Assembly (NCBI RefSeq): GCF_003611635.1
Contig: NZ_RAVZ01000030.1
Span: forward strand, 1-44,551
Direction of reading: 5' to 3'
DNA: 44,551 nucleotides
Source: Corallococcus terminator
GTDB taxonomy: Bacteria; Myxococcota; Myxococcia; Myxococcales; Myxococcaceae
Shown here: positions 1-44,551 of the stretch, one piece after another
How the letters are laid out: every line of letters starts with the position of its first letter
How positions within the stretch are numbered: the first letter of the stretch is position 1
Notes under the pieces: generated by a model
What the model was told of the DNA's origin: nothing
The model's input: only the letters and a program-made list of their open reading frames with translations
Databases searched by the model: none
Position numbers and translations under genes: made by a program

Positions 1-34
1 GTCTCGTGGGCTCGGAGATGGGTATAAGAGACAG
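1..34. other. Residual Nextera (Tn5) read-2 adapter at contig end
   Basis: The first 34 bases equal the Nextera read-2 transposase adapter with one difference: GGT in place of TGT at positions 21-23. They end in the 19-bp Tn5 mosaic end (…AGAGACAG). This is library sequence left on an assembled contig and not part of the organism. Genomic sequence begins at base 35. Any gene call that starts inside it is an artefact. Confidence 0.96.
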
Positions 35-307
35 GGACATGGATGTTCCAATCGCGCGGCGGTGTCTGGGCCTGATGTCGGCATGGAGCGCGTCATCGCG
101 CTGTTGCGTTAGCAACACAGAGACCACTCACGGAGGCGGGCCCATCCCAGGGAGCGCCTGGGGTTTCTCGCTCGGGTCCGCGGCGTCTGCGTCCAGCGAG
201 GACGCAGGTGCGTTCCCGTGGATGCGGGGAACCGTGTGACCGCTCAGACACAGTGCCGCCCTGCCGTAACCGCTCACGGGGCAGGCCACCAGAAAGGTGA
301 ACCGAGG
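35..307. other. No intact gene; possible IS66 outer flank
   Basis: No convincing gene is present. Bases 35-112 on the plus strand are open (26 codons to TAG) and could be the tail of a gene cut by the contig end, but I cannot name it. An 11-bp near-repeat, GTRACCGCTCA, occurs at 236-246 and 266-276. GTAA-type starts are common at IS66 termini, so one copy may mark the outer end of the IS66 remnant that follows. No matching inverted copy was found beyond 1573. Confidence 0.3.
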
Positions 308-1573
308 TTACGTGGCGGGCAGCAGCCAGGGCGCGGGAGTGCCGTGCAACTGAGCTTCAACGGAGGCCGTGAGAGAGTCGAGCACGTTGCGCTCCTGCTT
401 CCTGAGACTCATCACCGCGGTGAGGATGCGTGCGACGAAGAAGCTGCCGTCCTCGCTCTGGGGGCCGAAGCTCGTCTTGCGACAGATGACGGCATGGCGC
501 AGGTCTCTCTCGGCGAGGTTGTTGGTGGGCTCGGCGCCCTCTGTATAGACAAACGTCCAGAGCGCCTCCTTCGCTGGAAGGTGGCGCGCTTCAGGAGCCC
601 ATCGCGAGCCAGGTGCCACCACTCGAAGAGAACGAAGACTTCCGCCAGCAGCAGCTCGCCCAGCCGCTTTGCCTCCCCGCCGCGCTCGACGAAGCCTTCG
701 AATTCGCGCACCAGATGCGCCCAGCAGACCTGCCGGTTCAAGACGGGCACCCAGTCGTAGCCACACCACCGGTCGGAGATGAGCGTGCCCCTGAAGTCCT
801 TTCCCAGCATGGACTGGGCCACGGCCTTGCCGCGACTCTTGACGATGAGGAAGACCGCCACGGCCGCGGTGCTGGCCACCCACAGCCAGGCGCGTGCGTG
901 CTTCTGCCACCAGCCGGTTTCGTCCTGATGCACGGCCGGCTGCGTCTGGATGTACGCGCGCACCTCGTGCACTGCACCTGCCAGGGCCTGGCTCACCGTC
1001 TGCTCAAGGTTGCTGACGCTGCCGAGTCCGAGCTCCACGCCCAGCACGTCCTCCACCAACTCTTGCACCAGTCGCTTCGACAGATGCAAACGCCTGGTGC
1101 ACAGCGCGATGAAGCCCGTCAGGCGCGGGCCGAAGCTGCCCTCGGGCACCCCCGCCGGCAGCGACGCACAGCGCCAGGCGTTGCAGCCAGCACACCAGCC
1201 CGCGTGGAGCTCGTACTGCTTCACCTCGGGAACGATTCGCGGCAACTCCACCACCTGATGGACCCGCGCGGGCGGCGCCTCTTCCAAGCGGAGCAACGGC
1301 CCGGTGCAGCTCGTGCAGCGCTCCGGTGCTGGCACCTCGACGACGTCACTCACCCTCTCCGGTGGCAACAGCTCGCGCTTGCGACCCTTGTGGCCGGGCT
1401 GGCCTCCGGGCTTTCGGCTGGTCGGCTCCGACTTCCTGGGAGGCGGGCTCGGGCGGGTCCGAGGAGGGAGGCTTCGAGGAGTTGCGCGAGGTGCTCAGCA
1501 GCCGCGCCTCCAATTCCGCGGTTCGGGCGTCCTGCTCCGTGATTCGCGCATCTCTCGGGTCGGGTGTGGCCAC
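308..1573 (-). pseudogene. IS66-family transposase, broken by two frameshifts and a deletion
   Basis: The three parts of an IS66 TnpC transposase lie in different frames. From 1573 downward comes an N-terminal zipper ending in the family hallmark NSSKPPSSDPP. The frame then shifts near 1450 into GGQPGHKGRKRELLPPE, the zinc-finger-like Cys pairs (CTSC, CAGC) and the DDE core (VHQDETGWW, SDRWCGYD, CWAHLVREFE). A second shift near 560-600 leads to the C-terminal TNNLAERDLRHAVICRKTSFG block. Some 60 residues that normally follow the WHLARDG region appear deleted, since the whole span codes for about 422 residues against roughly 480-520 in the family. The element is dead as it stands. IS66 tnpA and tnpB are not visible beside it. 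Confidence 0.9.
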
Positions 1574-1652
1574 GTCCCTTCATTTCTAATCCGCCCACGC
1601 CCCACGTCGGGCGGGGTGGCGCCCACCGTTCGCAGCCCAACTGGCCCCTCAT

Positions 1653-2225
1653 TCACGCCTCGGGTAATCCCGTCGTTGTCCAAGGCGAGCCGAAGAGTTT
1701 GAGGACGACGTGAGGTCGTGTCTGGAAGTAGCCCAGGCCCGAGCGCAGCGCCTGTTGCAACTCGGTCATCTCGTCGAAGAGAAGGTTGTGCGTGGCCCGT
1801 TGGCGCAGGGGCCGCCACAGCCGTTCGATGGGTTGAAGCTGAGGGCTGTAGGGCGGCAGCCGGTACAGGGAAAGGTGCGGGCAGCGGCGCAAGGCCCAAT
1901 CCACGGGGCGCCCGCGGTGCCAGGGCGCGTTGTCGATGATGAGGACGACTTGCCGCCACGCCGTGGCGGGATAGGCACGGGCGACGTCGAGCAGGTGGTG
2001 GGCGAAGGCCACCTGCATGCGCTTCGTCTTGGAGAGGCCATCCTTTCGACGCGCGCGGGTTCGGCTGCCGTAAAGCCTGCTCGTCACCGCTCCCGTGGTG
2101 AGGTTGCCGGAGGCGAAGGTGTGCACCACGTCCTTGCAGTCGCGGGTGCCGACGACAGGGCGGCGTCCCTTCACAACCCGGCAGACACGACGGATTCTTC
2201 CGGGCCGTGAATCAGGGCGGGGCAT
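1653..2225 (-). pseudogene. IS630-family transposase, 5'-truncated
   Basis: The 190-residue product is the C-terminal half of an IS630/Tc1-type DDE transposase. It shows KGRRPVVG, the second catalytic Asp in LIIDNAPWHRG, and the YRLPPYSPQLQPIERLW block with the catalytic Glu. Intact relatives are about 340-360 residues. The winged-helix DNA-binding part and the first catalytic Asp are missing, and the apparent start is simply the first ATG in the leftover frame. It ends 3 bp from the stop of the alcohol dehydrogenase gene, so the truncation joint lies directly against that gene. No terminal inverted repeats or TA duplication were seen. It is inactive. Confidence 0.88.
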
Positions 2226-2228
2226 GGC

Positions 2229-3245
2229 TCAACGCAGCTTGAGCACCACCCGGAAGCGGGCGTGGTTGCCCATCATCCGCTCATAGGCCTCGGAGGCGCG
2301 CTCGAGCGGGAACACTTCATTGCGGGAGCGCACACCCGCAAGGGCGCTGAAGGCCATCGTGTCCTGCGAGTCCTGGGGAACGCCGCTCGGCCAGCCCTGG
2401 ATGCGCTGCCGCTTCATGATCAGTTGCATGCTGCTGACGGGAATGGGCTCGGCGCCCGCTCCCAGCAACAACAGGGTGCCATTGCGTCCCAGGCCCCCCA
2501 CCAGCTCGCCCGCGAGGCTGCTGCTCGATGCGGTCATCATGATGACGCGCGCCCCACCGAGCTTCTGGAGCGCCTGGGCCACCGGGCCCTGCTCCGTGTC
2601 GATGTACTCGTGCGCCCCCAGTTCGAGCGCGAGCTGCCGCTTGTCCGCGCCCCGTGAGATGGCGGCGGTGCGGTAGCCCAGCTTGCGGGCATATTGGATG
2701 GCCAGATGCCCGAGCCCGCCAATGCCTTGCACCGCCACCAGGTCTCCCGGCCGCACGTCCATGTGGCGCAGGGAGTTGAAGGTGGTGACACCCGCGCAGA
2801 GCAGGGGCGCGGCGTCCACGGAGCTCATTCCCTCGGGTACCCGGGCGAGCGCCTCCTGGGGCGCGACCATGTACTCCGCGTAGCCGCCGTCGTAGCTGAT
2901 GCCACACACCTGCTGCACCTCGCACGTGACGAAGTCACCCTCGCGGCAGGCAGTGCATTGACCGCAGTGGCCTCCGTGCCAGCCCACGCCGACGTGCTGT
3001 CCCTCCTTCCACGCCGTCACCCCGGGACCTACCCGGTCGATGCGGCCCACCACCTCGTGGCCCGGGACGCGTGGATACTGGAGGGGCATCCAGCCCTCCT
3101 TGGTGATGGCATCGCTGTGACAGACGCCGCAAGCCTCCACCGCGAGGCGCACCTGTCCAGGACCCGGCTCGGGGACCTCCCGTTCGACGATTTCGAGCGG
3201 GCCCTTCGCCTGCCGCACCTGCACCGCCTTCATCTTCCTGGCCAT
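2229..3245 (-). CDS. Zinc-dependent alcohol dehydrogenase
   Basis: This is a 338-aa medium-chain dehydrogenase, the usual length for bacterial zinc ADHs that oxidise alcohols or reduce aldehydes with NAD(P). Catalytic zinc ligands are C42 (CGVCHSD), H63 (PGHE) and C150. The structural zinc site is the four-cysteine set C94, C97, C100 and C108. The Rossmann fold GIGGLGH follows near residue 174. A second start, MKAVQV, lies four codons inside and matches the typical N-terminus of the family equally well. The gene is divergent from the hotdog thioesterase, with 218 bp between the two chosen starts. Its 3' end touches an IS630 remnant but the protein looks complete. The substrate cannot be told from sequence. 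Confidence 0.93.
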   Translation of the reverse strand: MARKMKAVQVRQAKGPLEIVEREVPEPGPGQVRLAVEACGVCHSDAITKEGWMPLQYPRVPGHEVVGRIDRVGPGVTAWKEGQHVGVGWHGGHCGQCTACREGDFVTCEVQQVCGISYDGGYAEYMVAPQEALARVPEGMSSVDAAPLLCAGVTTFNSLRHMDVRPGDLVAVQGIGGLGHLAIQYARKLGYRTAAISRGADKRQLALELGAHEYIDTEQGPVAQALQKLGGARVIMMTASSSSLAGELVGGLGRNGTLLLLGAGAEPIPVSSMQLIMKRQRIQGWPSGVPQDSQDTMAFSALAGVRSRNEVFPLERASEAYERMMGNHARFRVVLKLR

Positions 3246-3463
3246 CCGCGTCTCCGTGGGTGTGAAGAACGCGGATAAGCTAAGGGCTCCTCGCGGGCCG
3301 CGACGAGGACCGCCAGGCAGGGGAACGGGCGGGAGGGCGGCCGGGGCCCCATGCCCAGGTCCTCGGCTGACAGGCTAGCGTCCGCTTCATGCAAGAGACC
3401 TGGAAGAGGACGGGGCTCTGCTGACCTTGAAGGCCCCGGATGTTTTCGGGCAGGAGCCATTCG

Positions 3464-3943
3464 ATGAGCGCAGCCAGGCCACCCTTCGGACCCCAGGTCT
3501 TCACGCCAGCGGACACCGCGTTCGAGCAGCGCGTGCGCGACAGCTTCGCGCGCCAGCGCGTCATGAATACCCTGGGAGCGACGCTGACCTCCGTTTCGCC
3601 GGGCGAGGTCGTCATCGAGCTGCCATTCCGGGAAGACCTCACGCAGCAGCACGGATATCTGCACGCGGCCATCGTCACGGCCATCGTCGACAGCGCCTGT
3701 GGTTACGCCGCGTACTCCCTGATGCCAGTGGACGCCGCCGTCCTGACGGTGGAGTACAAGGTGAACTTTCTCGCGCCTGCCGCGGGCCGCAGGTTCATCG
3801 CGTATGGGCGGGTGATGAAACCTGGCCGGACGCTCACGGTCACCACGGGTGAGGTGGTCGCGGAGACCGAGTCGGGCCTGAAACCCGTCGCCACCATGCT
3901 CGCGACGATGATGGCGGTGAGCGGCCGGGAGGTCTCGGGCTGA
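3464..3943 (+). CDS. PaaI-family hotdog thioesterase
   Basis: The 159-residue protein has the single hotdog fold of PaaI/YdiI-type acyl-CoA thioesterases, which hydrolyse small or aromatic acyl-CoAs. The tell-tale stretch is QQHGYLHAAIVTAIVDSACGYAA, where the HG and the following helix form the active-site region. The strand-rich tail LTVEYKVNFLAPAAG and TVTTGEVV follows. I chose the internal ATG (MSAARPP) because the earlier ATG at 3440 adds eight residues not expected in the family. It could equally be called a DUF4442-like thioesterase. It stands alone, convergent with the secreted protein that follows. Confidence 0.88.
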   Translation: MSAARPPFGPQVFTPADTAFEQRVRDSFARQRVMNTLGATLTSVSPGEVVIELPFREDLTQQHGYLHAAIVTAIVDSACGYAAYSLMPVDAAVLTVEYKVNFLAPAAGRRFIAYGRVMKPGRTLTVTTGEVVAETESGLKPVATMLATMMAVSGREVSG

Positions 3944-4008
3944 AGCGTTTCAATGATCAGTGCGAGCCCGGGCTCCGATGCACCGGAGCCGGCGGGCGCA
4001 CGCCGTGG

Positions 4009-4473
4009 CTACAGAATCTCCTCGAGGGCACCCTTCCAACTGTAGTTCCCGGCCTCCTTGCCCGCGATGGAGCTCTTCACCGGGTCGATGTGGATGGTCA
4101 GCACGCCCGCGTCGAGTGAGACCCGGGTTCCGTCCGTCGACAGTCGGCAGACCGTCTTGGTGACAGCCTCCTTCACCGCCGCCTTGCCATCCGCGGTGCC
4201 GCAGACCTCGACCAGGGTGCTCACGGCCGACCGACATGCGCTCTGGGTCCGGTCCTTCATCGGGTCGAAGGCGGGATAGGTCGCCTTGTCGTAGCTGCTC
4301 TTCAAGGCCGACCCGCAGGCCTTGTTGACCGCGTCCTCCTTCTCCTTCAGGTCCTTGTCGTAGACGGCCCAGCCGTTCTTCTGGGCCACGGTGAGCCGTG
4401 CGGGCTTCGAGGACTCGTCGGCGATGGCGAGCGAGGCGAACAGGCACAGACACAAGGACGGAATGCGGAACAT
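4009..4473 (-). CDS. Small secreted protein of unknown function
   Basis: The product is 154 residues long from the ATG at 4473. The N-terminus MFRIPSLCLCLFASLAIADE is a classic Sec signal with likely cleavage after the AIA motif. The mature part is polar and Lys/Asp-rich, with four cysteines (in KACGSA, SACRSA, EVCGTA and KTVCRL) that could make two disulfides. I do not recognise a family. An upstream in-frame ATG at 4521 would add 16 residues before the signal peptide and is unlikely. It lies between the thioesterase (convergent) and the FAD monooxygenase (same strand, 94 bp away). Confidence 0.75.
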   Translation of the reverse strand: MFRIPSLCLCLFASLAIADESSKPARLTVAQKNGWAVYDKDLKEKEDAVNKACGSALKSSYDKATYPAFDPMKDRTQSACRSAVSTLVEVCGTADGKAAVKEAVTKTVCRLSTDGTRVSLDAGVLTIHIDPVKSSIAGKEAGNYSWKGALEEIL

Positions 4474-4567
4474 GGGGGCTCCTGGTGGAAGCGGGGTGCG
4501 GCAGTGCGGCCCGCCGTTCATCCAGGGAAGGGCCCGAGGGGATTCTTTTGCATTCTTTCTCGCGGAA

Positions 4568-5800
4568 TCAGGGTGCGGTCGGGCCCTGGAGGCCAGGGGC
4601 GCCCGTGAGCGGTGTGAGGTAGCGCGGTTCGACGGTCGGCACGGCCCCCGCGCCCTGCATCTTCTTGCCCGCGAACCGCATCACGGCGCCCAGAAGGGTG
4701 AACATCATGTGCAGCACGCCCAGGGGCTTGAGCACCATCTGTCCCGCGCGCGTCTGCCCCGCCTGGACCCGGTCGATCTCCGGCTGGCGCTCCTCCTGGA
4801 TCCGCTGGAAGACCGCCGCATCCAGCGGGCGCTCCGCCTGGAGGGCCTCCAGCAGGTGGTTGGCGGCCACGAACGTGTCGCGCAGGGCGAGGTTCAATCC
4901 CTGTCCGCCCGACGGTGACATGGTATGCGCCGCATCCCCGAGGAAGAGGACGCCCGGTGCGTGCCAGTGGCGCACGCGATCGACGACAATCTTCAACACC
5001 TGCCACTCGGTGTGTTCGTCGAGCTTGCGCTCCACGTGGGGCCGGAGTGTCTCCGGCAGCGTGGGCAGCAGTCGCCGTCGCAGCTCCGGGAGGTCCTTGC
5101 GCAGCCGGTTGAGGTCGCCCGGCTCGCTGTAGGCGAGGTGCAGCCGGTGGCCTGTGGAGCGCTGGAAGACGACGACGAGCCCCTTGCCGAACATGTGGAC
5201 CTGGAGCGACTCGGGCAGTGCCTCCGGCGCGTCGGAGAGGTCGAAGCGAAGCCAGAGCGCGTCGGCGGTCGTCGCGAACTGTTCGGTCTCCAGGCCGCAG
5301 GACTTGCGCAGGTGGCTGTTGCGTCCGTTGCAGACGATGAAGAGGTCGCCGTCCACGCGGTCCTCCACTCCGTCGTGACGGGTCTTCATCGCGACGACGC
5401 GCCCGTCTTCCTGGATGGCGTCGAGCACGGTGGTGCCGAAGTCGAGGCGGTAGTGGGGATAACGCATGCACAGCCCGTGCAGCAGCGCGAGCATTCCCGG
5501 CTGCGACACCACGGCCCCGCGCTCCTGTGGGCCTGGCACGCGGACCGTGCGGCGCTTGCCCACGTACATGCGGCGCTCGATGTCTGGCAATGCCAGCCCC
5601 CGTTCGAGCAGCGCGGAGAAGAGCCCTGCGCGTTCGAGCGCTGCGACGACCGGCGCCTGCAGGAGTTCGCCGCGGAACTCGCGCTCGAAGTCCAGGTGGC
5701 GCTCCAGGACGCGCACCGGAACGCCGTTCGACACGAGCTGGTAGGCGAGGAGCATTCCGGCGGGTCCACCACCGACGACGACGACGCGAGGAGGCTTCAT
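4568..5800 (-). CDS. FAD-dependent monooxygenase (UbiH/PHBH type)
   Basis: The protein has 410 residues, normal for class A flavoprotein hydroxylases. It opens with the dinucleotide-binding motif VVVVGGGPAGM. Mid-protein is the DG motif region DGDLFIVCNGRNS, and near residue 280 the FAD-ribityl motif GDAAHTMSPSGGQGLNLAL. The start is the ATG at 5800, directly before the GGGPAG fold. The open frame runs on upstream only because it is fused by chance to IS4 sequence. A C-terminal hydrophobic stretch (VLHMMFTLLGAVM) may contact the membrane. Likely role: NAD(P)H-dependent hydroxylation of an aromatic or polyketide-like substrate. The substrate is unknown. Confidence 0.92.
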   Translation of the reverse strand: MKPPRVVVVGGGPAGMLLAYQLVSNGVPVRVLERHLDFEREFRGELLQAPVVAALERAGLFSALLERGLALPDIERRMYVGKRRTVRVPGPQERGAVVSQPGMLALLHGLCMRYPHYRLDFGTTVLDAIQEDGRVVAMKTRHDGVEDRVDGDLFIVCNGRNSHLRKSCGLETEQFATTADALWLRFDLSDAPEALPESLQVHMFGKGLVVVFQRSTGHRLHLAYSEPGDLNRLRKDLPELRRRLLPTLPETLRPHVERKLDEHTEWQVLKIVVDRVRHWHAPGVLFLGDAAHTMSPSGGQGLNLALRDTFVAANHLLEALQAERPLDAAVFQRIQEERQPEIDRVQAGQTRAGQMVLKPLGVLHMMFTLLGAVMRFAGKKMQGAGAVPTVEPRYLTPLTGAPGLQGPTAP

Positions 5801-5977
5801 GGCGGACCTTCTACCGGACTCCCGCCGGTTCCGATGCCACCCTGTTCGCGGCGTTCCCCTGAGCCCACTGCTCAGGGCTTCGGCACGAAGGGCTTCAGCG
5901 GGGAGTTGGGGGCGTGGCGGAGCTGTACCTGCTCTGGCACTCGTCAGCAGCCCTCCTCTGCCTCTCTGCTCTCGCCC

Positions 5978-6637
5978 CATCCGCTTCCGGTTTAGCGTCC
6001 GCTCCGGAGAGAAGCCTCGCGTTTGCGCCGTTCCCGCTCGCGGCGCTGCTGGTGTGAACGCGCCGTCACCTCGGCGATGAGCAGGATGCGCTCCTCCAAC
6101 TGCACGAGCGTCACGCCCCGGCTCCTCATCGCATGCGACAGCAGCAGGGGGGCGCAGCGAGTGAGGGCCAGCACCAGCGCGAGCCGCCCCGTTGCCTGCT
6201 CCTGGCCCGACTCGCCTGCCTTCTGCTGCAGCGACAGTTCCAGGAGGCGCGAGAGGGCCAGGGCAATCACCTTGGCGTACACCAGTGAGAGCACCGCGCC
6301 AGGCCGCGTGGCGCGCAGCGCCGTCAACCCCACGCCGGACTTGAGGGCATTGAAAAGCAGTTCCACTCTCCAGCGCAGACGGTAGGCCTCGGCCACCTCG
6401 CGTGCCGTCAGCACGTGCCGGCCCACCGTCGTCAGGTACCAGCCCAGGTCCATGAAGGTGAGCGTGCCGGGACTCAGCGCCTCCTCGGGCAGGGCGCGCG
6501 TGTCCTGGGTGCGCTGGGACGTCACGCCGTCCGCCACCGGCAACTCGTCGCGCAACGACACCAGCGCGTGCCACTTGAAGGCGGCGGGCCTCGCCTTGCT
6601 GGTGGACGGCGCCCAGTCAGCTGCCAGCCGCTGCAGC
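5978..6637. repeat. 660-bp direct repeat, copy A (IS4 fragment)
   Basis: This stretch recurs almost base for base at 8516-9174 in the same orientation. The left edge starts at CATCCGCTTCCGG and the right edge is CTGCAGC; flanks differ completely. Known differences include a one-base indel plus a GG-to-AA change near 6010 (CGGAGAG here, CGAAAG in the other copy) and a few substitutions near 6105-6130. It is the C-terminal half of an IS4 transposase gene. Confidence 0.9.
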
Positions 6638-6933
6638 AGCTGCCACGTGGAGTCGGCCGCTTGCACGTCCGTGAACTCCTCCAGCAGCGCCCCCAATTCG
6701 TTGAAGGGCCTGTCCTCGCCGGCCACCTCGCGCACCGCCTGGACGGCCCGGCTCGCCACCTCGCGCAACAGTTGCCCGAAGGCGTGACTGAAGCGCTCGA
6801 AGAAGGCGCTGGGCGACAGCTTCTGCCCGGTGAGCGCGATGTAATTGGCGAACGCCGTCGTCTGTGTGCCGGGCACGGGACTCACCGCGGCCACGGTGGA
6901 CTCCACCAGCGCCACCTTGCGCTGGCGCTGCAA
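5992..6933 (-). pseudogene. IS4-family transposase with internal deletion (copy A)
   Basis: The frame codes for 313 residues of an IS4-type DDE transposase. N-terminal RQRKVALVEST and FFERFSHAFGQLL are followed by the first Asp (VQAADSTWQLL), a second Asp in PGTLTFMDLGWY, and the Glu of YRLRWRVELLFNALKSG. In intact family members roughly 90-115 residues separate the DLGY/F motif and that Glu; here only about 24 do, so the beta-strand insertion domain is lost. The N-terminus is also short and runs into a TolC gene fragment between 6934 and 6960. The tail ends early at EASLRSGR because of a one-base change absent from copy B. It is non-functional as a transposase. Confidence 0.85.
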
Positions 6934-6945
6934 CGCTCCCAGCCG

Positions 6946-7218
6946 ACGCGCGAGACGCAGCGCCTCACCGACATCAGCTTCAAGGCGGGCGTGGCCACCT
7001 ACCTGGAGGTGGCGGACGCCAACGCCGCGCTGACGGGCGCCGAGGTGGGCTACATCTCCGAGCGCCTCAACGCGGCGCTGTCGGCGCTGCGGCTGCTGCG
7101 CTCGGTGGGCGTGTTCGGCCGCGAGCCTGTCATCACGGAGGTGACGCAGCAGCAGCCGCCGCCCCTGGCGCGGGAGCTGGCCCCGGGAATGCAGCCGGCG
7201 CCGGAGCCGCGGCAGTAG
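6946..7218 (+). pseudogene. 3' fragment of a TolC-family outer-membrane efflux gene
   Basis: About 90 codons, in frame to TAG at 7218, read LTDISFKAGVATYLEVADANAAL, then AEVGYISERLNAALSALRLLRSVGVF, and end in a Pro/Gln-rich tail. The [FY]-x-AG-x-A-[TS]-x-LEV-x-DA pattern and the helical hairpin that follows are typical of the second half of TolC/OEP channel proteins of RND or type I export systems. The first 300-odd residues are missing: the sequence to the left is IS4. The exact joint lies between 6934 and 6960. No partner pump genes survive nearby. Confidence 0.85.
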
Positions 7219-7446
7219 CCACGCCTCACCACGCGCTCGGAGTGCCCTGGCGCGCGGGTCCTCGATGGAGCCTTCGTCCCGGATGGACGCACCTGTGTCC
7301 CCGGGGAACGCGGCCTCGGCGGCTCAGCAGCCCCGAGCGCGGTGAGACCCCCAGGACGCCCGCACCTCACTCGAATGAGGGCGGGCCGCTGCGTTGGCAT
7401 GACTCATGCCTTTGGCCCTTCATCCATTGCGGAAGAGGCGGCCCAC

Positions 7447-8397
7447 ATGAAGATTGCCAGCGAGTTCATTGAGGATCGGAAGAAGCTCGAAACGGGTACG
7501 ACCTTCAATGGAAAGCCGTGCAAGCCAGTCCCAGGCGCGCTCAGGGGGCATCCGGTCTTTCATGGCTATGTCCGGGCGCTCTACCACCTGCTTGCCAACA
7601 GGGACTTTCTCCTCACGGGGCTCGCGCGGCTCGAAGCGGAGCTCACGGCGTGGATCGGCGGGGGAGGCCGCGCGGCGAAAGCCATCGATTACTTCGGGCA
7701 GTGGAAAGAGCGGATCGGCGCGAAGGACGAGAGCGCCGACCCCAAGTTCAAGGGCGCCCTCTCGGGCGTCCTGGCCGCCTCACAGGCGCGCCATGGCTTC
7801 GCGGTAGAGCACCGGGTCACCATCGCGTCGACGGGAGTCGCAACGGGCGGCTTCGCGAACATCAAGGCCTTCGCGAACCTCCAGAAGACGAGCCAGCACT
7901 TCAAGGACCTCAATGCCGGGCCCGAGCACGGAGAGTTCACCCACCAGATTCAGTGGTACATCATCTCCGAGCTCTGGAACGCGGTGCAGCAGGAAGCCGA
8001 GCGGATGTTCACCTACACATACGGCTACGAATTCGGGGAGCACAAGCACTTCGCGAATGCCGGCGCGCTCATGGCGTATGTGGGGAAGACCGGCCTGTCC
8101 GCGGTGGGTATCTGGAATCTCCTGTTCGACCGGGTGAAGGACGAGACCGTCGGCGTCTACACCATCAGCAAGGACCCCGATTGCAAGTTCGATGGCCGGT
8201 GTCCGGAGGTGCTGCATCTCTCCATCTTTACGAGGACCCGGGAGTTTCCCCTCCTCGCCAACTTCTTGAAGGGGCGCTACGCCAAGCGAGAAGCGGAGAG
8301 ACAGAACGAGGCCTTCAGCTATCTCAAGCAGAAGGTGGGGAAGCCCGGCGTCCAGCCGATCAACGAACTGGGCTTCCTCGAGACGCCGAAGAAGTGA
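7447..8397 (+). CDS. Uncharacterised 316-aa protein between IS4 direct repeats
   Basis: I do not recognise a family. The chosen start is the ATG at 7447 (MKIASEFIEDRKK); the frame is open for 105 bp more upstream but that part has coding-unlike composition. There is no signal peptide or membrane segment, and the protein looks globular, soluble and cytoplasmic. Features seen: an N-terminal FNGKPCKPVPGALRGHPVFHGYVRALYHLL stretch split by a conserved-looking HPVFHGY, a central helical segment rich in Phe/Gln (HFKDLNAGPEHGEF), aromatic MFTYTYGYEF, and a Lys-rich C-terminus. It lies between two direct copies of an IS4 fragment and may be island cargo. Composition is slightly less GC-biased than in core genes further right. 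Confidence 0.7.
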   Translation: MKIASEFIEDRKKLETGTTFNGKPCKPVPGALRGHPVFHGYVRALYHLLANRDFLLTGLARLEAELTAWIGGGGRAAKAIDYFGQWKERIGAKDESADPKFKGALSGVLAASQARHGFAVEHRVTIASTGVATGGFANIKAFANLQKTSQHFKDLNAGPEHGEFTHQIQWYIISELWNAVQQEAERMFTYTYGYEFGEHKHFANAGALMAYVGKTGLSAVGIWNLLFDRVKDETVGVYTISKDPDCKFDGRCPEVLHLSIFTRTREFPLLANFLKGRYAKREAERQNEAFSYLKQKVGKPGVQPINELGFLETPKK

Positions 8398-8420
8398 GGC
8401 GCCGGCGCACGGCTGGCGCG

Positions 8421-9174
8421 TCAGAAGTGGGGCAGGTCTGGGAGGACGAACTCGATGGGACCGTCCACCCACGCGGCATACGCGGCCTCGTCGGCGACCC
8501 GGTAGGGTCGGCCATCATCCGCTTCCGGTTTAGCGTCCGCTCCGAAAGAAGCCTCGCGTTTGCGCCGTTCCCGCTCGCGGCGCTGCTGGTGTGAACGCGC
8601 CGTCACCTCGGCGATGAGCAGGATGCGCTCCTCCAACTGCTCGAGCGTCACGCCCCGGCTCATCATCGAATGCGACAGCAGCAGGGGGGCGCAGCGAGTG
8701 AGGGCCAGCACCAGCGCGAGCCGCCCCGTTGCCTGCTCCTGGCCCGACTCGCCTGCCTTCTGCTGCAGCGACAGTTCCAGGAGGCGCGAGAGGGCCAGGG
8801 CAATCACCTTGGCGTACACCAGCGAGAGCACCGCGCCAGGCCGCGTGGCGCGCAGCGCCGTCAACCCCACGCCGGACTTGAGGGCATTGAAAAGCAGTTC
8901 CACTCTCCAGCGCAGACGGTAGGCCTCGGCCACCTCGCGTGCCGTCAGCACGTGCCGGCCCACCGTCGTCAGGTACCAGCCCAGGTCCATGAAGGTGAGC
9001 GTGCCGGGACTCAGCGCCTCCTCGGGCAGGGCGCGCGTGTCCTGGGTGCGCTGGGACGTCACGCCGTCCGCCACCGGCAACTCGTCGCGCAACGACACCA
9101 GCGCGTGCCACTTGAAGGCGGCGGGCCTCGCCTTGCTGGTGGACGGCGCCCAGTCAGCTGCCAGCCGCTGCAGC
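8421..9174 (-). pseudogene. IS4-family transposase fragment (copy B)
   Basis: Only the C-terminal portion is present, from LQRLAADWAPSTSKARP down to KREAS. It is nearly identical to copy A, including the same internal deletion (GWYLTTVGRH), so both copies descend from one already-defective element. The upstream half, including the first catalytic Asp, is missing. Past the repeat the frame stays open and reads DDGRPYRVADEAAYAAWVDG, then ends in VLPDLPHF. This looks like the genuine C-terminus of a different gene that the fragment landed in, but I cannot name that gene. Confidence 0.82.
8516..9174. repeat. 660-bp direct repeat, copy B (IS4 fragment)
   Basis: Direct copy of 5978-6637. Together the copies enclose the TolC fragment and the 316-aa gene. 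Homologous recombination between them would delete about 2.5 kb. The right edge at CTGCAGC is followed immediately by the 45-bp palindrome-containing repeat at 9175. Confidence 0.9.
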
Positions 9175-9219
9175 GTAACAGCTCGCCGCGCCCCGTCTGG
9201 ACGGGGCGAGGATGAGCCC
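9175..9219. repeat. 45-bp dispersed repeat with perfect hairpin, copy 1
   Basis: The repeat begins GTAACAGCTCGCCGCG and ends GGATGAGCCC, and matches 10593-10637 at 43 of 45 bases. At 9189-9208 it holds a perfect inverted repeat, CGCCCCGTC-TG-GACGGGGCG. Weaker similarity continues for about 15 bases past the end. It looks like a REP-type intergenic element or the end of a small mobile element. It abuts the truncated IS4 copy exactly. Confidence 0.75.
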
Positions 9220-9444
9220 GCCGGGCATTGAAGCACGGCGCGGTGGCGTCAGTCGGAGCTGGCCGGGAGCGTGACGGTACCGGGATTCTCGATGGCGGCA
9301 AGGGCGGCGCGCAGCAGGTAGCATCCCGGGTCTTCACCGCGCAGGCGAGCCATTTCCCCCAAGCAGGGGCGAGGCCGGAGCCGGAGGAAGAGAGCCCGTC
9401 CTTTGCCGCGACGAGGGAGGAGCCGAAGAAGGAGCGCACACCAC

Positions 9445-9540
9445 GATTGGACTCTCGCCAGGCTGCTACGCAGGACGGAAAGCGCTGGACGTGTTCGCTT
9501 GCTCGAAGTGTGGAAACAGGAGATGCGCTCATCCAGCGCG
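9445..9540 (+). pseudogene. IS91-like transposase C-terminal shard (zinc ribbon)
   Basis: Two frames give adjoining pieces of the C-terminus of an IS91/Y2-type transposase: DWTLARLLRRT in one frame, then ALDVFACSKCGNRR in the next, with the shift near 9480. The pattern W-x-x-L-[ML]-R-R-x-F-ALDVxACPxCG is typical of that family. Everything upstream and the end of the ribbon are lost. Bases 9220-9444 show nothing else I can identify. The call is based on a short stretch. Confidence 0.5.
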
Positions 9541-9554
9541 CCTTCGCCGCCCTT

Positions 9555-10544
9555 TCAAAATGTCTCGAGGAAGGTCTTCATCTCGCGCAGCACCTCGTCA
9601 TGGTTGGTGAGCCAGACGTAGTGCTGCGCGTGCTCGAGCTTGATGCCCTTCCAGTTCGGCATGCTCATCACGCTCAGCATTTCGGCGTCCCGCTGGAGCG
9701 CCCTGGCCCTCAGGTTCCTCAACTTCTCCTGCACGGGAAGGTCCATTTGGGAGAAGCCTGGGAGGTCCTCCGGCCGCCCGAACCGAGGCTGATCCACGTA
9801 GAGGAAGAGCACGGCCGCCGTCACGGCCGCGAAGTCCACCTTCGAGAAACCCTTCATCACCCGCTCCTCCGCGTGCGGCCACCTGCGGGCGCGCAGGTAG
9901 TGCCCGGTCTTCGGATCGAACTCGTTCGCCTCGTCGATCTCGTGCGCGGGGAACGCTCCTCCGACGTCACGCGCGAGCGCGGCGGCGACCGCGGCGCGTG
10001 AGGCCACGTCCTCGGGAGCGGCCTCGCTCGGAGGAGGCATGGGCAGGACCGAAAGGAGCTCCGCCAGCAGGTCACCGTTGGTCTTCACGTCCAGGTAGAC
10101 CACCTTCTCCACGCGCTCCGGGTGATGGGTTGCCACCCAGGTGATCTCTGGCCCGGCGGCGGAGTGGCCCACGAATGACGCCTTCGCGATTCCCAGCCCC
10201 TCCAGCACCCGGACGACGTCCTCGCCCAGGGTGGCGGTGTCATAGCCCTGCTCGGGCCAGCTCGACGAGCCAAACCCCCGGCGGGTGACGGCGTAGACGT
10301 GATGGGCCGCGGTGAACTGCGGCGCGAAGGTGTCGAACACGTGGCCCGTGTTGCCCAGGCCCGACAGGAAGACGAGCGCGGGTCCCTGGCCTCCGAAGTC
10401 GAGCAGCTCGAGCTCGACCCCCTCGGCCACCTTCACCCGCTTCACCTGATGCAACGCGCTGGAGTCGGCAGAAGCCGGGACCGGGACGGACTTCGTCGTC
10501 ACACAGGCGAACAGCGGCAAGCAGAGGAGGAGGAGTTTTCGCAT
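9555..10544 (-). CDS. Alpha/beta hydrolase with lipoprotein-like signal
   Basis: The 329-residue protein starts MRKLLLLCLPLFACVTT, a short hydrophobic signal ending in a possible lipobox (LFAC), so it is probably exported and may be lipid-anchored. The hydrolase core shows the oxyanion loop FLSGLGNTGHVFD, the nucleophile elbow GHSAAG, a candidate acid in YVDQPRFG and a candidate His in EHAQHYVW. The elbow is GHSAAG where GHSMGG is most common. I prefer the ATG at 10544; an in-frame TTG four codons upstream is possible. Substrate (ester, lactone or epoxide) is not predictable. Upstream is a 600-bp stretch of repeats and gene debris. Confidence 0.86.
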   Translation of the reverse strand: MRKLLLLCLPLFACVTTKSVPVPASADSSALHQVKRVKVAEGVELELLDFGGQGPALVFLSGLGNTGHVFDTFAPQFTAAHHVYAVTRRGFGSSSWPEQGYDTATLGEDVVRVLEGLGIAKASFVGHSAAGPEITWVATHHPERVEKVVYLDVKTNGDLLAELLSVLPMPPPSEAAPEDVASRAAVAAALARDVGGAFPAHEIDEANEFDPKTGHYLRARRWPHAEERVMKGFSKVDFAAVTAAVLFLYVDQPRFGRPEDLPGFSQMDLPVQEKLRNLRARALQRDAEMLSVMSMPNWKGIKLEHAQHYVWLTNHDEVLREMKTFLETF

Positions 10545-10592
10545 GGACTGACTCAACTACAGGAATGCGGAGACCACCAGGGAAGCCCATGG

Positions 10593-10637
10593 GTAACAGC
10601 TCGCCGCGCCCCATCTGGACGGGGCGTGGATGAGCCC
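10593..10637. repeat. 45-bp dispersed repeat with hairpin, copy 2
   Basis: Matches 9175-9219 except for two bases. One of these (A for G) breaks one pair of the stem at 10607-10626. It lies 48 bp upstream of the alpha/beta hydrolase start. Confidence 0.75.
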
Positions 10638-10650
10638 CCGCCCGGCTTCG

Positions 10651-10767
10651 ATGGGCGCGAAGGTCATCAAGAACGAGGACGACGACGGCTGGGCCGTGGA
10701 GATCCGCAAGCAGGGCTCTCCGAGCCCGTTCGGTCTTGCCTCCGCTCTGCGAGTAACCGAGGCGTAA
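10651..10767 (+). pseudogene. Small gene shard, unknown myxobacterial family
   Basis: A 38-codon frame reads MGAKVIKNEDDDGWAVEIRK and ends RVTEA-stop. The acidic KNEDDDGWAVEI stretch looks protein-like and reminds me of the N-terminus of short uncharacterised myxobacterial proteins, but this is memory and not verified. It loses any family resemblance after about residue 25. It is probably a remnant and not a gene. Confidence 0.35.
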
Positions 10768-10923
10768 GTGTCGCAAGGAAAGACAGCTTTGTAGATAAAG
10801 ATCCTCACGCCCAGGTAAAGGCAATCGTTCGCGTGCGTCTGGGTGGTGGGGCGATTGTCTTCTTCTCACGCGCTGCCACCAGCCGCTTCACGCTTACTGA
10901 ATCCTCACGGGCGTTCGCGGTAG

Positions 10924-11016
10924 GGCGCGGGCCGCGCCTGGGCCAACCAGCTCGCTCGGGACATCATGACCCATCCGTTCTTCAACGGGCGGGCCTACAA
11001 CAACGCTCCGGTGTGA
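10924..11016 (+). pseudogene. C-terminal gene shard
   Basis: Thirty codons read ANQLARDIMTHPFFNGRAYN and end NAPV-stop, with an in-frame TAG just upstream at 10921. Amino-acid composition is protein-like. The parent gene is not recognised. It adds to the debris between the hydrolase and the aminotransferase; the remaining bases 10768-10923 and 11017-11141 hold nothing I can identify. Confidence 0.35.
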
Positions 11017-11141
11017 GGACAAAGACTCGGGACAGGGGCCGGCATATGTCCGGTCCCCGACTGGGGTGGAGCCCTGCGGGGGGATGTCCCGGAGTTGGAG
11101 CCAGGTGCACGGTGGCGGACCCACCCCTTCCGGAGCGCCCC

Positions 11142-12554
11142 ATGTTCAAAGCCCCCAATTCCGACGTGGCCGCCAACGCCCCCGAGTCCCTCGACAGCCG
11201 CCCCCTCCTCACGTCGCTGTCCGACGTGGGGCTCCTCTCCAAGGAGCGCGGACGCGCGCTGGCGGACAAGCTGAACCGCTTCTTCGAGGCGGTCCGTGCC
11301 CCATCGAAGAAAACCGACGAGGCGTTCTGGACGGATTTCCAGCAGGAGTTCGGCTTCGCTACGGTCGCGCCCTCCGAGCGCGTCACGCCGATGAACGCCG
11401 CCAACCTCTGCCCGGAGCCCACGGCGCTCATCGAGTCGCTCAACGAGCTGCGCCTCGAATACAACCTCAATGTCTCGCAGCAAATGCGCACCGCGCAGGG
11501 CGAGCGGGTTCTCCAGTTGGAGCGGACACGCAAGAGCCTGGCCTTCGGCCTGGGCCTGAGCGACCCGACCGACCTCGCCATCATGCGCAATGCCACAGAG
11601 GCGAACAACGCCATCAACTGCGGCTTCCGGGGCTGGAGCGCGGACGGTAATGACACCGTGGTGATGTGGGCGGAGAACCACCCCACCAATCGCGAGGCCT
11701 GGAAGGTGCGAGCCGAGTGGCCCGGCGGCCCGGCGGCCTTCAAGGTGGAGGAGGTGTCCTTCCCGACGAACGCCCCGGAGGCGGACATCGCGACGGCCTT
11801 CATCAATCGAATCACCGAGCGCACGCGCTTCGTGACGTACACGGAGACGGCCAACGGCAATGGCTTCCGCATGCCCGAATCGGTGATGCGCGCCATCTGG
11901 GACCACGTGAAGACGAACCGGCCGGACTGCCATGTCCACATCGATGGCACGATGGCGTGGGGCGCGCGCCCGCTCAACCTGGCGAACGCGTACTGCCACA
12001 GCCTCGCCTCCAGCGCCCACAAGTGGTTCCTGGGGCCCAAGGAGACAGGCATCCTCTTCATGCGCAAGGAGAAGGCCCGGAACTTCATGCCAAGCATCTT
12101 CGGGTACGACTACCGCATCATCATCGTGCCGTACCGGGAGCTGCCGGAGAACGCGCTGAGGTTCGAGCTCATCGGGCAGCGCGACGACGTGAACATCATC
12201 GCGCTCGACCTCACCCAGAAGATGTGGACGGCCCTGCAACCGCGCAGGCCCTACGAGCGCATCGCCCAGCTCGCCCAGCACCTCATGTCACGGCTCCAGC
12301 AGACGAGGAGCCGGTGGAAGCTCGTCACGCCGAGCGACCCGGCGCGCAGTTGGGGAGTGGTGCGCGTCGAGGCGCCGAGGGAGAACCGGCAGAAGACGCT
12401 GTACGACTGGCTCTACGAGAACCCGCGCTACCGCATCGCGGGCTCCGGGGACGACAAGACGTTCCGCCTGTGCCCTCACATCTACAACACGATTGCCGAT
12501 GTGGACCGGGCCGTCGATGGGATGAATGCCTGGTACGAGGACCAGCGTTCGTGA
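11142..12554 (+). CDS. Class V aminotransferase-like PLP enzyme
   Basis: The 470-residue protein belongs to PLP fold type I, class V (cysteine desulfurase / isopenicillin N epimerase / kynureninase relatives). The PLP-phenol Asp is D268 in HIDGTMAWG and the Schiff-base lysine is K294 in SSAHKWFLGPKETG. An N-terminal arm of about 60 residues precedes the fold, and the MRNATEANN motif near residue 150 is the cofactor phosphate region. The start is the ATG at 11142; the frame is open far upstream without protein-like sequence. There is no signal peptide. The reaction is unknown: transamination, C-S lyase or epimerase activity are all possible. It stands alone amid debris, so it may be cargo. Confidence 0.88.
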   Translation: MFKAPNSDVAANAPESLDSRPLLTSLSDVGLLSKERGRALADKLNRFFEAVRAPSKKTDEAFWTDFQQEFGFATVAPSERVTPMNAANLCPEPTALIESLNELRLEYNLNVSQQMRTAQGERVLQLERTRKSLAFGLGLSDPTDLAIMRNATEANNAINCGFRGWSADGNDTVVMWAENHPTNREAWKVRAEWPGGPAAFKVEEVSFPTNAPEADIATAFINRITERTRFVTYTETANGNGFRMPESVMRAIWDHVKTNRPDCHVHIDGTMAWGARPLNLANAYCHSLASSAHKWFLGPKETGILFMRKEKARNFMPSIFGYDYRIIIVPYRELPENALRFELIGQRDDVNIIALDLTQKMWTALQPRRPYERIAQLAQHLMSRLQQTRSRWKLVTPSDPARSWGVVRVEAPRENRQKTLYDWLYENPRYRIAGSGDDKTFRLCPHIYNTIADVDRAVDGMNAWYEDQRS

Positions 12555-12747
12555 TGGGCGGGCCGTGACGCGGCGCGGTGACCGGGCAGGGGCCGCAAGC
12601 ACTGCGGGGCCGTGACAGGGCTCCGCAAGGCATGCGTGCCCGAGGCACCAGAAGGCCAGACTGACTTCGACTGTCCTGAAGGCTGAAGGAACTCGCCCCG
12701 GGCCAGTGACCTCGGTGGAGAACTCGAGCGAGCAGATGGACTGCGGC

Positions 12748-12906
12748 GTGGTGCAGCACCACGGTCTGGCCGCCGTGCTCGCTGCCGCCTACGCCCCTCA
12801 CCCCGAGCGCTTCCCGCGCGGCCCTCCCAAGCCTCACACGCTGCCGAACGCCGTCTGGATCAACGACCCCGCGCGGCTGTCCACCTCTCAGCGGACCGCG
12901 CGGTAA
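12748..12906 (+). pseudogene. IS3-family transposase OrfB C-terminal remnant
   Basis: Fifty-two codons read QHHGLAAVLAAAYAPHPERF, GPPKPHTLPNAVWINDP and stop at 12906. The block [AE]AAYxxHPERFVxGxPxPxxLPxAVWINPP is the usual extreme C-terminus of IS3-group integrases. The catalytic DDE part is gone. Bases 12555-12747 hold nothing recognisable. It abuts an IS5 remnant on the other strand. Confidence 0.75.
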
Positions 12907-12908
12907 TC

Positions 12909-13055
12909 TCACGAATGCTCTGTCTCATCCGCGTTGACAGGTTCCTCTGTCCTCGTCACGTAGAGGATGGCATTCACCACTTCAATGAGGGCCCACTGCT
13001 CGTCCGTCAGGTCGCTCGGATCCGCAGTGCGCGTGAGCATTGGGAGGTCGGGCAT
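12909..13055 (-). pseudogene. IS5-family transposase N-terminal remnant with internal deletion
   Basis: The 48-residue frame reads MPDLPMLTRTADPSDLTDEQ, WALIEVVNAILYVTRT and stops. SDLTDEQWALIE is the usual N-terminus of IS5-group transposases. In intact proteins it continues into PLLPP and a GRP segment before EVVNAILYVLRTGCQW; here WALIE is joined straight to VVNAILYV. So about 20 residues were removed in frame and the rest of the gene is lost after TRT. Confidence 0.75.
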
Positions 13056-13124
13056 CTTGTTCCTTCAACGCCCTGGCCCGCTCGCTCCATCTCAACAGGC
13101 CCTGAGGACGCAATCCGGACGCAG

Positions 13125-13153
13125 GACGACTTCGCGATCGCCTTCCTGCGTCC
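13125..13153. repeat. 29-bp shard matching the downstream lipoprotein gene
   Basis: GACGACTTCG-C-GATCGCCTTCCTGCGTCC matches 14577-14605 at 28 of 29 bases, and in the same coding frame (DDFAIAFLRP here, DDFEIAFLRP there). It appears to be a scrap of a paralogue of the lipoprotein gene. The rest of 13056-13338 shows nothing recognisable. Confidence 0.65.
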
Positions 13154-13338
13154 AGACCTGACCGACAGGGTTTCATCGTCACCCTGAGCCACCAGACTGG
13201 ATGGGTTGGGGGTTGCTTTTCCAGTGTCTTCGTCATGTTTTGATCTTCTTGCAATGTCCGGGTTGCTGCCTCAGGCTGGAAGTCCACGAACACCAGAAAT
13301 CCTGTTTTTGAAGAGGTGTTGCAGAGGGGGAGCCGTCC

Positions 13339-14124
13339 ATGCCGATGCGTCTCAACGTTGCTGCGCGGAACTTGTTTGACCTGGCCTTTCGTGGCGGTAC
13401 CAGCCTTGACCATCCGTCGTTCACGGTGGACCAGGCCCTCTCACGGGTGGACCAGATGGGGATCTTGCGAGACAACATCCGCTACTACAATGCCGATCGG
13501 CAATCCCATGCCGAGGTGGAGATCGTGGGGGGAAAGATCGTCCGCGCCAGGGATCGCCACATCTGGAGCAGCACCCGGGAACTCATCAATTACAATGGGC
13601 TCTTCGCGGTTGGAATGGACGGCCGGGTCCTCGTCACGCAGGACGAAGGGGCGAGGGGCGTGGACGCGGCCACGAGGAAGAAGCACAGCAGCATGCTGGC
13701 GGGAGGCCAGGCGCTGGCTGTCGGTTGTTTCTCGACGAACGCCCATGGATACCTGACTTCAATCGACAACAACTCCGGGCATTACGAGCCCAGTGCTCAA
13801 TCCCTGAACTGGTTCCTCGCGCAGTTGATCCAGCAAGGCCTCAACCAGATGAACCTGGCTGGGGTCCGCTACGTGTATTCGGTCCAGCGCGGTCAGCAGG
13901 CGAGTGTGGTGGTCAATCTGGTCTGGTGGAATGCCCTTCAAACAGCGATGAGGCTCAATCAGCAGGCTCAGGTGGCTACACCCCAGGGGATATTGAGCTT
14001 CAACCGGGTCGTAGGGCAGCAGGCGCTCGCCGCGCGTGTGTTCGTCGCTCAAGGTGCGGCGCCCAAGCCGGGCATGGTGGATGCCTGCTTTTTCTCATGT
14101 GGCATCGACCTGGCGAGGGAGTGA
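13339..14124 (+). CDS. IQM-domain-like protein, function unknown
   Basis: The 261-residue protein has a good ribosome site (GAGGGGG) 8 bp before the ATG. Residues 40-180 follow the pattern of the domain found in plant IQM (calmodulin-binding) proteins: GILRDNIRYY near 41, LFAVGMDGRVLV near 88, then HSSMLAGGQALAVG at 116-129 and SIDNNSGHYEPSAQSLNWFL at 141-160. The HSSxLAGG...SGHYxP pair is the hallmark I rely on. The plant IQ motif is absent. There is no signal peptide and no membrane segment. The C-terminal 80 residues are not recognised. It is 56 bp upstream of a lipoprotein gene on the same strand, so the two may be co-transcribed. The biochemical activity is unknown. Confidence 0.7.
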   Translation: MPMRLNVAARNLFDLAFRGGTSLDHPSFTVDQALSRVDQMGILRDNIRYYNADRQSHAEVEIVGGKIVRARDRHIWSSTRELINYNGLFAVGMDGRVLVTQDEGARGVDAATRKKHSSMLAGGQALAVGCFSTNAHGYLTSIDNNSGHYEPSAQSLNWFLAQLIQQGLNQMNLAGVRYVYSVQRGQQASVVVNLVWWNALQTAMRLNQQAQVATPQGILSFNRVVGQQALAARVFVAQGAAPKPGMVDACFFSCGIDLARE

Positions 14125-14180
14125 CCGCGATGGGGTTCATGCAATCCGGACGCTCAGACATTGTGAGAGGAGCAGTGGCG

Positions 14181-14840
14181 ATGAACATGTTCAGGTCGAT
14201 GTGTGTCCTTGGCGGTGGAATCCTGGTTTCGTGCGGCGCCCCGATGCAGGACGAAGAGGCGGCGGTGCTCGGCACGCGGCAGGAGGGCCTTGCCCAGGTC
14301 TTCACCCTGCAGGCGGACTTCACCGCTGCCACCGGGGCCACCCAGATTTCATTCCCCGCGAACGCGTTCGACGCGTATCCCGACCATCCCTCAGGCGCGG
14401 CGTCGAGCTGCGTCCAGACGCAGCGGGGCGTCGACCTGCCGTGGGGCTCCAATGCGCCCACCGTCAGCGTCCAGGCGCCTCGCTCCAAGACCTGGCTCTG
14501 CTTCATGGGACCCGGCTGGAACCACAACAACACCAGCCCCCTGCCCGTGAAGCCCACGCTCCTCGCCAACGGTGAGGACGACTTCGAGATCGCCTTCCTG
14601 CGTCCCGTCTCCGCCGTGGGCCTCGAACTGCTCACGAACAGCCAGGCCCTGCACAAGGTGACCCTGACCTTCACGGACGCTACTCAGGAAGTCTTCGAAG
14701 ACGCGGTTCTCGATACGGGTGCCAATGCCTTCGAGTTCGTGGGGTTCCAGTCCTCCAAGCGCATCCGGTCCATCTTCATCGACACAGCGGGTGGCGCCTC
14801 GATGAACGAGGGCATCGCCGCCATCTGGACCGCACCCTGA
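14181..14840 (+). CDS. Putative outer-surface lipoprotein
   Basis: The 219-residue product starts at the ATG at 14181, preceded by GAGAGGAG. MNMFRSMCVLGGGILVSCGA is a lipoprotein signal with lipobox LVSC; residue +2 is Gly. The mature part begins with a low-complexity linker and continues as a predicted all-beta domain containing FTAATGATQISFPANAFDAY, a Trp/Cys patch (WLCFMGPGWNHNN) and DDFEIAFLRPVSAVGLELLT. That last region resembles bacterial proteins with PEP-CTERM-like beta-sandwich domains, but I cannot assign a family. A 29-bp shard of a close paralogue lies 1.4 kb upstream. Earlier in-frame ATGs at 14130 and 14139 lack the signal. Confidence 0.78.
   Translation: MNMFRSMCVLGGGILVSCGAPMQDEEAAVLGTRQEGLAQVFTLQADFTAATGATQISFPANAFDAYPDHPSGAASSCVQTQRGVDLPWGSNAPTVSVQAPRSKTWLCFMGPGWNHNNTSPLPVKPTLLANGEDDFEIAFLRPVSAVGLELLTNSQALHKVTLTFTDATQEVFEDAVLDTGANAFEFVGFQSSKRIRSIFIDTAGGASMNEGIAAIWTAP
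14577..14605. repeat. 29-bp match to the shard at 13125
   Basis: Intact-gene partner of the fragment at 13125-13153, inside the lipoprotein coding sequence. Confidence 0.65.
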
Positions 14841-14959
14841 CGGACCGCGGCCTGTCGCCGCGGGGCCCATGCCCCCGGAACTGGAGGAGGGGCCCGCTCC
14901 GGAACGCGTGGTGTTGAGTCTGCAGCAGCAGTGGCCCGTCGCCTGCCGCCTCCTCATGT

Positions 14960-15008
14960 TGGGAGCGGCGGGATTCGAACCCTCGTCCGAAAGCCAGAGC
15001 CTTCGGAC
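14960..15008 (-). tRNA. tRNA 3'-end fragment (possible attachment site)
   Basis: On the minus strand, 14984 down to 14960 reads as a T-arm (GAGGG-TTCGAAT-CCCGC, one A-G mismatch), the 3' acceptor strand CGCTCCC and discriminator A. Just 5' of it (15008-14985) is a 7-bp hairpin, GTCCGAA...TTCGGAC, in the place of a long variable arm as in Ser, Leu or Sec tRNAs. No D-arm, anticodon arm or 5' strand GGGAGCG lies upstream, where the glycosyltransferase gene ends instead. So this is a partial gene, as expected of the copy left at the edge of an integrated element. The hairpin could alternatively be the glycosyltransferase terminator. Confidence 0.5.
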
Positions 15009-15017
15009 GGTGAGGCC

Positions 15018-16265
15018 TTACTGGACGATGTCGGTGTCCACGGCCTTCTTCATGTTCCCGCTCATCACTGACGCGCTCTGGTAGATCTCCCCCAGGCCCG
15101 CGCCAATGCCTTCCCACGCGAAGGTCTCCGCCAGCCGGCGGGCGTTCATCGCGAGCTTCCTGCACAGGTCCGGATCATTGCGCAGCCGGCGCAGGGCATC
15201 CGCGAACTCCTGAGGTGACTCGGCCAGCAGGACGTCCTCGCCCTCCACCATGGGCAGGCCCTCCACCGCCAGCCGCGTGGCCACCACGGGCACACCGGCC
15301 GCCGCCGCTTCCAGCACCTTGAGGCGCGTGCCGCTGCCCGCGCGCAGGGGGATGGCCGTCGCCAGCGCTCGCGCCAGATGCGGCGCCACCGACGGCACCG
15401 AGCCCGTCACCACCAGCCGCTCGTTTTCCAGCGCCCGCACGGACGCGGACGGGCTGCGGCCCACCACCATGAGCTTGCCCGGCGCCAGCTCCGACGACAC
15501 CAGCGGCCACACCTCCCGGGCCAGCCGCAGCACCGCGTCCTCGTTGGGCCACCAGTCCATGGAGCCCACGAAGACCAGGTCATTTCCCGCCGTCTCCGCG
15601 GGCACGAAGTCCGGCAGCTTCACGCCATTGGGCACCACGTGCACCTGCTTCGCCCCCAGGGCTCTCAGTTGCGCGGCGTCCACCTCCGAGCACGCGAGCA
15701 CGGAGTCCGCCTGACTCACGCACTCGCGCTCCAGCCGCTCCACCCGGCGGAACTGCCAGCGCAGGAAGGGCCGCAGCGGCGCCGCGCTCAGGGGCGCCAT
15801 GCGCGCGAGCAGTTGGCTCTCCACGTTGTGCTCGTCGATGACCAGGTGCGCGGACGGGTTCAGCTCCCGCGCCAGCGGCAACAGTTGCGCCATGTGCAGG
15901 TGGTCGAAGTGGATGATGTCGAAGGGGCCCCGTTCAGCCATCACGCGGCGGAAGGCTTCCTGGAGTCGCTGGCGCGTGAAGCGCACGTAGGTGAGCGGCG
16001 TCCCGCGCAGGAAGGCCCGGGTGCTGCTCAGCGTCTCACCCGGTGCGACTCGCGGCATGTCCACCAGGTGGAGGCGCGAGGCGGGAACGCCCAGTTCACC
16101 CAGCCAGCGGGTGAAACCCTGGGCGTCGTTCCCCGGGCGGTGCAGCGCGAGCACGTCCAGCGAGAAGCGCGAGGCGAGTGCGCGCACCAGCTCCAGCGTG
16201 CGCAGGGTGCCGCCCGTATCCGAGGGCAGCGGGACATAGGGAAGGATGGCGAGAACGCGTCGCAC
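15018..16265 (-). CDS. GT4-type glycosyltransferase
   Basis: The 415-residue protein uses GTG at 16265 (VRRVLAILPYVPLPSDTGG), where family homology begins; the upstream open frame is not protein-like. It has the two Rossmann halves of GT-B enzymes. The N-terminal half includes HLVIDEHNVESQLL near residue 135. The C-terminal half has VVPNGVKLP, FVGSMDWWPNEDAV, and PLRAGSGTRLKVLEAAAAGVPVVAT with the E-x7-E-like donor-binding region. It transfers a sugar from a nucleotide donor, probably in surface polysaccharide or exopolysaccharide synthesis. No other polysaccharide gene is adjacent. It ends 10 bp from the tRNA-like fragment. Confidence 0.9.
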   Translation of the reverse strand: MRRVLAILPYVPLPSDTGGTLRTLELVRALASRFSLDVLALHRPGNDAQGFTRWLGELGVPASRLHLVDMPRVAPGETLSSTRAFLRGTPLTYVRFTRQRLQEAFRRVMAERGPFDIIHFDHLHMAQLLPLARELNPSAHLVIDEHNVESQLLARMAPLSAAPLRPFLRWQFRRVERLERECVSQADSVLACSEVDAAQLRALGAKQVHVVPNGVKLPDFVPAETAGNDLVFVGSMDWWPNEDAVLRLAREVWPLVSSELAPGKLMVVGRSPSASVRALENERLVVTGSVPSVAPHLARALATAIPLRAGSGTRLKVLEAAAAGVPVVATRLAVEGLPMVEGEDVLLAESPQEFADALRRLRNDPDLCRKLAMNARRLAETFAWEGIGAGLGEIYQSASVMSGNMKKAVDTDIVQ

Positions 16266-16471
16266 GGTAGAGGCCGGATCCGCTTCAGGAGACAGGTGGA
16301 TGTGGCCTCGGGCTCCTCGCCGAGGCCACCGGCTTGGTAACCACCCGTTCGCAAGCGGCCAACGGTCGCGGGATGCTTTTCCGTCAATGGCGAACAGATG
16401 CCACGTCCGGAATGCATCGCGCCATCCCACCGCGTCATCCCACGGACGCCCGGGCGCCTCGCGGTCGCGAC

Positions 16472-16753
16472 TCAGGGGGTGGTGCAGAGGGCGCCCAGGC
16501 GCTCCACCACGTACATGGAGCGGCGGCCGAAGGAGAAGCCGCCGGTGGTGCAGTCACAGCCGTAGCCTCCGACGACGGTCCGGAGATCCTGATCCGCGTA
16601 GTAGGCGCGGCTGAACGCCTGGCCTCCCGGACACGCCACAAGCCCGTCCTCGCGCGCGGCGACGTCCGCCGCTTCGCCGTCGATGTCCTCCGCGCCACCA
16701 CAGCCCGCCAGCATCCCGACCGCCATCAGTCCCGCGACGATTGCCTTTCGCAT
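16472..16753 (-). CDS. Small Cys-containing lipoprotein (DUF6289-like)
   Basis: The 93-residue protein starts MRKAIVAGLMAVGMLAGCGG, a lipoprotein signal with lipobox LAGC. The mature part has ACPGG, FSRAYYADQDLRTVVGGYGC and CDCTTGG, with a final Cys in GALCTTP. This pattern resembles the short myxobacterial secreted proteins grouped as DUF6289; that assignment is from memory. Function is unknown. It stands alone, divergent from the aminopeptidase gene (158 bp between starts). Confidence 0.78.
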   Translation of the reverse strand: MRKAIVAGLMAVGMLAGCGGAEDIDGEAADVAAREDGLVACPGGQAFSRAYYADQDLRTVVGGYGCDCTTGGFSFGRRSMYVVERLGALCTTP

Positions 16754-16911
16754 CCACGACTCCCGAAGTCAGCTTCCGCAAGGGTTGAGCGGACGAGTCT
16801 AGTGGACAGGAGGGAGGCGAGGCAGGCGTCACGCGTCACCAGAGTCCTCGAAAAGACGCTCCGTTTCCGGCATGAGGGAGCCCCTTGGAACGACGAACGA
16901 CGGAGGAAGCC

Positions 16912-18732
16912 ATGAGCCTTCAGGAGAGTCAGGGTGCCGCGGCGCGCGAGCGCATTGCCCGGCTGCGACAGGTGATGCAGGCCCGCGACGTGGCGGCGGT
17001 GTGGGTGCCGTCGAGCGATCCGCACCTGTCCGAATACCTGCCCGGCCGCTGGAAGGGACGGGAGTGGATGTCTGGCTTCACTGGCTCCTCGGGGACGCTG
17101 GTGGTGACCCACGACTACGCCGGCCTGTGGGTGGACAGCCGCTACTGGGAACAGGCGGACGCGCAGCTTTCGGGCAGCGGCATCGCGACGGTGCGCACGT
17201 CGAACGCGCCCGGTCAGCCGTACCTGGACTGGCTCGCCGCGAACGTGGCCAAGGGGCAGGCGGTGGCGGTGGATGGCGCGGTGCTGGGCCTGGGGCAGGC
17301 GAGGGCGGCGTCCACGCTGCTCACGGCCAGGGGCGTGACGCTGCGCACGGACCTGGACGTGGTGGCGGAGGCCTGGCCCGACCGTCCGGTGATGCCCGTG
17401 GCCCCGGTGTACGCGCACGAACTGGCGCCCGGCTCGCGCGCCGACAAGCTCCAGGCCCTGCGCGAGGAGCTGGGCCGGCTGGGGGCGACGCACCACTTCA
17501 TCTCCACGCTGGATGACATCGCGTGGCTGACGAACCTGCGCGGCGCCGACGTGGACTACAACCCGGTGTTCCTCGCGCACCTGCTGGTGGAGCCCACCCA
17601 GGCCCGCCTGTTCATCTCCGAGGGCAAGGTGCCCGACGCCCTGCGCGCGGCGCTGGAGAAGGATGGCATCGCGCTGGCCCCCTACGCGGAGGCGGCCCCG
17701 GCGCTGGGCGCGCTGCCGCAGGGAACGAAGCTGCTCCTGGACCCCCGGCGCGTGACGCACGGCCTGCGGCAGGCGGTGGCGCAGGGCGTGGTGGTGATTG
17801 AAGCGCTCAACCCGTCGACGGTGGCCAAGTCCCGCAAGACGTCCGCGGAGCTCGCGCACATCCGCTCCGCGATGGAGCAGGACGGCGCGGCGCTGTGTGA
17901 GTTCTTCGCCTGGTTCGAGTCGGCGCTCGGTCGCGAGTCCATCACGGAGTTGACCATCGACGAGCGCCTGTCCGCCGCGCGTGCGCGCCGTCCGGGCTTC
18001 GTGTCGCTGAGCTTCTCCACCATCGCCGCGTTCAACGCGAACGGTGCGATGCCGCATTACCGCGCACTGGAGGAGTCGCACGCGACGGTGTGCACGCCGG
18101 GGAGCCCCTCCCAGGGGCTGCTGCTCATCGATTCGGGCGGGCAGTACACGACGGGCACCACGGACATCACCCGCGTCGTCCCGGTGGGCGAGCCCACGGC
18201 GGAGCAGCGGCGCGACTTCACGCTGGTGCTGCGCGGGATGATCAACCTGTCCGTCGCCCGGTTCCCCCGGGGCACGCGGTCGCCGGCACTGGACGCGCTG
18301 GCGCGAGCGCCCCTGTGGGCCGAAGGACTGGACTACGGCCACGGCACGGGCCACGGCGTGGGCTACTTCCTCAACGTCCACGAGGGGCCGCACGGCATCT
18401 CCCAGACGATGCCCAACGACCCGCACACGGCGCTGGAGGCGGGCATGGTGACCTCCAACGAGCCCGGCCTCTACCGTCCAGGCCGCTGGGGCATCCGCAT
18501 CGAGAACCTCATCGCCACCGTGCCCGACCAGACGACTGCCTTTGGCGAGTTCCTCCGCTTCGAGACGCTGACCCTGTGCCCCATCGACACGCGGCTGGTG
18601 GAGCCGGGCCTGCTGTCCAGGGCCGAGTCCGACTGGCTCAATGCCTACCACGCCATGGTGCGTGAGCGGTTGCTGCCCCACGTGGAAGGCGCTGCGCGCG
18701 ATTGGTTGCTGAAGCGGACCGAAGCGCTCTGA
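16912..18732 (+). CDS. Xaa-Pro aminopeptidase (M24B family)
   Basis: The 606-residue protein has the three-part architecture of cytosolic aminopeptidase P: two creatinase-like N-terminal domains (WVPSSDPHLSEYLPGRWKGR near 30; DDIAWLTNLRG near 200) and a pita-bread catalytic domain plus short C-terminal extension. All five dinuclear metal ligands are present: D407, D418 (TTGTTDITR), H481 (GHGTGHGVGYF), E517 (NEPGLY) and E531 (RIENL). It removes N-terminal residues that precede proline. The ATG at 16912 follows GGAGG at a 5-bp spacing. There is no signal peptide, so it is cytoplasmic. About 600 residues matches the long (yeast/human XPNPEP1-like) subgroup. Confidence 0.95.
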   Translation: MSLQESQGAAARERIARLRQVMQARDVAAVWVPSSDPHLSEYLPGRWKGREWMSGFTGSSGTLVVTHDYAGLWVDSRYWEQADAQLSGSGIATVRTSNAPGQPYLDWLAANVAKGQAVAVDGAVLGLGQARAASTLLTARGVTLRTDLDVVAEAWPDRPVMPVAPVYAHELAPGSRADKLQALREELGRLGATHHFISTLDDIAWLTNLRGADVDYNPVFLAHLLVEPTQARLFISEGKVPDALRAALEKDGIALAPYAEAAPALGALPQGTKLLLDPRRVTHGLRQAVAQGVVVIEALNPSTVAKSRKTSAELAHIRSAMEQDGAALCEFFAWFESALGRESITELTIDERLSAARARRPGFVSLSFSTIAAFNANGAMPHYRALEESHATVCTPGSPSQGLLLIDSGGQYTTGTTDITRVVPVGEPTAEQRRDFTLVLRGMINLSVARFPRGTRSPALDALARAPLWAEGLDYGHGTGHGVGYFLNVHEGPHGISQTMPNDPHTALEAGMVTSNEPGLYRPGRWGIRIENLIATVPDQTTAFGEFLRFETLTLCPIDTRLVEPGLLSRAESDWLNAYHAMVRERLLPHVEGAARDWLLKRTEAL

Positions 18733-18957
18733 AGCGGGTGCTCCTGGCGGCTCGCGGGACGGGAGGGACCTGTCCCGCGGCCCCCAAGGCATGGAGTGGC
18801 GCCATACGGAGCGAGGCCTGGAACCTGGCTCGATTTTCTTTCAGAGGCAGACGATGCCTTCCACCGCGCAATTACCCAGGACCGTGGCTGGACGGATGTC
18901 TTTGGGTCTGCTCATGCTGGGCGTCGCGGGGATGGTCCCAGCCTGTCATTGGAGTGG

Positions 18958-19290
18958 ATGCGAATGCGCTCTGTCTGGATGTGGGTGGTGGCTCTGGCGG
19001 TCCGTCCCCTCATGGCCTGCGAAGGCACCGGTGCCGCTGGCGAGCCCTGCAGCAAGGACGGCTGCGACGTCGGTCTGGAATGCCTCCAGGACTTCCCCGG
19101 AGGCTTCTGCGCCCAGGAGTGCACCCAGGAAGGGGCGCAGGCCGGCTGCCCGGCCGACATGCTGTGCGCGCGTCAGTCCGAATCCCTGCTGTGTTCGCCT
19201 GTCTGTGATTCCCAGGACGACTGCCGTGACAACTACGCCTGCAACGGTGTGAGCGGCACGGACCAGAAGGCGTGTCGCATCCAGTTCTAG
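18958..19290 (+). CDS. Cys-rich lipoprotein
   Basis: The 110-residue product starts MRMRSVWMWVVALAVRPLMA and has lipobox LMAC. The mature part is almost all disulfide-type modules: GEPCSKDGCDVGLECL, GGFCAQECTQ, GCPADMLCARQ and CSPVCDSQDDCRDNYAC. This CxxDxDC spacing is common in myxobacterial surface proteins. A different frame starting at ATG 18854 (MPSTAQLPRTVAG, hydrophobic, ending MVPAC) also encodes a lipoprotein-like signal, but it soon runs out of frame with the Cys modules. Either the second signal belongs to a tiny separate peptide or it is an old frameshifted N-terminus. Function is unknown. Confidence 0.72.
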   Translation: MRMRSVWMWVVALAVRPLMACEGTGAAGEPCSKDGCDVGLECLQDFPGGFCAQECTQEGAQAGCPADMLCARQSESLLCSPVCDSQDDCRDNYACNGVSGTDQKACRIQF

Positions 19291-19375
19291 TCCCGACGGG
19301 CCTGACGTCGATTTTCTCCAGCATTGCCGCTCTGGCGCTTGATACGGGGAATCCCGTGACGGCAGGCTCGTGGGC

Positions 19376-20557
19376 ATGAACCCAACCTCCTGGTGGCTCT
19401 GCCCGCGTCCTGCCCGACGCCTGATGACGTTCGCGCTGCTCACGGCTTCGCTCGGGGCCTGCGCGCCGGAAGAGGACGCGCAGGCTCCGGAGCCCGTGGC
19501 CCGGGTGGAGTCTGAACTCCCGGCGGGAGGCTGGCGGGTGTTGATGCCGTCCGGCGGCGCCCCCATCCGGGGCATCACCCGCCGCGCGGACGGGCTGCTC
19601 ATCGGCGGTTCGAGCTGGGGCCACGGCATCGATGTGTGGACGAGCTCCAACGGGGGCGCGAGCTGGAGCCTGCACGGCTCCGTCGCCAACAACCCCAACG
19701 TGGAGTTCGGCGACGTGACGATGCTCGCCATCCCGGGCACGCGCACCGTCTTCTGCGCCTTCCGCGAGTACGCCAACGGCCAGTTCCGCGTCACCATCAC
19801 CCGCAGCGACAACGACGGTGACGGTTGGGTCTACGACAGCACCGTCGCCGGACCGACGACGCGCTTCGTGGGCGCGCCCTTCCTCTTCCGGCGCGGCAAC
19901 GGCGACCTGCAGGTCTATTACGATTCGGAGTTGCTGGCCGCGCAGGGCGGCTTCCCCGGCCACCAGTGGATCGCCATGCAGGGCCGCCAGGGCCTCGCCG
20001 GGGCGTGGACCGCGTACGGCACCGTCACCGTGTCGCGCGACAAGCGGGCGGGCGCGCTCAGCCGCGAGGGCATGCCCACGGTGGTGCAGCTCGCCGGGGA
20101 CCGCATCATGGCCGTCGTGGAGGGCGTGGAGGGCTTTCCCTCCGGAGGCGCCCGGGCCAATGTCATCAACGCCGTGCAGTCCTGGGACGGGGGCCGCACG
20201 TGGGACGATTCACTGCGCCGCACCGTGTACAGCGCTCGCATCGACCCGGGCTCCGGCCGCCGCTACAACGCCTACGTCCCCTACGCCATCCGCGTGGGCG
20301 GGGGCCCGGTGGGCGTCGCGTTCTGCACCGACGAGGACAAGGCCGGCCCGCCCGACCTGTCCAGCGCGCCGGTGGACCAGCGCAACTGCCACGTCGGCTT
20401 CGTCACCACCACGGCCAACTTCGAGACCTGGTCCGCCCCCAGCCCCGTGTGGACGGGCACGTCGCGCAACTACACCCCCGGCCTCTTCGAGCGCGCCCCC
20501 AACGACGTCATCGCCGTCATCGACGGGCTGGGCACGAACCGGGTCCTCCTTCGCTAG
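19376..20557 (+). CDS. Sialidase-like BNR-repeat lipoprotein
   Basis: The 393-residue protein starts at ATG 19376 (a GTG two codons earlier is possible). The signal ends in lipobox LGAC. The rest is a six-bladed beta-propeller of the exo-alpha-sialidase superfamily. Asp-box (BNR) motifs are seen as SSNGGASWSLHG near 86 and SWDGGRTWDDS near 263, with a degenerate SDNDGDGW near 143. The fold is shared by sialidases and by non-enzymatic sugar-binding proteins. I did not locate the full arginine triad, so enzymatic activity is uncertain. It is likely outer-membrane or periplasmic. Confidence 0.82.
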   Translation: MNPTSWWLCPRPARRLMTFALLTASLGACAPEEDAQAPEPVARVESELPAGGWRVLMPSGGAPIRGITRRADGLLIGGSSWGHGIDVWTSSNGGASWSLHGSVANNPNVEFGDVTMLAIPGTRTVFCAFREYANGQFRVTITRSDNDGDGWVYDSTVAGPTTRFVGAPFLFRRGNGDLQVYYDSELLAAQGGFPGHQWIAMQGRQGLAGAWTAYGTVTVSRDKRAGALSREGMPTVVQLAGDRIMAVVEGVEGFPSGGARANVINAVQSWDGGRTWDDSLRRTVYSARIDPGSGRRYNAYVPYAIRVGGGPVGVAFCTDEDKAGPPDLSSAPVDQRNCHVGFVTTTANFETWSAPSPVWTGTSRNYTPGLFERAPNDVIAVIDGLGTNRVLLR

Positions 20558-20658
20558 CTTCCCCTTCTGTTTCATCTCCGGAGCCGGTGAACGCCAGACT
20601 TCCGTGAGAGACAAACAGGGCAACGCGTGAAAGACAGGTAACTGAAACATGGAAGCAC

Positions 20659-20687
20659 ACCGGGCCGCGCCTCCATGGCGGCCCGGT
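20659..20687. terminator. Strong GC hairpin between sialidase-like and chemoreceptor genes
   Basis: ACCGGGCCGC pairs perfectly with GCGGCCCGGT across a 9-base loop. No T-run follows, so it is either a weak intrinsic terminator or a structured leader for the chemoreceptor, which starts 83 bp downstream. Confidence 0.35.
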
Positions 20688-20770
20688 GGGGCAAGTCCCG
20701 GGGGGATTCGCTACGCTCGGGGGACCGGGAGACGGCCCTCTCCGGTTGGCCTGGAGCCCGAGCCCCGCGA

Positions 20771-22576
20771 ATGACAAACCAAGACATGGCGGGTGAAGGC
20801 GACGTGGTGTCGGCCTTTGTGAAACAGGGCGTGTGGCTGTTCCTGCGGTGGATGTCGCTGCCCGCGTTCATCGCCGGGTATCTGGTGTCCGTGGCGATGG
20901 GGCTGGGCGGCACGCAGGCGACGCAGGTCGTGCTCACCGTGCTGCCTCCCATCATCCTCGTGTTCGGCGCGGGATACCCGCTGCTGTCGCTGTGGTGGGT
21001 GGGCCGGCATGCCCTGGCGCGGAGGTCCGGGGATGTGCCGGGGCAGCGGCTGGAGCGACTGCTGCGCCTGCCGTGGCGCGCGGCCGCCGCCACCACGGCG
21101 GGGGCCTGGGCGGTGGGTGGGTTCACCTTCAGCCTCATCGCCGCGTGGCTGCACCAGAAGGACGCCTTCCAGGTGGTGATGGGCTGTTCGGTGGCGGCGT
21201 GTTTCGGGGTGCTGCTGGCGCTGCCCTTCGCGCTCAGCCTGGAGCAGCGCCTGCTTCCGCTCGTGCTGGCCGAACAGCAGCGCTTTCCGGAGGTAGCGCC
21301 CCGGGGCGGAGGTCCCTTCTGGCCCCGGCAGCGCTGGTTCCTGCCGCTGACGTCGGTGACCTCGCTGTTGCTGACGATGCTCTTGAGCGGCGGGATGCTG
21401 GGGGTGAAGCTGCGCGTCGCCCGGGCGATGCTGGAAGAGCACCTGCGGGCGCTGGGCGCGCAGGATGCGGTGGGGCACCTGGATGCGCTGGGCCACGAGA
21501 TGCTGCGCGAGTTCACCGTCGCGGTGGCGTGGATCTGCGGGGTGATGCTGGTCATCCCCGCCCTCACGCTGTGGATGATGGCCCGGCGTCAGGCGAAGGG
21601 GGCCGGCGCGGTCCAGGCGGCCATCGAATCGCTGGCGGCGGGCCGGGTGACGGCGCCGGCCTGGGTGTCCACGGATGAGCTGGGCGACCTGGCGGCGGGC
21701 ATGCGCGCGGTGCTGCTCAAGCTGTCCGCGCTGCCCCGGTCGCTGCACACCGCCGCCCACCGGCTGGGTGAGGCGGGCCACCAGTTGGGACTCGCGCAGG
21801 TGGAGCAGCAGGGGAGTCTGTCGAAGCAGGCCGTGGCGCTCCAGGAGGCCCGGGCCACGTCCGACGAAATCCAGCACACCTCCCGGCTCGCCGCGGACCG
21901 CGCGGAGGCCGTGCTCCAGGTGGCGCAGCGCTCGGAGGCGCTGGGGCTCCAGGGCGAGCGCTCCGTGGAGGCGAGCCTCGCGGGACTGGTCGCCATCCAG
22001 CAGGCGGTGGACGGCATCCAGGCGCGCCTCGCGGCCCTGACGGAGAGCGCGTCGCGCATCGGGGACATCACCGCGTCGGTGAAGGACCTGGCGGACCAGT
22101 CCAACGTGCTCGCGCTCAACGCGGCCATCGAGGCGGCGAGGGCAGGGGACGTGGGCCGCAGCTTCTCCGTGGTGGCGCGGGAGATGCGGGGGCTGGCCAA
22201 CCAGTCCGCCCAGGCGACGGACCGCATCCGCTCCGTGCTGGAGGACCTGCGCCAGGGCATCCAGGCCGCGTCCCTCATGGGGGAGCAGGGCGGACAGCAG
22301 GTCGCCACCGGCCTGGAGGGGGTGAGGACGTCGGGGGCGTCCCTGCGCGAACTGCTGGCCATGTCGCGCGAGAGCGCTGGCGCGGCCCGGCAGATCGCTG
22401 GCGCCGTCACGCAGCAGAACGCGGGCTTCACCCAGGTCTTCACCGCCGTCGCCGACCTGTCGCGCATCATGGAGGAGACGCTCCACCGCGCGGAGACCAC
22501 CCGGGACGCCACCCAGACGTTGCAGGGCGTGTCCCAGGAAGTGGATGAGCTGGCGCGGCAGTTCCAGGCCGGCTGA
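20771..22576 (+). CDS. Methyl-accepting chemotaxis protein, multi-pass
   Basis: The 601-residue protein has about six hydrophobic helices in residues 15-265. There is no recognisable periplasmic ligand domain, so sensing is probably within the membrane or at short loops. A HAMP-like segment follows ([23 protein letters not shown] near 300), then a long coiled-coil MCP signalling domain. The conserved tip reads [20 protein letters not shown], followed by [16 protein letters not shown], so kinase (CheA/CheW) contact is likely. I start at [10 protein letters not shown] (20771) because the upstream frame is not protein-like. No CheB/CheR pentapeptide tail and no che genes are next door. It may feed one of the several chemosensory pathways of myxobacteria. 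Confidence 0.9.
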
Positions 22577-22859
22577 GCCACGAAACCTCCAGGGTCGTCC
22601 CGCCTCCGACTCCCTCCCTTGTGCTTGCCGCGCCGCGTCGCGAGGTGCCCTCCACCCGGGGGGCTCCCATTGCGTCCGGTATGTCTTCGCGCGTCATGCG
22701 GGAAACACCGGGAGGGTGAAACCGTTCGAGCGGTGGCGACGTACCGCCCCTGTCCGAGGGGGCCTTGTCGCAACGGGGGGCCTGCCAGCAACATTCGTCC
22801 CAAAATGTAGAGAATCCCGGGAACCTTTCTCGGTTTCCCCAAAGGTAGGAGAGTTCCGC

Positions 22860-25800
22860 ATGTCCCGCCCTGTCGATGGAGGCGCCGCCGCTGCCGCTGC
22901 CGCCGCTGCTGCTGCCGCCGCCGCCGCCGCTGCCCGTGCCGCCGCTGAAGCCGCTGCCCGTGCCGCCGCCGCGAAGGCCGCTGCTGAAGCCGCTGCCCGT
23001 GCCGCCGCCGAGAACGCCGCGAAGCAGCAGCCGAAGCAGCCCCAGGTCCAGCTCTTCAAGAAGGACGACTTCGCCACGGGCAACGCCAACAGCCGTGGCG
23101 CGAACCGGCTGACGGGCGAGTCCCCGGCGCCGTTCGCTCCTCCCACCTCCGGTGCTCCTGTCGCCGCCAACGCGGCGAATGCCAACCAGGGCCCGCAGGC
23201 GACCCCGCCGCCCCGCGCGGACGCGCTGCCCGCCACGCCGGAGGAGTTGCCCAAGCTCTTCCCGGAGCTGAAGGACAAGGGCAAGGAGGACCTCAAGAAG
23301 GCCTACGACGCGCTCAACAAGCTGGGCACCGGCACGTTCTCCGAACGCGCCACGGCCCTGGGCGAGCTGGCCTCGCAGTTCCCGGAGACGGTCCCCAACG
23401 CGCTGGAGCGCCTGGGCGTCAAGGACGAGAAGCTGGCGAAGCTGGCCACCAGCCCGGACGCGCTCTCCTCCCTGGGCACGCTGGCCGACCCCAAGAAGAG
23501 CGTGACGGAGAAGGCCCAGGCCAGCCTCACCCTGGCGAAGGCGGCCGGGGACATCCTCAAGCCGGAGGATTTGAAGGGCGTGCTGGACACCACGCTCAAG
23601 GGCCTGCCCGCCGCGGAGAAGCTGGTGGGTGCCATTGGCAAGTGGACGGACCCCAACGCGTCCGCCACGGACAAGGCGAAGGCCACGCTGGAGCTGGGCC
23701 AGGCGCTCAAGGACTTCGCCGGGGACAAGTTCCCGGCCCTGGCCAATGACCTGCGCAAGCTGGACGGTTCGCTGCGCGCCGCGGGCGCCGCCATCACCCT
23801 GGCGGATCCCAACGCCCCCATTCAGGACAAGGCGATGGCCGCCGCGCAGTTGCTCGCGGAGGTGCCCGACCTGAAGAAGGACCTCAAGGGCTTCACGGAG
23901 CTCCTGAAGAACGCGGGCGTGAAGAACGCGGCGGACGTGGCCCAGCAGGGCACCCGGCTGGCGGAGGTGGCGGTGAAGGGGTTGGATCCTTCGCTGGCGT
24001 CGAAGCTCACGCCCCAGCAACTGGAGAAGCTCACCGCCACCGCCACGAAGCTGGGCGGCCCGGAGTCGCTGGAGTCCGTCCTCAAGGGCATCACCGACCC
24101 CAAGGCGCTGGACGCGCTGGTGGGCCAGTTGGACACGCTGGATGCCGCCGCGGGCAAGCGGCTGGTGAGCACCCTGGGCGGCCTGGAGCACAAGGTCCTC
24201 AACGAGGCGCTCTCCGACCCGAAGACGGCCGAACAGTTGGCGAAGCTGGCCGGCAAGCTGGATGACGACGCGGGCAAGGTGCTGGCCAAGGCCGTGACGC
24301 AGATGGACTCCGGCGCGCTCAAGGCGCTGCTCAAGTTCACCGACGGCGTGGGCGCGGACGCGCTCAACACGACGATGAAGGGCCTGGGACCGCTGCTGGA
24401 CAAGGCGGGCAGCAAGCTCGTGGGCCAGGGCCTCAAGGTGATGGAGAAGGTGCTGGGCAAGGTCGGCGTGGAGATCACCGCCGATGTCGCCGGCAAGGTC
24501 TTCAAGAACCTGGCGAAGGTCGTCCCGGTGGCGGGCGCGCTGCCCAACGCCATCGACGCGGTGAAGTACGAGAAGGAATCGCTGGACCTGCACGGCAAGA
24601 ACAACGACCTGGGCTACTTCGCGCACACCATCGCGGCGCTGAACGCCGCGGACGGGGCCCTGGGTATCGCGTTGGACCTGACCGGCGTGGGCGTGGCCGT
24701 CGACGTGGGCGCAAGCGTGTTGCTGGGCGCCGCCGAACTGGCGATGGACATCGGCTTCAGCCAGGAGAAGGCGAAGTACGACGCCGACCCCAAGGGCTAC
24801 AAGGCCCCGGACTGGATGAAGGCCGTGAACATCGCCGGCGCCGCGGCCCAGGGCCCGGCGGGGCTGGCGCACATGGCCGCGTACTACGGGCCGGAGGGCG
24901 CCGCGCAACTGCTCCAGTGGGGCGTGGAGAAGGGGGCCAAGGGCGCGGTGAAGCTCGCCGAGTTCGTGGGCGTGTCCCAGGCGGAGGCGGTGGGGGATGG
25001 CCTGAAGACGGGCGCGGCCGTCATCCACAAGCTGGCGGACGTGGTGCGCAACCCGTCCAAGTACGGCGAGGCCGTGGTGCAGCAGGCCACCCAGGCCTTC
25101 AACACCGCCATCGAGAAGGGCGGCGAGCTGGCGAAGGAGGCCCAGAAGGTCCTGGGCAGCGTCGTCGACGAGGCGAAGAAGCTGGGTGAGAAGGGCCTGG
25201 AGACGCTGAAGTACATCGCCCAGAACCCGGGCGCGGCGGCGAAGAAGGCGCTCGACGGCATCAAGAGCATCGTCGACTCAGGGGTGGACCTGGCCACCCA
25301 GGCCGGCAAGGACCTCTACAAGAAGGCCGTCTCCACGCTGAACGACCTGAAGGCCGGCTACGACAAGCTCACCGGCGCCGCGAAGGAGAAGGCGAAGGAG
25401 CTGATCAACGGCGCGACGACGCTCGTCAACAACACGGTGAACAAGGCGAAGGAGCTGGGCGAGAAGGGCCTGGAGCTGCTGGCCTGGACGGCCGCCAACC
25501 CCGGCGAGGCCGCCACCAAGGCCAAGGAGGCCCTCACCGACGCCCTGGCCAAGGGCGGTGAGCTGGCGAAGAAGGCCTGGGACTCCGTGAAGGACCTGGG
25601 CGCCCAGGGCGTCCAGATGGCGGAGAGCCTGGTCAAGGGCCTGGCCAACGCGGGCGAGAAGGCCGTGGAGACGCTGAAGTACATCGCGGCCAACCCGGGC
25701 GAGGCCCTCTCCAAGGCGGGGGAGTGGGTGGGCAGCACACTGTCGTCCCTGGCCCGCAAGGGCGGCGAGGCGGCCAAGGCCGCGGCCACCGCCATCAAGG

Positions 25801-26192
25801 ACTTCGTCGACAACCGCGTGACGTGGGCCAAGGACTTCGCCAAGGACCTGCTCAAGGACGGCGTGGAGGCCTTCACCAACGTCGCCAAGGCCTGGAAGGA
25901 CAACCTCACCGAAGGCGGCAAGGAGCTGCTCGTCGCCGTCGCGGACCTGGGCGACGCGGGCGTGGACGCGCTCAAGGACCTGGCGGGCGCGGGCGGACAG
26001 CTCGCGGAGGCTGCGGTTGGGCACCTGGATGATCTGGCGCGCAAGGGTCTCGAAACCGCCAAGGACGCCCTGGAGGGCCTCGCGGACCTGCCGGGCGAGG
26101 TGGGAAAGCTGGCCGGTGACGCCTTCAACTCCGTGAAGGACTTCCTGGACGACCTGATCCCCGACGACATCCCGGGCGTCCCCTTCATCTAG
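22860..26192 (+). CDS. 1110-aa Ala/Lys-rich helical-repeat protein, leaderless
   Basis: The start at 22860 follows TAGGAGAG. There is no Sec signal. Residues 9-25 are 17 consecutive alanines, then AAAEAAARAAA units to about 54, then the short element FKKDDFAT (66-73) and a Pro/Asn/Ala-rich linker to about 120. Residues 120-560 are amphipathic helices with recurring DP-x-A/S-x-x-x-KA patterns (ADPKKSVTEKA, TDPNASATDKA, ADPNAPIQDKA). Around 570-680 is a more hydrophobic section (VGVAVDVGASVLLGAAELAM). The C-terminal 400 residues are a repeat GEKGLETLKYIAxNPGEAxxKA seen three times. It ends DDIPGVPFI. Helical, LEA- or apolipoprotein-like; a secreted structural or effector role is a guess. It precedes the lysozyme gene, with a terminator between. 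Confidence 0.82.
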   Translation: MSRPVDGGAAAAAAAAAAAAAAAAARAAAEAAARAAAAKAAAEAAARAAAENAAKQQPKQPQVQLFKKDDFATGNANSRGANRLTGESPAPFAPPTSGAPVAANAANANQGPQATPPPRADALPATPEELPKLFPELKDKGKEDLKKAYDALNKLGTGTFSERATALGELASQFPETVPNALERLGVKDEKLAKLATSPDALSSLGTLADPKKSVTEKAQASLTLAKAAGDILKPEDLKGVLDTTLKGLPAAEKLVGAIGKWTDPNASATDKAKATLELGQALKDFAGDKFPALANDLRKLDGSLRAAGAAITLADPNAPIQDKAMAAAQLLAEVPDLKKDLKGFTELLKNAGVKNAADVAQQGTRLAEVAVKGLDPSLASKLTPQQLEKLTATATKLGGPESLESVLKGITDPKALDALVGQLDTLDAAAGKRLVSTLGGLEHKVLNEALSDPKTAEQLAKLAGKLDDDAGKVLAKAVTQMDSGALKALLKFTDGVGADALNTTMKGLGPLLDKAGSKLVGQGLKVMEKVLGKVGVEITADVAGKVFKNLAKVVPVAGALPNAIDAVKYEKESLDLHGKNNDLGYFAHTIAALNAADGALGIALDLTGVGVAVDVGASVLLGAAELAMDIGFSQEKAKYDADPKGYKAPDWMKAVNIAGAAAQGPAGLAHMAAYYGPEGAAQLLQWGVEKGAKGAVKLAEFVGVSQAEAVGDGLKTGAAVIHKLADVVRNPSKYGEAVVQQATQAFNTAIEKGGELAKEAQKVLGSVVDEAKKLGEKGLETLKYIAQNPGAAAKKALDGIKSIVDSGVDLATQAGKDLYKKAVSTLNDLKAGYDKLTGAAKEKAKELINGATTLVNNTVNKAKELGEKGLELLAWTAANPGEAATKAKEALTDALAKGGELAKKAWDSVKDLGAQGVQMAESLVKGLANAGEKAVETLKYIAANPGEALSKAGEWVGSTLSSLARKGGEAAKAAATAIKDFVDNRVTWAKDFAKDLLKDGVEAFTNVAKAWKDNLTEGGKELLVAVADLGDAGVDALKDLAGAGGQLAEAAVGHLDDLARKGLETAKDALEGLADLPGEVGKLAGDAFNSVKDFLDDLIPDDIPGVPFI
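22884..23012. repeat. GCC/GCT triplet tract coding poly-alanine
   Basis: The tract is almost all GCC and GCT codons, followed by two copies of a 27-bp unit coding AAEAAARAA. Such a run is liable to slippage and length variation between strains, always in steps of three if function is kept. Confidence 0.85.
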
Positions 26193-26216
26193 CCCGTTTG
26201 TAAATTTCCGCCCTGA

Positions 26217-26257
26217 CGGGGCCTGTTCCCAATCCGGGAGCAGGCCCCGTTTCATTT
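26217..26257 (+). terminator. Intrinsic terminator after the Ala-rich protein gene
   Basis: CGGGGCCTGTTCCC (26217-26230) pairs with GGGAGCAGGCCCCG (26236-26249), one G-T mismatch, loop of 5, followed by TTTCATTTT. It lies 25 bp after the stop. Confidence 0.85.
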
Positions 26258-26503
26258 TCGGGCCTCGCTGGATCTTTCCGTTAATCGCGGTGCGTCATCG
26301 GATGTGAATCCAGACGGACCCTCGGTGTGCTCATGACCCGGCTGTAACTCAGTTGTGACAGGCAACACAGAACAGACACGTTTGAGCGGAAAATTTCACA
26401 CTGGTTTAACTGGCAGATCTTAATTTTCGGATCTCGCGCAACTCGCTGGGAGTGATCTGGATAATCGGGACAGGAATCACAGCCGCTACCGAGGAATCCC
26501 CGC
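26258..26503 (+). promoter_or_regulatory. AT-rich leader/promoter region of the lysozyme gene
   Basis: This 246-bp gap is clearly richer in A/T than its surroundings, notably 26340-26430. It has AGATC/GATCT arms around TTAATTTTCG near 26415-26430, and GGATAAT at 26459-26465, which could be a -10 box. The 12-mer AATCGGGACAGG (26463-26474) recurs upstream of the subtilisin-like gene. GAGG precedes the start at about 9 bp. No gene is present. Confidence 0.45.
26463..26474 (+). promoter_or_regulatory. Shared 12-mer upstream of lysozyme gene
   Basis: AATCGGGACAGG, identical to the complement of 33912-33923 upstream of the subtilase gene, same orientation relative to both genes. Its end is 29 bp before the start codon here and 51 bp before the start there. 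In both places an A/T-rich hexamer overlaps the left end. Confidence 0.4.
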
Positions 26504-28111
26504 ATGAGCCTCTCCGCGACCAATACGTCCCAGCGAACGAATTCGACTCGTTCCCAGTCCGTGACGGCGACGTCCGCGCGCAATGGCGCCGCGAACCCGA
26601 ACGCCATCCTTTCGCAGTACGCGCCGACGGGCGCTTCGGCGCGCACGGCGGGTCAGGACGGGCTGCAGCCGGGCGTGGCGGCGTCGAAGAAGATGGCGCA
26701 GACGGACCTGGCGCGGCTGCTGCCCTACAAGGCGAGCATCGAGGCGGCGGCGGCGAAGCACGGCCTGCCCCCGGCGCTGCTGGCGGCCATCGCGAGCCGC
26801 GAGTCGCGCGGTGGCGCGGCCCTGGACCGCACGGGCCACGGTGACGCCGGCAACGGCTTTGGCCTGATGCAGGTGGATCACCGCTATCACCAGGCGAAGG
26901 GCGGGCCCACCAGCGCCGCGCACATCGACCAGGCGGCGGGCATCCTCAAGGGCTACGTCAACGACGTGAAGAAGGCGCACCCGGACTGGTCCGAGGCGCA
27001 GCAGCTCCGTGGCGCGGTGGCGGCCTACAACTTCGGCCCCAAGAACGTGAAGACCCAGGCCGGCATGGACCAGGGCACCACGGGCAACGACTACTCCAAC
27101 GACGTCTGGGCGCGCGCGCAGGCGCTGGCGCCGAGCTTCGGCGGGGCGACGGGGACGAACACCCCCACGCAGCCCTCCACCACCACGCAGCGTCCCGCGC
27201 AGACGAAGGACTCCTTCGAGCAGGCGGGCCCCAAGCGCTGGACGACGGCGCCGACGCTGGAGCAGGTGAAGGCCGGCGGCGTGAAGCTGAGCGAGGGCAT
27301 GCAGGGCCCCGCGGTGAAGCAGATCCAGGAGATGCTGGGCATCCCGGCGGACGGCAAGTACGGCCCCGTCACCGCGAAGGCCGTGGCGGCGTTCCAGAAG
27401 GCCCACGACCTGCGCCCGGGCACGGCGGAAGGTCACGTGGGTCCCACCACGCTCCAGACGCTGCAGAACACCCGCGGCACGAACACCGGCAACACGACCT
27501 CCGGCAACACGACGGGCGGCGTGAAGCCCGGCAACACGACGACCGGCACGAACACCAACAACAACACCGGCGCGACGAACAACAACGGCGCGGTGCTGGG
27601 CAACGGCGTTCGCATCAACACGAACGACCCCACGCTGAAGAAGCTGGCCACCTCGCCCCTGAACAACGGCGCGACGGGTTACTGCGTGCGCACGACGCTG
27701 GACAACATGACCCGCCTGGGCATCCCGAACACCCCCGCGGCGACGGGCAATGACCCGAACAACCCGCGCGGCGGCATGGCGCAGATGCTGCGCAAGGGCT
27801 GGGACTCCATCCCGTTCCCCGGCTCGCGTCAGCAGACCATCAAGAGCCCGTACGGCAACGCCACCGCGAACGTGGTGACGGCGGACCAGTACAAGAAGCT
27901 CGTCGCGGAAGGCAAGGTCCCGGACGGCGCCATCATCTTCCAGTCGCGCCACGGTTGGGACTACAGCGGCGGCTCGAAGGGCAATGACATGGGCGTCGTG
28001 CGCAACGGCGGCAAGACGACGCACAACTACAAGGACATGCCGTCCATCATCTACTCGGACTGCAAGGAAGTCGTCATCCTGGTCCCGAAGGGCGCCATCC
28101 AGCGCGACTGA
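26504..28111 (+). CDS. Goose-type lysozyme with PG-binding and Cys/His domains, leaderless
   Basis: The 535-residue protein cleaves peptidoglycan. Residues 65-210 are a goose-type (GH23) lysozyme: the catalytic Glu is E100 in SRESRGG, with the two g-type aspartates D114 (GHGDAGNGFG) and D125 (LMQVDHR), and AYNFGPKNV and GTTGNDYSNDV also match. Residues 235-240 are KDSFEQ. Residues 262-322 are a PG_binding_1 repeat (GPAVKQIQEMLGIPADGKYG). A Gly/Asn/Thr linker (325-365) leads to a C-terminal domain with C393 (TGYCVRTT) and H483 (RHGWDY), reminiscent of CHAP/NlpC-type amidases but not assigned. There is no Sec signal: the N-terminus is Ser/Thr/Asn-rich. It has its own promoter region and terminator. 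Possible roles are predation on other bacteria or wall remodelling. Confidence 0.9.
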   Translation: MSLSATNTSQRTNSTRSQSVTATSARNGAANPNAILSQYAPTGASARTAGQDGLQPGVAASKKMAQTDLARLLPYKASIEAAAAKHGLPPALLAAIASRESRGGAALDRTGHGDAGNGFGLMQVDHRYHQAKGGPTSAAHIDQAAGILKGYVNDVKKAHPDWSEAQQLRGAVAAYNFGPKNVKTQAGMDQGTTGNDYSNDVWARAQALAPSFGGATGTNTPTQPSTTTQRPAQTKDSFEQAGPKRWTTAPTLEQVKAGGVKLSEGMQGPAVKQIQEMLGIPADGKYGPVTAKAVAAFQKAHDLRPGTAEGHVGPTTLQTLQNTRGTNTGNTTSGNTTGGVKPGNTTTGTNTNNNTGATNNNGAVLGNGVRINTNDPTLKKLATSPLNNGATGYCVRTTLDNMTRLGIPNTPAATGNDPNNPRGGMAQMLRKGWDSIPFPGSRQQTIKSPYGNATANVVTADQYKKLVAEGKVPDGAIIFQSRHGWDYSGGSKGNDMGVVRNGGKTTHNYKDMPSIIYSDCKEVVILVPKGAIQRD

Positions 28112-28135
28112 TGATGTGAGGTCGTGATTCAAGGA

Positions 28136-28166
28136 AGCCCGGTCCGGTGACGGACCGGGCTTTTTT
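28136..28166 (+). terminator. Intrinsic terminator after lysozyme gene
   Basis: A perfect 10-bp stem, AGCCCGGTCC/GGACCGGGCT, with a 6-base loop and six T's. It lies 24 bp after the stop and also faces the convergent TetR gene. Confidence 0.93.
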
Positions 28167-28174
28167 CGTGGCGC

Positions 28175-28765
28175 TCAGGCGTCCTGCTTCGCGAGCAGCT
28201 TCGCGCCCGCCTTCTTCGCCGCCTCCAGGAAGTCATCCGACAGCTTCGTGCCCCGGATGGCGCGTGACAGGGACAGGGCGCCGTACATGAGCGCGATGGC
28301 CGCCAGGGCCTTCTCCCGGTGGCGAGCGTTCGCGTTCGGGCCCAGCAGCTCCGCGAATGACTGGACGAACTCCTGCAGCTCCGCCTCCAGCGCGCCCCGG
28401 TACGGCTCCCCGGTGCGGGACACGTCCGCGGTGATGCTGGGCAGGGGACAGGTGGGGGTGAAGGCGTCGCGGTGCTTGCGCGACAGGTAGCGCTCCAGCA
28501 CCTTCAGCGCGGGCGCCTCCGGCGCATCCTCCTTCGCCTTGTGCAAGAGCTTGTTCCACACCGCGCGGGCGGTGCCCCGGATCGTCTCCGTGAACAGGTG
28601 CTCCTTCGACTCGAAGTGCCCGTAGAAGCCCCCCACCGTGAGCCCGGCGCCCTTCATCACGTCCATGATGGAGCTGGCCTGGATGCCCCGCTCCAGGAGC
28701 AACGCGGCCGCGGACGCGAGGATGGCGTCGTGGGACTTCTGCTTCTGTTCCGTCTTCTGGGTCAT
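28175..28765 (-). CDS. TetR/AcrR-family transcriptional regulator
   Basis: The 196-residue protein has the TetR N-terminal helix-turn-helix at residues 10-55 (AILASAAALLLERG, MKGAGLTVGGFYGHFESKEHLF). The ligand-binding C-terminal half is of the TetR_C type seen with ALSLSRAIRGTKLSDDFL. The chosen ATG is the only one that leaves the DNA-binding domain whole. No Shine-Dalgarno precedes it on this strand: the bases just upstream are CCATCCTCCA, part of a long palindrome. The message may be leaderless or the leader folded. The palindrome suggests autoregulation. The other target could be the MORN gene on the same strand upstream; no divergent partner exists. Confidence 0.9.
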   Translation of the reverse strand: MTQKTEQKQKSHDAILASAAALLLERGIQASSIMDVMKGAGLTVGGFYGHFESKEHLFTETIRGTARAVWNKLLHKAKEDAPEAPALKVLERYLSRKHRDAFTPTCPLPSITADVSRTGEPYRGALEAELQEFVQSFAELLGPNANARHREKALAAIALMYGALSLSRAIRGTKLSDDFLEAAKKAGAKLLAKQDA

Positions 28766-28766
28766 T

Positions 28767-28798
28767 GGAGGATGGGCGTAATATTTCGCCCATCCTCC
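28767..28798. promoter_or_regulatory. Palindromic operator at the TetR gene start
   Basis: GGAGGATGGGCG (28767-28778) and CGCCCATCCTCC (28787-28798) form a perfect 12-bp inverted repeat around TAATATTT. The repeat begins one base from the ATG. It is far longer than chance and fits a TetR dimer site overlapping the promoter, the A/T core acting as a -10-like element. Confidence 0.8.
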
Positions 28799-28813
28799 GT
28801 CAAGACGCCGGGC

Positions 28814-30007
28814 TCAGGGCTTCTTCTTGCGCGAGCCGTCCTCGTAGAAGGTGTCGTCCTCCACGAGTCCGCCATCCGGGTTCCAGCGCTTGCGCGCGGT
28901 GACGCGGTCCTTGGCCCACTGCGAGTCCTCCACGAGGACGCCGTTGTCGGCCCAGACCTGGCGCTGGCCCTCGGCCCGGCCCTCAACGTAGTGCTCGCGC
29001 GACTCCACGCCTCCGTCCGGGAAGAAGGACTCCGTCACGCCGTCGGGCTCGAAGCGGTACTTGCTGTCATCCAGGGCCTGGGCCTGCCGCTGGCGCAGCG
29101 AGCCGTCGTCGTTGAACTGGGAGTCCACCGCGCGCTCGCCGGTGACGACGAACTCGTTCTTGCGCTCGCCGTTCTGGAAGTACTCCACGCGCTTGAGCTT
29201 CTTGCGGTCCTTCCAGGTGGTGACGAGCTTCTTGCTTCCGTCCTTGAAGTACTCCGTCTCGTCGCCCTCCATCTGCCCCTTGGCGTACGTCGTCGAGCGG
29301 CGAGGGGTTGTGCCGGAGTACTCGGTGCTCAGCCCGTCGCGCAGGCCCGCGGCGTAGGAGATGGTGCTGGTGCGCTGGCCCTGGGCGTCGAACGACTCCG
29401 TCACGCCTTCGCGCAGGCCGTTCTTCAGGGGGATGACGGAGCGCTTCTGGCCGTTCGCGTGGAAGAACACGAGCGGGGACGCGCCCTTCCAGACGCAGTC
29501 CTTGATGCCCGCCTCGCGCGAGGACTGGAGGCCACAGCCGGCTTCATTCAACCGCCCGGTGTCGTCGTAGTCCGCGTAGGTGCTCTTCGCGTCGTCCGGC
29601 TGCCGGTCGTAGCGATGGGCCACCTTGCCGTTGGGGTGGTAGCGCTGGCCTTCGCCGCGCTCGTTGTCGTCGGCGTAGGTGGAGGTCTCCACCAGCCGGC
29701 CGTCTTCGAAGCGCTTGAAGCCGCCGTGTCGCTTGTCGGCCTTGTACTCCTGTTCGATGGCCCGGCCGTCGGACCAGCGGCGCACCTCCCAGCCATCCTT
29801 CTTGCCGTCGCGGTAGGAGACGGTGTGCGTCTCCTTCTTCGTGTCCCGGTCCACGCAGCGCACGGTGCCGGTGAGCTTCGCGGTCGAGTTGCCGTTGTTC
29901 AGGTTGATGGATTCGCCCTTGTACGCGCAGTCCTCCACGGCCCAGGAGGGCAGGGCGGACAAGGAGGCGGAGAGCACGACGAGGCGGATCAATGAGGGCG
30001 CGCACAT
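28814..30007 (-). CDS. Secreted MORN-repeat protein (YwqK-like)
   Basis: The 397-residue protein begins MCAPSLIRLVVLSASLSALP with a likely cleavage after SWA, so it is exported. The body is a series of about 15 short beta-hairpin MORN_2-type repeats such as GLREGVTESFDAQGQ, GKVAHRYD, GRAEGQRQVWADNG and FFPDGGVESREHYVEG. Such repeats occur in YwqK-type proteins sometimes labelled antitoxins, but their function in myxobacteria is unknown. I start at ATG 30007; a GTG four codons earlier is possible. It is 48 bp upstream of the TetR gene on the same strand, with the TetR palindrome in between. Confidence 0.8.
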   Translation of the reverse strand: MCAPSLIRLVVLSASLSALPSWAVEDCAYKGESINLNNGNSTAKLTGTVRCVDRDTKKETHTVSYRDGKKDGWEVRRWSDGRAIEQEYKADKRHGGFKRFEDGRLVETSTYADDNERGEGQRYHPNGKVAHRYDRQPDDAKSTYADYDDTGRLNEAGCGLQSSREAGIKDCVWKGASPLVFFHANGQKRSVIPLKNGLREGVTESFDAQGQRTSTISYAAGLRDGLSTEYSGTTPRRSTTYAKGQMEGDETEYFKDGSKKLVTTWKDRKKLKRVEYFQNGERKNEFVVTGERAVDSQFNDDGSLRQRQAQALDDSKYRFEPDGVTESFFPDGGVESREHYVEGRAEGQRQVWADNGVLVEDSQWAKDRVTARKRWNPDGGLVEDDTFYEDGSRKKKP

Positions 30008-30123
30008 GGGGATTTCCACTCAAGGAGACGAAAGGTTCGGCGCCAACCCTAGCCTTGTGGCTGGGAGCGCTGGAACCCCTGTTGCGGGTTAGAGTCGCAG
30101 CTAGCGATTGCTAGGGACATTCC

Positions 30124-31050
30124 ATGTGCAAGCAGGGTTCATTCGTCGAGTGCCGGGTCCGAGGGACCGGGCTCTTGCTCGCTGCGATGTTGTTGGGGGG
30201 CTTCCTGTCCATTCCTCGAGCGGGCCATGCCCAGGAGCAGAAGGGCGTGCGGACCTATCTGCTCTTGGCGAACCAGTTCTACGACGCTCTGGAATACGAA
30301 CGCGCGCTGGAGCAACTCGCGCAGGCTCGGCGCTTTTCGACCGGTGAATCAGACGACGTGCTCCTGTCGCTCTACGAGGGCGTCATCCTGGCAGACCTTG
30401 GCAGGAACGAGGCGTCCACCGTGGCGTTCAAGGCGGCCCTCCAGCGTCAACCGCAGGCGAAGCTGCCTGTGAAGGTTTCGCCCAAGGTGGAGCGCAGGTT
30501 CGAGGAGTTGCGACGGCAGGTGGAGCGTGAGAGGGCGAAACAAGTCGCGCGCGTCGGCGTGGCGAGGAAGGAGTCCCCAGAAGCCGACGCCTCGAAGACC
30601 GGAATCGACGCGCAGGGCAATTCCATGGAGGGGGCGCCAGCGCCCATGAGCGTGTCCACGTCCCCTTCGACGTCTGTGGCCCCTACTGAGCCCCTGTCTG
30701 CGCATGCGGAGACTTCTGGAAGTCGCCTGCGGGGTCGGGCGTGGATCCCCGCGACGGTGAGTGGGGCATTGCTGGTGGGCGGTGGTGTGGCCTACCTGCA
30801 AGCCCGGAGTGAGCGTTCCAAGCTCCAGACCAACGATGCAAGCTTGACGAACTCCCAAGAGGTGGACAGGAGCGTGTCTCGCGGAAGGACCTTCCAGACG
30901 GTGGGTTGGGTCCTCACGGGCGCGGGTGTGGCAGGGCTGGGAATCTCCGCAGGCATGTATCTTCTGGGCGCGCCCCAGGCCTCAGGGCAGATAGAGCTGG
31001 GGATGAGTACAGATGGGACGTCTGCCTTTGTTGTCGGGAGGTGGCCATGA
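30124..31050 (+). CDS. TPR-like secreted or membrane protein
   Basis: The 308-residue protein has a signal-like segment (GLLLAAMLLGGFLSIPRAGHAQ, ending with AHAQ-type cleavage) after a polar start. Residues 45-120 look like two TPR-type helix pairs (YLLLANQFYDALEYERALEQ and VILADLGRNEASTVAFKAAL). A Lys/Glu-rich segment, then a Ser/Thr/Pro linker and two hydrophobic stretches (AWIPATVSGALLVGGGVAYL; VGWVLTGAGVAGLGISAGMY) follow. This layout is common in myxobacterial proteins annotated only as TPR or hypothetical. Its last four bases overlap the kelch lipoprotein start (ATGA), so the two are translationally coupled. Confidence 0.78.
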   Translation: MCKQGSFVECRVRGTGLLLAAMLLGGFLSIPRAGHAQEQKGVRTYLLLANQFYDALEYERALEQLAQARRFSTGESDDVLLSLYEGVILADLGRNEASTVAFKAALQRQPQAKLPVKVSPKVERRFEELRRQVERERAKQVARVGVARKESPEADASKTGIDAQGNSMEGAPAPMSVSTSPSTSVAPTEPLSAHAETSGSRLRGRAWIPATVSGALLVGGGVAYLQARSERSKLQTNDASLTNSQEVDRSVSRGRTFQTVGWVLTGAGVAGLGISAGMYLLGAPQASGQIELGMSTDGTSAFVVGRWP

Positions 31051-32543
31051 GCGTGTTCGGGCGTTGTGTACTGCTGGCGGGCGGGCTGCTGATCGGCCTC
31101 ATGGGGTGCGTCGACTTCGAGCAGCAGGGGCGCGACTTCTGCCTGCGCAACCCGGAGCGATGTGGTGCGAAGGGGCGCGATGGAGGTGCTGGCGAGGATG
31201 GCGGCAGCGGCACCCATCCTGACGCGGGGCCGTTCCTTCCACCGCTCCTCATTGAGCGACCCCAGGCCTCCTTCGAGGTGACAGCGGGCGGCCGTCTGAC
31301 CTTCAATGGGCGCGCTCAGGATCCGCAGGACAGTGCAATGCGTTTCGCTTGGACCGCGACCGTTGGCTCCTTGGATACCGCGCAGGACACCAGCACCACA
31401 AGCCAGATTGTCTGGACGGCGCCACCGTGTCTGGATCCGGGCGTCACGGCTTCCTTCACGCTCACAGTGAGCAATGCATTTGATCTGGCGGTCATCGCCC
31501 GGTTCTCCGCCACCGGCATCCCTATCTGTCCGGTGTGGACTTCCGCCAGCAGCATGTCCGTGGGGCGCTCGGGTGCCACGGTCACCCTGTTGCAGTCGGG
31601 CAAGGTGCTGGTGGCGGGAGGCCGCTCGGGCCCCATCGAGACCCTTGCCTCCGCAGAGTTGTACGACCCGGCGACGGGCAACTGGGCCTCGACCGGGAAC
31701 ATGTCCTCGCTCCGGACCAACCACACAGCGACGCTGCTGCCTTCAGGCAAGGTGCTGGTGGCGGGCGGTTCGAATGGCACCGCAGCCCTGTCTTCGGCGG
31801 AGGTGTATGATCCAGCGGCGGGCACCTGGGGGCCTGCGGGCAGCCTGACTACTGCTCGCACCTATGCCACGGCGACACTGCTATTGTCTGGCAAGGTACT
31901 GGTGGTGGGCGGCACGGATCACGACCTCACCATGTCTACCGCAACCGCACAACTGTATGATCCAGGGACGAACACATGGGCCTCCACGGGCAGTATGCCC
32001 AGCGGGCGTGGCTACCATTGCGCCTTGCTGTTGCCTTCGGGCCAGGTTCTGGTGGCGGGCGGCTTCAACAGTCGCAACAGTCCCGGCGCCCTATCCTCCG
32101 CGGACATCTACGATCCTGAGGCAGGCGCTTGGCACTCCGTGGGCAGCATGTCCACGTACCGTATCTCCTTCACTGCCACGCTGCTTCCCTCTGGCAAGGT
32201 ACTGGTGACCACGGACAAGGATGGCAGGGCGGAACTCTATGATCCGGAGTCGGGCACCTGGGCGCTTACCGGCTCGATGGTCGTTGGCAGCCAGGGCCAC
32301 ACGGCGACGCTGCTGCCCTCAGGCACGGTGCTGGTGACAGGCGGCTATGGCAAGGACGGCGATGCGCCTCGCGTGACTGCGCAGATGTATGAACCGGTGA
32401 CTGGCACCTGGACTGCCACGCTTCCCCTTTCCACAGGGCGAAGCGTCCATACGGCCACGCTGCTGCCGTCGGGCAAGGTGTTGGTGGTGGGGGGGCACGG
32501 CCCGAGTGGTCCTCTCAATACCGCAGAGCTCTACAGGCCCTGA
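31047..32543 (+). CDS. Kelch-repeat lipoprotein
   Basis: The 498-residue protein starts MSVFGRCVLLAGGLLIGLMG with lipobox LMGC. A Gly/Asp-rich linker is followed by an Ig-like/cadherin-type domain (residues 70-160, FEVTAGGRLTFNGRAQDPQD). Residues 170-495 are about six kelch repeats of the form ATLLPSGKVLVAGGxxxxxxLSSAEVYDPAxGTWxxxGSM, which fold into a beta-propeller. Such lipoproteins are abundant on myxobacterial surfaces, where they probably bind carbohydrate or protein partners. It is coupled to the TPR-like gene by a 4-bp overlap and ends at a bidirectional hairpin. Confidence 0.9.
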   Translation: MSVFGRCVLLAGGLLIGLMGCVDFEQQGRDFCLRNPERCGAKGRDGGAGEDGGSGTHPDAGPFLPPLLIERPQASFEVTAGGRLTFNGRAQDPQDSAMRFAWTATVGSLDTAQDTSTTSQIVWTAPPCLDPGVTASFTLTVSNAFDLAVIARFSATGIPICPVWTSASSMSVGRSGATVTLLQSGKVLVAGGRSGPIETLASAELYDPATGNWASTGNMSSLRTNHTATLLPSGKVLVAGGSNGTAALSSAEVYDPAAGTWGPAGSLTTARTYATATLLLSGKVLVVGGTDHDLTMSTATAQLYDPGTNTWASTGSMPSGRGYHCALLLPSGQVLVAGGFNSRNSPGALSSADIYDPEAGAWHSVGSMSTYRISFTATLLPSGKVLVTTDKDGRAELYDPESGTWALTGSMVVGSQGHTATLLPSGTVLVTGGYGKDGDAPRVTAQMYEPVTGTWTATLPLSTGRSVHTATLLPSGKVLVVGGHGPSGPLNTAELYRP

Positions 32544-32570
32544 CGCGGGCATCCCACCGCCGAAAGACAA

Positions 32571-32603
32571 CGGGCCGGGCACGCTCGAAGCGCACCCGGC
32601 CCG
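32571..32603. terminator. Bidirectional hairpin between kelch and subtilase genes
   Basis: CGGGCCGGG pairs with CCCGGCCCG, and the 15-base interior can pair further (CGCT/AGCG). It sits between two convergent genes, 28 bp after one stop and 25 bp from the other. There is no T-run. Confidence 0.6.
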
Positions 32604-32627
32604 GAAAGTCATGACGTCAGTCTCGGA

Positions 32628-33860
32628 TTAGCGCGTGGCGACGGCGGGCTGCTCGGGCTTCGCGACGACGGAGTCCTTCGCGGCCTGGATGGCGGCGTCG
32701 ATGTCCAGCTTGCCGCCGGTGATGACCTTGCCCTTGAGGTCCGTGTCCAGCTCCACCGTCTTGAGCAGGAGGTCGCGCACCTGCACGGCCGTCAGGTCCG
32801 GGTTCTCCGCGAACATGCGCGCGGCGGTGGCGGCCACGGTCGGCGTCGCCATGGAGGTGCCGCTCATCTCCTCCCACTTGTTGCCCGGCACGGTGCTGAG
32901 CACGTCCTCGCCCACCGCGGCCAGGTCCACGACCTTGTCGCCGTGCGACGAGAAGCGCGCCAGCTTGTCGTTGTTCTTGTCCATCGACGCGATGGTGATG
33001 ACGTTGGGCAGGTCGATGTTGGCGGGCATGTCCGCCACGTTGTTCATGTTGCTGCCGTTGCCGTTCGCCGTGGCCGCGACCAGCAGGATGTCCGCGTCCG
33101 CCAGCTTCTGCACCGCCGCGGTCCAGCGCGCCTGGTCCGCCGGGGAGCGGTACGTGTTGCCGAAGCTCGCGTTGGCGGCGCGGATGTTCACGCCCTGCTC
33201 CGTCTTGAGGTTGACCAGGTAGTCCACCGAACGCTCGAAGTTGGTGAGCAGGTCGGCGCCGTCGTACAGGCCGCCCACGCTCAGCACCTTGGCCTTGCCG
33301 GCCGCGATGCCGGTGTTGCCCTCGCCGTTGTCCTCGGCCGCGATGATACCCGCCACGTGCGTGCCGTGGTCCGTACCCTCGCCCTTGAACGGGTTGCCTT
33401 CGCCGGTGCCCACGTTGAAGCCGTGGATGTCGTCCTTGACGCCGTTGCCATCGTTGTCGATGCCGTCCCCGTCGATTTCACCGGGGTTCGTCCACATCGC
33501 GTCGTCCAGGTCCGTGTGCTTGAAGTCCACGCCACCGTCGATGACCGCGATGACCGGGTCGCCCGACGGCTTGGGCTTCGGCTGCGACGGATCCACCTTC
33601 TTCGCGTCGACGACCTTGTTCGCGTCCGGCTTCACCGCGACGTTGGACGAACCGAAGGCGAAGGCAGACGCAGGCACGCTGCCCGTCGGGGCTGCGGGAC
33701 GGCCCGTGGGGCGGTCCACGAAGTTGTTGGGACGCGCACCCCGGGTCTCGAAGCCGTCACGCACCGTGAGGGGCTTGGCCTTCGGGGCTTCCGCGCGGGA
33801 GGTCTCACCGGTGCGGGCCGTGGGGGCGACGGAAGCGGGCGACTTGCGGTTGATTTCCAT
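32628..33860 (-). CDS. Subtilisin-like serine protease (S8), leaderless
   Basis: The 410-residue protein has the S8 catalytic triad: D108 (VIAVIDGGVD), H165 (DHGTHVAG) and S336 (SGTSMATP), with the oxyanion Asn in RAANASFG (N230). An acidic Ca-binding-like loop, DGDGIDNDGNG, follows the Asp region. There is no Sec signal: residues 1-100 are a disordered Ala/Pro/Lys-rich leader with the element RDGFET at 34-39. Absence of a signal in a subtilase recalls PopC of Myxococcus xanthus, the leaderless protease that makes the C-signal, but no PopD-like gene is beside it and overall kinship is untested. GGAGG stands 8 bp before the ATG. Candidate regulatory 12-mer at 33912-33923. Confidence 0.92.
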   Translation of the reverse strand: MEINRKSPASVAPTARTGETSRAEAPKAKPLTVRDGFETRGARPNNFVDRPTGRPAAPTGSVPASAFAFGSSNVAVKPDANKVVDAKKVDPSQPKPKPSGDPVIAVIDGGVDFKHTDLDDAMWTNPGEIDGDGIDNDGNGVKDDIHGFNVGTGEGNPFKGEGTDHGTHVAGIIAAEDNGEGNTGIAAGKAKVLSVGGLYDGADLLTNFERSVDYLVNLKTEQGVNIRAANASFGNTYRSPADQARWTAAVQKLADADILLVAATANGNGSNMNNVADMPANIDLPNVITIASMDKNNDKLARFSSHGDKVVDLAAVGEDVLSTVPGNKWEEMSGTSMATPTVAATAARMFAENPDLTAVQVRDLLLKTVELDTDLKGKVITGGKLDIDAAIQAAKDSVVAKPEQPAVATR

Positions 33861-33911
33861 GGTGTTCCTCCGTGGGGGGATGCGGAGCGGCCACTGACTC
33901 CCACATTGTCG

Positions 33912-33923
33912 CCTGTCCCGATT
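33912..33923 (-). promoter_or_regulatory. Shared 12-mer upstream of subtilase gene
   Basis: The complement reads AATCGGGACAGG, the same 12 bases as at 26463-26474. It lies in an A/T-rich patch (ACTTAAAAT just before it) that could hold the -10 box of the subtilase promoter. Confidence 0.4.
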
Positions 33924-34008
33924 TTAAGTTTCGTTGCATTTGTTTTCCGGGTGCACCTGGGGCGGAACCGGGCGTTAGAGAAGGTCGAAATTCCACGGAG
34001 GAGGACGC

Positions 34009-34677
34009 ATGAGCCAGGAGCAGTGGACCGCCGTCGACCGCTACATCACCGACCGCCTGGTGGCACCGGACGCAGTGCTGGAGGCCGCGCTGGACGCGAG
34101 CGAGAAGGCGGGGCTGCCGGCCATCAACGTGGCGCCCAACCAGGGGAAGTTGCTGATGCTCCTGGCCCAGATTCACGGCGCGCGCCGCATCCTGGAGGTG
34201 GGCACGCTCGGGGGCTACAGCACCCTGTGGCTCGCGCGGGCGCTGCCGCCCGGGGGCCGCATCGTCACGCTGGAGGCGGTGCCGAAGCACGCGGAGGTGG
34301 CCCGGGAGAACTTCGCCCGCGCGGGCCTGTCCGACGTGGTGGAGGTGCGGGTGGGCCCTGCCCTGGAGACGCTTCCCCAGTTGGCGAAGGAGGGGCAGGC
34401 GCCGTTCGACCTGACGTTCATCGACGCGGACAAGGTGAACACGGCGGAGTACTTCGCGTGGGCGCTCAAGCTGTCGCGCAAGGGCAGCGTCATCCTCACC
34501 GACAACGTCGTGCGCAAGGGCGGCATCATCGACGGGGCGAGCACCGACGCGAACGTCCAGGGCATGCGCCGCTTCTATGAGACCGTGGCCGCAGAACCCC
34601 GCGTGAGCGCCACCGCCGTGCAGACGGTGGGCAGCAAGGGCCATGACGGCTTCTCGCTGGCGCTCGTCACGGGCTGA
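34009..34677 (+). CDS. SAM-dependent O-methyltransferase (class I)
   Basis: The 222-residue protein belongs to the Methyltransf_3 (CCoAOMT/COMT-like) family. Motif I is ILEVGTLGGYSTLWLA (SAM binding) near residue 60. The catalytic/metal Asp region is DLTFIDADKVN near 140, followed by VILTDNVVRKG near 163. Such enzymes methylate catechol-type hydroxyls with a divalent metal. GGAGG precedes the start. Its 3' end overlaps the convergent LysR gene by 11 bp. The substrate is not known. Confidence 0.93.
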   Translation: MSQEQWTAVDRYITDRLVAPDAVLEAALDASEKAGLPAINVAPNQGKLLMLLAQIHGARRILEVGTLGGYSTLWLARALPPGGRIVTLEAVPKHAEVARENFARAGLSDVVEVRVGPALETLPQLAKEGQAPFDLTFIDADKVNTAEYFAWALKLSRKGSVILTDNVVRKGGIIDGASTDANVQGMRRFYETVAAEPRVSATAVQTVGSKGHDGFSLALVTG

Positions 34678-35590
34678 CCGGTCTGGCGTCCCGCACCAGC
34701 TCGTCCCAGAGCGTCTTCACGCTCCTGCGCAGCCAGACGTGCGCAGGGTCCCGGTCGAAGCGGGGATGCCACGCCTGGGCGACGACGAAGGAGCCGGTCT
34801 CCAGCGGCACGGCGCGCACGCGCAGGGGCATCAGCGCCGCCGCGGACCGGGCGAACACCGAAGGCACCACGGCGATGGCCTGCGTCCGGGCGACGAGGGC
34901 CGCCGCCGCGAGCAGGTTGGGCACCACGCCCGTCACCCGGCGGACGTGGCCCCGCCGCTCCAGCAGCGCATCCAGCGGGTTTCGGGTCATCCCGCGCCGG
35001 GATGCCACGACGTATTCGGCGCGGGCGAAGCGCTCCAGCGTCAGCTTGCCCCGGGCCAGCGGGGACGTGCGCGCCACGAGGACGGCGAAGGTGTCCTCGC
35101 CCAGTCGCTGCACGCGGATCTCCGGGCCCAGCGCGTTCTGCACGCCGATGTCCAGGTCCACGTCGCCATCGCGCAGCGCCTCCACGTCCTCCGTGCCTTC
35201 CGCCACGAAGCGCAGCGTGAGCCCCGGGGCCTCGTCGCGCGCCCGCTGGTAGAGCGAGGCTCCTAGCAGCGGGATGATGCCGTCGTTCACCCGCACCGTC
35301 AGCGTGCGCGTGAGCTGGGCCGGAGGGGTGGGCGTCCCGGGCGCGAGCAGGGCGGTGGCTTCCCGCACCACCGCGCGCACCTGCTCCTGGAGCGCCAGCG
35401 CGCGCGGCGTGGGGACCAGCCCGCGTCCCGCGCGCACGAGCACGGGGTCCCCCAGCGCCGTGCGGATGCGGGTGAGCGTGCGGCTCATGGCCGGCGCGCT
35501 CAGGTGGAGCCGTTCGGCGGCGCGCGCCACGCTGCCCTCGCGCAGCAGGGCATCGAGCGCCACGAGCAGGTTGAGGTCCAGGTCCGCCAT
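34667..35590 (-). CDS. LysR-family transcriptional regulator
   Basis: The 307-residue protein has the LysR winged helix at residues 5-62 (LLVALDALLREGSVARAAER, LHLSAPAMSRTLTRIRTALG) and a periplasmic-binding-like effector domain from about 95. The NodD/PecT-like subgroup is suggested by LTRTLTVRVNDGIIPLLG and the VPSVFARS end. It follows the methyltransferase gene on the same strand by 25 bp, an operon arrangement unusual for LysR, which more often is divergent from its target. It likely controls that methyltransferase or the convergent one. Confidence 0.92.
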   Translation of the reverse strand: MADLDLNLLVALDALLREGSVARAAERLHLSAPAMSRTLTRIRTALGDPVLVRAGRGLVPTPRALALQEQVRAVVREATALLAPGTPTPPAQLTRTLTVRVNDGIIPLLGASLYQRARDEAPGLTLRFVAEGTEDVEALRDGDVDLDIGVQNALGPEIRVQRLGEDTFAVLVARTSPLARGKLTLERFARAEYVVASRRGMTRNPLDALLERRGHVRRVTGVVPNLLAAAALVARTQAIAVVPSVFARSAAALMPLRVRAVPLETGSFVVAQAWHPRFDRDPAHVWLRRSVKTLWDELVRDARPVSP

Positions 35591-35615
35591 CCGCGCGATA
35601 CTAGCCGTGAGCCTG

Positions 35616-36287
35616 CTACGCGGTGCGCACCGCGAGGAGGCAGTCGTCGTCGTCCCAGGGCAGGGGGACGGTGAGGTAGCCGTGCTCCGGCCGCTCCAGA
35701 TGCGCCGCGAAGTCCGGGCTCATCTTCACGTTGTCCGCGACCAGGATGGCCCCGGGCCCGAGCTTCGGCTCCAGCAAGCGCAGCAGGGGCAGGTACAGCG
35801 GCTTGGCGCCGTCGAAGAGCACCAGGTCCAGGCCGTCCGGCACGTCGGTGCGCAGCGTGTCGAGCGCGTCCCCTTCCCGGAACTCCACCAGGTCTACGAG
35901 CCCCGCGGTGGTGAGGTGCTCCCGCGCACGCCGCACCTTGGTGGGTTCGAACTCCGTGGTGATGAGCCGGCCGCCGCCGTTGTCGCGCAGCGCGGAGGCG
36001 AGGTGGAGCGTGGAGATGCCGAACGACGTGCCGAACTCCACCACCGTCTTCGCCCGCCGCGCGCGCGTCAGGGCATAGAGCAGCCGGCCCAGCGCCTCCG
36101 ACACGGGCAGGTAGGCGTCCGCCACCTGCGCGTAGAACGTCCGGTAGTCCTGGTGCAGCGCCTTCGCCCGGGCCTCGGGCGACAGGGTCCGGTAGGGCGC
36201 GAGCACGGCGGTGTCCGTCTTGCGCGCGTCGGCGAAGAGGTGGGTGAGCAGGTCGGCGACAGGAGGGGAATGGAGGGTCGTGGTCAT
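35616..36287 (-). CDS. Class I SAM methyltransferase
   Basis: The 223-residue protein has the Rossmann SAM site VVEFGTSFGISTLHLASAL near residue 82, an acidic ribose contact in LITTEFEPTK, the DLVLFDGAKPLYLPLL region near 152, and AILVADNVKMSP near 183. It resembles O-methyltransferase family 3 and Methyltransf_24 enzymes. I prefer ATG 36287 (MTTTLHS) over a GTG three codons upstream. The fold is the same as in the gene at 34009, but sequences differ, so they are distant relatives and not a recent duplication. The LysR gene follows. Confidence 0.9.
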   Translation of the reverse strand: MTTTLHSPPVADLLTHLFADARKTDTAVLAPYRTLSPEARAKALHQDYRTFYAQVADAYLPVSEALGRLLYALTRARRAKTVVEFGTSFGISTLHLASALRDNGGGRLITTEFEPTKVRRAREHLTTAGLVDLVEFREGDALDTLRTDVPDGLDLVLFDGAKPLYLPLLRLLEPKLGPGAILVADNVKMSPDFAAHLERPEHGYLTVPLPWDDDDCLLAVRTA

Positions 36288-36367
36288 GCCCCCCACCGTG
36301 CGCCTCCGCCCTCAAGACAACCAGTGCACCGGGCGCACTGCATTCGTGCGCCCGGTGCAGGCAATGA

Positions 36368-38518
36368 CTACCAGACCTTCACGCGCTGCTCCGGCGTGAG
36401 GAAGAGGCCCTGGCCGGGCTTCACGTCGAACGCCTGGTACCACGCGTCCACGTTGCGCACGGTGGCGGTGCGGTACGGGCCGGGAGAATGGCCGTCCGTC
36501 ACCAGCAGGCGGCGCAGCAGCGGTTCACGGAACTTGTTGCGCCACACCTGGGCGAAGCCGAGGAAGAAGCGCTGCTCGCCGGTGAAGCCGTCCTTCGTGA
36601 CCGCGGGCTTGTCTCCCAGCGACATCACGTAGGCGTCATGGGAGATGGAGACGCCGGCCACGTCGGCGATGTTCTCGCCCAGCGTCAGCTCCCCGTTCAC
36701 CGTCATGTCGGGCAGCGGGCGGTAGGCGTTGTACTGGGCGGCGAGCGCCTTGCCCGCGGCCTTGAACCGCTGCAGGTCCTTGGGCGTCCACCAGTTGGCC
36801 AGCTTCCCCTTCGCGTCGAACTGCGCGCCCACGTCGTCGAAGCTGTGGATGATTTCGTGGCCGATGACGGCACCGATGCCGCCGTAGTTCACGGCCGGGT
36901 CGGCGTTCGGGTCGAAGAAGGGGGCCTGGAGGATGGAGGCCGGGAAGATGATGGAGTTCTGCTGCGGCGAGTTGAGCGCGTTGACCTCCTGCGGCGTCAT
37001 GAACCATTCCTTGCGGTCCACGGGCTTGCCCAGCTTGGCGACGTTGCGGTGGTAGTCGAAGAGCTCCGCGCGCTCGGCGTTGCCGAAGGCGTCACCCTTG
37101 ATGATCTCCAGCGCGGAGTAGTCACGCCAGGTGTCCGGGTGGCCAATGCCCACCTGCACCGTGCCCAGCTTCTCCTGGGCCCGCGCCTTGGTCTCCGGCG
37201 ACATCCACTCCAGCGCTTCGATGTGGCGGCCCAGCGCGGCCAGGATGTTGCGGACCATGACATCCGCCTCGGCCTTGGCCTGGGGCGGGAAGTGCTTCTC
37301 CACGTAGCGCTTGCCCACGGCCTCGCCCATGGCGTGGTTGGTGGAGTCCACGCCGCGCTTCCAGCGCTCGCGCAGTTGCTGCGCGCCGGAGAGCGTCTTG
37401 CCGTTGAACTCGAAGCCCGCGTCGACGAACGCCTTGGGCAGCACGGCCGTCTTGCGCGCGATGGCGTGGAACGTCAGGTAGTCCTTCCACGTCTGGAGCG
37501 GCTCGCTGCCCACGAGGCGGGAGATGCCGCTCAGCGCGCTCGGCTGCCAGACGATGAACGCCTCCTGCTGGGCAAGCCCCGCGCTCGCGAACCACGCGGC
37601 CCAGTCCATGCCGGGGGCCTTCTTGGTGAAGTCTGCCTGCTTCCAGGAGTTGTTCACCTTGGCCACGTCCTGCGTGTCCTGAGCGGACCAGTGGGCCTTG
37701 GCGAGCTTCTTCTCCAGCTCGAAGATGGCGCGGGCCTTCGCGTCGCTGTCGGCGATGCCCGCGTTCTTCAACTGCACGGCGATGTGCTGCTGGTACTTCT
37801 CCCGCACCTCCTTGAAGCGCGGCGAGTCCACCAGATAGAAGTCGCGGTCCGGCAGTCCCAGGCCGCCCTGGAGCAGGTACGCGGCGTAGCGGGAGGGCTC
37901 GTTCAGGTCCTCCGCCACCCAGAGGCCAAAGAGGCGTTCGGTGGTGGTCTGCCCTGTGTTGAGCGCGTCCACGTCCGCGCGCAGGGTGGTGCCCAGGAGC
38001 GTGGACAAATCCTTGCGGGTGGCGACCGCCGTGATGCGCTCCAGCTCCGGCTTCAGCGGGGTGATGCCCTTTGCCTCGATGCCCGCCTCGTCCATGAAGC
38101 TGGCGAAGTAGTCACCCAGCTTGCGGTCCTCGCTGCCCGGGGCGGCGTCCGACTTCGCGGCGGTCTCCAGCAGCTCGCGCGTCTGCTTCGAGGCCTCTTC
38201 GGCCAGCCGCGTGAACATGCCCATGGAGGAGCGGTCGGCGGGAATCTCCGTCGTGTCCTGCCACTTGCCGTTGACGTAGCGGTAGAAGTCGTCGCCCGGC
38301 GCCACGGCCGTGTCCATGCCCGGCGTGTCGATGCCGAAGGTGCCGTACACCGGCTTGGGAGGGGCGGGCGGCGGGGTCGGCGCGGCGGCGGCCTCCGCGG
38401 GCGGCGTCGCGGGCTTCTCGGCGGGCGCGGAGGAGGTGCAGGCGGTGATGAGCGCGGACGCACAGACGCCAAACGTCATGCGCGCGGCGCCAAAGGGCGG
38501 TCTGGAACGGGACGTCAT
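36368..38518 (-). CDS. M13-family metalloendopeptidase (PepO/neprilysin type)
   Basis: The 716-residue lipoprotein starts MTSRSRPPFGAARMTFGVCA and has lipobox ITAC. A Pro/Ala linker follows, then GIDTPGMDTAVAPGDDFYRYVNGKW split as usual in M13_N. The zinc site is H554-E555-x2-H558 (GHEIIHSFDD); the third ligand Glu is in GENIADVAG. An NALNSPQQNSIIFPA stretch upstream is the substrate-binding NAYY-like region. About 700 residues matches the family. It degrades peptides up to roughly 40 residues in the periplasm or outside. I start at ATG 38518 because the preceding 24 codons are not signal-like. Confidence 0.95.
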   Translation of the reverse strand: MTSRSRPPFGAARMTFGVCASALITACTSSAPAEKPATPPAEAAAAPTPPPAPPKPVYGTFGIDTPGMDTAVAPGDDFYRYVNGKWQDTTEIPADRSSMGMFTRLAEEASKQTRELLETAAKSDAAPGSEDRKLGDYFASFMDEAGIEAKGITPLKPELERITAVATRKDLSTLLGTTLRADVDALNTGQTTTERLFGLWVAEDLNEPSRYAAYLLQGGLGLPDRDFYLVDSPRFKEVREKYQQHIAVQLKNAGIADSDAKARAIFELEKKLAKAHWSAQDTQDVAKVNNSWKQADFTKKAPGMDWAAWFASAGLAQQEAFIVWQPSALSGISRLVGSEPLQTWKDYLTFHAIARKTAVLPKAFVDAGFEFNGKTLSGAQQLRERWKRGVDSTNHAMGEAVGKRYVEKHFPPQAKAEADVMVRNILAALGRHIEALEWMSPETKARAQEKLGTVQVGIGHPDTWRDYSALEIIKGDAFGNAERAELFDYHRNVAKLGKPVDRKEWFMTPQEVNALNSPQQNSIIFPASILQAPFFDPNADPAVNYGGIGAVIGHEIIHSFDDVGAQFDAKGKLANWWTPKDLQRFKAAGKALAAQYNAYRPLPDMTVNGELTLGENIADVAGVSISHDAYVMSLGDKPAVTKDGFTGEQRFFLGFAQVWRNKFREPLLRRLLVTDGHSPGPYRTATVRNVDAWYQAFDVKPGQGLFLTPEQRVKVW

Positions 38519-38813
38519 GAATGCTCCTGGAAGGGCCCCCCAACGGGCTGGCGCACTCTGGCGCACGGGGGCGCGCCGCCAACAGCGCAAACGGCGGTTT
38601 CATCCCGGGCTTCGTGGGCAAGCCCCCGGGGCGCGGGCGGGAGCGGGTGACGCGGCGCCCCAGCCGGGCTTTCCCGTCACCGCCACAGCGTCCGTCTTGA
38701 GGCCCGTCTCCCCGGGGCGAAGTCGCGCGGGAACGACACGCACGCTTGCCGCCGCCGGGGGTGCCACGCCGGTTCCAGGGGACGCACCCGGTGTGTTAAC
38801 GCTCCCGCCGCCC

Positions 38814-40421
38814 ATGCAAACCGGTGTCTCGGAACGCACCCGCTTCGTCCTGTTCGCCCTCGCGGGCGGCGTCCTGGCGTTGCTGCTCGCGCACCACCCC
38901 GTCCTGCTGTCGGGCTTCCGCCTGGTCCAGGGGGACGAGGGCGACGTGCGCTTCAACCACTACGTGCTGGAGCACGGGTGGCGGTTCATCTCCGGGGACG
39001 CGCTCCATGCGCGCTTCTGGGATCCGCCCATGTTCCACCCCGAGCCCAACGTCGCCGCGTACTCGGACGTGCTGCTGGGTGTGGCGCCCTTCTACTGGCT
39101 GTGGCGGCTGCTGGGCTTGAGCGAGGACATGTCCTGGCAGGCGTGGAGCCTCACGATGTCCGCGCTCAACTACGCCGCGGCGGTGTGGCTGCTCATGCGC
39201 GGGTTGGGCCTGCGCGCGGGGCCGGCGGTGGTGGGGGCGGTGCTCTTCACGGCGGGCGCCCCGCGCATCAACCAGCTCAACCATCCGCAGCTCACCGGCC
39301 AGTTCTTCACGCTGCTCGCCCTGGGCGCGGTGCTGGTGTTGCTCCGGCCGGAGACGGACCGGCGGCGCGGGGTGGCGTGGTCCGCGCTGCTCGTGGGCTC
39401 CTTCGTGGCCCAGCTCTACGCGGGCTTCTACTGGGGCTGGTTCCTCTTCTTCTTCCTGCTGCTCGGCTTCCTGCTCGCGCTCGACTTCGGAGACACTCGC
39501 CGGACCCTCTTCGAGTCCCTGCGCCGCCACCTTCCGGCGCTCGCGGCCTTTGGCGTCGTGGGCCTGGCGCTGCTGGCGCCCCTCGTCCTGCACTCGCGTC
39601 AGGCCATCGGCACGGTGGGGCTGCGCGACTTCGCCGAAGTCACCCCCATGGTGCCCCGCGTCTGGAGCTGGTTCTACGTGGGCCCGAAGAGCTGGCTGTA
39701 TGGCTGGACGAATGACTTCCGTCGCTTCCAGCGTCTGCCATTGGGTTGGGAACACCAGTTGGGCATGGGCTTCGTGACGACCGTCCTGGCGGTGGTGGGG
39801 CTGTGGCAGGCCCGCGCACGGCCGGCGGTGAGGATGCTGCTCGTGATGTGGATCGTCACCGTGCTGCTCGTGTCGTTCTATCCAGGGGGCCTGGTTCCCT
39901 GGAAGCTCGTCTTCAAGGCCGTGCCCGGCGCGGCGGCCATCCGGGCGCTGGCGCGCATTGGCGTGTGGATGCTCATTCCCGCGAGCATCGGGCTGGCCTT
40001 CTTCCTCCAGCGGCAGGTCCAGCAGGGGCGCGTGGCGCTGGCGGCGGGACTGGGTGCGCTGTGCCTGTTGGAACAGGGCCTGAGCATCTCCACCTATGAC
40101 CGGTTCGAGTCCCGCGCGGACGTGGACGCGGTGGCCTCCCGCGTGGGGCCGGAGTGCCAGAGCTTCTTCTACGCGCCCACGTCCGGCGGCGATGAGGGGT
40201 GGAAGTACCAGCTCGACGCGGTGTGGGCTTCCGTCACGCGCGACGTGCCCACGGTGAACGGGTATTCGGGCAACGCGCCCCGGGGCTGGAAGCTCCACGA
40301 CGCCCGCCGCTTCGACGCGACGTCCGCCGAGCACGTCGACCGCGAGCTGGCGGCGTGGATGGAGGCGAACTCGCTGGCCCCGGGAAGCGTCTGCCGCATC
40401 GAGGTGCCGGCGCGGAAGTAG
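38814..40421 (+). CDS. Multi-pass membrane protein, GT-C-like
   Basis: The 535-residue protein has about ten hydrophobic helices: an N-terminal one (FVLFALAGGVLALLLA), then an extracytoplasmic loop with GDEGDVRFNHYVLEHGWRF and FHPEPNVAAYSDVLLG, a block of helices from 95 to 360, and a soluble C-terminal portion of about 130 residues. The acidic loop after helix 1, the layout and the NQLNHPQLTGQFF motif resemble GT-C glycosyltransferases (PMT/GT39-like) or YfhO-type membrane proteins. The catalytic family is not certain. I start at ATG 38814. It is divergent from the M13 gene, with a 295-bp gap in which I see nothing distinctive. Confidence 0.75.
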   Translation: MQTGVSERTRFVLFALAGGVLALLLAHHPVLLSGFRLVQGDEGDVRFNHYVLEHGWRFISGDALHARFWDPPMFHPEPNVAAYSDVLLGVAPFYWLWRLLGLSEDMSWQAWSLTMSALNYAAAVWLLMRGLGLRAGPAVVGAVLFTAGAPRINQLNHPQLTGQFFTLLALGAVLVLLRPETDRRRGVAWSALLVGSFVAQLYAGFYWGWFLFFFLLLGFLLALDFGDTRRTLFESLRRHLPALAAFGVVGLALLAPLVLHSRQAIGTVGLRDFAEVTPMVPRVWSWFYVGPKSWLYGWTNDFRRFQRLPLGWEHQLGMGFVTTVLAVVGLWQARARPAVRMLLVMWIVTVLLVSFYPGGLVPWKLVFKAVPGAAAIRALARIGVWMLIPASIGLAFFLQRQVQQGRVALAAGLGALCLLEQGLSISTYDRFESRADVDAVASRVGPECQSFFYAPTSGGDEGWKYQLDAVWASVTRDVPTVNGYSGNAPRGWKLHDARRFDATSAEHVDRELAAWMEANSLAPGSVCRIEVPARK

Positions 40422-40443
40422 GACGCCCGCGCCCGCCCGGCGC

Positions 40444-41682
40444 TCACGGCCAGCGGCGGAAGATGAGCGACGTGTTGATGCCGCCGAAGGCGAAGTTGTT
40501 GCTCATCACCAGGTCCGTCTCCAGGGCGCGTCCGTCGCCGGTGACGTAGTCCAGGGGCGCGCACTTCGGATCCACCGTCGCGGTGTCCAGGTGCAGCGTG
40601 GGCGCGAACCAGTTGGAGCGCATCATCTGGATGCTCATCCACGCCTCCAGCGCGCCGCAGGCCCCCAGCGTGTGGCCCATGTAGCTCTTGAGCGACGACA
40701 GAGCGACCTTCTCCCCGAACACCGCCAGCGTGGCGGCGCTCTCCGCCACGTCCCCGGTGTCCGTCGCGGTGCCGTGCGCGTTGACGTACGGGATGGCGGA
40801 GGCCGGCACGTCCGCGTCCTCCAGCGCCAGCCGCATCGCCTGCGCCATGGTGTCCGCGTTGGGCTGGGTGACGTGGCGGCCATCGCTGTTGGTGCCGTAC
40901 CCCAGCACCTCCGCGTGGATGGTCGCGCCGCGCGCCCGGGCGTGCTCCAGGTCCTCCAGCACCAGCGTGCACGCGCCTTCGCCCAGCACCAGCCCGTCGC
41001 GCTCGGCGTGGAAGGGGCGGGGGGACAGGTGGGGCGCTTCGTTGTGCTTCGTGCTGGTGGCGAAGAGTGTGTCGAAGACGGCGGCCCCGGTGGCGTCCAG
41101 CTCCTCCGCGCCGCCCGCGAGCATCGCCACCTGACGGCCCAGCTTGATGGCCTCGTACGCGTAGCCGATGCCCTGGCTGCCGGAGGTGCACGCGCTGGAG
41201 GTCGTGATGATGCGACCGGTGATGCCGAAGAAGACGCCGATGTTCACCGCCGCCGTATGGGACATCATCCGCAGGTACGTCGTCGCGGTGATGCCCTCCG
41301 TCGTCTTGTGGGTGATCATCTTGCCGAAGTCGCCCATGTTCTCCGGCGTCCCCGCCGAAGAGCCGTAGGCGATGCCCATCTTGCCGCTCTTCACCAGCGG
41401 GTTGCCCAACAGGCCCGCGTCCAGGAGCGCCAGCTCGCTGGCCCGCGTCGCCATCAGCGCCACGCGGCCCATGGTGCGCGTCGTCTTGCGCGAATACGTG
41501 GACGACGGCAGCTCGAACGGCGCGGCGGGAGCTCCCAGTCGCGTGTGCAGGCCTTCGTATTGCTTCCAGGACTCCATCACCTGGACGGCGTTCTTCCGGG
41601 CGCGCAGCCGCGCCTCCACCGTTGCCCAGTCGTGCCCCAGGGGACTCAGGGCACCCACGCCGGTGACCACCACGCGCTTCAT
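40444..41682 (-). CDS. Beta-ketoacyl-ACP synthase (aryl-polyene ApeR-like)
   Basis: The 412-residue ketosynthase has C165 in TSSACTSGSQG, the first His in NAHGTATDTGD and the second in SYMGHTLGACG, a full Cys-His-His set, so it should condense. The tail NNFAFGGINTSL is typical of FabF-like enzymes. It follows the ketoreductase gene with an ATGA overlap. The order DUF3261, KS, DH, KR, KS matches the end of Escherichia/Vibrio aryl-polyene clusters, where the last KS (ApeR) supports early elongation. It is the last gene of the operon visible here. Confidence 0.92.
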   Translation of the reverse strand: MKRVVVTGVGALSPLGHDWATVEARLRARKNAVQVMESWKQYEGLHTRLGAPAAPFELPSSTYSRKTTRTMGRVALMATRASELALLDAGLLGNPLVKSGKMGIAYGSSAGTPENMGDFGKMITHKTTEGITATTYLRMMSHTAAVNIGVFFGITGRIITTSSACTSGSQGIGYAYEAIKLGRQVAMLAGGAEELDATGAAVFDTLFATSTKHNEAPHLSPRPFHAERDGLVLGEGACTLVLEDLEHARARGATIHAEVLGYGTNSDGRHVTQPNADTMAQAMRLALEDADVPASAIPYVNAHGTATDTGDVAESAATLAVFGEKVALSSLKSYMGHTLGACGALEAWMSIQMMRSNWFAPTLHLDTATVDPKCAPLDYVTGDGRALETDLVMSNNFAFGGINTSLIFRRWP

Positions 41683-42410
41683 CCGACCATCCCCCCGTTC
41701 ACGGAAATCACCTGACGCGTGATGTAGCCGGCGTCCTCGGCCATGAGGAAGCTCACCGCGGCGGCGACCTCCTCCGGTCTGCCCACCCGGCGCGCGGGGA
41801 TGATCTTCAGCGCCTCTTCCAATATCTGCGGGTCCACCATCTCCGTGTCGATGAGGCCCGGGGCCACGCAGTTGACGGTGATGTCCCGCTTGGCCAGCTC
41901 CACCGCCAGCGCCTTCGTCGCGCCGATGATGCCCGCCTTGGCGGCGCTGTAGTTCACCTGGCCGCGGTTGCCCATGATGCCGGACACCGACGCCAGCGTG
42001 ACGATGCGGCCCGGCTTGCGGCGGCGCACCAGCGGCATCGTGAGCGGGTTGAGCACGTTGTAGAAGGCGTCCAGGTTGGTGTGGATGACGCTGTCCCACT
42101 CCTCCGCCGTCATGGACGGGAAGGCGTTGTCGCGCGCGATGCCCGCGTTGCACACGACGCCGTAGTAGCAGCCGTGGGCTTCCACGTCCGCGAGCAGCGC
42201 GGCTTGCGTCGCGGCGCGGTCCGCCACGTCGAACTGGAGCACGCGCGCTTCGCGTCCCGCGTCCCGCACCAGCGCCGCCACCGCGTCCGCTTCCTCGCGC
42301 CGGCTGCGGCAGTGCACCACCACGTCGAAGCCGTCGCGTGCGAGGCGCAGCGCGATGGCGCGGCCGATGCCCCGGCTGGAGCCCGTCACCAGCACCGTCT
42401 TGTCACCCAT
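41679..42410 (-). CDS. fabG: 3-oxoacyl-ACP reductase (FabG/ApeQ-like)
   Basis: The 243-residue SDR enzyme has the NADPH site TGSSRGIGRAIA, NAGIARD near 90, and catalytic Ser/Tyr/Lys in LASVSGIMGNRGQVNYSAAK. It reduces the 3-keto group of ACP-bound intermediates. Its stop overlaps the next gene's start by 4 bp and its start overlaps the dehydratase end by 8 bp, so all are co-translated. Context argues for a polyene-dedicated reductase and not the housekeeping FabG. Confidence 0.93.
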   Translation of the reverse strand: MGDKTVLVTGSSRGIGRAIALRLARDGFDVVVHCRSRREEADAVAALVRDAGREARVLQFDVADRAATQAALLADVEAHGCYYGVVCNAGIARDNAFPSMTAEEWDSVIHTNLDAFYNVLNPLTMPLVRRRKPGRIVTLASVSGIMGNRGQVNYSAAKAGIIGATKALAVELAKRDITVNCVAPGLIDTEMVDPQILEEALKIIPARRVGRPEEVAAAVSFLMAEDAGYITRQVISVNGGMVG

Positions 42411-42867
42411 CCGTGTCGCTCCTCTTCACGTCGTGCCCGGCTTGAGGCTCGAACACCGTCAGCGCCGCCGTGGCCACCGTCTGCGTCCCGAGGGTGATGG
42501 TGCAGTCGAACTGGCCCAGCCCGTTGTCCGCGGAGAACTGCCGGTGGACCTCGATGCGCAGGCACTCCCCCAGCGCGAAGCGGGGCCGCTGGCATTCATA
42601 GCGGCGGGTGCCCAGCAGGAAGCCCACCTTCGGGACCTCTCCGCGCAGCCGCGCATGCCAGCCGGCCCAGGCGGCCACGGCCTGCGCCATGTACTCGATG
42701 CCCACCCAGCCGCCCACGGCGCCGTCCACGAAGAAGAGGCTGTCCTCGCGCACCGTGACTTCCGCGAGCAGCGTCTCCGCGTCGCCTTCCAGCGCGCGGT
42801 CGAGCAGCCGCATGCGCCCACCATGGGGCACCAGGTCCGCGATGGGCAGGTCGATGGGGGTGCGCAT
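42403..42867 (-). CDS. Hotdog 3-hydroxyacyl-ACP dehydratase (ApeP-like)
   Basis: The 154-residue protein is a single hotdog domain: IADLVPHGGRMRLLDRAL (active-site His in VPHGGRM), GWVGIEYMAQAVAAWAGWHA (helix with the acidic position), and PKVGFLLGTRRYECQRP. ApeP/FabZ-like hotdogs of aryl-polyene clusters have this VPHxxxMxLLD signature. It would dehydrate beta-hydroxyacyl-ACP, normally paired with a second hotdog (ApeI) not in the window. Start ATG 42867 overlaps the previous gene's stop by one base (TGATG). Confidence 0.88.
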   Translation of the reverse strand: MRTPIDLPIADLVPHGGRMRLLDRALEGDAETLLAEVTVREDSLFFVDGAVGGWVGIEYMAQAVAAWAGWHARLRGEVPKVGFLLGTRRYECQRPRFALGECLRIEVHRQFSADNGLGQFDCTITLGTQTVATAALTVFEPQAGHDVKRSDTDG

Positions 42868-44048
42868 CACGCGCGCTCCAGCACGAGGGCGGCGTTGCTG
42901 CCCCCGAAGGCGAACGAGTTGCTCAGCACCGCGCGCACCGGCCGCCCCAGCGCCTCGCCCGGTTTCACCAGCGACAGCGCGGGAAGGGCCGGGTCCGCCG
43001 CCCCATCCCAGAAGTGCGCGGGCAGCCGTCCCTCCGGGTTGTCCGTGAGCGTGAGCCACGCGAAGGCCGCCTCCAGCGCGCCCGCGGCCCCCAGCGTGTG
43101 GCCGGTGAGCGGCTTGGTGGAGCTGGCCTTCACGTCCGGGCCCAGCAGCGCGTGCACCGCGCGGCTCTCCATCGCGTCGTTCTGTGGCGTCGCGGTGCCG
43201 TGCAGGTTCACGTAGTCCACGCCTTCGGGCGTGAGCCCCGCGCGCGCGAGCGCTTCGCGGATGGCGGCGATGGCGCCCCGGCCGCCGGGCTCCGGCGCGG
43301 AGATGTGGTGCGCGTCGGAGGACTCGCCCCAGCCGGACAGACGCACCGGCCCCGGCTCGCGCGTCATCAGGAACAGCGCCGCGGCCTCGCCGATGTTGAT
43401 GCCGTGGCGGTGGACGCTCATCGGGTTGCAGCGCTCCTCGCTCACCGACTCCAGCGAGCGGAAGCCCGCCACGGTGAAGCGGCACAGCGAATCCACGCCG
43501 CCCGTCAGCACCGCGTCCACGGTGCCCGCGCGCAACAGCCGCGCCGCGCTCGCCAGGGCCTTGGCGCTGGAGGAGCACGCGGTGGAGATGACATAGGCGG
43601 GGCCGGCGAGTCCCAGCACGTGGGCCAGGGCGCTTGAGGGGGCGCCCAGTTCCTGCTGGCGCAGGTGCCAGGTCGCGGGCAGGTGTCCCGTGGCGAGCCG
43701 CGCGGCGATGGCGCCTTCGCTCTCCCCGATGCCGGAGGTGCTGGTGCCCAGGACGACGGCCACGCGCTCCGGACCGAACCGGGCGATGGCCGCGTCGACG
43801 GCGGGACGGACTTCGGCGAGCGCGGTCAGCAGGAGCGCGTTGTTGCGGCTGTGCCAGGACGCGGGCAGCGCGTCCTGGGCCTGGAGCGGGGCGGTGACGA
43901 GGCCCAGGTGCAGCGCGCGGTCCGCGTACCCTTCATGGGCCGCGACGCCGGACGGGGTGGACGCGAACAGGGCGCGCGCCACCTCGCGCTTCCCGGAGCC
44001 CAGGGCGCAGACGAGGCCGAGCTGGTGGAGGAAGACGGGGGGCATCAT
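42867..44048 (-). CDS. Beta-ketoacyl-ACP synthase (aryl-polyene ApeO-like)
   Basis: The 393-residue ketosynthase has C158 in ISTACSSSAKAL, the first His in NLHGTATPQND and the second in KPLTGHTLGAAG. The tail reads NSFAFGGSNAAL. The triad is intact, so it is an active KS, in known systems paired with a chain-length-like partner (ApeC), which would lie outside this window. It begins MMPPVF at 44048 (the second Met at 44045 is equally possible), 8 bp after the DUF3261 stop. Sequence differs strongly from the other KS, consistent with distinct roles. Confidence 0.92.
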   Translation of the reverse strand: MMPPVFLHQLGLVCALGSGKREVARALFASTPSGVAAHEGYADRALHLGLVTAPLQAQDALPASWHSRNNALLLTALAEVRPAVDAAIARFGPERVAVVLGTSTSGIGESEGAIAARLATGHLPATWHLRQQELGAPSSALAHVLGLAGPAYVISTACSSSAKALASAARLLRAGTVDAVLTGGVDSLCRFTVAGFRSLESVSEERCNPMSVHRHGINIGEAAALFLMTREPGPVRLSGWGESSDAHHISAPEPGGRGAIAAIREALARAGLTPEGVDYVNLHGTATPQNDAMESRAVHALLGPDVKASSTKPLTGHTLGAAGALEAAFAWLTLTDNPEGRLPAHFWDGAADPALPALSLVKPGEALGRPVRAVLSNSFAFGGSNAALVLERA

Positions 44049-44056
44049 GGAAAGAG

Positions 44057-44551
44057 TCACTCGTCCGCGAGGCGCGATTCGATGGTGAGCCGGTAGTGCT
44101 CGGAGAGGTTGGTGAGCTGTGTGCGCCCTTCCCAGCGCGGCTCGCCATCGTAGCGCACCGTCACCCATTCCCTGCCGTTCTTCGACAGGGCGCGACGCCC
44201 CGGCCCATCCTCCAGCGTCCAGCCAGGGGGAAGGGCGGCGCGCACGGCGTCGGCGGGCCAGTAGACGAGCTGCACGTCCCGGAGCACCGGCGCGGACTGG
44301 AACTGGGCAGGCAGGCGCGGGTCGCGCTCCTCGTCCAGCGTGGTGCCGTTCCAGCGCAGCGTGATGAGCCGCTGCCCCAGGGCGAAGCCGGCAAGCTGCA
44401 TCAGCGCTGGCTCCACCTCCAGCAGGGCCTCCAGTGAACGCGGGCCGCCCGGGTCCGACTCGTGCGCGAACTCCAGCCGCTGCGTCAGGCTCACCGTGGC
44501 GCCCAGTGCGGCCGGTGCCAGACGCAGCTCTGGCAGCGGTTCGCCGGGAGC
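44057..44551 (-). CDS. DUF3261 protein, aryl-polyene cluster, 5' end beyond window
   Basis: The frame is open to the right edge, giving 164 residues and no start or signal yet, so the gene is partial by position and not broken. Visible are PLPELRLAPAALGATVSL, VEPALMQLAGFALGQRLITL, VLRDVQLVYWPADAVRAALP and REWVTVRY. This pattern matches DUF3261, an outer-membrane-associated lipoprotein family usual in aryl-polyene clusters just before the KS gene (ApeN-like position), probably linked to pigment transfer to the outer membrane. Confidence 0.85.
   Translation of the reverse strand, partial: APGEPLPELRLAPAALGATVSLTQRLEFAHESDPGGPRSLEALLEVEPALMQLAGFALGQRLITLRWNGTTLDEERDPRLPAQFQSAPVLRDVQLVYWPADAVRAALPPGWTLEDGPGRRALSKNGREWVTVRYDGEPRWEGRTQLTNLSEHYRLTIESRLADE

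What the first reader, a model, noticed from the sequence alone, without database searches (positions are those of the whole stretch)
13339..14124. Bacterial protein with an IQM-like domain
The HSSMLAGG...NNSGHYEP pattern and spacing match the core domain of plant IQM proteins, here without a calmodulin-binding motif, on an island in a bacterium. The domain has no known bacterial role. Being in the accessory region next to a lipoprotein suggests a horizontally moved effector or interaction module.
Basis: partly seen in the sequence, partly recalled or inferred. Interest (0 to 1): 0.7.

Follow-up and report, generated by a model that had tools for sequence, protein, structure and literature searches.

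The report
Stand-alone toxin-type domain shared with plants
A soil bacterium related to Corallococcus carries, on a small foreign-looking piece of DNA, a gene for a protein domain already described at the tips of bacterial toxins and in plant IQM proteins; the domain and its proposed role are known, but we found no test of its activity.

Summary
The ORF at 13339-14124 (+) is intact and encodes 261 aa. Its HSSMLAGG...NNSGHYEP core belongs to a widespread bacterial domain: profiles built without it, one from other phyla only, find it as the only significant one of 469 window frames (E 3e-21 and 5e-16). Relatives form the C-terminal end of LXG proteins, a WXG-linked protein, an annexin-repeat protein and giant ORFs. 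This is Tox-EDA39C (Zhang et al. 2012), named after plant EDA39, which is IQM1. So the IQM link is right, but 'no known bacterial role' is wrong: it is a predicted polymorphic-toxin domain, thought to be a two-histidine RNase (H116 and H148 here). The gene lies on a 975-bp low-GC cassette, found in 2 of 96 family genomes at unrelated places. No delivery domain, recognisable immunity gene or IQ motif was found. The neighbouring lipoprotein occurs without the cassette in 6 of 15 other genus genomes and is absent where the second cassette is. Most likely it is an orphan toxin or effector module. RNase chemistry is inferred only; predicted folds match no solved structure convincingly. New member of a known kind, in a stand-alone, mobile setting.

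The parts
13339..14124 (+). gene for the 261-aa EDA39C-domain protein (P0001)
   Evidence: 78% identical homologue in C. llansteffanensis
13468..13893 (+). EDA39C core domain (about residues 44-185)
   Evidence: family profile match 13468-13875, E 3.5e-39 (the profile includes this protein); independent profiles; confident part of the AlphaFold2 model
13684..13707 (+). first signature HSSMLAGG (H116, S117), proposed first catalytic histidine
   Evidence: H116 in 7 of 7 rows found without a motif filter and in 21 of 23 rows of A6
13768..13791 (+). second signature NNSGHYEP (S146, G147, H148, Y149, P151), the Sx[HS]Y motif of Tox-EDA39C
   Evidence: 7 of 7 rows found without a motif filter; 23 of 23 in A6, where most rows had been picked by this motif; motif definition in PMC3482391
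13155..14129 (.). 975-bp cassette: the only DNA shared with C. llansteffanensis contig G021:C326, apart from one 34-bp match elsewhere in the window; 84.6% identical, different surroundings
   Evidence: GC 0.600 versus 0.688
13155..13338 (.). conserved 5' part of the cassette (GC 0.54), probably the gene's own leader
   Evidence: 80% identical in G021, in 2 of 96 family genomes
13110..13153 (.). left edge: 13-bp repeat of 14141-14153 followed by 31 bp of lipoprotein-gene-like sequence (96.8% to 14575-14605)
14181..14840 (+). neighbouring lipoprotein gene, not part of the system
   Evidence: found in 6 of 15 other genus genomes (two partial), none with the cassette, and not in G021; its DNA block starts at 14139

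Best explanation
The gene encodes a stand-alone protein of the Tox-EDA39C domain family, carried on a small horizontally moved cassette in Corallococcus. Shown: the gene, family membership by profile and signature, mobility by sequence comparison, and C-terminal placement of relatives in type VII-linked proteins. Inferred: it is an enzymatic toxin or effector. H116 and H148, helped by S117, S146 and Y149, would form an RNase-A-like acid-base pair that cleaves RNA without metal. It would act as an orphan effector on prey or competitors, by an unknown delivery route. My probabilities: domain assignment 0.95, horizontally moved cassette 0.9, toxin or effector role 0.55, RNase chemistry 0.35. The confidence below is for the toxin or effector role.
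For: Independent profiles E 3.4e-21 and 4.8e-16. H116 and SGHY in 7 of 7 relatives found without a motif filter equal the published 'H, Sx[HS]Y' of Tox-EDA39C. Relatives end LXG proteins of Listeria plasmids and of viral contig L100 (LXG E 2.6e-38 and 4.9e-38), followed by similar small genes, candidate immunity genes. In Nocardia the gene follows two WXG100 genes. An annexin-repeat protein and ORFs of 2774 and 3772 aa end in the domain. Mobility: 975 bp shared without synteny, 2 of 96 family genomes, low GC; in the tree some rows pair across phyla.
Against: No delivery domain or other usable family match in this protein (Pfam, NCBIfam, PHROGs). No recognisable immunity gene: outside the cassette the two sites share no gene. 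The Imm-SuFu family that the paper links to this domain is not near any EDA39C match in the 18 genomes searched: other contig, or over 2 Mb away. The core is followed by about 76 aa, so it is not at the extreme C-terminus. dN/dS 0.78 between the two copies is high, compatible with fast evolution or relaxed constraint. RNase activity was not found demonstrated in the passages read, and whether the two histidines meet in the model could not be measured.
Confidence: 0.55

Rival explanations
1. A cell-internal regulatory or defence enzyme of the host, like plant IQM proteins, not a secreted toxin.
For: Stand-alone protein without a recognised delivery domain or immunity partner. Myxococcaceae also carry a divergent paralogue with a C-terminal zinc-ribbon-like stretch and STGY in place of SGHY, read in G000, G065 and G023 (ribbon tested for the G000 copy, E 0.00043 but below the curated cut-off), so the fold may be domesticated.
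Against: Patchy occurrence (full-length in 2 of 96 family genomes), foreign base composition and unrelated genomic sites are unlike a housekeeping gene.
Confidence: 0.25
2. A decaying orphan toxin cassette, stranded after recombination and now functionless.
For: dN/dS 0.78 overall and 1.14 in the C-terminal 76 residues, with gaps there. It sits among fragments of multi-copy elements and a broken lipoprotein piece.
Against: The frame is intact in two genomes, all signature residues are kept, and the N-terminal 40 residues have dN/dS 0.28.
Confidence: 0.15
3. One reading: an IQM-like interaction module, working with the neighbouring lipoprotein.
For: Same domain as plant IQM1/EDA39 by literature.
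Against: No IQ motif. The lipoprotein occurs without the cassette in 6 of 15 other genus genomes and has no match in the genome with the second cassette.
Confidence: 0.04

Closest known systems
Tox-EDA39C polymorphic toxin domain (Zhang et al. 2012, PMC3482391)
   Same: Conserved H, then Sx[HS]Y; alpha+beta; found in several bacterial phyla and with LXG proteins.
   Different: Here stand-alone, with about 40 aa before and 76 aa after the core; no recognised delivery domain or immunity gene, no SuFu nearby.
Plant IQM1/EDA39 (AT4G33050)
   Same: The C-terminal domain of EDA39 gives the bacterial family its name.
   Different: IQM proteins bind calmodulin through an IQ motif; none is present here. 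No plant sequence was compared here.
LXG type VII toxins (Listeria plasmids L011/L012, viral contig L100)
   Same: The same domain forms the C-terminal end.
   Different: They have an N-terminal LXG domain and a small downstream gene shared between the loci; the window gene has neither.

Membership tests
Tox-EDA39C domain | conserved H in the first half and Sx[HS]Y in the second half | tested here: met
   H116 and S146-G147-H148-Y149; same in 7 of 7 rows found without a motif filter; definition
Tox-EDA39C domain | sequence relatives at the end of polymorphic toxins of several phyla | tested here: met
   LXG, WXG-linked and annexin-repeat proteins and giant ORFs; profile tests
Tox-EDA39C domain | alpha+beta fold | tested here: met
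   predicted only: window core and relative L030 with pLDDT 84, pTM 0.79
Tox-EDA39C domain | RNase activity (itself only predicted in the paper) | not testable with these tools
   needs a bench assay
Polymorphic toxin system | N-terminal delivery domain with the toxin domain at the C-terminus | tested here: not met
   no Pfam or NCBIfam match; only about 40 aa precede and about 76 aa follow the core
Polymorphic toxin system | adjacent immunity gene | tested here: inconclusive
   outside the cassette the two sites share no gene and SUFU is elsewhere, but an unrecognised immunity gene is not excluded
Plant IQM family | IQ calmodulin-binding motif | tested here: not met
   no strict IQ match by regex
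Plant IQM family | shared EDA39C core domain | tested here: inconclusive
   supported by PMC3482391 text; no plant sequence was compared directly

The most novel reading that the evidence does not exclude
EDA39C is an enzyme whose fold is a strongly altered relative of the deaminase/JAB fold (that the two share a fold is recalled), with the metal-binding motifs replaced by a two-histidine site: H at the start of one helix, SGHYxP before the next. Predatory myxobacteria pass it around as an immunity-free effector cassette, and plant 'calmodulin-binding' IQM proteins carry the same, possibly active, enzyme. The fold part rests on sub-threshold hints only: deaminases are 17 of 34 second-look rows but with Z at most 2.8, and RadC/JAB entries recur at E 0.06 or worse; the window model instead puts phosphohistidine phosphatase first, Z 4.5.
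Probability: 0.1. Interest if true: 0.75.

Novelty: new member of a known kind. Interest (0 to 1): 0.4.

Why it matters
Two abstracts in the listing call IQM a plant-specific calmodulin- or calcium-binding protein, while the toxin survey of 2012 saw the core of EDA39 as a bacterial toxin domain. No paper in the held library has both 'IQM' and 'polymorphic toxin', and one uses the name EDA39C. A small, stand-alone bacterial member makes the question 'is this domain an enzyme?' easy to test, with consequences for plant stress signalling. Among 23 domain pieces scanned, no Pfam model matched more than one, best E 0.0016, and NCBIfam gave no match over its cut-off for the eight family proteins tried, so the domain probably goes unannotated in many genomes.

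Tried and rejected
Family libraries gave nothing usable for this protein: Pfam and NCBIfam none, PHROGs E 0.11, PADLOC E 0.044 to a NucC model, PDB sequences E 0.1. A family profile against PDB sequences hit designed repeat proteins (E down to 1e-8), lectins (0.12 and worse) and one quinoprotein entry (3); I take these as chance matches to short glycine-rich stretches.

Fold searches: window model best Foldseek E 0.1, second look best Z 4.5 to phosphohistidine phosphatase, rmsd 3.6 over 92 residues. Relative's core: Foldseek E 0.24, best Z 3.0 to polyphosphate kinase. I call no fold from these. RNase A is not in the lists, which excludes nothing.

Of the 7 of 96 family genomes with any match at E 0.1 or better, three (G012, G031, G089) had frames without the signature and were rejected, as was phage Phoria, L013. 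For the 21-row alignment I kept loci whose frames fit a motif pattern and dropped the rest of the profile hits, so its invariant columns are partly by construction; the 7-row alignment had no such filter. In one search the 'other phyla' profile wrongly held one unrelated 94-aa row and missed the Phyllobacterium row; it was rebuilt, and that value is used. The first evidence on the lipoprotein scored only 18 of several hundred candidates per genome, so I repeated it with the protein, all candidates scored. Imm-SuFu was sought and is not nearby. The paper's supplementary alignment was not read (no look-ups allowed).

Full report
What is there. The window lies in a 10.35-Mb genome of the same genus as Corallococcus llansteffanensis: the 16,744-bp contig G021:C326, in a genome of that genus, contains the C. 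llansteffanensis stretch L001. The ORF at 13339-14124 (+) reads 261 aa from ATG to stop. The quoted strings are at residues 116-123 (HSSMLAGG) and 144-151 (NNSGHYEP). No Pfam or NCBIfam family matches; PHROGs and solved structures give nothing usable. The genome has one match to this protein.

Is it more than chance? I built a profile from 21 relatives, leaving out this protein and its 78% homologue, and searched all 469 stop-to-stop frames of the window (50 aa or more) plus 1000 shuffles of the protein. The gene's frame scored E 3.4e-21; the best decoy 0.59. A profile of 13 relatives from other phyla and viral contigs gave 4.8e-16 against 0.23. A first version of that second profile held one wrong row and is not used. 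The relatives had been found starting from this protein.

Who the relatives are. With the protein alone, 7 of 96 family genomes had some match at E 0.1 or better, two of them full-length (own and G021), two weaker true relatives (G080, G058) and three without the signature. Weak tblastn hits in plasmids led to the family: a Fibrella protein and the C-terminal end of LXG proteins in Listeria. A phylum-wide profile search found 22 of 195 Myxococcota genomes at E 0.001 or better, and 42 of 195 with a larger alignment that includes some of those genomes. Both scored only part of the candidates in many genomes, so they are lower bounds, and I did not read every weak hit. Six weaker hits that I read carry SGHY, SGHF or STGY at the second signature. 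A search with one relative found six plasmid records: Nocardia, Eleftheria, Nostoc, Megaera, Phyllobacterium and again Fibrella, and none among phages. Three scans of viral contigs were answered: none, then 5 and 7 loci, together 7 distinct contigs. In seven rows found without a motif filter, H116, S117, G122, G129, G137, N144, S146, G147, H148, Y149 and P151 are invariant. In a 23-row set, mostly picked by motif, H116 aligns in 21 of 23 and SGHY in 23 of 23.

Company the domain keeps. It ends LXG proteins (LXG E 2.6e-38 in L011, 4.9e-38 in L100). It ends a Nocardia protein encoded right behind two WXG100 genes, a 953-aa protein with five annexin stretches and ORFs of 2774 and 3772 aa without Pfam matches. 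Behind the LXG genes of L011 and L100 a small gene of similar sequence follows at once, which is what a toxin-immunity pair looks like; the L011 one has no Pfam match. In a tree of 30 rows some pair across phyla: a Myxococcota row with Phyllobacterium (96/85) and one with Fibrella (87/80). Of 27 inner branches 8 are well supported and 16 are open, and the window pair sits on a long branch.

What it is. PMC3482391 (passages read) lists 'Tox-EDA39C: alpha+beta; H, Sx[HS]Y', found in many bacterial phyla, with T2, T5, T6 and T7 (LXG) export, and in plants, fungi and others. It is placed at the C-terminus of proteins typified by plant EDA39 and proposed to be a metal-independent RNase with two catalytic histidines like RNase A. 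AT4G33050 is EDA39 in PMC9795773 and IQM1 in PMC9795235 (passages read). No IQ motif is present. The statement that the domain has no known bacterial role is wrong, although the role is predicted and not shown. I did not compare a plant sequence.

How it got here. Against G021:C326, the shared DNA is 13155-14129 (977 columns, 84.6%) plus one 34-bp match at window 9355-9388; beyond the cassette no protein frame is alike. The full gene and its 5' leader are in 2 of 96 family genomes. GC is 0.600 against 0.688 for the window, with under 1% of equal slices lower. To the left lie short pieces repeated at many places in Corallococcus genomes (12769-12951 and 12982-13106), a 13-bp repeat of 14141-14153, and 31 bp of lipoprotein-gene sequence. 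To the right the lipoprotein block starts at 14139. Its protein is found in 6 of 15 other genus genomes (in G017 and G019 as partial copies), none of which has the cassette, and not in G021, which has. So the lipoprotein is a bystander.

How it may work. The AlphaFold2 model of the whole protein is weak overall (mean pLDDT 63), but from residue 51 to 180 the 10-residue blocks lie at 71-94, except 101-110 at 52. A relative's domain (G121, 162 aa) is predicted well (pLDDT 84, pTM 0.79): strand pairs, a short helix starting at the first conserved histidine, another strand pair, and SGHYxP just before the long helix. No solved fold matches convincingly: best Z 4.5 (phosphohistidine phosphatase, window model) and 3.0 (polyphosphate kinase, relative). 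Deaminases fill 17 of 34 second-look rows for the relative (Z 2.0-2.8) and 6 of 23 for the window model; RadC/JAB entries recur in the viral library at E 0.06 or worse. I treat this as a hint only. The two-histidine RNase mechanism is therefore the published inference, with the residues present here, and not something I showed.

Limits. No delivery domain and no recognisable immunity gene were found; an unrecognised one is not excluded. The SuFu family, which the paper ties to this domain in delta-proteobacteria, has matches in 14 of 18 genomes searched, but never near the EDA39C match (other contig or over 2 Mb away); in the window's genome it is on contig C222. dN/dS between the two copies is 0.78 overall, 0.28 in the first 40 residues and 1.14 in the last 76, from one pair only. 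The gene may thus be a toxin or effector, a domesticated enzyme, or a module on its way out; I put these at about 0.55, 0.25 and 0.15.

Literature coverage. 'EDA39C' or 'Tox-EDA39' occurs in 1 held paper; 'IQM' with 'polymorphic toxin' in 0; 'IQM1' with 'RNase' in 7, of which six were seen as a listing only and the seventh is PMC6008652. PMC8469326 and PMC6008652 were seen in passages; PMC10887524 gave two passages and PMC9853202 none.

Noticed in passing
G000:C63:12813-13073 (L116), also L117 (G065) and L118 (G023): A divergent paralogue in Myxococcaceae with STGY in place of SGHY and a C-terminal CxxC...CxxC zinc-ribbon-like stretch; possibly a domesticated, inactive EDA39C.
   Followed up: partly
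window 5978-6637 and 8516-9174: Two 660-bp copies, 99.1% identical; the second lies in a transposase gene (DDE_Tnp_1). Between them is a gene with DUF5636 at 7342-8394.
   Followed up: no
window 12769-12951 and 12982-13106: Short fragments repeated at many places in Corallococcus genomes; the second reads on the minus strand like the start of an IS5-type transposase (that label is recalled).
   Followed up: partly
L011:5286-5687 and L100:6260-6673: Similar small genes directly behind two LXG-EDA39C genes, a candidate immunity family; the L011 one has no Pfam match.
   Followed up: partly
G021:C578:32829-33335 (L009, L115): The C. llansteffanensis genome holds a second, quite different EDA39C gene of 220 aa.
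   Followed up: partly
BFVD entry G8DGH9: A predicted viral protein matches the relative's fold (E 1.6e-4, probability 1.0, 22% identity), perhaps a viral EDA39C domain.
   Followed up: no
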